The notes under the pieces: generated by a model | What the model was told of the DNA's origin: nothing | What the model saw: the letters and a program-made list of their open reading frames with translations, nothing else | Databases searched by the model: none | From: Paracoccus thiocyanatus | GTDB taxonomy: Bacteria > Pseudomonadota > Alphaproteobacteria > Rhodobacterales > Rhodobacteraceae | DNA: 64,000 bases | Assembly (NCBI RefSeq): GCF_900156255.1 | Contig: NZ_FTMK01000013.1 | Location: 1 to 64,000, forward strand | Reading direction: 5' to 3' | Position numbers and translations under genes: made by a program | In this document: positions 1-64,000 of the stretch, one piece after another | How positions within the stretch are numbered: the stretch's first letter is position 1 | Layout: each line of letters starts with the position of its first letter

Positions 1-342
1 TCGCCCAGACGGGTGGCCAGCTCCTGTTCCACCTCATCAGTCGCCTTTACGAACGCACCTCGATCATCGTGACGACGAACCTCGACTTCGGCGAATGGCC
101 GACCGTCTTCGGAGACGCGAAGATGACAACGGCGCTCCTCGACCGACTGACCCATCACTGTGACATCGTCGAGACCGGCAACGAGAGCTGGCGCTTCAAG
201 ACGCGGGAATGACCGAGACGCCGCTGGCCCGATCCGGTTGCGCTGTATGGAGGCTACACCGCATCGGGCCAGCTACCCGTGCTGACCAAGCGGGGTCATT
301 ATTGGGCGCCGAAAGGGGGTCAAAGTTGCGTGCCGATTGACA
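1..342 (+). mobile_element. IS21-family element, right end
   Basis: The segment carries the 3' end of an istB-like gene followed by about 130 non-coding bases. These end in a run typical of IS21 termini: a GGGGGTCAAAG stretch and then TGCCGATTGACA, finishing in CA at 341-342. IS21 elements terminate in 5'-TG...CA-3', which fits. Directly beyond 342 the sequence becomes the coding strand of an interrupted FadL-type gene, so the junction is well placed. The left end, istA and the second copy of any target duplication are outside the window. Confidence 0.8.
3..212 (+). CDS. istB: IS21 helper ATPase IstB, C-terminal part (cut by window edge)
   Basis: The last 69 residues of an IstB-like AAA+ helper ATPase, which works with the IstA transposase to deliver the element to target DNA. 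Visible are the segment SIIVTTNL followed by [10 protein letters not shown], and then [20 protein letters not shown]. These are the sensor-1 and C-terminal motifs shared by IstB proteins, with TTN as the polar sensor. The 5' part, including Walker A and B, is off the left edge. The reading frame is open from base 3 to a TGA at 210-212. Family assignment is firm; whether the element is intact cannot be judged from here. Confidence 0.85.
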
Positions 343-484
343 CCCCGGCCATCCCCTTGGAGGTGCCGCCATAGCCATTGGCGAAATAGCCGTTGGTGGC
401 CTGGGCGGGTTGCGTGCCGAGGATGGCCGTCAGCACTGCGCCGCCGGCCAGCGCCGCGGCGCGACGCTGTTCGATCTTGTCCAT
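343..484 (-). pseudogene. FadL/OMPP1-type outer membrane transporter, N-terminal fragment broken by IS21
   Basis: About 47 codons of an outer-membrane hydrophobic-compound transporter (FadL/TodX/OMPP1 family). The fragment has a signal peptide, a basic start MDKIEQRR then a hydrophobic stretch ending TQPAQA. It is followed by the family's mature N-terminus ATNGYFANGYG...SKGMAG, the hatch-domain motif that starts FadL homologues. The ATG at 484 has a strong ribosome-binding site (AGGGAGGAA). The frame runs into the IS end at 342/343, where the next residues come from transposon sequence. The rest of the gene would lie beyond the IS, outside the window. Transport function at this locus is presumably lost. 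Confidence 0.75.
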
Positions 485-568
485 CTTTCCTCCCTGACTG
501 GGGCTTCTTGCCGCCCCGCTTTGTCTTCTGCGATCCCGCTCCTCCACGGAATCCAGAAGATTCATATA

Positions 569-598
569 TTCGTATGTAAAGATATTGCCGTCCGTCAA
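569..598 (-). promoter_or_regulatory. Predicted sigma70 promoter of the interrupted FadL-type gene
   Basis: On the minus strand a TTGACG -35 box (593-598) and a TACGAA -10 box (569-574) are separated by 18 bases, in an AT-rich patch that stands out from the GC-rich surroundings. Transcription would begin near 562 and leave a leader of roughly 78 bases before the ATG at 484. A short inverted repeat GAATC/GATTC (549-563) sits just downstream and could be an operator. Predicted from sequence only. Confidence 0.4.
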
Positions 599-655
599 GC
601 GAATGTCGCGGCCCGCGGATAGCGAAGGCTTTCGTTTCGGGGCGACGACCGGGTG

Positions 656-1360
656 TCAGTCGGCGTCCAGCCCGCCTTCCTCCAGCATCGCGTTGATCTT
701 GGCGAAGCCGTATTGGATATGGATGCGCTGCACGAAGCCCACGGCCTCGGCGTCGCCATGCTTTACCGCATTCACAAGATCGGTCAGTTCTTCCAGCAGG
801 GCGTCGGTGACTTCGGCCTCGCGCGTCTGCGCGACCATGTACCAGGTGCTGGCCGCCTGGACATAGGTCTGAAGCCACATCGAGCGAAGCGACGAGTTGC
901 CGATCATCGAGGCGATCACCTCGTGCAGCTCGTGATTGATAAGGACATATTCGTCAGCCTTGAAGCCGTCCCGCAGCCTGCGGGCGCGCTGAAGCAACCC
1001 CTGCAAGGCGGCCAGATGGGCGGGGCCGGGGGCGACGGGCGACAGCTTTCCGATCAGGCAGGCAAGCTCAAGGCGCATTTCGTAGACGTGGCGGATCTGC
1101 TCTTCGGACAGGCGAACGACGACCGTCCCGACGCCGTTGCGCGATTCGATCATCCCCAGATGGCTTATCCGGTTCAGCGCATCGCGGACCGGGGTCCGGC
1201 TGACGCCGAACTCGCGCGCCAGCTCGGCCTCTTTCAACTGGTCGCCGGGTCTGTATCGCAGCAGGCAGATGCGCTCGACCAGCAACCGCTGGATCGCCGA
1301 AGCGTCCATCCTGGGCCCCAAAGCTGCGGCTGCTTTTGACTTGTCGTCGATGGCGTTCAA
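656..1360 (-). CDS. GntR-family transcriptional regulator, FCD (FadR) subfamily
   Basis: A DNA-binding regulator with an N-terminal winged helix-turn-helix (RPGDQLKEAELAREFGVSR, then TPVRDALNR) and an all-helical FCD effector domain with ligand/metal residues typical of the subfamily (RLELACLIGKL, then NHELHEVIA). FCD regulators usually repress transport and catabolic genes until a carboxylate inducer binds. It is divergent from the TRAP/M24/nitrilase genes, so it is the obvious candidate regulator for them. The start is uncertain: a TTG at 1360 has the best Shine-Dalgarno (GGAGAT); ATGs at 1447, 1438 and 1309 are possible. From 1360 it would be 234 residues. Confidence 0.85.
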   Translation of the reverse strand: MNAIDDKSKAAAALGPRMDASAIQRLLVERICLLRYRPGDQLKEAELAREFGVSRTPVRDALNRISHLGMIESRNGVGTVVVRLSEEQIRHVYEMRLELACLIGKLSPVAPGPAHLAALQGLLQRARRLRDGFKADEYVLINHELHEVIASMIGNSSLRSMWLQTYVQAASTWYMVAQTREAEVTDALLEELTDLVNAVKHGDAEAVGFVQRIHIQYGFAKINAMLEEGGLDAD

Positions 1361-1617
1361 CTTGCGATCTCCGATGCTTCTCAATGCTCCAGCGGGCGAC
1401 GACAGCCGCCGTGCGGTATTCGATCCGGCCAGCCGCATGTCCCACATCCCGGCCTGATTCGAACAGATAGCCGGTTTGCCCGGCCTCTGCTTTTGCTACA
1501 GCGCGACATCCGGGCTTGCGGCGGCGGTTGGCGTCCGCGACCAAAGGCGTAGGTCCTGCCAAGCTGAATGCAGCATTTGTTGTTATTGCGGAAATATCCA
1601 GCATAATTTCCAGTTGA

Positions 1618-1640
1618 CAGCTTAGGTGTATGCAGCTTAG
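1618..1640 (+). promoter_or_regulatory. Direct-repeat candidate operator and -35 element before the TRAP operon
   Basis: Two perfect copies of CAGCTTAG (1618-1625 and 1633-1640) lie 15 bases apart in the divergent intergenic region. The first overlaps a consensus -35 box, TTGACA at 1614-1619. No convincing -10 was found at 16-18 bases spacing (best TTAGCT), so this may be an activator- or repressor-dependent promoter. Binding by the adjacent GntR protein is an inference from position only. Confidence 0.35.
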
Positions 1641-1698
1641 CTTTTTGAAAGCGGCGCGTCCAGACTCGGCGCCGCCAGAAAAAACAGGGGAGGACGAT

Positions 1699-2694
1699 AT
1701 GAAATACGCGGGCTACCTTCTGGGCGCCGTGCTGGTCGCGGGGGGTGCTGCCTCCTCTGCGCAGGCGCAACAGGCCATCCTGGGCCACATCATGGACAGC
1801 GAACACATCTTCCACCACGTGTCCGAGCGTTTCATGGAACGGCTGGACGAACTGTCGGGCGGAAGCTTCGCCGTCGACTACCATCCGGGCGGCGATCTTG
1901 GCGACTGGACCTCGATCACCGAGCAGGTGGCGCAGGGCGCGGTGCAGATGACCATGACCTACAACCACTCGGAACTGGACCCGCGGTGGGATCTTTCGGT
2001 GCTGGGCTATGTCGCCAGCGACTGGGATGCCGCCCAAAAGATCTATGGACCCGGTTCGGTCATGGAAGGCGTCTATGCCGGTATCATGAACGACCTGGGG
2101 ATGGAGCTGCTGGGCATCATCCCGACCGATTTTGCCGGGTTCATCGTCCGCAAGGGCAAGGCCGTCCCGGTGAACTTTCCCGAGGATGCAGCGGGCATGA
2201 AGATGCGGGTGCCGGGCATGCCGATGGCGATCGAGCGTTACAACGCGCTGGGCTTCTCGCCGGTGCCGATGGCGTTCTCCGAGGTGCATACCGCGCTGCA
2301 AACCGGCGCGATCGACGGCCGCGCCTATTCCCCGCCGGTCGAGGTGCCGATGTTCAGCGACGTGCTGGAGGCCTATGTCTTCACCCGCGAGCATTTCGAG
2401 CATACCTTCTGGGTTGCTAACAAGGCTTGGTTCGACGGCCTGACCGACGAACAGCGGGGCTGGCTGACGGAAGCGGCCGACGAGGCGGTTTCCGGCTCCT
2501 GGGAACTGGCGCAGTCGCAAAGCGCCAAGTGGCTGGCCGAAATCGAGGCCGGCGGCGTCGATGTGGTCGAACTGACGCCCGAGCAGCAGGAAAAGCACCG
2601 CGCGCTCGTGATCGAGGCCGAATACCCCTACATGGAAAACATCGTCGGCGCCGAGATCATGGACCAGATCCGCGCCGCCGCCGGCACCAACTGA
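1699..2694 (+). CDS. dctP: TRAP transporter substrate-binding protein (DctP family)
   Basis: Periplasmic solute receptor of a tripartite ATP-independent periplasmic transporter, 331 residues. The first 23 residues form a signal peptide ending SSAQA. The mature protein keeps the DctP pattern, including MKMRVPG with Arg170, the arginine that in this family clamps a substrate carboxylate, and the GAIDGRAYSPP segment. The start at 1699 is chosen because GGGGAGGA precedes it at good spacing; an upstream in-frame ATG at 1630 would put extra residues before the signal peptide. First gene of dctPQM - M24 - nitrilase. The substrate is probably a carboxylate, identity unknown. Confidence 0.9.
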   Translation: MKYAGYLLGAVLVAGGAASSAQAQQAILGHIMDSEHIFHHVSERFMERLDELSGGSFAVDYHPGGDLGDWTSITEQVAQGAVQMTMTYNHSELDPRWDLSVLGYVASDWDAAQKIYGPGSVMEGVYAGIMNDLGMELLGIIPTDFAGFIVRKGKAVPVNFPEDAAGMKMRVPGMPMAIERYNALGFSPVPMAFSEVHTALQTGAIDGRAYSPPVEVPMFSDVLEAYVFTREHFEHTFWVANKAWFDGLTDEQRGWLTEAADEAVSGSWELAQSQSAKWLAEIEAGGVDVVELTPEQQEKHRALVIEAEYPYMENIVGAEIMDQIRAAAGTN

Positions 2695-2770
2695 ACCACC
2701 GTCAACGAAAGCGGACCGGGCCGCGGGGGCAACCTGCGCGCCCTGCCGCGATGCGCCGAAAGGCCAGATC

Positions 2771-3385
2771 ATGACCAAGGACTTGCTGCATATCGACAGC
2801 CTGGACGACGTGATCGGCACCTCGCCAATCCGTCCTGTCCCGGAACATGACCGCCCGCCGTCGCCGATCCATTCGGGCCTGGGTCCGGTCTATGCCGCCG
2901 AGCGCGGGATCGCCTGGCTCATGCGGGTGATCATGTTCCTGGCGATCATCTCGCTTGGCCTGCTGATGGCGGCGCAGGTGTTCATGCGCTACGTGATCTC
3001 GGCGCCTTTCCTTGGAATCGAGGAGCTGGCGCCGCTGCTTGCGGTCTGGGTCTATTTCCTGGGCATGGCCTATTGCTCGCGCGAGCGGGACCATATCGAG
3101 GGCGGGATGATGACGCTTGTCATCAAGAATCCGCGCCTGCTGACGGCCCTGCGGCTGCTTGGCTCGGCCGCGACGCTGATCACCATCGTGATCTTCATGC
3201 GCTTCGCCTGGGACTTCGTCGCCTTCAACTATTCGGTGGGCCGGCGCAGCACCTATATGCGGCTGCCCAAGGTGCTGTGGGACGTTTCGCTGCTGATCGG
3301 GCTGGCGCTGATGACCTTTTATGCCGCGCTTCAGTGCCTTGCCGAGGCGCGGGCGCTTTTCATCACGCGGGGTCGTGGCAAATGA
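2771..3385 (+). CDS. dctQ: TRAP transporter small permease (DctQ family)
   Basis: Four-helix small membrane subunit, 204 residues. An unusually long hydrophilic N-terminus of about 45 residues precedes the first membrane segment (VIMFLAIISLGLLMAAQVF). The conserved segment FLGIEELAPLLAVWVYFLG, followed by SRERDHI, is typical of DctQ. Its stop codon overlaps the start of dctM (ATGA at 3382-3385), so the two membrane subunits are translationally coupled. It lies 76 bases after dctP. Confidence 0.9.
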   Translation: MTKDLLHIDSLDDVIGTSPIRPVPEHDRPPSPIHSGLGPVYAAERGIAWLMRVIMFLAIISLGLLMAAQVFMRYVISAPFLGIEELAPLLAVWVYFLGMAYCSRERDHIEGGMMTLVIKNPRLLTALRLLGSAATLITIVIFMRFAWDFVAFNYSVGRRSTYMRLPKVLWDVSLLIGLALMTFYAALQCLAEARALFITRGRGK

Positions 3386-4677
3386 CCGCTTTGTTCATCG
3401 TTCTGATCGTCGTCGTCTTCTTCCTGCTGATCGAGGTTCCGGTCGGCTTCGCATTCGGCATTGGCGCGCTGCTTTACGGCTATATGTCGGGCACCGACAT
3501 CTCGTTCCATGCCGGTTTCGGCTATACGCAGATCAGCGCCTTTTCCCTGCTGGCCATCCCGCTTTTCATCCTGTCGGGCACGCTGATGGGGGCCAGCGGG
3601 ATTTCCGACCGGCTGCTGAACTTTGTCAATTCCTTCGTCGGGCGCACCAAGGGCGGCCTGGGCGCGGTGACGGTCATCACCTGCGCGATCTTTGGCGCGA
3701 TCTCGGGCTCGGCCTCGGCGGCGATCGCGGCCATCGGCAAGATCATGGTCCCGCGCATGATCCGCGAGGGCTATCCGCCCGGCCACGCCACCGCGCTGGT
3801 CGCGGTCTCTTCGGTGCTGGCGCTGCTGATCCCGCCCTCGATCCCGATGATCGTCTTTGCCATCGCCATCCGCGAGTCGGTCGCCAAGGCGTTCCTGTCG
3901 ACGATGATCCCCGGCGCCCTGCTGGCGATCATCTACTGCGGCCTGAACTTCTGGTTCCTGCGCAACAACAGGACCATCGTGGTGCAGCCCAAGCTGCCGG
4001 CGCAGGAAACCGTCCGGCAGATCGCGATCACCGGCAAGCAGGCGTCGCTGGCGATCCTGATGCCTGGCATCATCCTGGGCGGCATCTATTCCGGCATCGC
4101 CACCCCGACCGAGGCGGGCGCGGTGGCCCTTGTCTACACGCTGTTCGTCGGCATCCTGATCTACCGCACGCTAAGCTGGGGCAATCTGTTCAATTCCACC
4201 GTCGAGGCGGCGCGGCTGACCGGCGCAATCATCATGGTGCTGTTCTTCCTGTTCGTGATGAGCCGCGGAATGGTGCTGGCCAAGGTGCCGACGCAATTCG
4301 CGGATTTCCTGCTGTCGATTTCGGACAACCGCATCGTGATCCTGCTGCTGATCAACCTGCTGCTGCTGCTGATGGGCATGATCATCGACGATGTCTCGGG
4401 CAGCGTGCTGGCGGCGATCATCCTGCTGCCGGTGACGCAGAGCATCGGCCTGGACCCGATCCATTTTGCCGGAATCGTCGGCGTGAACCTGGGCCTGGGC
4501 AATATCTCGCCGCCTTGCGCGCCGCTTCTCTACATGGCGGGCGGGGTCACGAAACAGCCTTTGTCCACCTATATCGGCCCGACCATGAAGTTCCTTATGC
4601 TCGGCCATCTGCCGATGGTGTTTCTGGTCACGTTCATCCCCGAACTGTCGCTTTGGTTGCCCAGCCTGCTGGGCTGA
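3382..4677 (+). CDS. dctM: TRAP transporter large permease (DctM family)
   Basis: The translocating membrane subunit, 431 residues with about a dozen hydrophobic segments. Recognisable DctM blocks include the N-terminal EVPVGFAFGIGAL, the Ala/Ser-rich CAIFGAISGSASAAIAAIG segment, the PPSIPMIVFAI segment, PTEAGAVALVY and the C-terminal GNISPPCAPLLYMAGG. The family uses a sodium gradient, with DctP delivering substrate. Length and motif order are normal. The start is the ATG overlapping the dctQ stop. The M24 gene begins 32 bases after its stop, suggesting one transcript. Confidence 0.92.
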   Translation: MTALFIVLIVVVFFLLIEVPVGFAFGIGALLYGYMSGTDISFHAGFGYTQISAFSLLAIPLFILSGTLMGASGISDRLLNFVNSFVGRTKGGLGAVTVITCAIFGAISGSASAAIAAIGKIMVPRMIREGYPPGHATALVAVSSVLALLIPPSIPMIVFAIAIRESVAKAFLSTMIPGALLAIIYCGLNFWFLRNNRTIVVQPKLPAQETVRQIAITGKQASLAILMPGIILGGIYSGIATPTEAGAVALVYTLFVGILIYRTLSWGNLFNSTVEAARLTGAIIMVLFFLFVMSRGMVLAKVPTQFADFLLSISDNRIVILLLINLLLLLMGMIIDDVSGSVLAAIILLPVTQSIGLDPIHFAGIVGVNLGLGNISPPCAPLLYMAGGVTKQPLSTYIGPTMKFLMLGHLPMVFLVTFIPELSLWLPSLLG

Positions 4678-4709
4678 TCTTCAATATCCTACATTACAGG
4701 AACCGACCC

Positions 4710-5867
4710 ATGCTTGAAGAAGCAAGAATACGCACGGCCCGCCTTCAGTCACGGATGAAGGAACTGGGCATCCGCCAGGCGGTGTTCACCGACGAAAGCT
4801 CGATCGCCTATCTGGCCGGGTTCTGGGGCTATCTGGGCATCGAGTTCGGCCGCCCCACGATGCTGGTTCTGCGCGCCGAGGACGAGCCGGTCGTCATCAC
4901 GCCGATGATGGAAAGCGAAATGGTCGCAGAGATGACCTGGGTTTCCGATATCCGCGTCTGGGAGGACATGGGCCAGCGTAGCTGGGGCCGCGCCCTTTCG
5001 CAGGTGCTGGGCGACAGCCCGTCAGAGATCTGGATCGAAAAGCCGCATGTCCCGGCGATCGTGCGCAATTTCCTTGACGACAGCTTCCCCGGCGTGGCGC
5101 TGAAGGACATCAGCCCGGTCCTGGGCGCGCAACGGATGATCAAGTCGCCGCTTGAAATCCAGGTGATGAAGCAGGCCGGGCAGATCGCCGGCGCCATGAT
5201 GAAGGCCGCACATGAGTCGCTGGCCGAGGGCGGCCGCGAATACGAAAGCGCCCTGGCCGTGATCGACGCGGGCACCCGCAAGGCGGCCGGCTTCCTGACC
5301 GACAAGGGGTGGGAGCGGTTCGTTTCGCCGATGATCCACAACCTTCAGATCCTGCAAAGCGGCGCCGATACCTCGATGGTCCACCGCCGCGCCTCGGTCC
5401 GCGAATACCGCCGCGCCGACCCGGTCTATTTCTGCTTTTGCAACATGGTCCAGTTCAAGCAGTACAAGCTTGGCTTCGACCGCATGTTCCACATCGCCGA
5501 AATCTCGGACGAGGCCGCCCGCGTCCAGCAGGCCGCCATCGACGCCCAAGCGGCCGCCATCGCGGCGATCCGGCCCGGCGCGCTGGCCGAGGATATCGCC
5601 GCCGCGGCGAATGCGGTTTATGCCGAACGCGGCTACGAGACCGGCTACCGCACCGGCCGCTCGATCGGGGTCGCCTATCTTGAGGCGCCCGAGCTCAAGG
5701 CCGGGGACAGGACGGTGCTGCAACCGGGCATGACCTTCGCGGTGGATGGCGGGATTTCCATCGACGGCGTGACCGCGGGACGGATCGGCGATTCCGTCGT
5801 CGTGACCGAGGATGGGTGCGACTATCTCACCGACTATCCCCGCCAGCTTCTCGTGACCGCGGGCTGA
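4710..5867 (+). CDS. Creatinase-like M24 (pita-bread fold) protein lacking most metal ligands
   Basis: A 385-residue M24 protein with an N-terminal creatinase/prolidase domain (1-140) and a C-terminal pita-bread domain. In M24 metallopeptidases two Asp, one His and two Glu bind the metals. By alignment by eye, the first Asp is Cys242, the His of TGHGIG is Arg317 (TGRSIG), the Glu of PGMxxxxE is Asp346 and the last Glu is Gly360. One Asp (257) may remain. His225 matches the family's conserved upstream His, which is catalytic in creatinase. This pattern argues against a metallopeptidase and for a creatinase-like or ectoine-hydrolase-like C-N hydrolase. Substrate unknown. AGGA precedes the ATG; the nitrilase gene follows after 3 bases. 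Confidence 0.8.
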   Translation: MLEEARIRTARLQSRMKELGIRQAVFTDESSIAYLAGFWGYLGIEFGRPTMLVLRAEDEPVVITPMMESEMVAEMTWVSDIRVWEDMGQRSWGRALSQVLGDSPSEIWIEKPHVPAIVRNFLDDSFPGVALKDISPVLGAQRMIKSPLEIQVMKQAGQIAGAMMKAAHESLAEGGREYESALAVIDAGTRKAAGFLTDKGWERFVSPMIHNLQILQSGADTSMVHRRASVREYRRADPVYFCFCNMVQFKQYKLGFDRMFHIAEISDEAARVQQAAIDAQAAAIAAIRPGALAEDIAAAANAVYAERGYETGYRTGRSIGVAYLEAPELKAGDRTVLQPGMTFAVDGGISIDGVTAGRIGDSVVVTEDGCDYLTDYPRQLLVTAG

Positions 5868-5870
5868 GGC

Positions 5871-6698
5871 ATGGCGCGCGGCTTCAAGCTTGCCGTGGCC
5901 CAGACCCCAGGGGACCTGGCCACCACGCGGGATCGGATCGAGTGGCTGGCCATGACGCTTTCGCAACTGCAAGGCCGGGACGTCGATCTGTTGCTGCTGC
6001 CGGAACTGTATCTGACCGGCTACAATATCGGTGCGGATGTCGTCGATCGGGCCGAGGCATCGGACGGCCCCGGCGCCGCCAGGATCGCGGATCTGGCCCG
6101 CCGGTTCGGTATCGCGGTCCATTACGGTTATGCCGAGCGCGCGGATGGCGTGATCTATGGCGCGGCCCAGTGCTTTGGCCCGGACGGAACCTGTCTGGGC
6201 CGGCATCGCAAGCTGATCCTGCCGCCGGGATTCGAGAGCGAATATTTCGCCCCCGGCGAAGGATGCAGCCTGTTTAGCTGGAGGGGCCTGCGGATCGCCA
6301 CGCTGATCTGCTATGACGCAGAGTTCCCCGAAACCGCGCGACATGTCGCGGCGCTGGGGGCGCAACTGATCCTTGTTCCGACCGCCCTGGGCGCGCAATG
6401 GGGTTGGGTCGGCCGCACGATGATCCCGACGCGCGGCTATGAAAACGGCGTCTTTCTTGCCTATGCGAACCACGCCGGGCAGGAAAACGGCATGGCATTC
6501 CTGGGCGAAAGCTTCATCGCTGCACCAGACGGCCAGGAGCTTGCGCGGGCAGGGGTCGCCCCCGAAGTCCTGATCGCGGATATCGACCCGACGCGGGTGA
6601 CGCAGGCGCAAAAGCGCCTGCCCTATCTTAAGGACCGGCTTGCGCTGCCGCTGTCTGGCGACAATGCGCCGGAAAGAGGCGGTGTTCTGGCAACTTAG
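5871..6698 (+). CDS. Carbon-nitrogen hydrolase (nitrilase superfamily)
   Basis: A 275-residue nitrilase-superfamily enzyme of the amidase/N-carbamoylase type. The Glu-Lys-Cys catalytic triad is intact: Glu45 in LLLPELYLTGY, Lys114 in RHRKLILP and Cys147 in ATLICYDAEFPE. These enzymes hydrolyse amides, carbamoyl compounds or nitriles through a thioester. It starts three bases after the stop of the M24 gene, so the two hydrolases almost certainly act on the same pathway, with the second taking an amide or carbamoyl product of the first. Which amide is not determinable from sequence. Last gene of the cassette; a GC hairpin (6730-6749) without a T-run follows. Confidence 0.88.
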   Translation: MARGFKLAVAQTPGDLATTRDRIEWLAMTLSQLQGRDVDLLLLPELYLTGYNIGADVVDRAEASDGPGAARIADLARRFGIAVHYGYAERADGVIYGAAQCFGPDGTCLGRHRKLILPPGFESEYFAPGEGCSLFSWRGLRIATLICYDAEFPETARHVAALGAQLILVPTALGAQWGWVGRTMIPTRGYENGVFLAYANHAGQENGMAFLGESFIAAPDGQELARAGVAPEVLIADIDPTRVTQAQKRLPYLKDRLALPLSGDNAPERGGVLAT

Positions 6699-6906
6699 CC
6701 GGAATCGCGGCACGGGAAAGACATGCGGTCGGCGGCGAAATGGCCGCCGGCCGCGCCAGTGCCCGGCAGTATCGCTGCGCGCCGGCCCGCCTTTACCGGC
6801 TTCATGGCGCGGTCTGGGCGATGCAGCAAAGTCACCAAGCTATATGGGCATGAAGGTTGGCGCCAATGCACGCCCATTGATCGGAATGCAGCCGCCAGTC
6901 AGGTGA

Positions 6907-6996
6907 TGGCGGAGACGAAGGGATTCGAACCCTCGAGGCGGTTTCCCGCCTGCACCCTTAGCAGGGGTGTGCCTTCGACCACTCGGCCACGTCTCC
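6907..6996 (-). tRNA. tRNA-Ser (anticodon GCT)
   Basis: Read on the minus strand, 90 bases fold as a class II tRNA. The acceptor stem is GGAGACG/CGTCTCC, the D-arm begins TGGCCGAGTGG, and the anticodon stem CACCC/GGGTG encloses the loop CTGCTAA, giving anticodon GCT. A long serine-type variable arm (GCAGGCGGGAAACCGCCT) and the T-arm GGTTCGAATCC follow. CCA is encoded at the 3' end (6907-6909 on the plus strand reads TGG). The 3' end faces the IS/TRAP cassette. Confidence 0.97.
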
Positions 6997-7210
6997 GCCG
7001 CGGGGTCTAGCAGGCTGGGGGCGGGAGAAACAAGGGGAAATCGCACCGGATGCACGGTTTGGCGAAAATTCCCCCGATCACCGCGCCAACCCGCAACGGC
7101 CCGGAAACACGCCGGGATTCGCCCAGTGTCCAGCGGCTCGGCAGCCGCTGCGGCCCACCCGGTGGGCAGCCGCCGCCAAACCCGGTGGCCCGCCCGCGGG
7201 ACGGCCGTTC

Positions 7211-8308
7211 TTAGGCGTTGAACAGGAAATGCAGCACGTCGCCGTCCTGCACCACATAGGACTTGCCCTCGACGCGGAACTTGCCGGCCTCGCGGGCGCC
7301 GGCCTCGCCCTTACAGGTGATGTAGTCGTCATAGGCGATGGTCTCGGCGCGGATGAAGCCGCGCTCGAAATCGCCATGGATCACGCCCGCCGCCGCCGGG
7401 GCCAGCGTGCCCTTGTGGATGGTCCAGGCGCGGGCCTCCTTGGGGCCGACGGTGAAATAGGTCTCAAGGCCCAGAAGCTTGTAGCCTTCACGGATCAGGC
7501 GATCCAGCCCGGCCTCGTGCAGGCCCATCTCTTCCAGGAACATGCCGGCTTCCTCGGGGGGAAGCTGGCTGATCTCTTCCTCGATCCTGGCGGAAATCAC
7601 CACATGGCCGGCACCCTGTTCCGCCGCCATCTGCGCCACGCGCTCGGACTGGCTGTTGCCGGTGGCGGCCTTGTCTTCTTCGACGTTGCAGACGAACAGC
7701 ACCGGCTTGGCGGTCAGCAATTGCAGCATGTCCCAAGGCTTGCGATCCTCGTCGTCGACCTTGACGGTGCGGGCGGGCTTGCCGGATTCCAGCGCCGCCT
7801 GCGCGGCCTTCAGCAGCTTTTCCTGGGCCACCGCCTCCTTGTCGCCGCCCTTCAGCTTGCGGGCGATATTGGCCAGCCGCCGCTCGACCGATTCCAGGTC
7901 GGCGATCATCAGCTCGGTCTCGATGGTTTCGGCATCGGCGATGGGATCGACGCGGCCCTCGACATGGGTGACGTCGCCGTCTTCAAAGCAGCGCAGCACA
8001 TGGGCGATGGCATCGACCTCGCGGATATTGGCCAGGAACTGGTTGCCCAACCCCTCGCCTTTGCTGGCGCCCTTTACCAGGCCGGCGATGTCGACAAAGG
8101 TGATGCGGGTGGGGATGACCTGCTTGCTGCCCGCGATCGCGGCCAGCTTGTCCAGCCGCGCGTCGGGCACCGCGACCTCGCCCACGTTCGGCTCGATGGT
8201 GCAAAAGGGAAAGTTCGCGGCCTGCGCGGCGGCGGTTTTCGTCAGCGCGTTGAACAGCGTCGACTTGCCCACGTTGGGCAGGCCGACGATCCCCATGCGA
8301 AAGCCCAT
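7211..8308 (-). CDS. ychF: Redox-regulated ATPase YchF (Obg-related, OLA1 family)
   Basis: A 365-residue P-loop protein of the conserved YchF/OLA1 family, which binds ribosomes and prefers ATP over GTP. The N-terminus shows the G1 loop [15 protein letters not shown], and [20 protein letters not shown] is the G3 region. The C-terminal TGS-like domain ends with [12 protein letters not shown], diagnostic of the family. Length is standard. It is a housekeeping gene divergent from trpA, and marks the start of core genome to the right of the tRNA. Confidence 0.96.
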
Positions 8309-8340
8309 GATGCACCCCTTTTTGCCGGATTTGCGCGCTT

Positions 8341-8368
8341 ATTATGGGCAGCGGACGGCCAAGTCCAG
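8341..8368 (-). promoter_or_regulatory. Predicted promoter of ychF
   Basis: On the minus strand CTGGAC (-35, 8363-8368) and CATAAT (-10, 8341-8346) are separated by 16 bases, placing transcription start near 8334, about 25 bases before the ATG. The -10 lies in the only AT-rich patch of the ychF/trpA intergenic region. The -35 is a poor match, so this is tentative. Confidence 0.35.
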
Positions 8369-8435
8369 TGGCGGGCCGTTGATCTTGCCCCTCAAGCCGG
8401 GCTAGGGCTGGGCGGACCATGAGGGAACGGGGCGG

Positions 8436-9233
8436 ATGAGCAGAATCGACGACACTTTCGCGCGGCTGGCCGAAACGGACGGCAAGGCTTTCGTCACCTA
8501 CATGATGGGCTGCGACCCGGATTTCGACCGCTCGCTGGAGATCATGCGCGGCCTGCCGGGCGCAGGCGTGGACATCATCGAACTGGGCATGCCCTTTACC
8601 GACCCGATGGCGGACGGCGCCACGATCCAGGCGGCCGGCCAGCGCGCGCTGGCGGCGGGGGGCAGCGTCAGCCGGGTGCTGGACATGGTGCGCGCCTTTC
8701 GCGTCCAGGACGACGCGACGCCGATCGTGCTGATGGGCTATTACAACCCGATCTATGCCCGCGAGGGGGGCGTGGACCGCTTTATCGCCGAGGCGGTCGA
8801 GGCCGGGGTGGACGGGCTGATCGTCGTCGACCTGCCCCCCGAAGAGGATGCCGAACTGTGCCTGCCGGCGCGGCAAGCGGGGCTGAACTTCATCCGGCTT
8901 GCGACGCCCACCACCGACGACCAGCGCCTGCCCGCGGTGGTCCGCAACACCAGCGGCTTCGTCTACTACGTCTCGGTCACGGGCATCACCGGCGGCCCGG
9001 CCGCCAATGCCGCCGAGGTCGCGCCCGAGGTCGCGCGCATCCGCGCCAGCGCGAAACTGCCGGTGGTGGTGGGCTTTGGCATCTCGACCCCCCAGGCGGC
9101 GCAGGCGGTGGCGGCCGTCGCCGACGGCTGCGTCGTGGGCAGCGCCATTGTCAAGCTGATCGGCGAAGGGCGGCCGGTGCCCGAGGTCCTGTCCTTTGTC
9201 GCGGATCTGGCCCAGGGCGCGCATCACCGCTGA
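8436..9233 (+). CDS. trpA: Tryptophan synthase alpha subunit
   Basis: A 265-residue TIM-barrel enzyme that cleaves indole-3-glycerol phosphate to indole and glyceraldehyde 3-phosphate; indole then channels to TrpB. The catalytic acids are in place as Glu49 ([16 protein letters not shown]) and Asp60, with the same numbering as the Salmonella enzyme. The phosphate-binding GFGIS and GSAIV loops are present. No trpB is adjacent; in this group trpA is often separate from the other trp genes. Confidence 0.97.
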
Positions 9234-9344
9234 ACCGTTCGGGCTTGGGCTGCGTTCGACGATACGGAACGCCGCGTCCCGGTCGCCGCCGGTTGGCGAA
9301 AGGCGGCAGGCCGCTATCTTGGACGCATCGTCACAGGTTCCATG

Positions 9345-9369
9345 GCCCGGCCGGCCTTTCCGGCCGGGC
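9345..9369 (+). terminator. Strong GC hairpin downstream of trpA (possible terminator)
   Basis: A perfect 10-bp stem, GCCCGGCCGG (9345-9354) and CCGGCCGGGC (9360-9369), closes a five-base loop CCTTT, about 110 bases past the trpA stop. No T-run follows, so it is not a canonical intrinsic terminator. It may act as a pause or stability element, or belong to the leader of the next gene. Confidence 0.35.
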
Positions 9370-9433
9370 GCAGGCTTGTCCGCCGGCATGTCGTGATGCA
9401 AGGCGCGGGCGGGCGACAGGATAGGGGAAAGCC

Positions 9434-10963
9434 ATGCCCAGCGGCATCCATCACGTCACCGGCATCACCCGACGGGTGCAGGCCAATGTGGATTTCTATG
9501 CGGGCTTTCTGGGCCTGCGCCTGGTCAAGCGCACCGGCGGCTTCGAGGATGCCGGGCAATTGCACCTGTTTTATGGCGATGCGCTTGGCTCTCCCGGCTC
9601 GCTTGTCACCTTCCTGGTATGGGAGGACGGCGCGAGGGGCCGAGTCGGCCTGGGCCAGGTGGCGGAAATCGCGCTGGCCGTGCCGCCCGACAGCATCGGC
9701 GACTGGCTGACCCGCGCCATGGCCGCGCGCGTCCCGGTCGAGGGGCCGCTGCGCGAGCAGGGGGAAACCGTGCTGCGGCTGAAAGACCCGGACGGCATCA
9801 CCGTCAAGCTGGTCGGCGCGGCGCTGCCGGCCGCCGCGCCGTTGCCCGACCCGGTCGCGCCGACGCGGCTGCGCGGCGTTACCATCCTGACCGAACGGCC
9901 GCAGGAGACGCGCGATTTCATCGCCCGCTTCGGCTATCGGCCGGGGCCGGCGGCGGGGGCGATCCAGCGCATGGTCTCGGACACCGATGTCGTGGATATC
10001 CGCGATGCGGCCGGCTTCTTTCCTGCCATCGCCGGCACCGGCACGCTGGACCACGTGGCCTTTCGCGCCGCCGATGCCGATGCGCTGCGCGCCATGCGGC
10101 TGGCGCTGAAGGACGGCGAGCCGACCGCCCTGCATGACCGCAAGTATTTCCAGTCGCTCTATGTCCGCGAGCCGGGGGGCACGTTGCTGGAACATGCCAC
10201 CGACGGCCCCGGCCTTGTCGTGGACGAAGCGCCTGCGGAACTGGGCCGGACACTGTTCGTCCCGCCCCAGGACGCGGCCCGCGCCGATGACCTGCGGGTG
10301 ATCCTGCCGCAATTCGCCCTGCCGGGCGAAGAAAGGCATCCGATGCGCGATCTGCATTTCGTCCACCGCTTTCACCGGCCCGCGCAGGCCGACGGCAGCA
10401 CCATCGTCCTGCTGCACGGCACCGGCGGCAACGAGGCCGACCTGATGCCGCTGGCCCATCGCATCGCGCCGAACGCCACGCTGCTGGGCGTCCGCGGCCG
10501 CTCGACCAAGGAAGGCATCAACCGCTGGTTTCGCCGCTACAACGCCGTGGCCTTCGACCAGGCGGATGTCCGGGCCGAGGCCGAGGCTTTCGCCGGCTTC
10601 ATCGAGGCTGCCGCGCGGGCCTATGGGCTGGACCCGCGGGCGCTGGTCCATCTGGGCTATTCCAACGGTGCGAACCTGCTGGGCGCGGTCATGCAACTTT
10701 ACCCCGGCCTGATCCGCCGGGCGGTGCTGATCCGCGCCGTCCAGGTGCTGGAGGAACCCCCGGCGCTGGAGGCGCAGGCCCTGGCCGACAGCCGGGTCCT
10801 GATGCTGACCGGCAGCCGCGACCCCTTTGCCCGCATGGGTCCGGCACTGGGGCGCGCCTTGCAGGACGGCGGCGCGGCGCTGGATGCCCGGACGATCGAT
10901 GCCGGGCATGAGCTTCAGCCCGACGACCTGACCGCGGCCACCGACTGGCTGGCCCGCGACTGA
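9434..10963 (+). CDS. Fusion of ring-cleaving VOC dioxygenase (MhqO-like) and alpha/beta hydrolase (MhqD-like)
   Basis: A 509-residue two-enzyme fusion. Residues 1 to about 295 form a tandem vicinal-oxygen-chelate dioxygenase of the MhqO/hydroquinone type, with metal-ligand positions in SGIHHVTGI, TLDHVAFR and GTLLEHATDG. Residues about 310-509 form a phospholipase/carboxylesterase-type alpha/beta hydrolase with oxyanion motif LLHGTGGNE and likely triad Ser410 (GYSNG), Asp463 and His492. In Bacillus the two are separate genes mhqO and mhqD, induced by quinones; here one polypeptide carries both. Ring cleavage followed by ester or C-C hydrolysis is a plausible inference. AGGGGAAAG precedes the ATG. 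Confidence 0.88.
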   Translation: MPSGIHHVTGITRRVQANVDFYAGFLGLRLVKRTGGFEDAGQLHLFYGDALGSPGSLVTFLVWEDGARGRVGLGQVAEIALAVPPDSIGDWLTRAMAARVPVEGPLREQGETVLRLKDPDGITVKLVGAALPAAAPLPDPVAPTRLRGVTILTERPQETRDFIARFGYRPGPAAGAIQRMVSDTDVVDIRDAAGFFPAIAGTGTLDHVAFRAADADALRAMRLALKDGEPTALHDRKYFQSLYVREPGGTLLEHATDGPGLVVDEAPAELGRTLFVPPQDAARADDLRVILPQFALPGEERHPMRDLHFVHRFHRPAQADGSTIVLLHGTGGNEADLMPLAHRIAPNATLLGVRGRSTKEGINRWFRRYNAVAFDQADVRAEAEAFAGFIEAAARAYGLDPRALVHLGYSNGANLLGAVMQLYPGLIRRAVLIRAVQVLEEPPALEAQALADSRVLMLTGSRDPFARMGPALGRALQDGGAALDARTIDAGHELQPDDLTAATDWLARD

Positions 10964-11004
10964 GGGCCCAAAACCGGCGGTGCGGCGCCTGTCCGCGCTG
11001 CCGC

Positions 11005-11030
11005 ATGAGTATTTTTGAAACGGTGAAAGC
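11005..11030 (+). repeat. Copy 1 of a 3'-UTR motif (GAGTATTT ... AAACGGTGAAAG)
   Basis: Forty-one bases after the stop of the dioxygenase-hydrolase fusion, in the same orientation, lies GAGTATTT, three variable bases, then AAACGGTGAAAGC. Near-identical copies lie at 52426-52451 (minus, after selD) and 57879-57902 (minus, after sdhAF4). A GC hairpin follows this copy directly. Confidence 0.75.
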
Positions 11031-11034
11031 CGGG

Positions 11035-11063
11035 CAGGCGGGTCGCAAGGCCCGCCTGTTCCT
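11035..11063 (+). terminator. Probable terminator after the dioxygenase-hydrolase fusion
   Basis: Perfect 8-bp stem CAGGCGGG (11035-11042) / CCCGCCTG (11051-11058) with an eight-base loop, followed by TTCCTTT. The T-run is interrupted, so efficiency is uncertain. It sits four bases after the conserved GAGTATTT motif. Confidence 0.5.
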
Positions 11064-11208
11064 TTCCGGCGGCCTGTTTCCGATTTTCGAACGCTGCTTC
11101 CGATGCCGGTTGGCTTGCCCGAAAGCCCCGCAACGGCCAGTTTGAGGCCATGACGTTCCACCACGCGGCCGCGACCGGCCCGCAGCACCATCACGAAGGA
11201 CAACACCC

Positions 11209-11802
11209 ATGACCCGCAAACCGCATATCGCCATCATCATCGGTTCGACCCGCGCCGCGCGCTTTGCCGACAAGCCCGCCGCCTGGCTGCTTGAAAATGC
11301 GCAAAAGCGCCAGGACATGAGCTTCGAGCTGGTGGACCTGCGCGACTATGACCTGCCGCTGTTCGACGAGGCCGCCTCGAACCTGTGGATGCCATCGCAG
11401 GATGCGCGCGCGGTGAAATGGCAGCAGAAGCTGGCCGAGTTCGACGGCTATGTCTTCCTGACCGCCGAATACAACCATTCGGTCAGCGGCTCGCTGAAAA
11501 ACGCGCTGGACCAGGCTTATAAGGAATGGAACCGCAAGCCGGCTGCCGCCATGGGCTATGGCGGCGTCGGCGCCGCCCGCGCCATCGAGCATCTGCGCGG
11601 CATCGCCGTCGAATTGCAGATGGTGCCGCTGCGCAACGCCGTGCATCTGGGCGGCGGCGATTTCTTCAAGGTCTCGCCCCTGGGCGCTAATGGCGAGATG
11701 GCCGAGGTCGAGGCGAACCTGCTGCCGGCGCTGGAGGCCATGCTGGACGAATTGCTCTGGTGGGCCGAGGCGACCATGGCGCAGCGCGCCAAGACCGCCT
11801 GA
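11209..11802 (+). CDS. NAD(P)H-dependent FMN reductase / quinone reductase
   Basis: A 197-residue flavodoxin-fold reductase of the NADPH-dependent FMN reductase family (azoreductase/chromate-reductase relatives). The FMN phosphate loop is GSTRAARFADK near the N-terminus and the second flavin motif is AEYNHSVSGSLKNALD. Such enzymes reduce quinones by two electrons and avoid semiquinone formation. It lies between two ring-cleaving dioxygenases and probably supplies hydroquinone to them, much as MhqN accompanies MhqO and MhqD in Bacillus; that role is inferred. A clear terminator follows. Confidence 0.88.
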   Translation: MTRKPHIAIIIGSTRAARFADKPAAWLLENAQKRQDMSFELVDLRDYDLPLFDEAASNLWMPSQDARAVKWQQKLAEFDGYVFLTAEYNHSVSGSLKNALDQAYKEWNRKPAAAMGYGGVGAARAIEHLRGIAVELQMVPLRNAVHLGGGDFFKVSPLGANGEMAEVEANLLPALEAMLDELLWWAEATMAQRAKTA

Positions 11803-11826
11803 TTATAGTCTTGTTAATCGGTTTGC

Positions 11827-11854
11827 GGGGCGGTCACTTCGACCGCCCCTTTTT
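11827..11854 (+). terminator. Intrinsic terminator shared by convergent genes
   Basis: A perfect 9-bp stem GGGGCGGTC (11827-11835) / GACCGCCCC (11841-11849) with loop ACTTC is followed by TTTTTC. It ends the reductase transcript. The last codons and stop of the convergent DUF1801 gene are encoded inside it. Confidence 0.9.
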
Positions 11855-12235
11855 CTTGGCCCGGTTCAGCGCCACGGCGGCGCGGATCAGCGCCTTCAGC
11901 GCCTCGGCGTCGATCGGCTCGCCCTCGCGCAGGTCGATGGCGCGGCGGGTATTGCCCTCCAGGCTGGCGTTGAACAGGCCCGCAGGATCTTCCAGCGCCG
12001 CGCCCTTGGCGAAGGTCATCTTGACCACCTGCTTGTAGGTCTCGCCGGTGCAGAGGATGCCGTCATGCGACCAGACCGGCACGCCGCGCCATTTCCATTC
12101 CTCGACCACCTCGGGATCGGCCTCGTGGATCAGGGCGCGCAGCCGCGCCAGGGTCTCGCCGCGCCAGTCGCCCAGTTCCCTGATCCGCGCGTCGATCAGG
12201 TCCGAGGCGCGCTGTTCCGCTTCCGGCTGGCTCAT
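11834..12235 (-). CDS. DUF1801 domain protein (YdhG-like)
   Basis: A 133-residue soluble protein of the DUF1801/YdhG family, function unknown. Typical blocks are DPEVVEEWKWRGVPVWSHDG, followed by CTGETYKQVVKMTFAKGA, and a basic tail KKKGRSK. The ATG at 12235 is preferred because GGAG lies at a suitable distance; an upstream in-frame ATG would add 12 residues. Its final codons overlap the neighbouring terminator stem, so the lysine-rich tail is specified by the terminator's T-run on the other strand. Confidence 0.8.
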   Translation of the reverse strand: MSQPEAEQRASDLIDARIRELGDWRGETLARLRALIHEADPEVVEEWKWRGVPVWSHDGILCTGETYKQVVKMTFAKGAALEDPAGLFNASLEGNTRRAIDLREGEPIDAEALKALIRAAVALNRAKKKGRSK

Positions 12236-12332
12236 GGCTTGGGCTCCACATCCTGTCGCGGTTGGAAGCATGGCGCGAAACCCCCCGATCCGGCAACAGG
12301 GCCGACGGCTGCGAGCGGATTCGCGCGCAGGA

Positions 12333-12362
12333 AAAGGCCGCCGGATCGCTCCGGCGGCCTTT
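12333..12362 (-). terminator. Bidirectional intrinsic terminator after the MhqO-like dioxygenase gene
   Basis: A 12-bp perfect inverted repeat AAAGGCCGCCGG (12333-12344) / CCGGCGGCCTTT (12351-12362) with a six-base loop. Read on the minus strand it ends in TTTT, 21 bases after the dioxygenase stop. Confidence 0.88.
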
Positions 12363-12382
12363 CGTTTCGTTTCGGCGGGGTT

Positions 12383-13327
12383 TCAGTCCAGCGGCTTCAG
12401 CCGCGCCTCGATCTGCGCGCGCTGCCCCTCCAGGAAGGGGGGCAGGGACAGCGACTGCCCCAGGCTTTCCAGCGGCTCGTCCACGGCAAAGCCGGGCTCG
12501 TCGCTGGCGATCTCGAACAGGTTGCCGCCCGGCTCGCGGAAATAGAGCGAGCGGAAATAATAGCGCTCGACCTCGCCCGAATTGGGCACCCGCATCTCGG
12601 CCAGCCGCTGCGCCCAGGCGTGGATCGCCGGCTTGTCGGGCACGCGGAAGGCGACGTGATGCACGCCCCCCGCGCCCTGGCGCGCCTTGGGCAGGTCGGG
12701 CTGGACCGCGACATGCAGTTCGGCCGCGGGGCCGCCCCGGCCCATTTCGTAGACATGGACGGTGCCGTGCCCGTCGGGGCTGGCATGGTCGCGGACCTTG
12801 CGCATGCCCATCACCTGGGTCAGCACCGCCTCGGTCGGGGCAAGCTCGGGGACCGAGATGGTGATCGGCCCCAGCCCGTGGATCTGCTGCGCCGCGGGCA
12901 CCGGGCTTTTCTCCCAAGGGGCGGCCACGGCATCGGGCGCGTCCTCGGTCAGGCGAAAGCGCTGGCCTTCGGGGTCTTCGAAATCCAGGCTGGCGCGGCT
13001 GTCGAGGGTCGCGATCTGGCCCACGGCCAACCCGCGATCCCGAAGCCGCCCGGCCCAATAGTCCAGGCTGTCGCCGGCGACCCGCAAGCCGGTGCGGCTG
13101 ATCGAATGCGTGCCGCGCCGTTCCCGCGCCGCCGGCCAGTCGAAAAAGGTCAGGTCGGTGCCGGGCCGCGCCAGCCCGTCGGCGTAGAACAGGTGATAGG
13201 CGCTGGTGTCGTCCTGGTTGACGGTCTTTTTCACCAGTCGCAGCCCCAGCGTGTCGGTATAGAATTGCTTGTTGCCGGGCGCATCGGCGGTGATCGCCGT
13301 CAGGTGGTGAATTCCGGTCAGCTCCAT
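12383..13327 (-). CDS. Ring-cleaving VOC dioxygenase (MhqO/LinE-like)
   Basis: A 314-residue tandem vicinal-oxygen-chelate protein of the hydroquinone/catechol dioxygenase group related to Bacillus MhqO. Metal-site positions are visible in GIHHLTAIT near the N-terminus, [10 protein letters not shown] in the second half and [14 protein letters not shown] near the C-terminus. AAAGGAGG precedes the ATG at 13327. It is a second, stand-alone version of the dioxygenase half of the fusion at 9434-10963 and is divergent from a LysR regulator. Both dioxygenases probably cleave reduced quinones; the substrate is not proven. Confidence 0.87.
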
Positions 13328-13436
13328 GATGGGCCTCCTTTCTTCCTGGCACCAATATCGGTCATGGGCGGCTTTTGCGCCACGGTCCCGGCCACGAACC
13401 TTGTGTTCGGCGCCGGCGAACGGATAGGCTAGGGCC

Positions 13437-14402
13437 ATGCGCTATGACCTGAACGACCTGGAAACCTTTCTGACGGTGATGGAACTGGGCACCGTCACCG
13501 CGGCCGCCGCGCGGCTGAACCTGTCGAAATCGGTGGTCAGCAAGCGCATCACCGACCTGGAGGCGACGCTGGGCGCGGCGCTGTTTCGCCGCAATGCCGG
13601 CCGCATTACCCCGACCGAGGCGGCGCAGCGCCTGGCCGAACGGCTGCGTCCCGCGCTGGCCGAACTGGTCGCGGCGGCGGAAAGCACCGCCTGGGACATG
13701 GACGGGCTGGCCCCCCTGCGCGGGACCCTGTCCGTCGCCGCGCCGATGAGCTTTGGCGTGCTGCATCTGGGGCCGATCATCGCCCGCTTTGCCGCGCAGA
13801 ACCCGGAACTGGAATTCCGCGTCGATTACGACGACCGCAGCCGCGACCTGGCGCGCGAGGGGTTCGACATCGGCATCCGCATCGGCAAGATGCGCGACAA
13901 GGCGCTGATGCAGCGCAAGCTGTGCGAGGATGCCAGCATCGCCTGCGCCAGCCCCGCCTATCTGGACCGCAAGGGCCGGCCGCAAACCCTGGCCGACCTG
14001 CGCGAGCACGAGGTGATCGGCTACAGCCACCTGCCGATGAGCCAGCTTTGGCAGTTCCAGGACCGCGACCGCTTCGTGTCGCCGCTGGTGCAGGGCCGGC
14101 TGTCGATGAACAATGGCGAGGCGATCCGCGACATGGCGATCGAGGGGCTGGGCCTGGCCATCCTGCCGGGCTTTCTCGTCGCCCCGGCGCTGGCCGACGG
14201 GCGGCTGGAGCGGGTGCTGGCCGGTTTCGGCACCCGACCCTTGCCGATCGTGGCGGTCTGGCCGCCGGTTTCGCCCATGCCGGCCAAGCTGCGCCGCTTT
14301 GTCGATCACCTGGCGGCGGAATTGCACCGCCCGGCATGGCATGCCGGCCGGGCGGGTCCCATATCCCCCCTGTCCGCCACAACCCCAAAGGTCGCCTCGT
14401 GA
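13437..14402 (+). CDS. LysR-family transcriptional regulator
   Basis: A 321-residue LysR-type regulator. It has an N-terminal helix-turn-helix ([20 protein letters not shown], then [13 protein letters not shown]) and a periplasmic-binding-like effector domain of the CrgA/AphB subgroup. Divergent from the ring-cleaving dioxygenase, with 109 bases between starts, so it likely controls that gene and itself. Its TGA overlaps the GTG start of the flavin monooxygenase, so the two are co-translated. The C-terminal 25 residues run past the usual LysR end. Confidence 0.92.
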
Positions 14403-15418
14403 AGAAGATCGGTTTCCTGTCCTTTGGCCATTGGTCGGACGAGCCCGCGTCGCAGGCGCGCAGCGCCCAGGATACGCTGCTGCAATCCATCGAGCTGGCC
14501 GTCGCGGCCGAGGAACTGGGCGCGGACGGCGCCTATTTCCGCGTGCATCATTATGCGCGCCAACTGGCTTCGCCCTTTCCGCTGCTGGCGGCGGTGGGCG
14601 CGCGCACCAGCCGCATCGAGATCGGCACCGCCGTGATCGACATGCGCTATGAAAACCCGCTGTATATGGCCGAGGATGCCGGGGCCGCCGACCTGATCGC
14701 CGGGGGGCGACTGCAACTGGGCATCTCTCGCGGGTCGCCCGAGCAGGTGATCGAGGGCTGGCGCTATTTCGGCTATGTCCCGGCCGAAGGGGAAAGCGAC
14801 GCCGACATGGCGCGACGCCATGCCGAGGTGTTCCTGAATGTGATCGAAGGCCGCGGTTTCGCCCAGCCGAACCCGCGCCCGATGTTCCCCAACCCGCCCG
14901 GCCTGTTGCGGATCGAGCCGCATTCGCCGGGCCTGCGCGACCGCATCTGGTGGGGCGCCGCCTCGAACGACACCGCCCGCTGGGCGGCGCAGATGGGCAT
15001 GCATCTGCAAAGCTCGACCCTGAAGACGGACGAAAGCGGCAAGCCCTTCCACGTCCAGCAGGCCGAGCAGATCCGCACCTATCGCGAGGCATGGGCGGCG
15101 GCAGGGCACGAGCGGAAGCCGCGGGCTTCGGTCAGCCGCTCGATCTTTCCGCTGCTGGACGACCGCGACCGGATGTATTTCGGCCGCGGCGGCAAGGAGG
15201 CCGACCAGGTCGGCTTTATCGAGGAGACGCGCTCGATCTTCGGCCGCGGCTATACAGGCGAGCCGGACCGGCTGATCGAGGAATTGCGCGGCGACGAGGC
15301 CATCGCCGAGGCCGACACGCTGCTGCTGACGGTGCCGAACCAGTTGGGCGTCGATTACAACGCCCATGTGATCGAGGCGGTGTTGAAACACCTGGCCCCG
15401 GCGCTAGGCTGGCGCTAG
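14399..15418 (+). CDS. LLM-class (luciferase-like) flavin-dependent monooxygenase
   Basis: A 339-residue TIM-barrel flavoprotein of the luciferase-like family. Motifs seen are [11 protein letters not shown] at the start, ELGADGAYFRVHHYA, RIEIGTAVIDMRYENPLY and LQLGISRGSPEQ. These enzymes use reduced FMN and oxygen to oxidise small organics. Start is a GTG overlapping the LysR stop (GTGA), with no internal alternative that keeps the first strand. Downstream of the quinone-stress genes, it may belong to the same LysR regulon; substrate unknown. Confidence 0.88.
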   Translation: MKKIGFLSFGHWSDEPASQARSAQDTLLQSIELAVAAEELGADGAYFRVHHYARQLASPFPLLAAVGARTSRIEIGTAVIDMRYENPLYMAEDAGAADLIAGGRLQLGISRGSPEQVIEGWRYFGYVPAEGESDADMARRHAEVFLNVIEGRGFAQPNPRPMFPNPPGLLRIEPHSPGLRDRIWWGAASNDTARWAAQMGMHLQSSTLKTDESGKPFHVQQAEQIRTYREAWAAAGHERKPRASVSRSIFPLLDDRDRMYFGRGGKEADQVGFIEETRSIFGRGYTGEPDRLIEELRGDEAIAEADTLLLTVPNQLGVDYNAHVIEAVLKHLAPALGWR

Positions 15419-15444
15419 GTCGCCGGGCGGGGTCAGGCGCGCAT

Positions 15445-16008
15445 TCAGGCGCGGCTGATCTCGGCCAGCCAGACCTGCGGGGCCGGGGCGATGGGCTGCG
15501 CGGCCTCGGGTCCGTCGCACAGCAGCGCGTCCAGCGGCTCCAGCGCCACGGCGCGGCCGGCAAGATCCAGCACCACCGGCCCGGTCGCAAGCAGCAGCCG
15601 CCAATCCGCTGGACGCTGGACCGCCTGGGTCAATCGCGACAGCCGGTGGGTAAAGCCGCCGCGCCGCGTCATCACGTTCAGGTCGGTGATCGGCCCGGCA
15701 AGCAGCCGCGCCGAACAGGGCTGATCCGCAGGAAAGGACAGGGGCGGCCCGTCCGGCGTCAGCGCCTGCGGGTCCCGTCCCTGCACCTGCAATTCGATCC
15801 CCTTGCCGGTCAGCACCGCCAGGCTGCGGTCGATCTGCGGAAAGATCGAGAAATCGCCATCCTCGGCCACGTCCGCCATGCTGACGCGCCAGCCGAAATC
15901 CGCAAGGCCCGCGGGCGGCGGATGAATGGCGATCTGAACCGTTTGGCCGCGCCCGTTCTTCCACGGCATCCGGCGGTGATCGGCGGCTTTCAGAATGCGG
16001 TAGGCCAT
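15445..16008 (-). CDS. hutD: HutD/Ves family protein
   Basis: A 187-residue cupin-like protein of the HutD family, seen in the start MAYRILKAADHRRMPWKNG and the FGWRVSMADVAEDGDFS and RGGFTHRLSRL blocks. HutD proteins were described beside histidine-utilisation genes, where one is proposed to limit hut expression; the biochemical role is not known. No hut genes are visible here. It is instead the last gene after the pxp/biotin carboxylase/AbrB-family genes, 14 bases from the AbrB-family stop. Confidence 0.85.
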   Translation of the reverse strand: MAYRILKAADHRRMPWKNGRGQTVQIAIHPPPAGLADFGWRVSMADVAEDGDFSIFPQIDRSLAVLTGKGIELQVQGRDPQALTPDGPPLSFPADQPCSARLLAGPITDLNVMTRRGGFTHRLSRLTQAVQRPADWRLLLATGPVVLDLAGRAVALEPLDALLCDGPEAAQPIAPAPQVWLAEISRA

Positions 16009-16022
16009 TCGGGTCTTTCCTC

Positions 16023-17054
16023 TTAGCGTTGCCGGTTCAGCAATTTTCCCGCCACCGGGGCCAGCACGATGACGATGACCATGCGCAGCAGGTGGTGGCT
16101 GACGACATAGGCCAGGTCCGCCCCGGCGATCAGCGCGATCACCACCATTTCGGCCTGTCCGCCCGGCAGAAAGGCCAGGAATGCATCAAGCGCCGGGGCC
16201 AGGCCAAGATGCATGATCGCTTCGATGAAAACCAGGCTGATCCCGGCCAAGAGCAGCGCATAGGCCATGCCGGCCGTCACATGCAGCCGCAATTCGCGCA
16301 GGGTGATGCCGGCATATTTCACCCCGACCGCGATGCCGATGAAGAATTGCGCGGCCTGGATCATCTCGGCCGGCGGGCGGTGGCTGATCAGGCCCGACAG
16401 CGACAGCGCCGCCGTCAGCACCATCGGCCCCAGGATCGAGGCGCCAAAGACGCCCAGCCGCTCGGCCCCTTTCCAGCCGACCAGCCCGGCGGCGAGCATC
16501 AGCGCGATCTCGGCTGCGCCGGTCGCGCGCATCGGCGCGCCGGGCGGCTGCGTCAGGTCCAGGCCCCACCAACTGGACATGATCAGCGGCGCGACGGTGA
16601 CGATCACCAGGACCCGCGTCGCATGGATCAGCGACAAGGCGCGGACGTCGCCGCCCGCCTCTTCGCCAAAGACCAACATGTCCTGCAAGCCGCCGGGCAT
16701 GGCGCCATACCAGGCCGTCGCATGGTCAAAGCCGAAGCCGCGGCGAAACAGCGGATAGCCGACCAGCGCGATCACGGCGATGAAACCCGGCACGAACAGC
16801 AGCGACGCGGCCACCTCGGGCAGTTCCGCCAGCACGCCGGGCGTGATCGAAGCGCCGACCGCGACCCCCAGGATGGTGCGCATGAAGATGCCGAACTGGC
16901 CGGCCCCGGCCAGCGGCGCACCGGCCAGCGCCGCGACCAGGCAGGCCAGCATCGGACCCAGCAGCATGGGCAGCGGCAGGTGCAGCATCACAAAGGCCGC
17001 GCCGCCCAGGGCGGCCAGCGCAAAGGTCAGAATGCGGCGGTTCAGCAGGTTCAT
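16023..17054 (-). CDS. AbrB-family integral membrane protein (COG3180)
   Basis: A 343-residue protein made of two repeated halves of hydrophobic helices, the family misleadingly named AbrB or putative ammonia monooxygenase (COG3180). It is unrelated to the Bacillus transcription factor. Typical blocks are PLPMLLGPMLACLVAAL, TAWYGAMPGGLQDML and FLAFLPGGQAEMVVIALI, where the paired PGG(Q) motifs mark the repeat. It is probably a transporter of unknown substrate. It lies 77 bases after the biotin carboxylase gene and may import or export the small molecule handled by that operon. The ATG at 17054 begins directly before the first helix. Confidence 0.85.
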   Translation of the reverse strand: MNLLNRRILTFALAALGGAAFVMLHLPLPMLLGPMLACLVAALAGAPLAGAGQFGIFMRTILGVAVGASITPGVLAELPEVAASLLFVPGFIAVIALVGYPLFRRGFGFDHATAWYGAMPGGLQDMLVFGEEAGGDVRALSLIHATRVLVIVTVAPLIMSSWWGLDLTQPPGAPMRATGAAEIALMLAAGLVGWKGAERLGVFGASILGPMVLTAALSLSGLISHRPPAEMIQAAQFFIGIAVGVKYAGITLRELRLHVTAGMAYALLLAGISLVFIEAIMHLGLAPALDAFLAFLPGGQAEMVVIALIAGADLAYVVSHHLLRMVIVIVLAPVAGKLLNRQR

Positions 17055-17131
17055 GGTGTTTTCGGCAGTCACCCGGCATTGCGCGCCGGCAGGCCGAATT
17101 GGCACGGCCCGCCGGGAAATGTCAAAGCGCC

Positions 17132-18895
17132 TTAGCCGATCCGCGCCAGCGGGTCGCCAAAGCCCAGCACATCGCCCTGCGCGGCGATGCGGGTCAGGCG
17201 GCCCGCGCGATGCGCCTCGATCCGGGTTTCCATCTTCATCGCCTCGATGGTGGCGACGATCTGGCCCTGTTCGACCTTAGCCCCGTCTTCGGCCTGCCAC
17301 AGCGTCAGCGTGCCGGGGACCGGGGCGGTCAGCACCGCTTCGTCCGTGCTGGGCGCAGCCTGGGCGGCGGGGGCGGCGGGGGGCAGGGCGGAAAGCAGAT
17401 CGGCCGGCAGGCCCAGTTCATGCCGCTTGCCGTCGATCTCAACCGCCAGGCGCAACAGCCGCGCGGGCGGGGCCGGCGCGACGCGGGGATGGGGGGCGAC
17501 CGCCTGGACCAGCGCCTTGGCGAAATCGGTCTCGATCCAGCGGGTATGGACGCGGAAATCCCCGTCCTCGGCGCGGAAATCCGGCTGGTCCAGCAGCGCG
17601 CGGGCAAAGGGCAGCACCGAGGCCACGCCCTCGATGCGGAATTCGCGCAGGGCGCGGGCGGCGCGCTCCAGCGCCTCGGCGCGGGTCGCGCCGGTCACGA
17701 TCAGCTTGGCCATCAGCGAATCGAAGCTGCCCGGCACCACCGACCCCTGGGCCACGCCGCTATCCATGCGGATGCCCGGCCCCGAGGGCGCGTCGAAGAC
17801 CTTGACCGGGCCGGGCGTGGGCAGGAAGCCGCGCGCCGGGTCTTCGGCATTGATGCGGAACTCGATGGCATGGCCGCGCGGCTGGGGCACCGTGTCGTCG
17901 GCCAGCCGCGCGCCTTGCGCCACGCGGATCATGGCGCGCACCAGGTCGATGCCGGTGGTTTCCTCGGTCACCGGATGTTCGACCTGCAACCTGGTATTCA
18001 CCTCGAGAAAGGAAATCATGCCATTGGCGGACAGCAGGTATTCCACCGTTCCCGCCCCCGAATAGCCGGCATGGGCGCAGATGGCGCGGGCGGAATCCTG
18101 GATGCGGGCGCGCTGGCCGTCGGTCAGGAACGGTGCCGGCGCTTCTTCGACCAGCTTCTGGTTGCGGCGTTGCAGGGAACAGTCGCGGGTGCCCAGCACC
18201 TTGACGGTGCCGTGCCGGTCGGCCAGCACCTGCGCCTCGACATGGCGCGGGCGGTCCAGGAACTGCTCGATGAAACACTCGCCGCGGCCAAAGGCTGACA
18301 GCGCCTCGCGGGTGGCGCTGTCGAACAGTTCTTCGACCTCTTCCAGCCGCCAGGCGACCTTCATGCCGCGGCCGCCGCCGCCGAAAGCGGCCTTGATGGC
18401 GATGGGCAGGCCGTGCTGCTTGGCAAAAGCCAGCGCCTCGGCGGCGCTTTCGACCGGGCCGGGGGTGCCGGCGACCAGCGGCGCGCCGACGGACTGGGCG
18501 ATGCGGCGGGCCTGGATCTTGTCGCCAAGCGCCCGGATCACCGATGCGTCGGGGCCGATCCAGATCAGCCCCGCATCCTGCACCGCCTGGGCGAATTCGG
18601 CGCGTTCGGACAGGAAACCATAGCCCGGATGGATGGCATCGGCCCCGGCAGCCTGGGCGATGGCAAGGATCTTGCCGGCATCCAGATAGGTCTCGGCGGG
18701 CTTGTCGCCCCCCAGCGCATGGGCCTGGTCGGCCATGCGCACGAAGATCGCGTCGCGGTCGGCATCGGCATAGACGGCGACGCTTTCGATGCCTTCGTCG
18801 CGGCAGGCGCGGATCACGCGCACGGCGATCTCGCCCCGGTTGGCGATCAGCAGGCGGCGGATCGGGCGGCTGGGGCCGGTGGCGAAGATGGTCAT
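17132..18895 (-). CDS. Biotin carboxylase with C-terminal biotin carrier domain
   Basis: A 587-residue fused biotin carboxylase-BCCP. Residues 12-455 are the ATP-grasp carboxylase ([16 protein letters not shown] start, [12 protein letters not shown] glycine loop, [16 protein letters not shown]). Residues about 515-587 are the biotinyl domain, with Lys554 in EAMKMET. It carboxylates its own biotin with ATP and bicarbonate. A carboxyltransferase partner is needed; the overlapping upstream gene encodes fused AHS1-AHS2 domains, the type used as carboxyltransferase in urea carboxylase. No acetyl- or propionyl-type beta subunit is nearby. The start overlaps the pxpBC stop (ATGA). Confidence 0.88.
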
Positions 18896-20478
18896 GCGGG
18901 CCTTTCTGGCGTGATGGCGGCAAAATCGGCGCTGGCGGTGAAGCGGATGCGGGCGCCGGGCGGAATCTGCCCGGCCAGGTCAAGCGCCCGCGGGTGCAAG
19001 GTGGCGATGACCGGATAGCCGCCGGTCAGCGGATGGTCGGCCAGAAACAGCACCGGCTGGCCGGAATGCGGGATCTGGATGGCGCCGGTTTCGGTCCCTT
19101 CCGAGGGCAGTTCGGTGGCGTCGGCCCGCGTCACCGCATCGCCTTGCAGGCGGATGCCGACGCGCGAGCTTTGTTGCGTCACCAGCCATTCCTGGCTCAG
19201 GAAATGCTTGACCATCCGGGGCGTGAACCAGTCGGTGCGGGGGCCCAGTGTCACCGGCAGCTCCACCAGATCGCCGGCTTTCGGCAGGGCGGGCTGGTCC
19301 TGGGGCTGGCCGGTGGCCCCGGCAGGGCCATTCGCAGGCGCGACCACCGCGCCCGAGGTCAGCGCGCCCGGCCCCACGAAGGCCAGCGTGTCGGTTGCGG
19401 CCGAGCCCAGGACCGGCGCGACCGCGAAGCCGCCGCGCAGTGCCAGATAGCTGCGCATCCCGGCCTGCGGCGGGTCGATGATCACCTCGTCCCCCTTGTC
19501 CAGCGCGAAGGCATGGCCGGGCGGGATCCTTTGCCCGGCCACCCGTGCCTGGCCCGCGCCCGTCAGTGCCAGCACCATCGGCTGGTCGGCGGCCATTCGG
19601 ACCGGACCCAAGGTGATCTCCAGCACCGGCCTGTCCGAGGGGTTTCCGACCGCGCGGTTCGCCCGGCGCGCCGCGCCCATGTCCAGCGCGCCCGAGGCCG
19701 AGACGCCTTGCCCGCCCTGTCCCGGCCGCCCCTCGTCCTGGAAAGTGATGGGAAAGGCGGTGAAGAGCAGGCGCAACCCTTGCCTGGGTTGCGGCTCGGG
19801 GATGGCGGCCGAGGCGTGGACCTTGGACCCGCGCGCCACGAACCGGCAGCGCATGCCGGGACGCAGCAGCGCCGGCGGATCGCGGGACAGGTCCCACATC
19901 GGCACCTTTGTGCGGCCGATCAACTGCCAGCCGCCGGGGGTTTCCTGCGGATAGACGCCGCAAAACCGCCCGGCCAGCGCCACCGAACCCGCCGGGATGC
20001 GGGTGCGCGGCGATGGCCGGCGCGGCAGGTCGAACCGCGGATCGTCGCCGGTCATATAGGCGAAACCGGGCGCAAAGCCGCAAAAGGCCACCTGCCAGGT
20101 GGTGTCCTGATGGGCGGCGATCACCTGGGCCTGGGTCAGGCCCATATGGGTGGCGACATCCGCCAGATCCTCGCCGTCATAGGTCATGGGCAGTTCGACC
20201 GTCTGGCGGGCGCGGGGGTCGGGCCGGGCGCCGGGGGCGGGCTGGCGGGCCTGCACCGCGCCGGCCAGCCGGCCGTCGGCGGCAACGCCGGGGGCGGTGC
20301 GGATCATCAGCGTGCGCGCGGCCGGGACGATCTCGGCCACGCCGGGCAGCGGATCGGCCATGAGCGCGTCGAACAGCGCCAGCGTCCGGTCCAGGTCATC
20401 CAGTTCCGCCAGCAGGGTGCGGGGCCCGATGGGCAGAAAGCGGATGGCCGGCGGGGGCGGGGCGGGGGACCCGCTCAT
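18892..20478 (-). CDS. pxpBC: PxpB-PxpC fusion: 5-oxoprolinase subunits / AHS1-AHS2 carboxyltransferase-type protein
   Basis: A 528-residue fusion. Residues 1 to about 230 match allophanate-hydrolase-subunit-1/PxpB/KipI ([37 protein letters not shown]). Residues about 240-528 match subunit-2/PxpC/KipA ([30 protein letters not shown]). With PxpA these form the ATP-dependent prokaryotic 5-oxoprolinase that opens pyroglutamate to glutamate. The same pair of domains is also the carboxyltransferase part of urea carboxylase. Start overlaps the pxpA stop, and its stop overlaps the biotin carboxylase start, so the three genes are tightly coupled. Confidence 0.9.
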
Positions 20479-21248
20479 CCCCTTGCCCGCACGGCCGGGG
20501 CGATAGTGACGCCGCCCGCCAGCAGCACCGCGCGGATGCGGGCGGCCATGGCGACCGCGCCGGGGCTGTCGCCATGCACGCAGATGCTGTCGGCTTGCAG
20601 ATGCAGGGTGGAGCCGTCCGCAGCCTCGACCACGCCCTCGCCCGCCAGACGCAGCATGCGGGCGGCGACGGTTTCGGGATCGTGCAGCACCGCGCCCGGC
20701 TCGCGGCGCGAGACAAGCTGCCCGTCGGGGCGATAGGCGCGGTCGGCAAAGGCTTCGGCGATGACGGGCAGGCCGGCCCGCGCCGCCTGGGCCAGGATCT
20801 GCGTCCCCGCCAGGCCCATCATGGCAAGCGAGGGATCGACGGCGCGGATCCCCTCGATCACCGCGGCGCCCTGTCGGGGATCGACGGCGATGGTGTTGTA
20901 AAGCGCGCCATGCGGCTTGACATAGCTGACGCGGGTGCCGGCGGCGGCGGCGATGCCTTGCAGCGCGCCGATCTGATAGACCACGTCCGCGACCAGTTCG
21001 GCATGGGTCACGTCCATCGCCCTGCGGCCGAAGCCCACCCGGTCGGGATAGGAGACATGCGCGCCGACCGCCAGGCCCCGCGCCGCCGCCTCGCGCACGG
21101 TGGCCAGGATGGTCAGCGGGTCGCCGGCGTGAAAGCCGCAGGCGACATTGGCCGAGCTGACGATGCCAAGCATGGTGGCGTCGTCGCCCATCTTCCAGGC
21201 GCCATAACCTTCGCCCAGGTCGCTGTTCAGGTCGATGTTGCGGGTCAT
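20475..21248 (-). CDS. pxpA: LamB/YcsF family protein, 5-oxoprolinase subunit A
   Basis: A 257-residue LamB/YcsF protein, the A subunit of bacterial 5-oxoprolinase. Family motifs are intact: [12 protein letters not shown] at the N-terminus, [27 protein letters not shown] and [19 protein letters not shown] precedes the ATG at 21248. First gene of the coupled set pxpA-pxpBC-biotin carboxylase. The frame stays open upstream for a long way and would encode a hydrophobic stretch, but the good Shine-Dalgarno and the family's normal start support 21248. Confidence 0.93.
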
Positions 21249-21632
21249 GTTTTCCTCGGGCGGGCGACGGATCTGAAGCTCATATACCAGATCGGCGCAA
21301 CAGGCGGCCAGCGGGATGGCGATGACGATCACCGTGGCGATGTTGCGGTCGTGGCCGCCTATACGGAGTTTCACGCCGCCATGATCGCGCCAGACCGACA
21401 GCCCGCGGCTGAGCCAGTTCCTGACCCAGGCCACCGGGCTGCGGCTGGCATGCGGCCTGCTGGACAGTCCCGGACTGCTGCGCCGGCCTATGGCAATGCC
21501 GGCATCCTGGACCGGCCGGGCCGATCCCGGCGGCGATACATCCTTTCTAGGACTTGCAACCGGCGCGGTCCTGCGACAAATCGGGCGCGGGGACGCGGCC
21601 CCTCGCGGGCCAGGCGTGAAGGAACAAGCCAA
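21249..21632 (+). other. Divergent intergenic region pxpA / HPP-CBS gene
   Basis: These 384 bases between divergent genes hold both promoters, but no convincing -35/-10 pair, riboswitch or terminator could be seen. On the minus strand the pxpA frame continues upstream as a possible single-helix segment ([17 protein letters not shown]), which I regard as non-coding. Confidence 0.5.
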
Positions 21633-22817
21633 ATGACCAGACCGGCTGCGGCTGCGCTGCACCAGTTCACGCGGGCCCTTGGTCCCGCCATCGCCCCCGG
21701 CTCCCCGCGTGAGGCGTTTCGCGCAGGAATAGGCGCATTGGCAGGATTGGGGGTGGCGGGGCTGCTTTTGCTGACCCCCTCGGCCGACATGCGGCTGGGG
21801 CTGTCGATGATCGCGCCCTTCGGGGCGACCGCTGTCCTTGTCTTTGCGGTGCCGAACAGCCCCCTGGCCCAGCCGTGGTCGGCGGTGGTCGGCAATTGCG
21901 CCGCCGCCCTTATCGGCGTGCTGGTCTGCATGGCGACGCCGCATCCGTTGCTTTGCATCGCGCTGGCGGTCGGGCTGACCATTACCGCGATGATCCTGTT
22001 GCGCGCCGTGCATCCGCCCGCCGGCGCGGTCGCCATGACCGCCGCCCTTAACCCCGAGGCGATCGCAGAGCTTGGCTTCCGCTTTGTCTTCGCGCCGGTG
22101 CTTGCGGGCACGCTGGCGCTGGTCGGGCTGGCGATGATCTATGCCCGGCTGACCGGGCGGCGCTATCCGCTGCGCCAGTTCGACGAGCCTGGGCCGCATG
22201 GCACCGCCGATCATCCGGCGATGGAGCGGCTGGGCCTGTCCGAGCAGGAACTGACCGAGATCCTGCAACGCTATCGCCAGTCGCTGAACCTGGGGGTCGA
22301 GGATCTGGCCCGGCTGATCGGCGCCGCCGAATTGCAGGCTGCCACCCATCATACCGGACCCCTGACCGCGGCGGACGTGATGTCGTGCGACCTGATCACC
22401 GTGATGCCGCAGACGCGGCTGGTCCGGGTCGCCGACATCTTTCGCAACCATGGCTTCACCTCGTTGCCGGTGATCGACGCCGCGGGCCGGTTCTGCGGCA
22501 TCATCTTTCAGATCCACCTGATCCGCCGCGCCCGCGAAGACGCCTTTCACCACGACCGCCGCTTTTCCGCCGCCATGTCGGATCTGCTGGGTCCCCGGCG
22601 CGGCATGCCGACGCGGGCGCGCGAAATCATGCAGACCGACCCGCCGCATGTCGCCCCCGATGCGCCCATCGGGACGCTGCTGCCGATGCTGGCCTCGGGC
22701 GAATGCGACGCGGTGCCGGTGCTGGAGGGGTCGCGGATCGTCGGTATCGTGACCCAGACCGACCTGATCTCGGCCCTGGCCCGGCAAAGCTTGCGCAAGG
22801 GGCTGTCGGGGTCCTGA
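21633..22817 (+). CDS. HPP family membrane protein with two C-terminal CBS domains
   Basis: A 394-residue fusion. Residues 1 to about 170 contain the four-helix HPP domain, named for the His-Pro-Pro seen in [17 protein letters not shown], with [24 protein letters not shown] before it. HPP proteins of plants and cyanobacteria include nitrite transporters. Residues about 245-385 form a CBS pair ([19 protein letters not shown] and [17 protein letters not shown]), an adenosine-nucleotide sensor module. A nucleotide-gated small-anion transporter is a reasonable guess. AAGGA lies 9 bases before the ATG. Confidence 0.88.
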
Positions 22818-22904
22818 ACATGCCCATAACGACAGGCCGCGCCGCATTGCAGGATGCTTGGCCGCGGGGCTAGGGTTTCCCGGCCGGATCAACACGAGGG
22901 AATC

Positions 22905-23867
22905 ATGACCCGTCCGACGCTGGGCGCCGTCGCCATCGGCCGCAACGAGGGCGAGCGGCTGAAAGCCTGCCTGCGCTCGCTGGTGCCGCTTTGCGACCGG
23001 GTGGTCTATGTCGACAGCGGCTCGCGCGACGACAGCGTAGAGTTTGCCCGCGGCCTTGGCGTCGCGGTGGTGGAACTTGACCCGTCGGTTCCCTTTACGG
23101 CCGCCCGCGCCCGCAATGCCGGCTTTCAGGCGCTGCTGGCCGGTGGCGGGCTGGACCTGGTGCAATTCGTCGATGGCGATTGCCGGGTCCAGCCGGGCTG
23201 GCTGGAAGCCGGCATCGCCGCCATGCAGGCCGATCCCGGCCTGGGCCTGGTGACGGGCTGGCGGTCCGAGATCCACCCCACGGCCACCGTCTACAACCAG
23301 ATGTGCCAGGTGGACTGGCACCGCCCGGCCGGGCCGATCACCACCTGCGGCGGCGACATGATGGTGCGCGCCGCGGCGTTTCGCCAGATCGGCGGCTTCG
23401 ACCCGACCGTGATTGCCGCCGAGGATGACGAATTCTGCCTGCGGCTCGGCAAGGCCGGCTGGACGCTGATGCGCCTGCCGGTGCCGATGACCCGCCACGA
23501 CGCCGACATGACCCGTTTCGACCAATGGTGGCAGCGCAGCATCCGCAACGGCCACGGATTCGCGCAGGTGGGCGCCCTGCATCCGCCGCATTTCCGCCGC
23601 GAAAAGCTGCGGGTCTGGGCCTATGGGCTGGTGCTGCCGCTGCTTTTCCTGCTGGGGCTTTTCACCAGCCCCTGGCTGTCGCTGGCGGTGCTGGGGCTTT
23701 ACGCGCTGTCGTTCTGGAAAACCTGGCGCGGGCTGCGGGGCCAGCCGCTGGCTGCGCGGCAGGCGGGGTTGCTGACGCTGGCCAAGATCCCCAACCTTTG
23801 GGGGATGCTGACATATTTCCGTCGCCGCCGCCGGGGCGACGCCATGCATATTATCGAGTATAAATAG
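22905..23867 (+). CDS. Family 2 glycosyltransferase
   Basis: A 320-residue GT-A fold glycosyltransferase. [18 protein letters not shown] begins the nucleotide-sugar domain, [11 protein letters not shown] carries the metal-binding DxD-type motif, and [20 protein letters not shown] with [10 protein letters not shown] forms the acceptor side. A hydrophobic region near residues 240-275 suggests membrane association. It lies nine bases before a sugar-modifying fusion enzyme and near an SGNH-like protein, so it probably builds a surface or secreted glycan. Donor and acceptor unknown. Confidence 0.9.
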
Positions 23868-23876
23868 GAGCTTGCC

Positions 23877-25961
23877 ATGACATCGGACCTGCGCGTCGCC
23901 CTTTTGGGGGCCGGCTATATCGCGTCATGGCATGCCGACGCGATCAAGGCCGCGCCGGGCGCGCGGCTGGTGGCGATCTGCGACCCCGCTATCGACGCGG
24001 CCGAGGCGCTGGCCTCCAGCCACGGCGTTGCTGCCTTTGCCGACCTGGACCAGATGATCGCCGCGGGCGTTTGCGACGTGGTGCATATCCTGGCGCCGCC
24101 GGATCTGCATCGCGACCTGGCGGTGCGATGCCTGAACGCCGGCCTGCATGTGCTGGTGGAAAAGCCGGTGGCGCTGTCGGTGGCCGAGCTCGACGAGATG
24201 GAGGCCGCGGCCCAGGCCGCCGGCCGCCAGCTTGGCGCCTGCCACAACTTCCTGGGCCTGCCGGGCTATGAAAGGCTGAAGCGGGCGGTGCAAGCGGGCG
24301 ATCTGGGCGTGGTCTCCAGTGTGCAGGTCAATTGGGCGCTGCCCTTGGTGCCGCTGCGCTCGGGTCCTTACGGGCTGTGGATGCTGCGGCAGACGCAGAA
24401 CCTGCTGCTGGAGCTTGGCCCGCATCCGTTTTCCCTGGCCGCGGACCTGTTCGGCCCGCTTGAGATCGAGCATGTCAGCCTGGGCCAATGGATCACCCTG
24501 CCCGGCGGCGAGCGGCGGCCGCAAAGCTGGCGTATCCTGGCCCGCGCCGGCAAGGTGGATGTGACCATCGCCCTGTCGCTGGTCGAAACCTTTGACGACC
24601 GCTCGGTCACGCTGCGGGGTTCGTCCGGCATGGCGCGGCTGGACTATGCGGCGGATGCGCTGGTGGTCAGCCGCGACAATACCGCCGACCTGGTGCTGAA
24701 CCCGCTGGTCAAGGAATTGTCCCGCGCCGGGGCGCATCTGCGCGAAGGGCTGCGCAATGCCCTGCGCCAGGCCGCCTCGCTGAACCAGAAAAGCCCCTAT
24801 GGGCTTAGCTTCCGCGCCACCGTCGCGGGTTTCTACGATGGCATCCGCGCCGGCCGGCCCGATCCGCGCTTTGCCCCAGGCTCGGCCCGCGCGGTGATGC
24901 AGGGGATCAAGGATGCGCTGGCCTGCCTGCCCGTCCTGCCGCCGGTTCCGGCCCGGCCCGCGGGCACGCCGCAGCCGCGGGTCATGGTGATCGGCGGCAC
25001 CGGCTTCATCGGCCGCAACCTGACCCGGCGGCTGGTCCAGCGCGGCCATGACGTGCGCGTGCTGTCGCGTGGCCGCAACGGCCCCTTTTCCGACATCGCC
25101 GACCATGTCGAGACGCTGGGCGTGTCGCTGCGCGACGAGGACGGGCTGGCCGCGGCCATGCAGGGCATGGATTGCGTCTTCAACCTGGCGAAATCCACCG
25201 ACAAAAGCTGGCAGGCGGCGCTGGAAAACGACGTGGCCACGACCGAGCGCATCGGCCGCGCCGCGATCCGCGCCGGCATCGGGCGGCTGGTCCATACCGG
25301 CACCATCGCATCCTATGACATGTCCGACCCGGCCCGCACCATCACCGAGGCCAGCGATTTCGGCCAGATGGACAGCCGCAACATCTATGCCCGGTCCAAG
25401 GCCGAGGGCGAGCGGCGGCTGGTCGCCATGCAGACGCAGGGGTTGCGGCTGGTGATCGCCCGGCCCGGCATCGTGCTGGGCGACGGCGGGCCGTTGCAGC
25501 ATTGGGGCATCGGCCGCTGGCATGGCGCGGGCGCGGTGCGGCTGTGGGGCAATGGCCGCAACATCCTGCCCTTCGTGCTGGCCTGCGACGTCTCGGACGG
25601 GCTGATCGCGATGATGGAGCGGGACGAGGCGCTTGGCGAAAGCTTCAACCTGATCGGCGAGCCGATGTTTTCGGGGCGCGACTATTTCGCGGCCATCTAT
25701 CGCCGCCGCGGGGCGCGGATCCGGGTCAGCGGCTCGAACCTGACCGCGCTTTGGGCGGCGGATGCGGTCAAACAGGGGCTCAAGCGCCACGCCCTGCGCC
25801 GCAAGGGCGCCGCGCCCGCCTCGCTGGCCGATTGGAAGTCGCGCGGGCATCTGTCGCGTTTCGACAATGCCAAGCCCAAGCGCCTGCTGGGCTGGACGCC
25901 CGAGGCCGACCGCGACGCGTTTTGGCGCCGCGCCATCGACGAAGCGCATCTGTTCTGGTGA
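23877..25961 (+). CDS. Fusion of Gfo/Idh/MocA oxidoreductase and NAD-dependent epimerase/dehydratase
   Basis: A 694-residue protein with two complete NAD(P) enzymes. Residues 1 to about 355 are a Gfo/Idh/MocA oxidoreductase ([18 protein letters not shown] Rossmann loop; [11 protein letters not shown], with the catalytic-region EKP). Residues about 365-694 are an extended SDR epimerase (GGTGFIGRN from 373; catalytic Tyr504 and Lys508 in YARSK). The two may act consecutively on one nucleotide sugar or aminosugar. It follows the glycosyltransferase after nine bases. There is no frameshift: the frame is continuous through a Pro/Ala linker near 350-368. Confidence 0.88.
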
Positions 25962-26015
25962 ACGGACCGCCCCGCGCGGGCAGCACCGGGTTTGCAAGAA
26001 CGCCGGCTTCGCCCT

Positions 26016-26972
26016 TTACGGCGGCGCCAGCCCGGTCAGGGGCTGGGTGCTGACCACCTCCCAGACCAGTTCCTGCATGCGCCGCGCCAGCTCCGGCGAA
26101 GGCGCATCGGCGGGGCTGCCATCGGCGCGCATCAGCGCATGCGGCAGACCGACCGGGGATTGGCCGTAAAGCACCGCGTAATGGGTCAGCGCCACCAGAT
26201 AGGCGCCCAGGTCGTTGGGATGGATGGGGTCCAGCGAACCGTCCGGGTTGCGGGCAAACAGGTCCTCGCGCGATGCCAGTTCGGCAATGCCGCCCCTGGC
26301 CTCGGCCTCGGCCACCAGCCGGGCCATGACCTGCCCGGCGGGGATCAGCCAGACTGGCTTGCCCGCGGCGCGTGCGGCGGGCCAAAGCAGGCCGGGCTTC
26401 CACAGGGTTTCCAGATCCTGGGGCAGGCGCGACAGCCAGTCCGGCTGGTCGTCCAGCGCATGCCAGCTTTCATAAAGAAAGATCTGCCCGCCGGGATTGG
26501 CCTGCGCCGCCTTTGCCGCCCATTTTCCGGCGTAAAGCGGGCTTTCCTTGTATTGGATGGCGTCCTGAAGCCGCACCATCTCGGTCATGACGAAGGCGTC
26601 GTAATCGCCGCTGGACAGCGCCTCATGGGCCTCGCGATGGCGGGGGGTGGCGTTTTCCTGGTCAAAGCCGTTGATCGCATCGCGCCCCTGGAAATGCTCG
26701 CGCAGTGCGGTGCCCCAGCCCAGTTGCAGAGCATAGTCATGCCCGGCCCCGGCCAGTTGCGCCAGCATGGCCGGCATGTCCCGGCCGACCAGGCTGTGGC
26801 CCAGGTGATAGACCCGCAGCGGCCCTTGCGGCAGCGCCCGGCCGCCCTGGTAAAGCGCCTGCACATCGGCGCCGTCGTCGGGCGCGGTTCCTTGCGCATG
26901 GCGCCAATAAAACAGTGCCGCCACGACGGCCACCACCAGCAGGGCAAGCAGGTAACGCATCTTCATCCCCAT
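26016..26972 (-). CDS. Membrane-anchored SGNH-hydrolase-like protein
   Basis: A protein of up to 318 residues with an N-terminal signal anchor (MRYLLALLVVAVVAALFYW). The remainder, probably periplasmic, resembles SGNH/GDSL enzymes: the nucleophile block is YHLGHSLVG with Ser60, and the C-terminal block is DPIHPNDLG with Asp248 and His251, the spacing of an SGNH Asp-x-x-His pair. SGNH proteins often deacetylate or acetylate glycans. It is convergent with the glycosyltransferase and MocA-SDR genes, so a role in the same glycan is plausible. The exact start among Met1, Met3 and Met5 is unclear. I do not recognise a named family. Confidence 0.6.
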   Translation of the reverse strand: MGMKMRYLLALLVVAVVAALFYWRHAQGTAPDDGADVQALYQGGRALPQGPLRVYHLGHSLVGRDMPAMLAQLAGAGHDYALQLGWGTALREHFQGRDAINGFDQENATPRHREAHEALSSGDYDAFVMTEMVRLQDAIQYKESPLYAGKWAAKAAQANPGGQIFLYESWHALDDQPDWLSRLPQDLETLWKPGLLWPAARAAGKPVWLIPAGQVMARLVAEAEARGGIAELASREDLFARNPDGSLDPIHPNDLGAYLVALTHYAVLYGQSPVGLPHALMRADGSPADAPSPELARRMQELVWEVVSTQPLTGLAPP

Positions 26973-26995
26973 CCCGGACCTTGGAACAGGAATAG

Positions 26996-27027
26996 CAAAA
27001 AGGCCGCCGCCCCGAAAGGCAGCGGCC
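26996..27027 (-). terminator. Intrinsic terminator of the DUF475/TerC-like gene
   Basis: The inverted repeat GGCCGCCGCC / GGCAGCGGCC (27002-27027, one mismatch) ends on the minus strand in TTTTT (26996-27000), starting 24 bases after the stop of the DUF475 gene. Confidence 0.85.
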
Positions 27028-27051
27028 GTTCCGCATCGCTTTTGCCCCGAC

Positions 27052-28143
27052 TTATGCGCGGGCGTGGTACTTGCGGTTCCAGCGGATCGAGGACCAGAGC
27101 GAGATGCCGATCAGCGTCGCGCCGCCCAGGCCGGTGATGACCTCGGGGATATGGACCAGCGGCTGCACGAACATGATCACCGACAGCGCGATGATGGCAT
27201 AGAAGGCGCCATGTTCCAGGAAACGGTATTCGGCCAGCGTCCCGCGCTCGACCAGCATGATGGTCATGGAACGCACATACATCGCGCCGATGCCCAGGCC
27301 GATGGCGATGACGAACAGGTTGTGGGTCAGGGCAAAGGCCCCGATCACGCCGTCGAAGCTGAAGGACGCGTCCAGCACTTCCAGGTAAAGAAAGGCGCCG
27401 ATGCCGCCCTTGGCCCCGGCCTGCAAGGTCTGCTGCGAACTGTCCAGCAGGCCGCCCAGCACCTCGACCAGCAGAAAGGTCAGAAGGCCCCAGATCGCCG
27501 ACTGGAAGAAGATCTGCGCTTCGGCCCCGCCCAGGAAGCGGGAAAAGATCAGCACCGTGACCAGGACCACCGCGACCTCGATGCCGCGGATGGTGGCATA
27601 GCGCTGCATCCGGTCTTCCAGCCAGCGCACCCAGTGGACGTCCTTTTCGTGGTCGAAAAAGAAGCTTAGCCCGACCATCATCAGGAAGGTACCGCCGAAT
27701 GCCGCGATGGGCAGATGCGCGTCATGCATGATGCGCGAATATTCATCGGGCTGGCTTGCGGCCATCACCATCGCCTGCCAGGGGCCGATATTCGCGGCGA
27801 TGACCACGATCAGCAGCGGAAAGACGATTCGCATGCCGAAGACCGCGATCAGGATGCCCCAGGTCAGAAAGCGGCGCTGCCACTTGGGGGTCATCTCTTT
27901 CAGCTTGTTGGCATTGACGATGGCGTTGTCGAAGGACAGCGAGATTTCCAGCACCGCAAGCACGGCGCAGATGAAAAAGACCGTCAGCGTGCCGCTGATG
28001 GTGCCGGTGGTCTGCCATCCCAGCGCCGCGCCCAGGGCAAGGCCAAGCGCGGTGACGATAAAGGACCACTTGAAATAGTGCAGGGTGGGACGATGGGTTC
28101 CACTCGTCGAGCCCCCCAAGGGCGGGTTGTTTCCTTGCTGCAT
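27052..28143 (-). CDS. DUF475 family integral membrane protein (TerC superfamily)
   Basis: A 363-residue polytopic membrane protein of the DUF475 branch of the TerC/LysE-like superfamily. Diagnostic segments are LEISLSFDNAIVNANKLKEM near the N-terminus and the repeat EVLDASFSFDGVIGAFALT in the second half; their acidic residues within helices are thought to bind metal ions. Relatives act in tellurite resistance or manganese export. ATG 28143 is the first ATG; a TTG ten codons upstream is possible. Neither has a strong ribosome-binding site. It stands alone, with a terminator downstream. Confidence 0.87.
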   Translation of the reverse strand: MQQGNNPPLGGSTSGTHRPTLHYFKWSFIVTALGLALGAALGWQTTGTISGTLTVFFICAVLAVLEISLSFDNAIVNANKLKEMTPKWQRRFLTWGILIAVFGMRIVFPLLIVVIAANIGPWQAMVMAASQPDEYSRIMHDAHLPIAAFGGTFLMMVGLSFFFDHEKDVHWVRWLEDRMQRYATIRGIEVAVVLVTVLIFSRFLGGAEAQIFFQSAIWGLLTFLLVEVLGGLLDSSQQTLQAGAKGGIGAFLYLEVLDASFSFDGVIGAFALTHNLFVIAIGLGIGAMYVRSMTIMLVERGTLAEYRFLEHGAFYAIIALSVIMFVQPLVHIPEVITGLGGATLIGISLWSSIRWNRKYHARA

Positions 28144-28274
28144 GTCAGAACAAGATTCCAGGCGGCTGGTCAAAGATCGATGCCGACATCACGAACGTGC
28201 CGCCACGTCCGCCAGAGGGGCCCGGCCATCAAACTGCGTCCGCAAGCGGACTTGGCGAAAATGGCGAAGCCGCA

Positions 28275-29705
28275 TCACGATTGCAAGGGTTTCATGTCGA
28301 TTGCGTCGTTTTCTTGCGCGGTTGCCGCCTTGGATATGACCGGCAGGCTGATGCGCGCCCGCAGCCCGCGCCCGCCTCCGCCCTCGGCCAGGGTCAGGGT
28401 CCCGCCAAACAGCCCGGCGATTTCCTGCGCGACGGGCAGGCCCAGGCCCATGCCCGGCGCCGCCGCCTCGCCGCGCCGGAAACGGCGCACGGCGCCGGCG
28501 CGCGCGGGGGCGGGGATGCCGGGGCCGTTATCCTCGACCTCCAGCACCGCATCCCGGCCCTGGGGCAGGACCCGCACCGTCACCACCGCGGCCCGCCCTG
28601 CATGAAGCAGCGCGTTCGAGATCAGGTTGCTCAGCGCCTCGCCCAGAAGCAGCGGCTCGGCCCGGACCAGCAGCGGGCCCTTGCCCTCGAATCCCAGGTC
28701 GATGCCGGCTTCGGCCGCGGCGGGAATATGCTCGGCCGTCAGGTCGCGCGCCCATGCGGCCAGGTCCAGCGGACCGGCGCCCGCGCCCCCTTCGGCGGCA
28801 TCGACCTGGGCCAGCAGCAAAAGCTGGGCCAGGATGCGCTCGGCATGGGCCACGGCGGCGTCGCCCTTGGCCGCGGCGGCCTGGGCCTGGGGCAGGGTCG
28901 CGGCCCGCGCCGCCAGCGCCAGTTGGGTGCGCACCACCGCCAGCGGCGTGCGCAACTGGTGCCCGGCATTGCCGGTAAAGTTGCGCATCCCGTCCAGCGC
29001 CGTTTCCAGCCGCCGCATGAAGCCGTTGACCGTGCCGACCAGTCCGCGAACCTCGGACGGCACGGGCGTCCTGATCGGGCTCAGGTCGCCGGGGCTGCGG
29101 GCGGCGATTTCATCGCCCAGCCGGTAAAGCGGGCGCAAGGACAGCGTGACCGCGATCCAGACGATCAGCGCCGCGCCCGCGATCATCAGCGCCAGCCGCA
29201 GGGCCGAGCGCATCAGGATCGCCCGCGTCAGTTCGCGCCGGGCGTTGGTCGTTTCGGCCACGGTCACGACAAAGGGCACCTCGTCGATGCCGGTCGAGGC
29301 GGCGCGGGCCAGGCTGGCGACCCGCACCGCCTCGCCCCGGAACAGGTCGTCGGCATAGGCTGGCCCGCCGCCCGGCCGCGCCGGCGCCATCGGCAGGTCG
29401 CCATAGCCGGTGACGATATGGCCCGGCGGGCCGTCCACGCGATAAAAGACCCGGTCCTGCGCGGCCGAACTCAGCATCTCCAGCGCGCCATAGGGGATCT
29501 CGATGGCGATCCGCCCGTCCTCGTCCAGCGAGGCGCGTTCCGCGATCACCAGCGCCGAGCCGGCCAGCACCCGGTCGGCCAGCGCATTGGCCATGCGCAC
29601 CGCCTCGCGCCAGGTGTCGGCCAGGGCCGCCGCCCCCAGCGCCAGCGTTCCCATGAGCAGCCAGCCCAAAAGCCGGCGGCGCAGGGAAAACGGCCGCCGG
29701 ATCAC
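28275..29705 (-). CDS. tctE: TctE-type sensor histidine kinase
   Basis: A 476-residue membrane sensor kinase. A first membrane helix at about 12-30 and a second at about 168-190 flank a periplasmic domain of the TctE class. HAMP (190-245), HisKA with phospho-acceptor His249 (NAGHQLRTPLAVVRTQ) and HATPase (SNLISNALLHAG N-box, EVEDNGPGIP, GMGLGLPVAQEI) follow. It starts with a GTG overlapping the response-regulator stop (GTGA). The regulator, an extra binding protein and tctCBA beside it suggest it senses the carboxylate imported by TctCBA. Confidence 0.92.
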   Translation of the reverse strand: MIRRPFSLRRRLLGWLLMGTLALGAAALADTWREAVRMANALADRVLAGSALVIAERASLDEDGRIAIEIPYGALEMLSSAAQDRVFYRVDGPPGHIVTGYGDLPMAPARPGGGPAYADDLFRGEAVRVASLARAASTGIDEVPFVVTVAETTNARRELTRAILMRSALRLALMIAGAALIVWIAVTLSLRPLYRLGDEIAARSPGDLSPIRTPVPSEVRGLVGTVNGFMRRLETALDGMRNFTGNAGHQLRTPLAVVRTQLALAARAATLPQAQAAAAKGDAAVAHAERILAQLLLLAQVDAAEGGAGAGPLDLAAWARDLTAEHIPAAAEAGIDLGFEGKGPLLVRAEPLLLGEALSNLISNALLHAGRAAVVTVRVLPQGRDAVLEVEDNGPGIPAPARAGAVRRFRRGEAAAPGMGLGLPVAQEIAGLFGGTLTLAEGGGGRGLRARISLPVISKAATAQENDAIDMKPLQS

Positions 29706-30373
29706 GGCTGCGCCCGGTCAAGGAAATAGCCGATGCCCCGCGCCGTCCTGACCGTCAGACCGGCCGGCGCCAGCCGCTTGCGCAGCCGGCTGACATATTG
29801 CTCGATCGCGTTGGCCGACAGGTCGTCCTCAAGCGAGGTCAGGGATTGCACGATGCTGTCGCGCGCTACCACCTTGCCGGCGCGCATGATCAGCAGTTCC
29901 AGCAGGCCGCGTTCCCGCGCCGGCAGGTCCAGCGGCTGGCCCGCCAGCAAAAAGCTGCGCGCCGTCTGGTCCAGCACCAGGTCGCCGAAGCTGACGGTGG
30001 AATTGCGCAAGCCCGCCTGGCGGCGCAGCAGCGAACGGATGCGGGCCTCGAACTCGCCGATGTCGAAGGGCTTGATCAGATAGTCGTCGGCGCCCAGGTC
30101 CAGGCCGCGCACCCGCTCTTCGGGGGCGCCGCGCGCGGTCAGGATCATCACCGCCGCCGGGTTGCGCCGCGCCCGCATGGCGCGCAGCACCTCGATCCCG
30201 TCCATCTGCGGCAGGTTCAGGTCCAGGATCACCAGGTCAAAGCTTTCCGCCGCCGCCAGCGCCTCGGCCGAGGCGCCGTCATGGACCACGTCCACCGCAT
30301 AGCCCGATTGCCGCAGCAATGCGACCAGCCCCTCGGCCAGCGACAGATTGTCCTCGGCAAGCAAAATGCGCAT
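29702..30373 (-). CDS. tctD: TctD-type OmpR-family response regulator
   Basis: A 223-residue response regulator. The receiver domain has acidic pair AEDN, phospho-acceptor Asp51 (LVILDLNLPQMDG) and switch residues LTARG and KPFD. The C-terminal winged helix (NAIEQYVSRLRKRL, RGIGYFLD) is OmpR/PhoB type. First gene of the tctD-tctE pair, divergent from the solute-binding protein with 78 bases between starts. It most likely activates the adjacent transporter genes. Confidence 0.94.
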   Translation of the reverse strand: MRILLAEDNLSLAEGLVALLRQSGYAVDVVHDGASAEALAAAESFDLVILDLNLPQMDGIEVLRAMRARRNPAAVMILTARGAPEERVRGLDLGADDYLIKPFDIGEFEARIRSLLRRQAGLRNSTVSFGDLVLDQTARSFLLAGQPLDLPARERGLLELLIMRAGKVVARDSIVQSLTSLEDDLSANAIEQYVSRLRKRLAPAGLTVRTARGIGYFLDRAQP

Positions 30374-30451
30374 GGTTCTCTCCCTTATCAGCAACCTAGC
30401 GGGGCGGCGCGGACTTGTGAACGGGCCGCCGCTTTGGCAAGCTTGCCCATC

Positions 30452-31531
30452 ATGCGCCCGTTTTTCCGCCCTTTGCCCGTCCTTGCCGCCGCGCTTTTGC
30501 TGTTGGCCGGTGCGGCATCGGCGCAGATGACGCTGTTTTCCGCCCCGGCCGGCAAGGGGCGGGAATTGACGGTCTATTCCTCGCTCGACGACGATCTGGC
30601 GGCGCCGCTGATCGCGGCGTTCCAAAGCCGCAACCCCGACGTGGCGGTGCGCTATGAAAACCTGCTGACGACCGAACTGCACGACCGCATCGTGGCCGAG
30701 ACGCAGGCGGGCGGCGGCACGGCGGATTTCGCCTTTTCCTCGGCCATGGATTTGCAGGTCAAGCTGGCGAATGACGGCTTCGCCCGCCCGGTCCAGACCC
30801 CGGACACCCCCGGCTGGCCCGGCTGGGCGAACTGGCGCGACACCGCCTATGCGCTGACCTTTGAACCCGCCGTCTTTGCCTATCACAAGCCCAGCTTTGC
30901 CGATCACCCGCCGCCCGCCACCCGCGCCGACCTGATGCGCTGGATGGCCGAACACCCGGCCCAGGCGCAGGGGCGGATCGGCACCTATGACGTGGCGCGT
31001 TCCGGCGTGGGCTACCTGTTCCTGGCCCGCGACCAAGAGCTTTATCCCGGCATCTGGTCGGTGGTGCAGGCGATGGGCCGGGCGGGGGTGCAGCAATTCC
31101 CCACCTCGGCCGAGTTGCTGGAGCGGATCGCCGACGGGCGGCTGGCGGTGGGCTACAACCTGCTTGGCTCTTACGCCTCGGACTGGGCGCGGCGGCATCC
31201 CGACCTGGGGGTGATCCTGCCGCGCGATTTCACCGTGGTCGTCTCGCGCGTGGGGCTGGTGCCGATGGCGGCGCGCCAGCCGGGGCTGGGGGCGGATTTC
31301 CTGGCCTTCCTGATGTCGCCCGAGGGGCAGGGCCTTTTGTCGCGCACCCTGCGGCTGTCGGCCGTCAGCCTGGAGGTCGCGGGCCAGCCCGGCCCGGCGG
31401 GCGGCATGCAGGACCTGGCCGGGCTGCGGCTGAAGCCGGTGCCGGTCAGCCCCGGCCTTCTGGCCTATCTGGACCGCGCAACGCGGGCCAGGCTGCTGGC
31501 GCGCTGGAACAAGGCGCTGGCCGGCGAATAG
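30452..31531 (+). CDS. Extracellular solute-binding protein linked to the TctDE sensor
   Basis: A 359-residue periplasmic binding protein of the ABC (iron/spermidine-like, type 2) fold, not the TctC family. A signal peptide ends AGAASAQ; the mature protein begins with an ELTVYSSLDDDLAAPLIAAF strand-helix typical of this class. No ABC permease or ATPase is near. Located between tctDE and tctCBA, it fits the pattern of an accessory binding protein that presents ligand to the TctE sensor. That role is inferred from context. It could instead serve a transporter elsewhere. Confidence 0.85.
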   Translation: MRPFFRPLPVLAAALLLLAGAASAQMTLFSAPAGKGRELTVYSSLDDDLAAPLIAAFQSRNPDVAVRYENLLTTELHDRIVAETQAGGGTADFAFSSAMDLQVKLANDGFARPVQTPDTPGWPGWANWRDTAYALTFEPAVFAYHKPSFADHPPPATRADLMRWMAEHPAQAQGRIGTYDVARSGVGYLFLARDQELYPGIWSVVQAMGRAGVQQFPTSAELLERIADGRLAVGYNLLGSYASDWARRHPDLGVILPRDFTVVVSRVGLVPMAARQPGLGADFLAFLMSPEGQGLLSRTLRLSAVSLEVAGQPGPAGGMQDLAGLRLKPVPVSPGLLAYLDRATRARLLARWNKALAGE

Positions 31532-31544
31532 TTTTTCGCCGCGA

Positions 31545-31560
31545 TGTCAGGTCCATGACA
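31545..31560 (+). promoter_or_regulatory. Inverted repeat, candidate operator upstream of tctC
   Basis: TGTCA (31545-31549), six bases, TGACA (31556-31560) is a perfect dyad 13 bases after the binding-protein stop and about 120 bases before tctC. OmpR-type regulators normally prefer direct repeats, so binding by TctD is uncertain. Confidence 0.35.
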
Positions 31561-31590
31561 GCTTTCTATGCTGCAAGGAACCCGGAGGGT

Positions 31591-31616
31591 GCCCGCATTC
31601 CGGGAGAGATGCGGGC
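31591..31616 (+). other. Stem-loop between the binding-protein gene and tctC
   Basis: GCCCGCAT (31591-31598) pairs perfectly with ATGCGGGC (31609-31616) around a ten-base loop. There is no T-run. In the tctCBA leader or intercistronic mRNA it could stabilise or attenuate the message. Confidence 0.4.
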
Positions 31617-31678
31617 CGAAGCCAGACAACGGATAACGGGACCGGCGCGCATGCGTCCGGCCGATGCGGAGGAAGACC

Positions 31679-32620
31679 ATGAAGCAATTCGTTCTTGCCA
31701 GCCTGTTCGCGGGGGCCGTCGCGGTCCCGGCCATGGCCGATTACACCATCATCGCCCCGGCCAATCCGGGCGGCGGCTGGGACCAGACCGCCCGCACCAT
31801 GCAGACGGTGATGCAAGAGGAAGGCATTTCGAAATCGGCCCAGGTCCAGAACGTGCCCGGCGCCGGCGGCACCATCGGCCTGGCGCAATTCGCCAGCCAG
31901 AACAACGGCAACCCCGACGCGCTGATCGTCGGCGGCTATGTCATGGTCGGCGCCATCCTGACCAACAATTCGCCCGTCTCGCTGAAAGACGTGACCCCCA
32001 TCGCCCGGCTGACCGGCGAATACGAGGCGATCGTGGTTCCCGCCGCCTCGTCCATCCAGGACATCCAGGGGCTGGTCGAGGCGCTGAAAGCCGATCCCGG
32101 CGCGGTCAGCTGGGCCGGCGGCTCGGCCGGGGGCACCGACCATATCGCCGTGGGCCTGATCGCCAAGGCGGCCGGCGTCGATCCGACCAAGATCAACTAC
32201 ATCGCCTATTCCGGCGGCGGCGAGGCGCTGGCGGCGATCCTGGGCAACCAGGTGACGGCCGGCATTTCCTCGCTGGGCGAGTTCGAGGCCCAGATCCAGG
32301 CCGGCACCCTGCGCCTTTTGGCCGTGTCCTCGCCCGAGCGGCTGGAGGGCGTCGATGCGCCGACCCTGCAAGAGGCCGGGCTGGACGTGACGCTGGAAAA
32401 CTGGCGCATGGTCGCGGCCGCGCCGGGCCTGTCGGACGAACAGAAGGCCAAGGTCACGGCCGATATCGAGAAGATGGCGAAATCGGAAAACTGGCAAAAG
32501 CAACTGGCCGACAAGGGCTGGATGGATACCTGGCTGGCCGGTCCCGAATTTGACGCCCAGCTTGAAAAGGACATTTCCGCGACCGAAGCGATCCTCAAGG
32601 ACATCGGTCTGGTGAAATGA
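31679..32620 (+). CDS. tctC: Tripartite tricarboxylate transporter substrate-binding protein TctC
   Basis: A 313-residue periplasmic receptor of the TctC/Bug family, with a signal peptide ending VPAMA. The hallmark [17 protein letters not shown] follows at the mature N-terminus, where backbone and waters hold the substrate carboxylate. Also seen are [13 protein letters not shown] and [22 protein letters not shown] precedes the ATG at 31679. First of tctC-tctB-tctA; the stop overlaps the tctB start. Confidence 0.93.
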
Positions 32621-33111
32621 GCGGCAATCGCCATGAACCGCAGCGCCGCCGGGATATGGCGGCGCTGGCCATCGCGGCGGGGCTGCTCGTGGCCGGGGCG
32701 GTGATGCTGTGGGACAGCGCGCGGCTGGCCGATCTGGGCGGCTATTCCGGCGTGGGCCCCGCCAGCGTGCCGCGCGTCGTGGGCTTTGCGCTGATCGGCC
32801 TGGCCGTATGGACCGCCATCGAGGCGCTGCGCGGCGATTTTCCCCAGCGCCCGGCGCAGAACATCCCGCCGGTGCTGTGGATCGTCGCGGGCCTGGCGCT
32901 GCAACTGGTGCTGCTGCATCTCACAGGCTTTTCCATCGCCACGGGCATCCTTTTCGCCTTTACGGCGCGGGCATTCGGCAAGCGCAACCTGGCGATGACC
33001 ATCCCCATCGGCATCGTCTTTGCCTTCGCGGTCTGGGCGGTCTTTTCGCAACTCCTGATGCTGCACCTGCCTGCCGGGCCGCTTGAGCATCTGGTCTTTC
33101 CGCGGGGCTGA
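32617..33111 (+). CDS. tctB: Tripartite tricarboxylate transporter small permease TctB
   Basis: A 164-residue protein with four predicted membrane helices, including the YSGVGPASVPRVVGFALIGL segment typical of TctB. It is the small membrane subunit. It begins inside the tctC stop (ATGA at 32617-32620) and ends three bases before tctA. Confidence 0.9.
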   Translation: MSGNRHEPQRRRDMAALAIAAGLLVAGAVMLWDSARLADLGGYSGVGPASVPRVVGFALIGLAVWTAIEALRGDFPQRPAQNIPPVLWIVAGLALQLVLLHLTGFSIATGILFAFTARAFGKRNLAMTIPIGIVFAFAVWAVFSQLLMLHLPAGPLEHLVFPRG

Positions 33112-33114
33112 ACC

Positions 33115-34632
<1,518 letters not shown>

Positions 34633-34638
34633 CCGCCC

Positions 34639-34662
34639 GCCCGGCCCGGCAACGGGTCGGGC
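34639..34662 (+). terminator. GC hairpin with GCAA tetraloop after tctA
   Basis: GCCCGGCCCG (34639-34648) pairs with CGGGTCGGGC (34653-34662), ten pairs including one G-T, around a GCAA (GNRA-class) loop. There is no T-run, so it is a 3'-end stabiliser or a factor-assisted stop rather than a textbook terminator. Confidence 0.45.
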
Positions 34663-34806
34663 GCCGCCATGTCCGGCACGCCATGGTCGGGTGCCATGTC
34701 CCGGCGTCATGGCGGCCTTGCCTTTATCTGCGTTGTGCCGGGGGCGGGCAGACCCCATCTGTCTGTCATCGAACTTCTCGATGAACCCTTGAAGACAGGC
34801 AGAAAA

Positions 34807-34962
34807 ATGCACCGCGCTTTCCATTCCATCGCTTCGGCTCTTTCGACCCTGCGGGCTGCGATCGCAGTCGCTTCGGCGGCCGAAGCGCACCGCCGGCCCG
34901 CCGCCAGCGACCTGCGTCGCCTGGGCATCGACGCGACGAAATTCGCCGCCATCCATCTTTGA
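34807..34962 (+). CDS. Small conserved-type protein, 51 residues
   Basis: A short basic ORF MHRAFHSIASALSTL...LRRLGIDATKFAAIHL. The helical N-terminal half and the C-terminal DLRRLGI signature resemble small alphaproteobacterial proteins of the DUF1127 kind, whose members are often stress-induced RNA-binding regulators. The match is weak and the family is not certain. A modest ACAGGCAG precedes the ATG. It stands alone, about 170 bases after tctA. Confidence 0.5.
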   Translation: MHRAFHSIASALSTLRAAIAVASAAEAHRRPAASDLRRLGIDATKFAAIHL

Positions 34963-35406
34963 CATCGCCTAGTGCCGCCGCGCCGGAACGCCCTTGCCGC
35001 GTTTCGGCGCTTGCGTTTGTCCGCTGGGCAGCGGCGCGTCGTCGCAGCCGCCCCTGGCGTTCGGCGGCGCATGGCAGATAAGGCCCGCCGCCGCGCCGGA
35101 TGATGTGCGGCGGGATGCATCTGCGACAGATCAATGAAAATCCCGGCATAATTCCGCCGGACCAAAGGGTTGAACGCCGCTGGCGCGACCCTATATCGGT
35201 TGCCGTGCCCTGGGGCAACCGAAAGGCGATTTGTGCGTTGTCAAGGGTGCCTGCGAATTTCCGTATGTCGCAAGATCGTTGCTTTTGGCGGCTATCACGC
35301 TTATCTGCCACGACTTGCATGTGGTGCATGGCGGTCATGCGGTAGGAGGCATACCGAATCACGGCAGGGATCGGCTAAGCTGGCCAATGCCGCCTGGAGG
35401 CAGAAG
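34963..35406 (+). other. Intergenic region with no gene recognised
   Basis: About 440 bases without a supported gene, somewhat lower in GC than the neighbours. It holds a hairpin GGTTGCC (35198-35204) / GGCAACC (35214-35220) and a dyad CCGGC-N8-GCCGG near 35143-35160. A possible promoter, TTGCTT with TATCTG 17 bases on, lies near 35279-35307 ahead of the small leader ORF. It could be a long 5' leader or encode a small RNA. Confidence 0.4.
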
Positions 35407-35463
35407 ATGCAGCAGCCTTGGCCTTGGTCAAGGGGCGGTGGCACCGCAAGAAAAACAGGATAA
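35407..35463 (+). CDS. Putative 18-residue leader peptide
   Basis: MQQPWPWSRGGGTARKTG, with an excellent ribosome-binding site (GGAGG at 35396-35400, six bases before ATG). Its TAA overlaps the first of three tandem ATGs of the next gene (TAATGATGATG). Two Trp in a Pro-Trp-Pro-Trp run could stall ribosomes. The downstream gene has only AGGA, so coupled translation is likely. Confidence 0.5.
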   Translation: MQQPWPWSRGGGTARKTG

Positions 35464-35468
35464 TGATG

Positions 35469-35789
35469 ATGCGCGATTTCGTGGATGGCTCGGCTTTCAA
35501 TTTCGAACAGGGACAGCGGGCCCGCAAGCTGTTTGCGGCCGTTGTGCTGGCTGCGCTGGACGATGCGATCGCCGATGACAAGAAATATGGCAACGGGCCC
35601 GATCAGATCGCCCGCTGGGCCCGCTCGCGCGATGGGCGCGAGGTGCTGTCCTGCGCCGGCATCGACCCGAACGAGCGGGTGGTCAAGGGGCTGATGGAAT
35701 TCGTGGCCAAGGGCGTGCGCACCTCGGTCGCGCTGTCGCGCGAGGAAAGCGAACGCCGCCACGCCGCCGAGGAAGCCGACGCGGCATAA
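35469..35789 (+). CDS. Small conserved protein of unknown function, 106 residues
   Basis: A soluble acidic/basic protein beginning MRDFVDGSAFNFEQGQ, with a helical core KLFAAVVLAALDDAIADD and a charged tail SREESERRHAAEEADAA. I recognise the type as a small protein conserved in Rhodobacteraceae, possibly the family labelled DUF6280, but am not sure of that label. Three consecutive in-frame ATGs (35463, 35466, 35469) are possible; the third has the best distance from AGGA. It follows the leader ORF with overlap and is closed by a terminator. Confidence 0.7.
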   Translation: MRDFVDGSAFNFEQGQRARKLFAAVVLAALDDAIADDKKYGNGPDQIARWARSRDGREVLSCAGIDPNERVVKGLMEFVAKGVRTSVALSREESERRHAAEEADAA

Positions 35790-35811
35790 GCGCCGGCCTC
35801 GCGCATTGGCT

Positions 35812-35837
35812 GGGCCGTCCCGCGGGGCGGCCTTTTT
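35812..35837 (+). terminator. Intrinsic terminator after the 106-residue gene
   Basis: GGCCGTCCC / GGGGCGGCC (about 35813-35832, one T-G pair), two-base loop region, then TTTTT. Confidence 0.85.
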
Positions 35838-36081
35838 CGTTCAAATCCGATGGAATGCCTGCCCGGCAGGGCGGGTGGACGATCACATTCCCATCAGCAG
35901 CCCGACAACAGCCACGATGCCGCCGATCATGAGGGCCGGCACCCGCGCTTGCCAGCAGCCAAGGGTCGCGCTGAAGACGCTTGATCGCCCGCCGCATTCG
36001 CGCTGCGAAGCTTCGTGACCCTGCGGTCAATCATGAAGCGAATATAGCCCCCAGCCGGCGGCAATGGGATGGCCTTGCCCC
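35838..36081 (-). other. Intergenic region between terminator and lrgB
   Basis: No gene could be supported. On the minus strand, reading out of lrgB, one frame encodes a short hydrophobic stretch (LMIGGIVAVVGLLMGM) without an adequate start or ribosome-binding site; it may be a decayed small membrane protein. Confidence 0.4.
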
Positions 36082-36798
36082 TTATCCAAACAGCCGCAGC
36101 GTCAGCGGCGCTATCACCGAGGTCAGCACCGCGTTCAGCCCCATGCCGATGCCCGCGAATGCACCCGCGGTCTCGTTCACCTGAAAGGCGCGCGCCGTGC
36201 CGATGCCATGCGCGGCCACGCCCAGCGAAAAGCCGCGCGCCCGCCAGTCGCGGATCCCCAGCGCATTCAGCAGCGGCGTGGCGATGATGGCGCCGAAGAT
36301 GCCCGTCACCAGCACCAGGACGGCGGTGATCGTGGGCTCGCCGCCCAGCCCCTCGGCAATGCCGATGGCGACGGGGGCGGTCGTCGATTTCGGCGCCAGG
36401 CTGGCCAGCATCACCTCGCTAAGGCCGAAAGCCTTGCCGATGGCCAGGGCCGAGACCACCGCCGTCACCGAACCCGCGACCAGCGCCGCCACCAGCGGCA
36501 GCGCCGCCCGCTTGACCCGGTGCAGGTTGTCGTAAAGCGGCATTCCCAGCGCCACCGTGGCCGGGCCCAGCATGAAATGCACGAATTGCGCGCCCTCGAA
36601 ATAGGTCTGGTAGCTGGTGCCGGTCAGCCCTAGCACGCAGGCCAGCAGGATCACCGCGCACAGCACCGGATTGGCCCAGCTTTGCCGGCCCATGGCGCGA
36701 AAGAAGCTGTCGCCCAGCCAATAGGCGATCAGCGTCGCCGTCAGCCACAAAAGCGGGCCTTGGGTCAGATAGCTCCAGATCAGCGCGGCGTCGGTCAT
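36082..36798 (-). CDS. lrgB: LrgB/CidB-family membrane protein
   Basis: A 238-residue LrgB-type membrane protein. Typical segments are FMLGPATVALGMPLYDNLHRVK, ASLAPKSTTAPVAIGIAE and SLGVAAHGIGTARAFQVNETAGAFAGI. LrgAB systems modulate murein hydrolase activity in Gram-positives, and homologues transport pyruvate or glycolate. Partnered with lrgA, whose stop overlaps its ATG (36795-36798). Confidence 0.92.
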   Translation of the reverse strand: MTDAALIWSYLTQGPLLWLTATLIAYWLGDSFFRAMGRQSWANPVLCAVILLACVLGLTGTSYQTYFEGAQFVHFMLGPATVALGMPLYDNLHRVKRAALPLVAALVAGSVTAVVSALAIGKAFGLSEVMLASLAPKSTTAPVAIGIAEGLGGEPTITAVLVLVTGIFGAIIATPLLNALGIRDWRARGFSLGVAAHGIGTARAFQVNETAGAFAGIGMGLNAVLTSVIAPLTLRLFG

Positions 36799-37148
36799 TC
36801 CTCGGACCCGCCCGTCCAGCGCAGCACCGCGCGGAACACCAGCGCCCCCGCCGCGATGGCCAGCGCGGTTGAGACGGTCAGCGCCAAGGCTACCGCCAGC
36901 CCGTCGCTGCGAAACTGGCCCAGATGCGCGACGACGCCCACCCCGGCGGGGACGAAGAACAGCGACAGATGGCCCAGGATGCCGGCGACGACCGGGCGCA
37001 GCATCTGGGCCAATGCCGGGCGCAGCGCGCAGGACAGCACCAGCAGCATCAGCCCCAGCACCGGGCCGGGCAGCACCAGGCCAAGGCCGCGGGTGGCAAC
37101 CTCGCCCACCAGTTGAAAGACCAGAATGATGGCAAGCGCGGGAATCAT
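36795..37148 (-). CDS. lrgA: LrgA/CidA-family membrane protein
   Basis: A 117-residue holin-like membrane protein. The family pattern is clear in LVFQLVGEV near the start, LPGPVLGLMLLVLSCAL in the second helix and HLSLFFVPAGVGVVAHL. Starts at an ATG at 37148 and overlaps lrgB. It is divergent from smc. Confidence 0.92.
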   Translation of the reverse strand: MIPALAIILVFQLVGEVATRGLGLVLPGPVLGLMLLVLSCALRPALAQMLRPVVAGILGHLSLFFVPAGVGVVAHLGQFRSDGLAVALALTVSTALAIAAGALVFRAVLRWTGGSEE

Positions 37149-37192
37149 ACCGCAAAGCTTAGCACCGCATTTCCGGCAGAGAAGCTTAATCT

Positions 37193-37201
37193 TGTGGATA
37201 A
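37193..37201 (-). promoter_or_regulatory. Perfect DnaA box (TTATCCACA)
   Basis: TGTGGATAA on the plus strand is TTATCCACA on the minus strand, the strict DnaA consensus. It lies alone in the lrgA/smc intergenic region, about 100 bases before the smc start. Nearby AAGCTTA occurs twice (from about 37155 and 37182). DnaA-responsive transcription of smc is possible. There is no cluster of boxes to suggest an origin. Confidence 0.5.
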
Positions 37202-37296
37202 GCGGACCACCCCCGCCATATCTTGGGGTTTGTATTGACTCGGGGCCGCGGATGGCAAAGAATCCGGGCATTGCAACGACCCCGTGGACCCCTGTC

Positions 37297-40200
37297 TTGC
37301 GCTTTGACCGCCTGCGTCTCAACGGCTTCAAAAGCTTCGTGGATCCGACCGACCTGGTCATCCGCGAGGGGCTGACCGGCGTGGTCGGCCCCAATGGCTG
37401 CGGCAAGTCGAACCTGCTGGAGGCTTTGCGCTGGGTCATGGGCGAAAACCGGCCCACCGCCATGCGCGGCGACGGGATGGAGGACGTGATCTTTGCCGGC
37501 ACCGCGCGCCGTTCCGCCCGTGCCCATGCCGAGGTCACGCTGACCATCGACAACAAGGACCGCCTTGCCCCCGCCGGCATGAACGACGCCGACGCGCTGG
37601 ACATCACCCGCCGCATCACCCGCGACGCCGGTTCCGCCTATCGCATCAACGGCAAGGAGGTGCGGGCGCGCGACGTGCAGATGCTGTTCGCGGATGCCTC
37701 GACCGGGGCGCATTCGCCGGCGCTGGTGCGGCAGGGGCAGATTTCCGAACTCATCAACGCCAAGCCCAAGGCGCGCCGGCGGGTGTTGGAGGAGGCGGCG
37801 GGGATTTCCGGCCTTTACCAGCGCCGGCACGAGGCCGAGTTGCGGCTGAACGCGGCCGAGGCGAACCTGACGCGGGTGGACGACACGCTGGACCAGCTAT
37901 CCACGCAGGCCGCCAGCCTGGCGCGGCAGGCCCGCGCCGCCGCCCGCTATCGCGAGATCGGCGCGGCGCTGCGCCGGGCCGAAGGGGTGCTGCTCTATCG
38001 CCGCTGGGCCGAGGCCGACCAGGCCAAGGCAGGGGCGGCCGAGGCCCTGCGCGCCGCGATCCGCGCCGCTGCCGAGGCCGAGACCCAGGCCCGCCGCGCC
38101 ATCGCCGCGCGCGAGGCGGCCGAGGCGAAGCTGCCCCCCCTGCGCGAAGAGGAACAGGTCGCGAGTGCCATCTTGTCCCGCGCCACCGTCGAACGCGAGG
38201 CGCTGGACGAGGCCGAGGCCCGCGCCGGCCAGGCCATCCAGACCCTGCTGGCGCGCATCGCCCAGCTTGACCGCGACATCGAGCGGGAATCGGCGCTGAA
38301 CCGCGACGCGGGCGAGGTGATTGCGCGGCTGGAATGGGAAAGGCGCGAGCTGGACAAGGCCGGGCAGGGCCATGAGGACCGGCTGGACGCCGCCGGCAAT
38401 GCCGCCGCAGAGGCCGCCGAGGCCCTGCGAGAGGTCGAGGCCAAGCTGGCCGAGCTGACCGACGAATCCGCCCGGCTTGCCGCGCGCCACCAATCCGCCG
38501 AGCGGCTGGTCCACGACCTGCGCCAGATGCAGGAGCGCGCCACCCGCGCTGCGGCCGAGGCCGAGGCGGCAGCCGCCCGCGCCACCGATACCGGCGTTGA
38601 GGCCGATGCGGCCCGCGCCGCCGCCGAAGAAGCGCAGGAGGAAGCCCGCGACCGCGTCGAATCCGCCGAAGAATCGCTGGCCGGGGCCGAGGAAGCCCGC
38701 GCCGCGCTTGAGGCCGAGGAATCCGCGGCCCGTGCGGCACGGGCCGAGGCCGAGGGTGAGGTCTCGGCGCTGAATGCCGAGATGGCGGCGCTGAAGCGGC
38801 TGGTGGAACGTGGGCAGGGCGGTGATTCGATCCTGGACCTGGTGCGGGTCGCGCGGGGATATGAAACGGCCTTTGGTGCGGCGCTGGGCGACGATCTGGG
38901 CGTCGGGCTGGCCGATGACGGCTCGGGTTGGCATCTGCTGCCCGGCTATGACGCACCGCAGCCGCTGCCCGAGGGCGCCGAAGCCCTGGCGCCGCATGTC
39001 GATGGCCCCGCGGCGCTGGCCCGGCGGCTGTCGCAGGTCGGGCTGGTCGCGGATGCGGCCATGGGCGCGGCGATGCAGTCCGCTCTTGCCCCCGGCCAGC
39101 GGCTGGTCACGCGGGCGGGCGACCTGTTCCGCTGGGACGGTATGCGGGTGATGGCGGGCGAGGCCGCGTCCTCGGCCGCGCTGCATCTGCAAAAGGTCAA
39201 CCAACTGGCCGAACTGGCCGAACAGGCCGGGACGGCGCAGGCCCGCGCCGAGGATGCGCAGGCCGCGCATCAGGCGCTGCGCGACCGCCACCTGGCCGCG
39301 ACCGAGGCCGAGAAGCGCGCCCGCGATGCCAGGCGCGAGGCCGAGCGCGGGCTGTCGGACGCCGTGCGCGCCGTGACCCGCGCCGAATCCGAACTGGCCA
39401 TGGCGCAAAGCCGCGCCGAATCCGCCCGCGCCGAACTGACCCGGCATCGCGAGGATGCGCTGGACGCCCGCGCCCGGCTGGCCGAGGCCGAGCGGGCGCT
39501 GGCCGAACTGCCCGACCGCGGCGCGGTGGCGGCGGCGCTGGACCATGCCCGCATGGGCGTCGAGGCGGCGCGCATCGCCACCATGACCCGGCGCAGCGGG
39601 CTGGACGAATTGCGGCGCGAGGCCAATGCGCGGATCAAGCGCCTGCAAGAGATCGCCAAGGAGGACTCCGGCTGGCGGCTGCGGCTGGACCAGGCCGGCA
39701 CCCGCGCCGCCGAACTGGCCGCCCGCCGCGACGAAGCCGCCGCCGACCTGGAGGAAGCCGAGGCCCAGCCCGAGATCCTGGCCGAGCGCCGCGACGTCCT
39801 GACCGAGGCCGAGGCGCAGGCGCGCGCCCGCCTGGCCCGCGCCCGCGAGGCGCTGTCCGCCGCCGACCAGGCGCTGCGCATCGCCGCCGAGGCCGAGCGC
39901 GAGGCCGAGCGCGCCGCATCCGACGCGCGCGAGACCCGCGCCGCCCGCGAGGCCCGCGCCGAGGCCGCGATCCAGGCTGAAGCCGCCGCCCGCCTGCGCA
40001 TCCACGAAGAATTGGACGCCACGCCCGAGGCGCTGCTGGCATCCCTGGGCGAGGTCGAGGAGATCGCCGCCGAGGCGCTGGAGGACCAGATCGCCCGGCT
40101 GCGCCAGCAACGCGACGCCTTGGGCGCGGTGAACCTGCGCGCCGACGAGGACAAGCGCGAGTTGGAGACCGAGCGCGACCGGCTGGCGACCGAAAAGGAA

Positions 40201-40740
40201 GACCTGACCGAGGCGATCCGCAAGCTGCGCCAGGGCATCGGCAGCCTGAACCGCGAGGGGCGCGAGCGGCTGCTGGCGGCCTTTGACACGGTAAACGCCA
40301 ATTTCACCACGCTGTTCACGCATCTTTTCGGCGGCGGAGAGGCGCGGCTGGTGCTGGTCGAAGCTGACGACCCGCTGGAGGCAGGGCTGGAGATCATGTG
40401 CCAGCCGCCGGGGAAAAAGCTCTCGACGCTCAGCCTGCTGTCGGGGGGCGAGCAGACGTTGACGGCGCTGGCGCTGATCTTTGCGGTCTTCCTGGCCAAT
40501 CCCGCGCCGATCTGCGTGCTGGACGAGGTGGACGCGCCGCTGGACGACGCCAACGTCACCCGCTTCTGCGATCTGATGGACGAGATGACGCGGCGGACCG
40601 AGACGCGCTTTCTTGTGATCACGCACCACGCCGTCACCATGGCGCGCATGGACCGGCTGTTCGGCGTGACCATGGTGGAACAGGGCGTCAGCCAGCTGGT
40701 CAGCGTGGACCTGAAGCGGGCCGAGGCGCTGGTCGCCTGA
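37297..40740 (+). CDS. smc: Chromosome segregation protein SMC
   Basis: A 1147-residue SMC ATPase that compacts and segregates the chromosome with ScpA/ScpB. The N-terminal head begins LRFDRLRLNGFKSFVDPTDL, with Walker A GPNGCGKS (Lys37). Long Ala/Glu/Arg-rich coiled coils flank a hinge around residues 490-640. The C-terminal head has signature LSGGEQTL and Walker B VLDEVDAPLDD. The TTG at 37297 is chosen because homologues usually begin directly at this RFxRLRLNGFKSF block; an ATG at 37252 would add 15 residues. Neither has a strong ribosome-binding site. A weak promoter TTGACT-17-AAGAAT at 37235-37263 would favour the TTG. Confidence 0.93.
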   Translation: MRFDRLRLNGFKSFVDPTDLVIREGLTGVVGPNGCGKSNLLEALRWVMGENRPTAMRGDGMEDVIFAGTARRSARAHAEVTLTIDNKDRLAPAGMNDADALDITRRITRDAGSAYRINGKEVRARDVQMLFADASTGAHSPALVRQGQISELINAKPKARRRVLEEAAGISGLYQRRHEAELRLNAAEANLTRVDDTLDQLSTQAASLARQARAAARYREIGAALRRAEGVLLYRRWAEADQAKAGAAEALRAAIRAAAEAETQARRAIAAREAAEAKLPPLREEEQVASAILSRATVEREALDEAEARAGQAIQTLLARIAQLDRDIERESALNRDAGEVIARLEWERRELDKAGQGHEDRLDAAGNAAAEAAEALREVEAKLAELTDESARLAARHQSAERLVHDLRQMQERATRAAAEAEAAAARATDTGVEADAARAAAEEAQEEARDRVESAEESLAGAEEARAALEAEESAARAARAEAEGEVSALNAEMAALKRLVERGQGGDSILDLVRVARGYETAFGAALGDDLGVGLADDGSGWHLLPGYDAPQPLPEGAEALAPHVDGPAALARRLSQVGLVADAAMGAAMQSALAPGQRLVTRAGDLFRWDGMRVMAGEAASSAALHLQKVNQLAELAEQAGTAQARAEDAQAAHQALRDRHLAATEAEKRARDARREAERGLSDAVRAVTRAESELAMAQSRAESARAELTRHREDALDARARLAEAERALAELPDRGAVAAALDHARMGVEAARIATMTRRSGLDELRREANARIKRLQEIAKEDSGWRLRLDQAGTRAAELAARRDEAAADLEEAEAQPEILAERRDVLTEAEAQARARLARAREALSAADQALRIAAEAEREAERAASDARETRAAREARAEAAIQAEAAARLRIHEELDATPEALLASLGEVEEIAAEALEDQIARLRQQRDALGAVNLRADEDKRELETERDRLATEKEDLTEAIRKLRQGIGSLNREGRERLLAAFDTVNANFTTLFTHLFGGGEARLVLVEADDPLEAGLEIMCQPPGKKLSTLSLLSGGEQTLTALALIFAVFLANPAPICVLDEVDAPLDDANVTRFCDLMDEMTRRTETRFLVITHHAVTMARMDRLFGVTMVEQGVSQLVSVDLKRAEALVA

Positions 40741-40743
40741 AAA

Positions 40744-40765
40744 CCCGCCCGATGGTCCGGGTGGG
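40744..40765 (+). terminator. GC hairpin after smc
   Basis: CCCGCCCG (40744-40751) pairs with CGGGTGGG (40758-40765), one G-T, immediately after the smc stop. No T-run, so termination strength is doubtful. Confidence 0.35.
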
Positions 40766-40856
40766 CGCGCGGATAGGGGTTGCAGGCCGGGGCGTCGGGC
40801 GCAACTATCCCCGCCGAGCGATTTTGCGCACCTTCATCGACAGACAGGAGAAAAGC

Positions 40857-41297
40857 ATGTCCATCGAGACGAAACTGGCGGAACTGGGGATCACGCTGCC
40901 CGACGCACCGGCACCGGCGGCGAATTACGTGCCCTATGTGATGACCGGCAACCTGCTGTTCGTTTCGGGCCAGATCAGCCCGGCCAAGGGGCGGCTGGGC
41001 GCCGACCTGGCGGTCGAGGAAGGGGCCGAGGCGGCGCGCGCCTGCGGGCTGGCGCTTTTGGCGCAGGCGCGGGCGGCGCTGGGGTCGCTGGACCGGGTGG
41101 CGCGGGTGGTCAAGCTGACCGGCTTTGTCAACTCGACCCCCGAATTTACCGACCAGCCCGAGGTCATCAACGGCTGTTCGGACCTGATGGTCGAGGTCTT
41201 TGCCGACAAGGGCCGCCATGCCCGCGCCGCCGTTTCGGCCGCGGCCCTGCCGCGCGGCGTCGCGGTCGAGGTCGAGGCGATCTTCGAGTTCGCCTGA
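40857..41297 (+). CDS. RidA/YjgF-family enamine/imine deaminase-like protein
   Basis: A 146-residue Rid-family trimer protein that hydrolyses reactive enamines/imines from pyridoxal enzymes. The pattern MTGNLLFVSGQISPAKGRLG and the C-terminal ALPRGVAVEVEAIFEF with the conserved Arg are seen. It belongs to the longer YjgH/Rid7-like branch rather than archetypal 128-residue RidA. GGAG precedes the ATG. Its stop overlaps the start of the diesterase (TGATG). Confidence 0.9.
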   Translation: MSIETKLAELGITLPDAPAPAANYVPYVMTGNLLFVSGQISPAKGRLGADLAVEEGAEAARACGLALLAQARAALGSLDRVARVVKLTGFVNSTPEFTDQPEVINGCSDLMVEVFADKGRHARAAVSAAALPRGVAVEVEAIFEFA

Positions 41298-42052
41298 TGG
41301 GTCTGCATCCCGATTTCCTGCGCCAGCCCATCGCCCATCGCGGGTTGCATGGGCCGGGCGTGCCGGAAAACAGCATGGCGGCGTTCCGCGCCGCCATCGC
41401 CGCGGGCTACGGCATCGAATGCGACATCCAGCGCGCGGCGGACGGCACGGCGCTGGTCTTTCACGACGACGACCTGCCGCGGCTGACCGGGGCCCAGGGG
41501 CTGGTCAGTGCGCTAAGCATCGACGCGCTGTCGCAACTGCGCATCCTGGACACGGATGAACCCATCCCGACGCTGGCCGACCTGCTGGCCGAGGTCGCGG
41601 GCCGGGTGTCGCTGCTGATCGAGATCAAGGACCAAAGCCTGCGCGGCACGGACCAGGTCGGCGATTTGCAGGCCGAGGTGGCGCGGCTGCTTGCCGGCTA
41701 TGGCGGGCCGGTCGCGGTCATGTCCTTCAACCCCCATGCGGTCGCGGCCTTCCATGCCGCCGCGCCGGGGGTGACGGTGGGGTTGACCACCTGCGGCTAT
41801 GATGCCGCGGATTGGGACATGCTGGACGCCCAGACCCGCGCGCATCTGGCGGCGATTGCCGATTTCGACCGGGTGGGGGCCAGCTTCATCTCTCATGACC
41901 GCCGCGACCTGGCCAATCCGGCGGTGGCGGCGCTGAAGGCGCGGGACGTGCCGGTCCTGTGCTGGACCGTGCGCTCGGCCGAGCAGGAGGCCGAGGCGCG
42001 GCGCATCGCCGACAACATCACATTCGAACACTACCTGCCCGCCAGGCCCTGA
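41297..42052 (+). CDS. ugpQ: Glycerophosphodiester phosphodiesterase
   Basis: A 251-residue cytoplasmic GDPD TIM-barrel enzyme, cleaving glycerophosphodiesters to glycerol 3-phosphate and an alcohol. Active-site residues are His14 and Arg15 (PIAHRGLHG), Glu24 (PEN), Glu41 and Asp43 (ECDIQ), and His56 (FHDDDLPRLTG). No signal peptide, so it is the UgpQ type rather than periplasmic GlpQ. Translationally coupled to the Rid protein. Confidence 0.92.
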   Translation: MGLHPDFLRQPIAHRGLHGPGVPENSMAAFRAAIAAGYGIECDIQRAADGTALVFHDDDLPRLTGAQGLVSALSIDALSQLRILDTDEPIPTLADLLAEVAGRVSLLIEIKDQSLRGTDQVGDLQAEVARLLAGYGGPVAVMSFNPHAVAAFHAAAPGVTVGLTTCGYDAADWDMLDAQTRAHLAAIADFDRVGASFISHDRRDLANPAVAALKARDVPVLCWTVRSAEQEAEARRIADNITFEHYLPARP

Positions 42053-42084
42053 CAATCGCCGCGCCCGCGCCTATGTTTCCCGCC

Positions 42085-43230
42085 ATGAGCGAGCTTGCCG
42101 TTTCCGTCCTGCCTGCGATTTCCGGGATCCATGCCGCCGAATGGGACGGCTGCGGGGCGGGCGCCAACCCTTTTACCACCCATCGCTTCCTGGCGGCGCT
42201 GGAGCAATCGGGCTCGGTCGGCGAGGGGACGGGTTGGCATCCCAGCCACCTGGTCGCGCGGCTGGACGGGCAGGTGGCGGGGGTCGCGCCCTGCTATCTC
42301 AAGACCGACAGCCAGGGCGAATACATCTTTGACCATGGCTGGGCACAGGCTTACGCGCGGGCGGGCGGGCGCTATTACCCCAAGCTGCAATGCGCGGTGC
42401 CCTTTACCCCCGTCACCGGGCCGCGGCTGATCGCGCCCGACCCGGCGGTGCGGCGCGGGTTGCTGGCGGCCATGGCCCAGATCGCGCGGCAATCGGGCCT
42501 GTCGGGCGCCCATGTCACCTTCTGCACCGAGGAAGAAGCGGGGCTGGGTGAGGAGGCGGGCTTCCTGCCCCGCGCCAGCGAACAGTTCCATTGGCTGAAC
42601 CAGGGCTATGCCACGTTCGACGATTTCCTGGCCCAACTATCCTCGCGCAAGCGCAAGGCGATCCGCAAGGAACGCGACCGCGCGCAGGCTTTCGGTGGCA
42701 GCATCCGCAGCCTGACCGGCGACCAGATCCTGCCCGAGCATTGGGACGCCTTCTGGACCTTTTACCAGGATACCGGCGGGCGCAAATGGGGCCGGCCCTA
42801 TCTGACCCGCGCCTTCTTCGAGATCCTGCACCATACCATGCGCGACGACTGCCTGCTGGTCCTGGCCGAACGCGACGGCCAGCCCGTCGCCGGGGCGCTG
42901 AACCTGATCGGGCGGGACGCGCTTTACGGCCGCTATTGGGGCTGCACCGAGGACCACCCGTTCCTGCATTTCGAACTGTGCTATCACCAGGCCATCGACT
43001 GGGCCATCGCCCATGGCCTGTCCCGCGTCGAGGCCGGGGCCCAGGGCGAACACAAGCTGGCGCGCGGCTATATGCCCGCCCGGACCCATTCGCTGCATTG
43101 GCTGGCCGAGCCGGGCTTTCACCATGCCGTGGCCGATTACCTGGACCGCGAGCGCGAGGCGGTGGGCGAGGAGATGGCGATCCTGGCCGAACTGGGCCCG
43201 TTCCGGCGCGGCGGCCTTAGGGACGCCTGA
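42085..43230 (+). CDS. COG3146/DUF482 GNAT-type acyltransferase
   Basis: A 381-residue protein of the COG3146 (DUF482, peptidoglycan-biosynthesis-like) family with a FemAB/GNAT double fold. Typical blocks are NPFTTHRFLAALEQSGSVG, SSRKRKAIRKERDRA, FYQDTGGRKWGRPYLTR and QGEHKLARGYMPARTHSLHW. Function is unproven; transfer of an aminoacyl group to an envelope component is the usual guess. Either ATG 42085 or 42073 could be the start. Its last 14 bases overlap the convergent TIGR02186 gene. Confidence 0.88.
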   Translation: MSELAVSVLPAISGIHAAEWDGCGAGANPFTTHRFLAALEQSGSVGEGTGWHPSHLVARLDGQVAGVAPCYLKTDSQGEYIFDHGWAQAYARAGGRYYPKLQCAVPFTPVTGPRLIAPDPAVRRGLLAAMAQIARQSGLSGAHVTFCTEEEAGLGEEAGFLPRASEQFHWLNQGYATFDDFLAQLSSRKRKAIRKERDRAQAFGGSIRSLTGDQILPEHWDAFWTFYQDTGGRKWGRPYLTRAFFEILHHTMRDDCLLVLAERDGQPVAGALNLIGRDALYGRYWGCTEDHPFLHFELCYHQAIDWAIAHGLSRVEAGAQGEHKLARGYMPARTHSLHWLAEPGFHHAVADYLDREREAVGEEMAILAELGPFRRGGLRDA

Positions 43231-44029
43231 TCAGCCGAAACGCGGCCGAGGCGCCCCAGCCCGCCGCCACCGCGATCGCCAGCGACATGATGCCGTAGAT
43301 AAAGGGCTGCTCCAGCGCCAGGCGATAAAGCCAACGCTCCAGCCCGACCTTGCGCACGTCGATGGGCGCGCGAAAGGTGTCGATGATCCGCCCCTGGCGC
43401 AACAGGAAGATGCGGGTGCTGTAGACGCCCTCGACCAGGTTGGCGGGCAGGCGGACATCGGCGCGAAACAGCGTCTGTTCGGCCAGCCGCACCGCGCCTT
43501 CGTCCTGGCGATAGAAGCCGTTGGCCTGGCGCAGGCGGATCAGCGCCTCGGTATAGGGCACCGCGTCCTCGACCTCCATCGGCCCGGCAAAGGCCCGCAT
43601 CGCCAGCGGGATCGAGATGCGGTGGCTTTGATCCTGCGCCGGCGTCAGGATCAGGTATAGCGGCCGGGTGGTGGCCACCACATAGAAGCTGGGGGCCGCG
43701 CCGATGCTGACCTGGCTGGTGTTGATCCAGATGCCGGCGCGGCGTTCCTTGTGGCGCACGGTCAGGGCCTGGGCCGGCCCCTCCAGGGTGACGATCACGT
43801 CCAGCGCCTCGTCGGGGGGGATCGCGGTCTCGCGCTTGATGGCGCCGTAGATGATGATTTCCGAGCCGTCGAAGCTGGTGGTGATTTCGACATCCTCTCG
43901 CGACAGGCCCGCGACGATCTGCTCTGCCGGTGGGGCAGGGGCAGGGGCAGGGTCCGGCGCGGCCTGGGCATGAAGGGGCAGGCCCGGCAGGACCAGGGCC
44001 GCCAGCAGGAACAGCGCCCCCCGGATCAC
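43217..44029 (-). CDS. TIGR02186-family membrane-anchored protein
   Basis: A 270-residue protein of family TIGR02186, found mainly in alphaproteobacteria next to TauE/SafE transporters. A signal peptide ends LPLHAQA and a Pro/Ala-rich linker follows. The periplasmic body includes EDVEITTSFDGSEIIIYGAI, and one C-terminal helix (IYGIMSLAIAVAAGWGASAAF) anchors it. Function unknown. Starts with a GTG overlapping the exporter stop, so it is made together with that exporter. Its 3' end overlaps the convergent COG3146 gene. Confidence 0.85.
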   Translation of the reverse strand: MIRGALFLLAALVLPGLPLHAQAAPDPAPAPAPPAEQIVAGLSREDVEITTSFDGSEIIIYGAIKRETAIPPDEALDVIVTLEGPAQALTVRHKERRAGIWINTSQVSIGAAPSFYVVATTRPLYLILTPAQDQSHRISIPLAMRAFAGPMEVEDAVPYTEALIRLRQANGFYRQDEGAVRLAEQTLFRADVRLPANLVEGVYSTRIFLLRQGRIIDTFRAPIDVRKVGLERWLYRLALEQPFIYGIMSLAIAVAAGWGASAAFRLIRRP

Positions 44030-44949
44030 CGCAAGACCCCCGGCGTGATCGAATAAAGCTCGTCCGGGCGCAGGAACAGGTCCAGCGCCAGCTTGCCGCA
44101 GACCGCCAGCACCAGAAGCGCCAGCAGGATGCGCAACTGCTCGGCCCGCAGCCGCGCGCCCAGATGGGTGCCGATCTGCGCCCCGGTCACGCCGCCGACG
44201 ATCAGCAGCACCGCCAGCATCACGTCCACCGTGTTCGAGGACACGGCGTGCATCAGCGTGGTATAGGCCGACAGGAAGGTGATCTGGAACAGCGAGGTGC
44301 CGATGACCACCTTGGTCGGCATGCCCAGCAGATAGATCATCGCCGGCACCATGATGAAGCCGCCGCCGACCCCCATGATCGCGCCCAGCACCCCCACGGC
44401 GGCGCCGACCAGCAGCACCGGGATGGCGCTGATGTAAAGCCCCGAGGCGCGGAACTTCATCTTCCACGGCCAGCGATGCACCCAGCCGTGCTGGTGGCGC
44501 CGCATCGGCTTGACCGGCCCGCTGCGGCGCGCGCGGCGCAGCGCACCCAGGCTTTCTTGCAGCATCATCGCGCCGATCAGGCCCAGAAACACCACATAGC
44601 ATAGTTGCACGACCAGATCGACCTGGCCCAGCCGCGACAACAGGTTGAACAGCAGCACCCCGGCGGATGACCCGACCAGGCCCCCGGCCAGCAGCACCCA
44701 GCCCATGCGGAAATCCACGGTCTTGCGCTTGACATGCGCCAGCACGCCGGACACCGACGAGGCGACGACCTGGTTGGCGCCGGTCGCCACCGCGATCGCC
44801 GGCGGGATGCCGATGAAGAACAGCAAGGGCGTGATCAGGAAGCCGCCGCCCACGCCGAACAGGCCCGACATCAGCCCGACGATCCCGCCAAGGCCGATCA
44901 GCACCAGCGCATTGACCGCCACTTCGGCGATGGGAAGATAGATCTGCAT
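44026..44949 (-). CDS. TauE/SafE-family sulfite/organosulfonate exporter
   Basis: A 307-residue polytopic protein with two homologous halves, each with the TauE/SafE glycine motif: GLMSGLFGVGGGFLITPLL and GAIMGVGGGFIMVPAMIYLLG. Family members export sulfite, sulfoacetate or related anions. A cytoplasmic basic, His-rich loop (MRRHQHGWVHRWPWK) lies between the halves. Coupled to the TIGR02186 gene by GTGA overlap. Confidence 0.9.
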   Translation of the reverse strand: MQIYLPIAEVAVNALVLIGLGGIVGLMSGLFGVGGGFLITPLLFFIGIPPAIAVATGANQVVASSVSGVLAHVKRKTVDFRMGWVLLAGGLVGSSAGVLLFNLLSRLGQVDLVVQLCYVVFLGLIGAMMLQESLGALRRARRSGPVKPMRRHQHGWVHRWPWKMKFRASGLYISAIPVLLVGAAVGVLGAIMGVGGGFIMVPAMIYLLGMPTKVVIGTSLFQITFLSAYTTLMHAVSSNTVDVMLAVLLIVGGVTGAQIGTHLGARLRAEQLRILLALLVLAVCGKLALDLFLRPDELYSITPGVLR

Positions 44950-45141
44950 GTCCTGCCCGGCCCCTTGCCTTGCCCCGATGCTGCCCCGGCAGCGTTCCGG
45001 CGTCAAACGCTTCCGTCGCCCGTCCAGCGGGTTGCCGCAAGGCTGTAGCGCGGATAAGCATGATGCGACAGGCAGATACCGGCCTGGCGCGCGCGGCTGC
45101 GGGGCAGGCGCCGCGCCGCGGCCGGCCGGACAGGGAAGATC

Positions 45142-45936
45142 ATGCGCATTCTGATTACCAATGACGACGGCATCAATGCTCCGGGGCTGGAGGCGCTGGA
45201 AGCCATCGCGACCGAGGTCGCCGGGCCGGGCGGCGAGGTCTGGACCGTCGCCCCCGCATTCGAGCAATCGGGGGTTGCGCATTGCATCAGCTATGTCCAC
45301 CCGACCCTGATCGCCGAACTGGCGCCGCGCCGCTTTGCGGCCGAGGGCACGCCGGCCGACTGCGTGCTGGCCGCCATCGCCGACGTGATGCGGGACAACC
45401 CGCCCGACCTGGTGCTGTCGGGGGTGAACCGCGGCAACAACTCGGGCGAGAACGTGATGTATTCCGGCACCGTCGGCGGCGCGATGGAGGCGGCGTTGCA
45501 GGGCCTGCCGGCCATCGCCCTGTCGCAATACATGGGCAGCCGCACTGCGGCGCTGGACGATCCGTTCCAGGCGGCGCGCCTGCACGGGCCGCGGCTGATC
45601 CGTCAATTGCTGGATTACGGCGACTGGACCTCGGACGAGGATTTCCGGCTGTTCTACAACATCAACTTCCCGCCCTGCGACGCGGCCTCGGTCAAGGGCA
45701 CGCGGGTCGCGGCCCAAGGCCGCCGCCAGGGCGTGCGCTTCGAGGTCGAGCCCTATCACGCCCCGAACGGCCGGCGGTTCCTGTGGGTGCTGGGCGGTTC
45801 GCAGACCGCCGAGGCCACGCCCGACAGTGACGTGGACGCGAATATGCGCGACTATATCTCATTGACGCCGATGCGGCCGGACCTGACCTGCCACAAGACC
45901 CTGGCCGAGCTGCGCGGCGTCCTGGAGGAGGGCTGA
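45142..45936 (+). CDS. surE: 5'/3'-nucleotidase SurE
   Basis: A 264-residue SurE survival protein, a metal-dependent nucleotidase. [14 protein letters not shown] gives the Asp-Asp metal site at residues 8-9; [25 protein letters not shown] holds the Asn/Ser ligands. Forms the classic neighbourhood surE-pcm-lipoprotein peptidase. The pcm gene starts seven bases after its stop. Confidence 0.96.
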
Positions 45937-45943
45937 GAGACCG

Positions 45944-46594
45944 ATGGGCGACGATCCCGAAACTGCCGAACGCAAGATGCGCTTCCTGTTCGCGCTGCGG
46001 CAGCGCGGGGTCACCGATCCGCGGGTGCTTGAGGCGATGGAGCGCATCGACCGCGGCGAGTTCGTGCGCGGCCATTTCGAGGATCGCGCCTATGACGATA
46101 CGCCGCTGCCCATTCCCTGCGGCCAGACCATCAGCCAGCCCTCGGTCGTGGGGCTGATGACCCAGGCGCTGGAGGTCGGGCCGCGCGACAAGGTGCTGGA
46201 GATCGGCACCGGCTCGGGCTACCAGGCCGCGGTGCTGTCGCTTTTGTGCCGCCGGGTCTATACCATCGACCGCCACCGCCGCCTGGTGGCCGAGGCCGAG
46301 ACGCTGTTTCGCGACCTGGGCCTGCCGAATATCACCCCGCTGGTGGCCGACGGATCGCGGGGGCTGCCCGAACAGGCGCCCTTTGATCGCATCATGGTGA
46401 CGGCGGCGGCCGAGGATCCGCCGGGCCCGCTCTTGGCGCAGTTGAAGATCGGAGGTATCATGGTGGTGCCGGTCGGACAGTCGGATGCGGTCCAGACCCT
46501 GATCCGCGTGCGGCGTGGCGAAGACGGCTTTGAATATGACGAATTGCGGCAGGTGCGTTTCGTGCCGCTGGTCGAGGGGTTGGGACAGACATGA
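45944..46594 (+). CDS. pcm: Protein-L-isoaspartate O-methyltransferase
   Basis: A 216-residue repair enzyme that methylates isoaspartyl residues. [17 protein letters not shown] is the substrate motif and [18 protein letters not shown] the SAM-binding loop; [12 protein letters not shown] is motif II. Second gene of surE-pcm-nlpD. A more diverged paralogue lies at 50064-50717. Confidence 0.95.
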
Positions 46595-46625
46595 CCCCCG
46601 GCCGTCCAGAGTGAGGAACGGGCAG

Positions 46626-47801
46626 ATGATCACGATCAGGCGGTTGGCGCTTTTCGCCGCGACTGCGGCGGCCTTGGCGTCCTGCGGGCCGCAGGGCGGC
46701 CTGGATTTCAGCAATTTCGATCCCGACCTGCGCCGCTGGGGCGGCGGCGGGCTGGAAACGGCGGCAGCGGCGGCGCGCGCCCAGCCCCGCCCGGCCCCCG
46801 ATCAGCGCGGGGTGATTTCCTATCCCGGCTACCAGGTGGCCATCGCGCGGCAGGGCGATACCGTCGCCACCATCGCCGCCCGGCTGGGGCTGAACGCGGC
46901 GGAACTGGCGCAATACAACGCCATCGCGGCCAATACCGTGCTGAACCCCGGCGCGGTGGTCGCCCTGCCGCGCCGTGTCGCGGCAGGTGCGGCGACGGCG
47001 CCGGTCCCGTCTTCGACCGGGCAGGTCAGCGACCCCTTTGCCGGCCAGGGCGTCAGGCAACCGGCGCAGTCGCCGGCAGGCACGTCCGCGGGCGCAGGGG
47101 CCGTGACCAGCACCACCCTGCCCGCCGCCAGCCAGCCGCGGCAGCATGTCGTCGCGGCAGGCGAGACCGCCTGGTCCATCGCCCGCAAATACAATGTCTC
47201 GGTGGGCGACCTGGCGCAGTGGAACGGGTTGACGCCAGAGATGACCCTTCGCACCGGCCAGCGCCTGCTGATACCCGTCGCCGGACAGGCCCGCGCCGGG
47301 GCGGCGGCCGTCACCGCGCCGGGCGTGGGCAGTCCCACGCCGACCCCGCCCTCTTCGGCCGAACCCCTGCCGAAAGAGCGGACCCAGCCGGCCGCCAGCC
47401 CGGTGAACAAACCGGCCGGGCCGGACCTGGGCAAGACCCGGACGGCCGCGTCCGGCAACGGCAAGTTCCGCATGCCCGCCAGCGGCGCCATCATCCGCAC
47501 CTATCAAAAGGGCAAGAACGACGGCATCGACATCGCTGCCGCGCCCGGCAGCACTGTTTCGGCCGCAGGCAGCGGCACGGTCGCGGCGATCACGCGCGAC
47601 ACCGACCAAGTGCCGATCATCGTCATCCGGCACGATGGCAACCTGATGACGGTCTATGCCGGCCTTCAGGATGTCGCCGTAACCAAGGGTCAGGCGGTCA
47701 GCGCCGGCACGGCGCTGGGCAAGACCCGAAGCCAGGGCGTGGTGCATTTCGAGGTGCGCAACGGATTCGAAAGCGTCGATCCCGAGAAATACCTGAACTA
47801 G
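46626..47801 (+). CDS. nlpD: LysM/M23-domain lipoprotein, NlpD/DipM-like
   Basis: A 391-residue envelope lipoprotein with a lipobox near Cys20 (ALASCGPQ). Two LysM repeats (VAIARQGDTVATIAARLGLN and HVVAAGETAWSIARKYNVSV) bind peptidoglycan. The C-terminal M23/LytM domain (about 285-391) reads GIDIAAAPGSTV and VVHFEVRNG. Within it the usual first metal His of HxxxD is not evident (KGKNDGIDIAA), as in degenerate NlpD/EnvC activators, so it probably activates amidases rather than cutting. GAGGAACG precedes the ATG. Confidence 0.9.
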   Translation: MITIRRLALFAATAAALASCGPQGGLDFSNFDPDLRRWGGGGLETAAAAARAQPRPAPDQRGVISYPGYQVAIARQGDTVATIAARLGLNAAELAQYNAIAANTVLNPGAVVALPRRVAAGAATAPVPSSTGQVSDPFAGQGVRQPAQSPAGTSAGAGAVTSTTLPAASQPRQHVVAAGETAWSIARKYNVSVGDLAQWNGLTPEMTLRTGQRLLIPVAGQARAGAAAVTAPGVGSPTPTPPSSAEPLPKERTQPAASPVNKPAGPDLGKTRTAASGNGKFRMPASGAIIRTYQKGKNDGIDIAAAPGSTVSAAGSGTVAAITRDTDQVPIIVIRHDGNLMTVYAGLQDVAVTKGQAVSAGTALGKTRSQGVVHFEVRNGFESVDPEKYLN

Positions 47802-47850
47802 CCGGCCCCTGCTGCCGAAGTTCCCGCGCGGGCGGGCGGATTCGGCCGGG

Positions 47851-48618
47851 TCAATCCTCTTCGCACATCTGGCGCAGGGCCAGTTCGATCTCGTGCCGGA
47901 TCATCTGTTGCAGGTTGCGGCTAAGCCGGTTGCCGATTTCGCCCTGAAGTTCCTGGCGGATCGCCTCGCGGATCATGCCGCGCAAATGGGTGCCCTTCTG
48001 CGCGTCCTTGTCCTGGGGCGCAAACAGATGCGGCTCGCCGCTGTCGCGGGCCATGGCTTCGGCGGCCTGCGCCTCGGCCGCGGGATTGATCGGGGTCACG
48101 GAAGCGTTGGCGTGCAGCATGGTTTCCTCCATTTGCTGGATGGTGGTGTCGGGCGCTTCCAGCACAGGGCCAAAAGCAAAGCAGGACAGGAAGTCGAAGC
48201 CTGTATCGGGCGCGGGCCCGCAAGCAGCGGCCGCGGCGGTGGCGGTCGCGGTCTGGGCTGGCTGGTCGGGCCGGTCGCCCTGCGGCGCGGCTGCCGCGTC
48301 CTTGGGGACGGCCGAATCGCCGGGCGCCGGGTGATCCGCGGCATCGGTGGCCGCCGGTGGCGGGCGGTGCGCGGCGGCGATCAGGGCGCTACTGTCCAGC
48401 ACCAGCGGGCTGATTCGCGACGGCGAGGCGTGGCGCGCCGCCAAGACCTGTTCGATCCGCGGCTGGGGCGCGCATTCTTGCGCCGGCAGCCCGTCAGGCG
48501 GCTGCGCCAAAGGGCGGCAGCCGGTTTCGTCCTGTGCGATAAGCCGGCGGATCGAAGCCAGCACATCGCCGACATTGTCCGAGCCCGGAGGAGGCTGGCG
48601 CATCACTTCATGCTGCAT
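47851..48618 (-). CDS. PopZ-like (DUF2497-type) protein
   Basis: A 255-residue, mostly disordered protein. A short N-terminal helix VGDVLASIRRLIAQDE matches the DUF2497/PopZ client-binding motif. A long Pro/Ala/Asp-rich middle (about 35-150) follows. The C-terminal helix pair (LRGMIREAIRQELQGEIGNR, then LSRNLQQMIRHEIELAL) resembles the PopZ oligomerisation region. PopZ organises the cell pole in Caulobacter. The order pcm-tolC-this gene matches the alphaproteobacterial synteny of DUF2497. The sequence is divergent, so function is inferred. Confidence 0.6.
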   Translation of the reverse strand: MQHEVMRQPPPGSDNVGDVLASIRRLIAQDETGCRPLAQPPDGLPAQECAPQPRIEQVLAARHASPSRISPLVLDSSALIAAAHRPPPAATDAADHPAPGDSAVPKDAAAAPQGDRPDQPAQTATATAAAAACGPAPDTGFDFLSCFAFGPVLEAPDTTIQQMEETMLHANASVTPINPAAEAQAAEAMARDSGEPHLFAPQDKDAQKGTHLRGMIREAIRQELQGEIGNRLSRNLQQMIRHEIELALRQMCEED

Positions 48619-48645
48619 GATGCGCCCCCCGGATCGAGGGCGGCG

Positions 48646-50040
48646 TTAGTCCCTGCCGAGCGCGCGCAAGACGCGGTCGAGGCTTTCGCCCTGCCTGCTG
48701 GTATAGGGTGCGTCCTGCACCGCATTGTAATAGGCCGATGGGTCATAGGTCGGTATTCCCAGTTTCAGGTTTTCAACCGTCAACAGACCCATAGCAGCCA
48801 GAAGTTGATAATGTGCTAATTGCAGATTGGCCTCGGCCGAGATTTTGTTGGCCCGCGCCTCCAGCAGCAATTGTTCGGCATCCAGAACGTCCAGGGTGGT
48901 GCGGGCGCCCAGCGTCGCTTCTTCGCGCACACCTTCATAGGCTTGCCGCGCGGCGACGATCTGCTCGTCGATGGCGCGAATCTGCGCCCGCGCCACCTCG
49001 ATTGCCGCCCAGGACCGGCCGACCGCCTCATCGACCTGGCGCGAGATCTGAAGCAGCCCGGCCCTCGCCTCGTCGCGCCGCGCCATGGCCTGGCGATGCG
49101 CCGAAGGCAGCCTGCCGCCGGAATAGATCGTCTGCGACATGCTGAGCGAGGCGCCCAGCGTGTTGCGGGTCGTCTCGATGCCCTGGACCGTCAGATCGTT
49201 CGATCGCCCGATGCTGGCCTGGCCGGACAGCGTCGGATTACGCTCGGCCGCGGCCGCGGCAACGCCCAGCTCGGCGGCGGCGGCCAGGCGCTGCGCCTGC
49301 TGGATCGCCGGATGGCTGCGCTGGCCGATCTGCCGCGCCGTTTCAAGTGCGGCGGGAAGCGCCGGCGTGGGCGGCGGCGGATCAAGCTGGCCGGGCGTTC
49401 GGCCGGTCGCGGCGCGATAAACCTCGCGCGCTATTTCCAGATCACCGCGCGCGGCGGCCAGGCCAGCCCGTGCCGCAGCCAGGGCGGCATCGGCCTGGGC
49501 CACGTCGGTCTGGGTGATCTCGCCCACTTCGAAACGGTCCGAGGCAGCTTGCTGTTCCTGACCGATCACCCGAACGGAATTTGCCTGCAAATCAACCTGT
49601 TCAGTCGTGCTGCGCACGTCCAGGTATGCCTGAACCGCGCCCAGCAGCACGTCCTGTTCCACGCCGACCAGCGCGGCGCGCGTGGCCAGCACGGTTTCCT
49701 TGGCGGCGTCGATGGCGATGGCGTTGCGGCCCCAGTCGTAAAGCGTGATCTGCGCCTGTAATCCGATCCCGGTCGAGCGGCCGATTCCCAACCCGTTGAT
49801 TTTCTGGAAACTGTGTTCGGCGATCCATTGCACCACCGGACGCAACTGCGCCAGCGCGGTGGCCGCGTCTTCGTCCGCGGCGCGCAGCACGGCGCGGTTC
49901 TGTTCCAGCAGGGCGGAATGGCGATAGGCGGCGACCATGGCGTCGGCCAGTGATTCGGCCGATGCAGGCAGCGCGGCCGTTCCCGCGACCAGGGCCGCGA
50001 CCAGCGGGCGCCGCAGCGTTTTCAGCGTTTTGCGAAACAT
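48646..50040 (-). CDS. tolC: TolC-family outer-membrane efflux protein
   Basis: A 464-residue TolC-type trimeric outer-membrane channel. A signal peptide ends ALPASA; two homologous halves of coiled-coil hairpin follow (RPVVQWIAEHSF start, ARTTLDVLDAEQLLLEARANK near the C-terminus). It may complete the RND pump encoded 3.5 kb away. AGGAAAGG precedes the ATG at 50040. Middle gene of pcm2-tolC-popZ-like, with gaps of 23 and 27 bases. Confidence 0.94.
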   Translation of the reverse strand: MFRKTLKTLRRPLVAALVAGTAALPASAESLADAMVAAYRHSALLEQNRAVLRAADEDAATALAQLRPVVQWIAEHSFQKINGLGIGRSTGIGLQAQITLYDWGRNAIAIDAAKETVLATRAALVGVEQDVLLGAVQAYLDVRSTTEQVDLQANSVRVIGQEQQAASDRFEVGEITQTDVAQADAALAAARAGLAAARGDLEIAREVYRAATGRTPGQLDPPPPTPALPAALETARQIGQRSHPAIQQAQRLAAAAELGVAAAAAERNPTLSGQASIGRSNDLTVQGIETTRNTLGASLSMSQTIYSGGRLPSAHRQAMARRDEARAGLLQISRQVDEAVGRSWAAIEVARAQIRAIDEQIVAARQAYEGVREEATLGARTTLDVLDAEQLLLEARANKISAEANLQLAHYQLLAAMGLLTVENLKLGIPTYDPSAYYNAVQDAPYTSRQGESLDRVLRALGRD

Positions 50041-50063
50041 GCCATGACCTTTCCTGTCGGCAT

Positions 50064-50744
<681 letters not shown>

Positions 50745-50829
50745 TTACGCTCTCTTGCCACGAAAATCCGGTGCGGGCAACGGCGGCCGCGTTCTTGCCG
50801 CAATGGTGATGGCATGGCAGGCTGGCGGC

Positions 50830-51525
50830 ATGAGCGAATACCTGTTTCCCCCCGCCCCGCCCGCCGCGCTGCCCGTTTCGGGGCAAGAGGCGCGCTTTCC
50901 CGTGCACCGGGTCTTTTGCGTGGGGCGCAACTATGCCGCCCATGCCGCCGAAATGGGGGCCGAGGTGGACCGCGATGCGCCGTTCTATTTCCTGAAATCC
51001 GCCCATGCCGTGCGGCAAAGTGGCGCAACGCTGCCCTATCCGCCCGGCACGCGGGACCTGCATCATGAAATCGAACTGGTCGTGGCAATCGGCGCGCCCG
51101 CGTTCCGCCTTGCCCCGGCGCAGGCGATGGATGCGGTCTGGGGCTATGGCGTGGGGCTGGACATGACGCGCCGGGACTTGCAGGCCCGTGCCAAGGACAA
51201 GCGCCAGCCCTGGGACCTGGGCAAGGATTTCGAGGGGGCGGCGGTGTTCTCGGCCCTGACGCCGGCGCGGGATTTCACCCCGGCCGCACAGCCGATCCAT
51301 CTGCGGGTGAACGGCGCGATGCGCCAGCAGGCCGGGATCGCCGAGATGGTCTGGTCGATCCCGGACCTGATCGCCGATCTGTCGCGATACTATCACCTGG
51401 GGCCGGGCGACCTTGTCATGACCGGCACGCCCGCGGGGGTGGGGCCGGTGCAACCCGGCGACCGGCTTGCCGGCGGGGTCGAGGGGCTGGAGCCGGTCGA
51501 ACTGACCATCGGCCCGGCGCAATAG
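50830..51525 (+). CDS. Fumarylacetoacetate hydrolase family protein (fumarylpyruvate-hydrolase-like)
   Basis: A 231-residue single-domain FAH protein. FPVHRVFCVGRNYAAHAAEMG leads into the fold; metal ligands fall in HHEIELVVAIG (Glu) and YGVGLDMTRRDLQ (Asp). This type hydrolyses fumarylpyruvate or acylpyruvates in gentisate-like catabolism. No other ring-degradation genes are adjacent. Start at ATG 50830; an upstream ATG at 50802 is possible. Confidence 0.88.
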   Translation: MSEYLFPPAPPAALPVSGQEARFPVHRVFCVGRNYAAHAAEMGAEVDRDAPFYFLKSAHAVRQSGATLPYPPGTRDLHHEIELVVAIGAPAFRLAPAQAMDAVWGYGVGLDMTRRDLQARAKDKRQPWDLGKDFEGAAVFSALTPARDFTPAAQPIHLRVNGAMRQQAGIAEMVWSIPDLIADLSRYYHLGPGDLVMTGTPAGVGPVQPGDRLAGGVEGLEPVELTIGPAQ

Positions 51526-51526
51526 C

Positions 51527-51946
51527 TCAGACGGGCTCCTTCCATTCCAGCACCAGTTGGGTCTGGATCACCACCGCCGCCAACTGGCCGTCGCCGCGCA
51601 GGATGTCGGTCTGCCAGATCATCGTGGTCCGGCCCAGGTGCAGCGGCCGGGGCCGCGCCTCGGCCATGTCGCCCAGCCGGATCGGGCGCAGGAAATTGGT
51701 CTTGCTTTCCAAGGTCGTCGTGGCCCAGCCGGGGGACAGGCGCAGATGCGTGGCGGTGCCAGCCGCGTGATCGGCCAGGCTCATGATCGCGCCGCCATGC
51801 AATACGCCGTTGCGATTGGTCAGCACCCGCGTGACCGGCATGCGCAGCACCACCTGGTCCAGGGTGGCGGCGACGATCTCCATCCCCAGCGATTCGGAAT
51901 AGGGCGAATGCGCCTCGATCAAGGCGGAAATCTGGCTGTCATCCAT
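51527..51946 (-). CDS. PaaI-type hotdog-fold thioesterase
   Basis: A 139-residue hotdog-fold protein of the PaaI/YiiD thioesterase group. The helix-strand motif NRNGVLHGGAIMSLADHAAG carries the catalytic Asp/His/Gly region. It hydrolyses acyl-CoA thioesters; substrate not assigned. Convergent with the FAH gene with one base between stops. Confidence 0.88.
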   Translation of the reverse strand: MDDSQISALIEAHSPYSESLGMEIVAATLDQVVLRMPVTRVLTNRNGVLHGGAIMSLADHAAGTATHLRLSPGWATTTLESKTNFLRPIRLGDMAEARPRPLHLGRTTMIWQTDILRGDGQLAAVVIQTQLVLEWKEPV

Positions 51947-52004
51947 GGCGGTCCCCGTTTTGCGCGCATCTTCCGGCCCGCCACGGCCTGCGTCAAGCGG
52001 GCTT

Positions 52005-52364
52005 TCAGCAGGCCGGCGCCGGCTCGGGGCGCCCGGCCAGATCAAGCCCGCGCGCGGTCGGCGGTTGCCATGTCCGGGTGTCCGGGTCCGCGCCCGACGG
52101 GTTGGTGCCGATCATCGAACCGCCGGTGCCGCCGGTCCAGGCTGTCGAGCCGGAATTTTCCGGCGCGGTGCCATCGGCCGGCCCGCTGTCGGGTGTCGCG
52201 GGCTCGGCCATGGCGGCGGCGGGCGGACATTCCCCGGCATCCAGCGTGGCATCGGCCGGCTGCGTGCCGGCGGCGGGATCGGTCTGGGCGGCAAGCGGCG
52301 CGGCAAGGCAAGCCAGCGACAAGCCAAGCGCGGCTGCTAGGCGTAAGCGGAAAATCTGGGGCAT
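52005..52364 (-). CDS. Small secreted Pro/Thr/Gly-rich protein of unknown function
   Basis: A 119-residue protein with a clear signal peptide (FRLRLAAALGLSLACLAAPLAAQ). A low-complexity acidic mature part rich in Pro, Ala, Thr and Gly follows, with CPPAAA and GGTGGSMIGTNPSGADPDTR, ending in Cys. No family recognised. Start at 52364 is supported by AGGAGG nine bases upstream. It lies 98 bases after selD in the same direction. Confidence 0.6.
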   Translation of the reverse strand: MPQIFRLRLAAALGLSLACLAAPLAAQTDPAAGTQPADATLDAGECPPAAAMAEPATPDSGPADGTAPENSGSTAWTGGTGGSMIGTNPSGADPDTRTWQPPTARGLDLAGRPEPAPAC

Positions 52365-52425
52365 GGGCTGCATCCTCCTGCCGGTCCAACGCCAGCCGCC
52401 GCGCCGGGTTCCGCCGGCGGCCTGC

Positions 52426-52451
52426 CGCTTCACCGTTTCCCAAATACTCAC
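52426..52451 (-). repeat. Copy 2 of the 3'-UTR motif, after selD
   Basis: On the minus strand GTGAGTATTT, GGG, AAACGGTGAAGCG, 12 bases past the selD stop and in selD's orientation. It differs from the copies at 11005 and 57879 at a few positions only. Confidence 0.75.
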
Positions 52452-52462
52452 GAATCCCGGCG

Positions 52463-53506
52463 CTATTCGACCAGGATCCCGGCGACCCCCTGCTCGGCCT
52501 GGCCGATAACGGCCGCCAGCGGGAAGCCCGCGCCGCGGATGAAATCCAGCACCTCGCCGGCGGCCCCAGGCGCACAGGCGACCAGAAGCCCGCCCGAGGT
52601 CTGCGGATCGGTCAGCAGCGCCCGCCGCCAATCGGGCAGGCCCTCGGGCAGTTCGACCTCGGCGCCATAGGCGGCCCAGTTCCGGGTCGAGGCGCCGGTG
52701 GTGAAACCCGCCTGCGCCAGCTCCTCCGCCCGCGATAAAAGCGGCAGGTCGGCCAGCCGCAGCCGCAGCCGCAGCCCGGCGCCGCGGGCGATCTCCAGCC
52801 CGTGGCCCAGGATGCCGAAGCCGGTCACGTCGGTCAGGGCATGGACGTCGGCCCGCTTGGCCAGATCGGCGCCCACCCGGTTCAGCGTGGTGGCCGAGGC
52901 GACCATCTCGTCGATGCCGGCCTGGTCCAGCGCGTCCTTCTTGATGGCGGCGGAATAGATGCCGACGCCCAGCCCCTTGGTCAGGATCAGCGTGTCGCCC
53001 GGCCGCGCATCGGCATTGCGGCGCAATTCGGACGGGTGGCAAAGACCGATCACCGCCAGGCCATAGATCGGCTCGGGCGCGTCGATGGAATGGCCGCCGG
53101 CCACCGGGATGCCGGCCTGGTGGCAGATCTCGCGCCCGCCTTCCAGGATTTCGCGGATCTGGTCCGGGGCCAGCTTGTCGATGGGCATGCCCAGGATCGC
53201 CAGCGCCATGATCGGCCGCCCGCCCATGGCATAGATGTCGGAAATCGCATTGGTGGCGGCGATGCGGCCAAAGGCGCGCGGGTCGTCCACCATCGGCATG
53301 AAGAAATCGGTGGTGGCGATGACGCAGGTATTGTCGTCCACCTGATACACCGCCGCGTCGTCCGAGGTCTCGGTCCCGACCAGCAATTGCGGAAAGGCCT
53401 GCGCCATCGGCTGGCCGGCCAGCAATTCGCGCAGGACCGAGGGCGCCAGCTTGCAGCCGCAGCCGCCGCCATGCGCCAGCGAGGTCAGTCGGGGAAGGTC
53501 GTTCAT
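52463..53506 (-). CDS. selD: Selenide, water dikinase (selenophosphate synthase)
   Basis: A 347-residue PurM-like ATP enzyme that makes selenophosphate for selenocysteine tRNA and selenouridine. The N-terminal catalytic segment is [11 protein letters not shown], with Cys16 and Lys19 corresponding to the E. coli Cys17/Lys20 pair, so this is the cysteine form. [21 protein letters not shown] is the nucleotide/metal motif. It begins inside the stop codon of the RND pump gene (ATGA). No selA, selB or selU is in the window. Confidence 0.95.
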
Positions 53507-56500
53507 GTCCGGGCTCTCCTGTCGGTCAGCCAGCGCACGGTAACGTAGAAAGCCGGGATCATGAAGATGCCAAGGAAGGTCGCGGCGATCATCCCCCCCA
53601 TCACCCCGATGCCGATCGAGTTCTGCGCCGCGGCGCCCGCGCCGGTGGCGATGGCCAGCGGCAGCACCCCCAGGATGAAGGCCAGCGAGGTCATCAGGAT
53701 CGGCCGCAGCCGCAGCCGCGCCGCCTCGACCGCCGCGGCCACGGTGGCGCGGCCGGATTGTTCCAGGTCGCGGGCGAATTCGACGATCAGGATGGCGTTC
53801 TTGGCCGCCAGGCCGATGGTGGTCAGGATCCCGACCTTGAAATAGACGTCATTGGCTTGGCCAAAGGTCAGCGCCGCCACCACCGCGCCCAGAACCCCGA
53901 CCGGCACCGCCAGCATGACCGAGAAAGGCACCGACCAGCTTTCGTAAAGCGCCGCCAGGGACAGGAACACCACCAGCGCCGACAGCGCGAAAAGCCAGGG
54001 CGCCTGGTTGCCCGATTGCCGTTCCTGATAGGACAGGCCGGTCCAGGCGGCGCTGTAGCTGCCGGGAAGCTGCGCGACCAGTTCCTCCATCGCCTCCATG
54101 GCCTGGCCGGAACTTGCTCCCGAAGCCGGCTCGCCGCCGATCTCGATGGCGTCGACGCCGTCGATGCGCGACAGGCTTGGCTCGACCGGCTCCCAGCGCG
54201 TGGACATGAAGGCGGTAAAGGGCACCATCTCGCCGCTGGCATTGCGGGCATACCAGCTATCCACATCCTCGGGCTGCATGCGGTTCGCCGCCGCACCCTG
54301 GACGATGACCGGCCGCAGTTGCGCGCCAAGGGCGAAATCGTTGACCTCGGTCCCGGCAAAGATCGTGGACAGCATCGCATTCACGCCCGACAGGCTGACG
54401 CCAAAGCTTTCTGCCTTTTGCTGGTCGATGTCGATGCGCAGCGCCGCCTCGTCCTCGGTGCCCGAGCTTTCGACATTGGCCAGCCGTGGGTCCTGGTTGG
54501 CCCGCTCCTCCAGCAGTTCCGCCGCCTCGATCCGGGCCTCGATGCTGCCGGCGGCCTGATCTGTCAGATACATGGTGAAGCCCGCCGAATTGCCCAGCCG
54601 CGGGATCGCGGGCGGCTGCATGAAGAAGATGCGCCCCGCCCGATGCCCCGAGAAATGCGCGTTGGCCCGCCGCGCCACCGCCGAGGCAGACAGTTCAGCC
54701 GGCTGCCGCAGGTCGAAATCGCGCAGCTTGACGAAGATCATCGCCCGGTTCTGCGACGTGCCGCCAAAGCCGAAGCCCATGGCGACAAAGACCGATTCCA
54801 CCGCGTCCTTTTCCTGGGACAGCATGTAGTCCTCGATCTCCTGGACCACGGCGGCGGTCTGCTGCGCGGTCGAGCCCTCGGTCAGGGTGATGCGCGATTG
54901 CAGCACGCCCTGATCCTCGCCGGGGATGAAGGTGGTCTCCATGCGGCCGAACAGGTCGAAGGCGCCATAGCTGATCGCGGCCAGCACCAGCATGACCAGC
55001 ATCGGCCGGCGCAGGGTGCGGCGCACGGTCGCGGAATAGCCGTGCGTCACCCGGTCGAACCCGGCGTTGAACCAGCGCGCGGGGGCAAAGCGCGCCGGGC
55101 CGTGGCTTTGGCGCAGCAGGCTTGCGCACATGGCCGGGGTCAGGATCAGCGCGACCAAAAGCGACAGCACCATGGCGGTGATGATCGTGACCGAGAACTG
55201 GCGATAGATCACCCCGGTCGAGCCGGGCATGAACCCCATGGGCAGGAACACCGCCGACAGCACCAGCGCGATGCCGATCAGCGCGCCGCTGATCTGGCCC
55301 ATGCTCTTTTCCGTGGCCTCGACCGGGCCAAGCCCGTCCTCTTCCATCACCCGCTCGACGTTTTCGACCACGACGATGGCGTCGTCCACCAAAAGGCCGA
55401 TGGCCAGCACCATCGCGAACATGGTCAGCGTGTTGACCGAATAGCCCAGGGCCGCCAGCATGCCGAAAGTGCCCAGCAGCACGACCGGAATCGCGATGAT
55501 CGGGATCAGCGTCGCGCGCCAGTTCTGCAAGAAGATCAGGATGACCAGGAAAACCAGGCCGATGGCCTCGATCAGCGTGTGATAGACCTTTTCGATCGAC
55601 AGTTCGACAAAGGGCGCGGTGTCATAGGCGATATGCACCTCGACCCCCTGGGGCAGGGCGCTTTTCAGCCCCTCCAGCGTGGCGCGCACGCCGCTTGCCG
55701 TCTCGACCGCATTGGCCCCCGTGGCCAGGTTCACGGCAAAGCCCGAGGCGTTCATGCCGTTGAAGCGCGAATCGCGGCCATAGCGGGTCTGGCCGATCTC
55801 GACCTGGGCCACGTCGCCCAGGCGCACGGTGGCGCCGTCCTCGCCGGTCTTCAGCAGGATGTTGCGGAAATCCTCGACCGAGGTAAGCTGGCTTTGCGCG
55901 GTGATGTTGGCGGTAAATTGCTGGCCTGTCACGACCGGCTGTTCCCCCAGCGCACCGACCGAAACGGTGCTGTTTTGCTGCGCGACAGCGGTGGTCAGGT
56001 CGGTGGGGGTCAACTGGAACTGCGCCAGCCGCAGCGGGTCCATCCAGATTCGCATGGCATAGCCCGAGCCGAAGACATTGACCCCGCCCACGCCCTCGGT
56101 GCGCTTGACCGGGCCTTCGACCACCTGTTCCAGCAGGTTGCCCAGCTCGATGGTGGAATGCTGCCCGGTGGTCGAGACCAGCGAGCCGACCATCAGGATC
56201 GACGAGGACGAGCGCGTGACCGAAACGCCGTCATTCTGCACCGCGGAGGGCAGGCGGCTTTCGACCGAGCGCACCTTGGATTGCACCTCGTTGAGCGCAT
56301 CGACCGGGTCCACGCTGTCGTCGAAGGTCAGTTCAAGCGAACTGCGCCCGGTCGAGGATGACGAGACCGTGTAAAGCAGCCCGTCGAGCCCGGTCAGCGC
56401 ATCCTCGATCGGTGTCGTGACCGAGTTCTGCACCGCCCGCGCCGTCGCGCCGGAATAATTGGCGCTGATGCGGATGGTGGTCGGCGCGATGTCGGGATAT

Positions 56501-56601
56501 TGCGAAACCGGCAGGCTGATCAGCGACCAGGTGCCGATGAGCATGGTGACGATGGCCAGCACCCAGGCAAAGACCGGGCGGTGAATGAAGAATTGCGCCA
56601 T
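53503..56601 (-). CDS. RND efflux pump, inner-membrane permease (AcrB/MexB, HAE1 family)
   Basis: A 1032-residue proton-driven drug exporter. The start [17 protein letters not shown] and the [10 protein letters not shown] loop are hallmark HAE1. Helix 4 has the proton-relay Asp pair in [16 protein letters not shown], and helix 10-12 motifs are intact. Twelve membrane helices and two large periplasmic loops are inferred. Two bases separate it from the adaptor gene; its stop overlaps selD. TolC is encoded at 48646-50040. Confidence 0.96.
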
Positions 56602-56603
56602 GC

Positions 56604-57773
56604 CTAGCCTTCCCCGCGATCCGCGGCCTCGCGCACGACGCCCTGGGCGTCGATGACGACGGGGATGGTCGCGACCTCGGCGCCGGGGCGCAGGTCCTCC
56701 AGCCCGTCCACGATCAGCTCTTCGCCCGGACTGATGCCTTGGGTCACGATCCAGTTGTTGCGATAGCTGCCCTGCTCGCTCAGCGTGACCTGCTGGGCCT
56801 GGCCGTCGCGGGCGACAAAGGCGGTCAGCGTCCCGTCCGAGGCGCGGTTGGTGGCGCGCTGCGGCACCAGCACGGCGCGGGTGGTGCCCAGCGTCAGCTT
56901 GACGCGCAGGAACTGGCCCGGCAGGATCATCCGGTCGGGATTGTCGAATTTCAGCCGGATCGGCACGGTGCCGGTGGTGGGCGAAACCGTGATGCCAGGG
57001 CTGACGATGCGCCCTTCGCCCTGGTATTCCTCGCCAGTTTCCAGGATCAGTTGCGTAGCGACCGTGCCGTTGACCACCAAAAGCCCGGCCCGGATGCTTT
57101 CGCGCACACGCAGCATGCGGGCGCTGGATTCCGAAACGTCCACATAGATCGGGTCAAGCTGGGTGACGGTGGTCAGCGATTCGGACTGGTTGGCCGTCAC
57201 CAGGTCGCCGACCGAAACCGCGGCGACATCGGCCACCCCGTCCAGCGGGCTTTTGATCTCGGTGCGCTGCAAGATCAGGCGGGCCGCGTCCCGCGCGGCT
57301 TCGCTCGATTTCAATTGGGCTTCGGCCTGTTTCAGCGCCACCTCGGCATCGGCGCGGTCCACGGCCGAGACGCCCGACCCCTCCAGCCGGCGATAGCGGG
57401 TGACGGTGTTCTGCGCCTGGGTCAGGCTGGCTTCGGCCCCGGCCACGGCGGCCTCGGCGGCAGCCAGGGCCGCGGCCGAGGTCTCGGGGTCCAGCCGGAA
57501 CAGCACGTCGCCGGCCTTGACCGGCTTGCCCTGTTCATAGGCGATCTCGCGCACCTCGCCGCCGACCTGGGGGCGGATGCCGGTCTGCTGAAAGGCGATG
57601 GCGCGGCCGGGCAGGGTGACGGTATAGGGCACGTCCTCTTCGGCGGTGACGACCACGCCGACTTCGGTCGGCCCCTGCGGCCCGGCCCCGCCCGGCCCCT
57701 GCTGCGCGAAAGCCTGCCCTGCCAGCAGCATCGCCAGCGCCGCCCATCTCATGATCCCCTGCCCAAAGGCCAT
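56604..57773 (-). CDS. RND efflux periplasmic adaptor (membrane fusion protein)
   Basis: A 389-residue AcrA/MexA-type adaptor. A signal peptide ends AGQAFA, followed by a Gly/Pro linker. Lipoyl, alpha-hairpin and beta-barrel domains follow (RPQVGGEVREIAYEQGKPVKAGD; IKSPLDGVADVAAVSVGDLV). No lipobox Cys is seen, unlike AcrA itself. AAGGAA precedes the ATG at 57773. First gene of adaptor-pump-selD. No TetR/MarR regulator is adjacent. Confidence 0.94.
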   Translation of the reverse strand: MAFGQGIMRWAALAMLLAGQAFAQQGPGGAGPQGPTEVGVVVTAEEDVPYTVTLPGRAIAFQQTGIRPQVGGEVREIAYEQGKPVKAGDVLFRLDPETSAAALAAAEAAVAGAEASLTQAQNTVTRYRRLEGSGVSAVDRADAEVALKQAEAQLKSSEAARDAARLILQRTEIKSPLDGVADVAAVSVGDLVTANQSESLTTVTQLDPIYVDVSESSARMLRVRESIRAGLLVVNGTVATQLILETGEEYQGEGRIVSPGITVSPTTGTVPIRLKFDNPDRMILPGQFLRVKLTLGTTRAVLVPQRATNRASDGTLTAFVARDGQAQQVTLSEQGSYRNNWIVTQGISPGEELIVDGLEDLRPGAEVATIPVVIDAQGVVREAADRGEG

Positions 57774-57808
57774 CTGCCGTTCCTTGCGGTTTGGTGGTCG
57801 GGACATTG

Positions 57809-57838
57809 TTTAGACGCCAAACCCCAATGGCAAGTAAA
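57809..57838 (-). promoter_or_regulatory. Predicted promoter of the RND-selD operon
   Basis: On the minus strand TTTACT (57833-57838) and TCTAAA (57809-57814) are 18 bases apart. A loose dyad, GTTTA ... TAAAC, spans the same region and could be a repressor site. Confidence 0.4.
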
Positions 57839-57878
57839 CGGCGGGCCCATAACCGATCACGGATTCGCCAGCGGCCCG

Positions 57879-57902
57879 GCTTTCACCGTTTTCCAAATAC
57901 TC
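57879..57902 (-). repeat. Copy 3 of the 3'-UTR motif, after sdhAF4
   Basis: On the minus strand GAGTATTT, GGA, AAACGGTGAAAGC, 28 bases past the stop of the SdhAF4 gene and in its orientation. Compare copies at 11005 and 52426. Confidence 0.75.
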
Positions 57903-57930
57903 CGGCAACCGGGCGGCCGGGCGCCGCGCC

Positions 57931-58104
57931 TCAGAAATCGACGCAAAGCCCTTTTTTCTCGTAATCGCCATAGCGCACCGGCTCGGGGCCGTCGCGGCCG
58001 CCCAGTTCGACCGGCAGGTCCTGGGGCTTGGCCTTGCGCCGGCGCTCTTCGGCCTCGGCCAGGGCGCGCTGCGCGGCGGGGGGCAGATCCTTGCGGTCGG
58101 TCAT
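57931..58104 (-). CDS. DUF1674 protein, succinate dehydrogenase assembly factor 4 (SdhAF4)
   Basis: A 57-residue protein, MTDRKDLPPAAQRALAEAEE at the start and ending in the family signature GPEPVRYGDYEKKGLCVDF. DUF1674/SdhAF4 binds flavinylated SdhA before complex II assembly. AAGGAAAACC precedes the ATG. It is divergent from the rRNA methyltransferase gene, a neighbour often seen in Rhodobacteraceae. Confidence 0.92.
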   Translation of the reverse strand: MTDRKDLPPAAQRALAEAEERRRKAKPQDLPVELGGRDGPEPVRYGDYEKKGLCVDF

Positions 58105-58158
58105 GGCGGTTTTCCTTGCTTCGCGCTAGACGGGGTCAATCTAGGCAAGGGACAGGCT

Positions 58159-59430
58159 TTGGACAAGTCACAGGGCAAACCGGTAAAGGATGCGGCGCGT
58201 GCGGGGGCCCTGCGCCTGCTGGCCGCCGTGGACGAGGGCGCGACGCTGGACGAGGCCGGCGCGCTCAACGACCGCCTGGCCCCGGCCGAGCGTGCCCGCG
58301 CCCGCCGGCTGGCGCTGGAGGTGCTGCGGCGCGAGGGTCGCGCCGACCTGGCGCTGGTGCCGATGCTGGCCCGCCGCCCGCGCCCCGAGATCATGCGCAT
58401 CCTGCGCCTTGCCACCGTCGAGATGCTGGCTTTGGGCGAAGCGCCGCATGGCGCGGTGAATGCCGCGGTGGCGCTGGCCCGCGCCTCGGGGCGCAAGGGG
58501 CAGGCGGCGGCCGGCATGGTGAATGCGGTGCTGCGCAAGGTCGCGGTCGCTGGCGACGCCTGGGCGCGGCTTCCGCCGCAAAGGATGCCGCCCTGGCTGC
58601 GCGGGCCCGTCGTCTCTGCCTGGGGCGAGGATGCTGCCCGCGCCATCGAGGCCGCGCATGAGGCCGGCGCGGCCCTGGACCTGACGCCGAAATCCGGGGA
58701 TTGCCCCGGCGAGGCGCTGCCTACCGGCTCGCATCGGCTGCCGTCCGGCACCCAGGTTTCCGCCCTGCCCGGCTATGCCGAAGGCGACTGGTGGGTGCAG
58801 GACGCCGCCGCCGCGCTGGCGGTGCGGGTGCTGGACCCCCGGCCGGGCGAGGTGGTCGCCGATCTTTGCGCCGCGCCGGGCGGCAAGACGTTGCAGCTTT
58901 CGGCCGCCGGGGCCACGGTGACGGCGGTGGACATCTCGGAGCCGCGCCTGGCGCGGGTGGCGGAAAACCTGGCCCGCTGCGGGCTTTCGGCGCATCTTGT
59001 CGCGGCCGACGCGCTGGACTGGCGGCCCGGCCAGCCGCTGGACGCGGTGCTGCTTGACGCGCCCTGTTCGGCCACCGGCACCATTCGCCGCCATCCCGAA
59101 CTGCCGCGCATCCGCGACGGCGAGGGGCTGGCCGAACTGACCCGGTTGCAGGCCCGCCTGATCGACCATGCGCTGTCCTTGCTCAAGCCCGGCGGCCGCC
59201 TGGTCTATGCCACCTGCTCGCTTCTGCCGGCCGAGGGCGAGGCGCAGCTTGCCGCCGCCCTGGACCGCCATCCCGGCCTGGCGGTCGAGCCGCCCGCCGC
59301 GCCCGGCATCGAGCCGGGCTGGGTCACGCCCCAGGGCGGCTTGCGGCTGCGCCCGGACCTGTGGCCGGAACGCGGCGGCATGGACGGGTTCTTCATCGCG
59401 CGCTTGCGGAAATCCGCCGACCAGACCTAA
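58159..59430 (+). CDS. rsmB: RsmB/NOP-family RNA m5C methyltransferase
   Basis: A 423-residue methyltransferase. Residues 1 to about 140 are the NusB-like RNA-binding domain (AGALRLLAAVDEGATLDEA). The catalytic domain has the SAM loop DLCAAPGGKTLQLSA and the two cysteines of m5C enzymes: Cys303 in DAPCSATGT and Cys353 in YATCSLL. It methylates 16S rRNA. A TTG at 58159 is the only start giving the full NusB domain; no ATG is available nearby. Confidence 0.9.
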   Translation: MDKSQGKPVKDAARAGALRLLAAVDEGATLDEAGALNDRLAPAERARARRLALEVLRREGRADLALVPMLARRPRPEIMRILRLATVEMLALGEAPHGAVNAAVALARASGRKGQAAAGMVNAVLRKVAVAGDAWARLPPQRMPPWLRGPVVSAWGEDAARAIEAAHEAGAALDLTPKSGDCPGEALPTGSHRLPSGTQVSALPGYAEGDWWVQDAAAALAVRVLDPRPGEVVADLCAAPGGKTLQLSAAGATVTAVDISEPRLARVAENLARCGLSAHLVAADALDWRPGQPLDAVLLDAPCSATGTIRRHPELPRIRDGEGLAELTRLQARLIDHALSLLKPGGRLVYATCSLLPAEGEAQLAAALDRHPGLAVEPPAAPGIEPGWVTPQGGLRLRPDLWPERGGMDGFFIARLRKSADQT

Positions 59431-59460
59431 GGTTGCGCCGTCCTAGTGAATGCGTTGCCC

Positions 59461-61110
59461 ATGACCGAACGTTCCGCCGCGCCCAGGGGGTTCTTGCGCC
59501 GCCCCGAACCCAAAGCCATCGGCCATCCCGGCCGCGGCGAACAGATCGCCGCGGGCACGCTGCATCTGGGCGGCATCAGCCTTTGCGGCGATTTCTTCGC
59601 GGCCGAGCCGCCGCCCAGCCTGGCTGGGGAACTGCACGGGTTCGGCTGGCTGGACGATCTGGCGGCGGTGGGCACGCCGCGCGCCCGCGCCGTCGCCCAG
59701 GATCATGTCCTGCGCTGGATGCGCCGGCACCCCGAACCGCGGCCCGGCGCGCCGGAATGGGCGCCCGAGGTGGCGGGGCGGCGGCTGCTGCGCTGGATTT
59801 TCCACGCGGGGATGATCCTGCCGGGGCTGGATCGCGACGGGGCCGGCCCCTATTTCCACGCCCTCGACCAGCATCTGACCCATCTGCGCGACAGTTGGTA
59901 TGACAGCACCGACGGGTTGTGGCGGCTGGAGGCGCTGGCGGGGCTGGCCATCGGCGCCATGTCGCTGCGCGACCGCCAGGCCATGGCCCAGCCGGCGCTG
60001 ATCGCCCTGGCCGAAGAGGCCGATGCCATGGGCGTTGCGACCCTGTCCGAAGCCCGCTCGCCCGAAGCCCTGCTGGAGGCGATGGCGCTGCTGGTCTGGG
60101 CCCAGGAAATCGCCGAAGAGGTCGGGCTGGACGGCCCGCCCGAACTGGGTGCCACCATCGCCGAAATCGCGCCGATCCTGCGGGCGCTGCGCCATGCCGA
60201 TGGCGGCCTGCCCAGCTTTCACGGCGGTGGCCGCGGCGCGGCCGGGCGGCTGGACCGCTGCCTGCGCGCGGCCCAGGGTCCGGCCTTGCCGGTCAGCGGG
60301 CTGGCCATGGGCTTTGTCCGCATGGCGCGGGCCCGCACCACGCTGAGCCTGGACGCGGCGCCTCCGCCTGGCGGTCCGGCGGCGGTGCGCGCCCATGCCT
60401 CGACCCTGGCCTTCGAACTGACGGTGGCGCGCCAGCCCTTGATCGTGAATTGCGGCCCCGGCGACGGTTTCGGCCCGCTTTGGGCCAGGGCCAGCCGCGC
60501 CACGCCCTGCCATTCGGCGCTGTGCCTGGCCGGCCTTTCGTCGTCGCGGCTGAACCCGAACCGGCAAGAGGGCGAGCCCGACATCCTGACCGAGCGCCCG
60601 GACCTGGTCTGGGCCGGCGATTGTGATGCGCTGGGCAACCTGACCGCGCCCGATTGCGGCCCGGCGCATTCGCCGGAACCTGCGCATCTGCTGGCCGGCC
60701 ATGACGGCTGGCTGGCCAGCCACGGGCTGACGCATCTGCGCGAGCTTTGGCTTGATCCCGACGGCATGGCGCTGCGGGGCGAGGATTCGCTGGCGGCGCT
60801 GGACGCCAGCGCCCAGGCCCGCCTGGACCAGGCCCGCCCGGACGAGGGGCTGGATTTCGACATCCGCTTTCACCTGCATCCCGAAATCGAGGCCCGGCAA
60901 GAGGGGCAAGAGATCCACCTGACCCTGCCTGGGGGCGAGGAATGGCGGTTCAGCCATGACGGGGTCGGGCAGGCGCGGCTAGAGGCATCCTGCCTTCTGG
61001 ACCGCGCCATGGCCGAGCCGCGCCCGTCGCGGCAGATGGTGATTTCCGCCCGCCTGCTGGGCCGGGCGATCCAGATCGGCTGGACCTTGGCGCGTTCCGG
61101 GGTTAGGTGA
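59461..61110 (+). CDS. Heparinase II/III family protein
   Basis: A 549-residue protein with an alpha/alpha toroid half ([23 protein letters not shown] region) and a C-terminal beta-sandwich of the heparinase II/III-like domain ([29 protein letters not shown]). Family members cleave uronate polysaccharides; in alphaproteobacteria this gene commonly lies between rsmB and purH, suggesting an envelope-glycan role. No signal peptide was seen. A GTG at 59446 is an alternative start. Confidence 0.85.
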
Positions 61111-61145
61111 CGCGCCATATCATCCATGCCACGGGACCCGAACCG

Positions 61146-62735
61146 ATGACCGACCGCATTCCGCTGAAGCGCGCGCTGATTTCCGTTTCCGACAAGACCG
61201 GGCTGGTCGATTTCGCGCGGGCGCTTTCGGCGCGGGGGGTCGAGATCCTGTCGACCGGCGGCACCGCCAAGGCCCTGCGCGAGGCCGGGCTGGCCGTGGT
61301 GGACGTGGCCGACGTGACCGGCTTTCCGGAAATGATGGACGGCCGCGTCAAGACGCTGCACCCGGTGGTCCATGGCGGCCTGCTGGCGCTGCGCGACAAT
61401 GACGAACACATGGCCGCCGCGAAATCGCACAGGATCGGCATGATCGACCTGCTGGTCGTGAACCTCTATCCGTTCGAGGCGACGGTGGCCAAGGGCGCCG
61501 CCTATGACGATTGCATCGAGAATATCGACATCGGCGGCCCGGCGATGATCCGCGCCGCCGCCAAGAACCACGCCTTCGTGACCGTGGTGGTCGATGTCCA
61601 GGACTACGCCGCCGTGCTGGCCGAACTGGACGCGGGCGACGACACCACCGGCCTTGGCTTTCGCCAGCGGCAGGCGCAGATCGCCTATGCCAGGACGGCG
61701 GCCTATGACGCGGCCGTCTCGACCTGGATGGCCGGGGCCATCGGCGAGGAAACGCCCCGCCGCCGCGCTTTTGCCGGCACCTTGGCGCAAAGCCTGCGCT
61801 ATGGCGAGAACCCGCACCAGTCCGCCGCCTTCTACACGGACGGCTCGGACCGGCCGGGCGTCGCCACCGCGCGGCAATGGCAGGGCAAGGAACTTTCCTA
61901 CAACAACATCAACGACACCGACGCCGCCTTTGAACTGGTGGCCGAGTTCGACCCGGCCCAAGGCCCGGCGGTGGCGATCATCAAGCACGCCAACCCCTGC
62001 GGCGTGGCCCGCGGCGACAGCGCCGTCGATGCCTATCGGCGCGCCTTCGACTGCGACCGCACCTCGGCCTTTGGCGGTATCATCGCGCTGAACACCACGC
62101 TTGATGGCGAAACCGCGCAGGCGATTGCCGAGATCTTTACCGAACTGGTCATCGCCCCCGACGCCACCGACGAGGCGAAGGCGGTCTTCGCCGCCAAGAA
62201 GAACCTGCGCCTCTTGACCACCGGCGGGCTGCCCGATCCGGCCGCGCGGGGGCTGGCCTTTCGCCAGGTCGCCGGCGGCTTCCTGGTGCAGGGCCGCGAC
62301 AACGGCCGCATCCGGCGCGCCGACCTGAAGGTGGTGACGAAACGCCAGCCGACCGACCAGGAACTGGACGACCTGCTTTTCGCCTGGACCGTGGCCAAGC
62401 ATGTGAAATCGAACGCCATCGTCTATGCCCGCGACCTGGCCACCGTCGGCATCGGCGCCGGCCAGATGAGCCGCGTCGATTCCACCCGCATCGGCAAGCG
62501 CAAGTCCGAGGACATGGCCGAGGCGCTGGGCCTTGCGCAGGCGCCGGCGATCGGTTCCTCGGTCGCCTCGGACGCCTTCTTCCCCTTCGCCGACGGGGTC
62601 GAGGCGCTGGCCCAGGCCGGCGCGCGGGCGGTGATCCAGCCCGGCGGCTCGATGCGCGACGCCGAGGTGATCGAGGCCGCAGACCGGCTGGGCCTGGCCA
62701 TGGTCTTTACCGGCCAGCGGCATTTCCGTCACTGA
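61146..62735 (+). CDS. purH: Bifunctional AICAR transformylase / IMP cyclohydrolase
   Basis: A 529-residue enzyme for the last two purine-synthesis steps. The N-terminal cyclohydrolase (1-200) starts [19 protein letters not shown] with STGGTAKAL. The C-terminal transformylase has the catalytic Lys-His in [12 protein letters not shown] and the [12 protein letters not shown] end block. ATG 61146 matches the usual N-terminus. Its stop overlaps the lspA start (TGATG). Confidence 0.97.
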
Positions 62736-63415
62736 TGGCCGAGACCGCGACCCCCAAGCCGCGCAAAAGCCCGCCGGCCCGCAAGCGGCGCCCGAAAAAG
62801 CCGCAACCGCGCGTCTGGCGCAATGTGGCGCTGGTGGCCGGGCTGGTCTTTCTGCTGGACCAGGCGCTGAAATACCTGGTCGTGCATGTGCTGCGGCTGG
62901 ACCAGCTGCGCGAGATCGACGTGATCGACCCCTGGCTGAACCTGCGCATGGCCTGGAACCAGGGCATGAATTTCGGCCTGTTCGCCAGCGATGTCGATGT
63001 GATGCGCTGGGTGCTGATCGCCATCGCCCTGGCCGTCTGCCTGTGGGTGGGGATCTGGGTCGGGCGGGCCAAGCCCTCGCGCTTTGCGCAAATCTCGGCC
63101 GGGCTGCTGATCGGGGGCGCGCTGGGCAATGTCGTGGACCGGCTGACCTATGGCGCGGTCGCGGATTTCCTGAACATGTCGCTGCCGGGCTGGCGCAACC
63201 CCTATAGCTTCAACGTGGCCGACATCGCCATCTTCCTGGGCGCGATGGGCCTGGTGCTGCTGCCGCCGGACAAGAAGCCGGCGAAAAAGCGCAAGGGCCC
63301 CGCCAAGCCGCGCCCGGCCCAGCCCCGCGCATCCCAGGCCCCGCCGCCGCCCCAGCCGCAAGGCGAAGCGGCACCGGACGACAAGGCCCGTGACGAAGGC
63401 GGCAATACGCGCTAA
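62735..63415 (+). CDS. lspA: Prolipoprotein signal peptidase (signal peptidase II)
   Basis: A 226-residue four-helix aspartyl protease that removes lipoprotein signal peptides. The catalytic pair is Asp144 (YGAVADFL) and Asp163 (FNVADIAIFL). GNVVDR is the preceding motif. The protein is long for LspA (usually about 160): a 27-residue Lys/Arg/Pro-rich N-terminal tail and a 50-residue Lys/Pro-rich C-terminal tail. Translationally coupled to purH. Confidence 0.95.
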   Translation: MAETATPKPRKSPPARKRRPKKPQPRVWRNVALVAGLVFLLDQALKYLVVHVLRLDQLREIDVIDPWLNLRMAWNQGMNFGLFASDVDVMRWVLIAIALAVCLWVGIWVGRAKPSRFAQISAGLLIGGALGNVVDRLTYGAVADFLNMSLPGWRNPYSFNVADIAIFLGAMGLVLLPPDKKPAKKRKGPAKPRPAQPRASQAPPPPQPQGEAAPDDKARDEGGNTR

Positions 63416-63446
63416 GAACGGCGCGGACGAACAAGAGGGACGCAAG

Positions 63447-64000
63447 ATGCGGGCGATCGCGCTGACCATGACCATGCTGCTGCTGGCCGCCTGTAGCAGC
63501 GATCCGCGCCTGATGAACACCAGCGCCGGAGGCTCGGGCCCCGACGAGTTCTCGATCCTGCCCACCAAGCCCTTGCAGATGCCCGCCGACCTGAACGTGC
63601 TGCCGCCCCCGACGCCGGGCGGCGGCAATATCACCGACCCGACGCCCCATGCCGATGCGGTCCTGGCCCTGGGCGGCAATCCCGCGCAGCTTTCCGCGCA
63701 GGGGATCGGCGCGGCGGATGTCGGGCTGGTCAACCATGCCTCGCGGCTGGGCCGCGATCCGGCGATCCGCCAGACCCTGGCTGACGAGGATCTTGCCTGG
63801 CGCAGCCGGCATTCCCGCCGCGCGCTGGAGGTGCTGGCGCGGACCAATGTTTATTACCGCGCCTATGACCCGATGACGCTGGATAGCTGGGCGGAACTGG
63901 AACGCTGGCGCCCGACCGGCGCGCAGTTGCCCGCAGCCCCGCCCCGCGGCATGAGCGGCGGCAAGCCCGCGCGGCCCAGCCTGTTCGACCGGGTGCCGAC
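63447..64000 (+). CDS. BamF-like DUF3035 lipoprotein (cut by window edge)
   Basis: The first 184 residues of a lipoprotein with signal MTMLLLAACSSDP (lipobox LAAC). The mature part includes the DUF3035 segment DEFSILPTKPLQMPADLNVLP; DUF3035 is the alphaproteobacterial BamF subunit of the beta-barrel assembly machine. GAGGGACG precedes the ATG. It follows lspA by 31 bases, fitting since LspA matures it. The C-terminus is beyond the window. Confidence 0.85.
   Translation, partial: MRAIALTMTMLLLAACSSDPRLMNTSAGGSGPDEFSILPTKPLQMPADLNVLPPPTPGGGNITDPTPHADAVLALGGNPAQLSAQGIGAADVGLVNHASRLGRDPAIRQTLADEDLAWRSRHSRRALEVLARTNVYYRAYDPMTLDSWAELERWRPTGAQLPAAPPRGMSGGKPARPSLFDRVP

Follow-up and report, generated by a model that had tools for sequence, protein, structure and literature searches.

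The question raised by this locus is why, in Paracoccus thiocyanatus, a gene set resembling the 5-oxoprolinase PxpABC runs, through overlapping stop and start codons, into a gene for a biotin carboxylase (BC) (Table 1). The window, meaning here the whole stretch of 64,000 nucleotides that was analysed, had been described in the initial annotation as carrying the parts of urea carboxylase (BC, CT_A_B, CT_C_D and BCCP) in two overlapping genes together with LamB/YcsF, and domain profiles find every one of these domains in place. The same annotation called the trio a split urea-carboxylase-like machine, a description that holds for the four shared parts; as whole proteins, the BC-BCCP fusion (505.8 bits) and PxpBC (133.8 bits) both miss the TIGR02712 urea carboxylase cut-off of 1303.85 bits.

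Table 1. The trio, its domains and overlaps, and the flanking genes, in positions of the window.
Feature	Position	Strand	Description
pxpA (LamB/YcsF)	20475..21248	minus	257 aa; predicted lactam-ring hydrolase; PF03746 LamB_YcsF, 340 bits
Fused PxpB-PxpC (PxpBC)	18892..20478	minus	528 aa; urea-carboxylase-type carboxyltransferase (CT) subunit; CT_C_D 218 bits, CT_A_B 256 bits
PxpB / KipI domain (CT_C_D)	19864..20442	minus	residues 13-205
PxpC / KipA domain (CT_A_B)	18937..19707	minus	residues 258-514
AccA3-like BC-BCCP fusion	17132..18895	minus	587 aa; Biotin_carb_N, CPSase_L_D2, Biotin_carb_C, Biotin_lipoyl
Biotin carboxylase domain	17531..18862	minus	residues 12-455 of BC-BCCP
BCCP (biotinyl) domain	17138..17332	minus	residues 522-586 of BC-BCCP
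Lys554 codon, EAMKM biotinylation motif	17234..17236	minus	from alignment
ATGA overlap pxpA / pxpBC	20475..20478	minus	start ATG of pxpBC overlaps pxpA stop
ATGA overlap pxpBC / BC-BCCP	18892..18895	minus	start ATG of BC-BCCP overlaps pxpBC stop
Remnants of NRAMP (21307-21350) and GntR regulator (21345-21588) genes	21307..21588		match to the Paracoccus sp. TOH locus (L031)
AbrB-family membrane protein	16023..17063	minus	PF05145; next after BC-BCCP
HutD/Ves family gene	15445..16008	minus	PF05962; end of the run; tie to trio uncertain

Family assignment of the trio

The pxpA product passes the NCBIfam PxpA cut-off NF003814 (371.8 against 226 bits), and PxpBC lies below the equivalog cut-offs of both PxpB (TIGR00370, 128.6 against 145.55 bits) and PxpC (NF045499, 173.1 against 500 bits). 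An AF2 model of PxpBC (mean pLDDT 90), with best fold matches to 3mml, TTHA0988, YbgJK and urea amidolyase, predicts the CT fold of urea carboxylase, and the PxpC half aligns with urea carboxylase structures at VIA-align Z scores of 34.1 (5i8i) and 26.6 (3va7). Urea carboxylase (KlUC, PDB 3va7; TIGR02712) has the same domain kit of BC, CT (A-B and C-D) and BCCP, but on one chain of about 1200 aa, whereas the trio splits these parts over two genes; the likeness is one of parts. The PxpABC 5-oxoprolinases of E. coli, B. subtilis and C. glutamicum have the same three subunits or domains as the trio, but E. coli pxpBCA has no biotin carboxylase gene beside it, the C. glutamicum cluster as described (PMC13274462) is without one, and in all three species PxpB and PxpC are unfused.

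Linkage, integrity and partner of the biotin carboxylase

The initial annotation had called for a survey of how often the two gene types occur together, and this was carried out on the best 80 relatives of fused PxpBC kept from one public genome scan, loci that are related to one another and not independent. In 79 of the 80, a BC ORF lies downstream of PxpBC on the same strand, starting within 50 bases of the PxpBC ORF or overlapping it in 75 of the 79 (longest ORF taken), and a PxpA ORF is present in 78/80. Other genomes share the arrangement, the hosts of BC-linked loci being alpha-, beta- and gammaproteobacteria and two Actinobacteria. Since chance adjacency of a BC gene is estimated by us at about 1% per locus, given about five BC genes per genome, linkage on this scale argues that the pairing is not due to chance. 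A GntR-like ORF stands on the opposite strand in 68 of the 80 loci, with a D-glutamate cyclase family (PF07286) ORF in 43 and an NRAMP ORF in 40, and many relatives share a C. glutamicum-like GntR-NRAMP-pxpA order. One Helicobacter has a fused PxpBC without a linked BC-BCCP, and a single AccC-like BC in its genome.

Judged from an alignment of 94 BC rows (92 distinct, two genomes having been entered twice), the BC catalytic residues and the biotin site are intact. All checked catalytic positions, which align with E. coli K116, K159, H209, Q233, E276, E288, N290, R292, E296 and R338, are invariant in 94/94 rows (92 distinct), and the biotin lysine (Lys554, AMKM site) is present in 93 of 94, the exception (L083) ending at its contig end. 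Relative to the Paracoccus sp. TOH copy, dN/dS is 0.21 for BC-BCCP, 0.30 for PxpBC and 0.34 for PxpA.

The genome encodes five biotin carboxylases and four Carboxyl_trans (PF01039) proteins, and PxpBC is the only CT_A_B protein, that is, the only urea-carboxylase-type carboxyltransferase, found in it. By our assignment from position, size and tree, the other four BCs are AccC (with two weak AccA/AccD-like matches), PCC, MCC and pyruvate carboxylase. No PF01039 gene adjoins BC-BCCP, and by the same assignment the genome's four fit the other BCs. With these matched to ordinary carboxyltransferases, the window BC is left with PxpBC as its partner, and the partnership of the two proteins is well supported.

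From the window's copy the genes for the regulator, the NRAMP protein and the cyclase have been lost. NRAMP and GntR genes precede pxpA in the locus of Paracoccus sp. TOH, and remnants matching them persist in the window (blastn 93% over 44 bp and 78% over 154 bp; tblastn for GntR 46% over 74 aa). All three window proteins have diverged somewhat further than their TOH counterparts, BC the most; for BC, three outgroups give 25, 34 and 23 window-only changes against 15, 10 and 13 TOH-only changes. Gene loss and faster change together suggest that the system may be fading in this genome. The genome also encodes three proteins of the Hydantoinase_B family, which includes another 5-oxoprolinase type, so that the trio need not be its only 5-oxoproline route. 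As to the genes that follow BC-BCCP, the AbrB-family protein is possibly a transporter, with an uncertain tie to the trio; in E. coli K-12, too, an abrB gene is two genes away from pxpBCA. No match above 40 bits to the AbrB-family gene was found in loci L031-L159, nor to the HutD/Ves gene in loci L031-L160.

Kin of the subunits and origin of the pairing

Among PDB entries, the best match of BC-BCCP is AccA3 (696 bits), followed by 5mlk (a 614-aa acetyl-CoA carboxylase chain, 681 bits), with the next at 453 bits. In quick trees built without bootstrap, and in which AccA3 itself is not a row, the BCs of the fused, BC-linked lineage (F-type) form a clade with AccA3-type chains (SH-aLRT 100). The latter are further BC-BCCP chains of about 590-600 aa, one per genome, in 7 of the 9 actinobacterial genomes or records compared, and were so named from their size and from the best PDB match of the window BC, which is AccA3; of the two exceptions, the Nocardia record is a plasmid and lacks such a chain, and the Cryobacterium candidate, truncated by its contig, was left out. 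On the strength of these trees the window BC is not read as an offshoot of urea carboxylase. The AccA3/AccBC acyl-CoA carboxylase alpha subunit is of the same clade and likewise a BC-BCCP fusion, of about 590 aa, but its partner is a Carboxyl_trans (PF01039) protein, whereas that proposed for the window BC is a KipI-KipA-type CT.

For PxpC, the F-type forms one clade (SH-aLRT 99) within an actinobacterial PxpB/PxpC clade (100), the nodes that nest it inside rather than beside that clade having support of 80-87, and its deepest rows are three Actinobacteria with linked BC (L215, L145 and L141). The best PxpC trees, and likewise the best BC tree, set the F-type lineage apart from urea carboxylase. 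AU tests were run on 38 rows, in which the unlinked sister rows L036, L043, L044 and L060 were counted with their linked kin. They do not reject a clade that unites the F-type and the separate-subunit type with urea carboxylase (p 0.503), and they reject one origin for every BC-linked type once the L039/L076 pair is added (p 0.027). At least two, and not three, separate pairings are therefore claimed. Actinobacteria of the same PxpB/PxpC clade mostly have no adjoining BC gene and, we infer, probably borrow the housekeeping BC-BCCP AccA3. The F-type lineage has an AccA3-like copy of its own within the operon and would have brought it along into Proteobacteria, the presumed direction of transfer.

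We looked in PxpBC for a residue signature of biotin use, defined as columns common to BC-linked groups and urea carboxylase and absent from unlinked PxpBC, and no clean one separates BC-linked from unlinked rows. Weak candidates are L286, A308, R342 and G503 in PxpC and T159, G182 and Q185 in PxpB; the GGWQ motif is also found in E. coli and B. badius.

By its title and chain list, PDB entry 9yx5 from M. smegmatis is a long chain acyl-CoA carboxylase complex that contains AccA3 with the PxpC/PxpB homologues MSMEG_0435-MSMEG_0436 (PDB 3mml) bound. This pair resembles the trio in its DHPVTGGYP motif and in the BC-BCCP type, and the solved complex contains both halves together, but AccA3 is a shared subunit there and the PxpB/PxpC pair is unfused, in contrast to the dedicated BC-BCCP gene that overlaps fused pxpBC. 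A literature search, with most subscription journals and bioRxiv outside it, found neither a paper on 9yx5, by its code, by those of neighbouring entries or by content, nor a proposal of a biotin-dependent 5-oxoprolinase; three papers, one of them on caprolactamase, mention PxpA and biotin carboxylase together.

A candidate biotin-dependent lactamase and its alternatives

On balance, the trio is probably one biotin-dependent lactamase, in which ring opening by PxpA would follow the activation of 5-oxoproline, or of a closely related lactam, by carboxybiotin. Drawing on ATP and bicarbonate, the BC domain would load a carboxyl group onto the biotin of the BCCP domain, which would swing over to PxpBC. 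PxpBC would then move the carboxyl group onto the lactam, with 5-oxoproline most likely receiving it on the ring nitrogen, in the manner of urea carboxylase with urea, and PxpA would hydrolyse the activated ring to N-carboxyglutamate, which would lose CO2 to give glutamate, at a net cost of one ATP per opened ring. The carboxyl transfer, its substrate, the N-carboxylation and the order of steps are what we infer from the linkage, the invariant BC residues, the dN/dS values, the elimination of other partners, the trees, the contact in 9yx5, the operon context and the chemistry of caprolactamase. Caprolactamase CapAB and the 5-oxoprolinase OplAB also open lactams at the expense of ATP, as proposed for the trio, but according to PMC8453981 they are not similar in sequence to PxpABC; caprolactamase requires bicarbonate, and lactam carboxylation is one of three options that its authors offer (PMC8453981). 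5-Oxoproline is favoured as the substrate by the GntR, NRAMP and cyclase ORFs at the related loci and by the C. glutamicum cluster pxpR(GntR)-pxpT(NRAMP family)-pxpABC, without which that organism does not grow on 5-oxoproline and whose PxpR binds this compound at 726 nM (PMC13274462).

Several observations count against a role of biotin. The Helicobacter PxpBC and the missing residue pattern are two of these, and PxpABC of B. subtilis is said to have been reconstituted from three proteins by Niehaus in 2017. The title of one published study claims a phosphorylated intermediate for 5-oxoprolinase, earlier oxoprolinase work, according to PMC8453981, reports no need for bicarbonate, and PxpB/PxpC are assumed to phosphorylate 5-oxoproline (PMC13274462). 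In addition, the pair in 9yx5 is bound to an acyl-CoA carboxylase, and such binding could be regulatory. It is quite improbable, in our estimate, that BC-BCCP is a scaffold or regulator linking biotin/CO2 metabolism with nitrogen scavenging while PxpBC, though bound to it, phosphorylates 5-oxoproline itself. The mycobacterial complex would fit such a role, as would the 2.2 to 2.4 fold rise of the pair's genes under nitrogen limitation (PMC4617892), and the coupling of ATP to lactam opening in PxpABC, direct phosphorylation included, is assumed in print rather than known (PMC13274462). However, the BC catalytic positions and the biotin lysine, conserved in 93-94 of 94 rows, would be dispensable in a mere scaffold, and the predicted fold of PxpBC is that of the urea carboxylase CT.

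That the genes are neighbours only, with BC-BCCP serving an acyl-CoA carboxylase that has its CT encoded elsewhere, would suit the match to AccA3, the alpha subunit common to three M. tuberculosis complexes, but is highly improbable in view of the 79/80 linkage among the best relatives kept and of a genome that, by our assignment, has no spare PF01039 CT. A split biotin carboxylase of the same kind acting on another lactam, a cyclic amide or D-5-oxoproline in place of L-5-oxoproline is unlikely. In its favour, GPR and DHP.TGGYP occur in F-type and most actinobacterial PxpC, as against PGPEYHEF and DAQTTGGYP in E. coli and a consensus of LGPQD and RQTTGGYP in 39 unlinked rows; one genome (G166) has both the F-type and an unlinked pxpABC, another (G153) both the F-type and the separate-subunit type; and the cyclase ORF of 43/80 operons would suit the D-isomer. 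Yet the GntR-NRAMP-pxpA order is that of C. glutamicum pxpR-pxpT-pxpA, genes with a demonstrated role for 5-oxo-L-proline, and both F-type motifs are found in 26 of 29 actinomycete pxp loci, a set to which the C. glutamicum sequence itself does not belong.

The biotin-dependent reading can be widened, in a form that is possible but doubtful, to all prokaryotic 5-oxoprolinases of the actinobacterial clade, including C. glutamicum PxpABC, as cryptic biotin enzymes running on the carboxybiotin of housekeeping AccA3/AccBC, with the classical Pseudomonas putida enzyme as the operon-encoded form. Component A of the latter is described as six dimers, each of a 64 and a 51 kDa chain, and component B as 82 kDa; masses computed for Pseudomonas loci are 60.5-62.1 kDa for BC-BCCP (13/14), 55-57 kDa for PxpBC and 26.5-27.2 kDa for PxpA (13/14). 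Component A might thus be BC-BCCP with PxpBC, and component B three PxpA chains. None of 15 genomes checked has PxpBC without a biotin carboxylase, a result of little weight since BC is near universal. If the wider reading is true, the ATP of 5-oxoproline hydrolysis would be spent on carboxyphosphate and not on phosphorylation of the lactam.

An intact biotin carboxylase locked to PxpABC in a widespread lineage represents a concrete and testable mechanism, and would bear on how to annotate the genes that at present carry the names urea amidolyase family protein or biotin carboxylase N-terminal domain-containing protein. The locus also suggests a case in which a gene set, on moving into hosts without a housekeeping partner of the right type, brings along a copy of that partner. 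If the proposed mechanism holds, it would give a function to the MSMEG_0435-0436 pair bound in 9yx5, and would extend biotin-dependent carboxylation to the activation of lactams.

Gene organisation and linkage of the carboxylase

The pxpA gene, the fused PxpB-PxpC gene (PxpBC) and the gene for a fused biotin carboxylase (BC)-BCCP protein overlap at both junctions by four bases (ATGA), and thus appear translationally coupled. The closest relative among plasmid records is the locus of Paracoccus sp. TOH (PxpBC 83.5% identity, BC-BCCP 90%), and the three-enzyme core has accumulated somewhat more changes in the window than in TOH. No D-glutamate cyclase gene lies between pxpA and pxpBC in the window, and a search of the genome for PF07286 was negative. 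The accessory genes have been lost in the window, and the three-enzyme core alone is kept.

Features of the window
Feature	Position	Strand	Remark
HutD/Ves-type gene	15445-16008	minus	after the AbrB-family gene
AbrB-family membrane protein gene	16023-17063	minus	after BC-BCCP
BC-BCCP fusion	17132-18895	minus	
Fused PxpB-PxpC gene	18892-20478	minus	
pxpA	20475-21248	minus	
Decayed GntR and NRAMP gene remnants	21307-21588		identified against the syntenic locus of Paracoccus sp. TOH
Gfo/Idh/MocA oxidoreductase fused to NAD-dependent epimerase domain	23877-25961		
620-aa open frame, no Pfam match	60870-62732	minus	overlaps a 542-aa plus-strand frame and so may not be a gene

A query alignment built from six fused PxpBC sequences was used to scan genome contigs, and the best 80 loci (L080-L159; more exist) were compared. 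They come from the alpha-, beta- and gammaproteobacteria and from two Actinobacteria; being close relatives, they are not independent. A same-strand BC ORF lies downstream in 79 of the 80, at most 50 bases from PxpBC or overlapping it in 75 of the 79 linked loci. The same 80 loci include pxpA (78), an opposite-strand GntR-like ORF (68), a PF07286 D-glutamate cyclase ORF (43) and an NRAMP ORF (40). The initial annotation had described the BC and PxpB/PxpC parts as a split urea-carboxylase-like machine and proposed a co-occurrence survey of the two gene types; this split biotin carboxylase proves to be real, and it is conserved. The same operon is also found on a conjugative Klebsiella plasmid (L035), with PxpBC matches on other Klebsiella plasmids.

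The carboxylase and its probable partner

All BC catalytic positions checked are invariant in 94 aligned carboxylases (92 distinct) from loci that pair fused PxpBC with a dedicated BC-BCCP (F-type), and 93 of the 94 rows retain the biotin lysine, the remaining row stopping at a contig end. Relative to the TOH copy, BC-BCCP has a dN/dS of 0.21. The window's genome encodes five PF02785 (BC) and four PF01039 proteins, two of the latter being weak, AccA/AccD-like matches. By our own assignments, based on position, size and tree, the other BCs are two alpha subunits near their beta subunits, one protein of pyruvate carboxylase size and one of AccC size. On this assignment BC-BCCP remains for PxpBC, which is the only protein with a PxpC-type domain (CT_A_B) found in this genome. 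The partnership of the two is well supported. The genome also encodes three Hydantoinase_B proteins, so another lactamase route may exist.

The PxpBC structure model (mean pLDDT 90) matches MSMEG_0435-0436 of M. smegmatis (3mml; Z 39 for the PxpC half), as well as Thermus TTHA0988, E. coli YbgJK and K. lactis urea amidolyase. According to its title, PDB entry 9yx5 shows the long chain acyl-CoA carboxylase complex of M. smegmatis together with bound MSMEG_0435-MSMEG_0436; one of its chains is AccA3, the best PDB match of BC-BCCP (696 bits). Homologues of the two proposed partners thus occur together in one solved entry, for which our literature search found no paper.

Other locus types and origin

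CT_A_B was found in 40 of 144 alphaproteobacterial genomes drawn, at 47 places; with five urea carboxylases, the window, one contig-edge locus and one short fragment set aside, 39 neighbourhoods were compared. BC or BCCP adjoins PxpB/PxpC as separate genes in 12 and is absent from 27, four of which are stretches shorter than 12 kb where BC could lie beyond the contig. One alphaproteobacterium (G066) has four PxpB/PxpC-like pairs (L042-L044, L060), with BC beside one only on the stretches examined.

Within the window's genus, LamB_YcsF (the PxpA family) occurs in 23 of 25 genomes. The 26 further loci compared there comprise nine F-type (two from genomes also among the best 80 relatives), 12 without BC, two of the separate-subunit type, one cut by the contig, one frame-broken and one unclassified. 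In the frame-broken locus (L188, genome G148), pxpA and PxpBC are interrupted and the BC-BCCP frame is open; a sequencing error is also possible. Two types can share a genome, namely F-type and unlinked (G166), F-type and separate (G153), or unlinked and separate (G158), so that one type does not simply stand in for another.

At L041, L057, L058, L061-L063, L065-L067, L185 and L186, BC is linked in another layout, pxpA-BCCP-BC-PxpB (about 290 aa)-PxpC. Its PxpC has its own motif, AVSGGGY, and clusters with urea carboxylase; this layout probably serves another substrate. In a third pairing (L039, 3433-8177, and L076), PxpB/PxpC accompany an AccC-like BC, and in the tree they fall beside E. coli PxpC; genes annotated as biotin/lipoyl-containing protein and acetyl-CoA carboxylase flank the L039 pairing.

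In a 98-row PxpC tree, F-type proteins and a Helicobacter row form a single clade (100/96), with a Nocardia protein as sister (100/100). Urea carboxylase is joined by the main separate-subunit type (100/99), and E. coli PxpC by L039 and L076 (100/98). In AU tests (38 rows), a clade of F-type, separate type and urea carboxylase was not rejected (p 0.503); a single clade of all BC-linked types was (p 0.027).

Among Actinomycetes, 31 of 59 genomes drawn contain CT_A_B. Of 32 loci taken, three were urea carboxylases and 29 were compared; five places whose open frames exceed 1,100 aa were presumed to encode urea carboxylases and excluded, and the Agrococcus locus (L145, F-type) had been sampled before. 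The motifs GPR and DHP.TGGYP are both present in 26 of the 29; the exceptions are L233, L245 and L246, the last two of them cut or broken. An adjoining BC occurs in L215 alone. The F-type PxpC clade (SH-aLRT 99) falls inside an actinobacterial clade (100); its basal members are L215, Agrococcus and Cryobacterium, and support is 80-87 at the nodes that place it there. The BC tree is broadly consistent with this, F-type BCs clustering with one further AccA3-type BC-BCCP from each of seven actinobacterial genomes (in an eighth, Cryobacterium, the candidate was truncated and left out, and the plasmid record of Nocardia contained none); these are quick trees with SH-aLRT only. The Cryobacterium F-type BC falls among proteobacterial BCs, making the transfer route unsure.

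Substrate and possible lactam carboxylation

In urea carboxylase, an amide nitrogen is carboxylated by this carboxyltransferase fold. The domain roles of that enzyme are described in PMC5770610. By analogy, carboxylation of the lactam nitrogen would make ring opening easy for PxpA, and we regard such a step as the best reading, favoured by a modest degree. Against it, the title of a 1987 paper asserts that the 5-oxoprolinase reaction has a phosphorylated tetrahedral intermediate. PxpB/PxpC are, moreover, assumed to be the phosphorylating part in PMC13274462, and earlier oxoprolinase work, in the account of PMC8453981, reported no bicarbonate requirement. In favour of the step, caprolactamase, an unrelated ATP-dependent lactamase, requires bicarbonate, and lactam carboxylation is one of three options that its authors give (PMC8453981).

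Component A of the classical P. putida 5-oxoprolinase is described as a hexamer of dimers built from 64 and 51 kDa chains, and component B as 82 kDa (PMC8453981). Computed masses for Pseudomonas F-type BC-BCCP, PxpBC and PxpA are 60.5-62.1 kDa (13 of 14, one ORF start being too long), 55-57 kDa and about 27 kDa (13 of 14); this likeness is a lead, not an identification, as gel masses could fit other families too.

As for the substrate, growth of C. glutamicum on 5-oxo-L-proline is described as requiring pxpTABC, and its GntR regulator PxpR as binding 5-oxo-L-proline at 726 nM (PMC13274462); the GntR-NRAMP-pxpA order is also that of many F-type operons. The NRAMP and D-glutamate cyclase proteins of the TOH locus are 45.5% and 55.4% identical to those of the B. 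badius pxp cluster, and PMC10448178 argues that the NRAMP protein of the B. subtilis pxp operon imports Mn2+.

The sole exception among the best 80 relatives, with no BC in its locus, is Helicobacter sp. 13S00401-1 (L153). Here, fused PxpBC occurs with NRAMP and D-glutamate cyclase genes and without BC-BCCP, and the single BC of the genome is AccC-like. This locus represents a natural test of whether PxpBC may act alone or with AccC/AccB.
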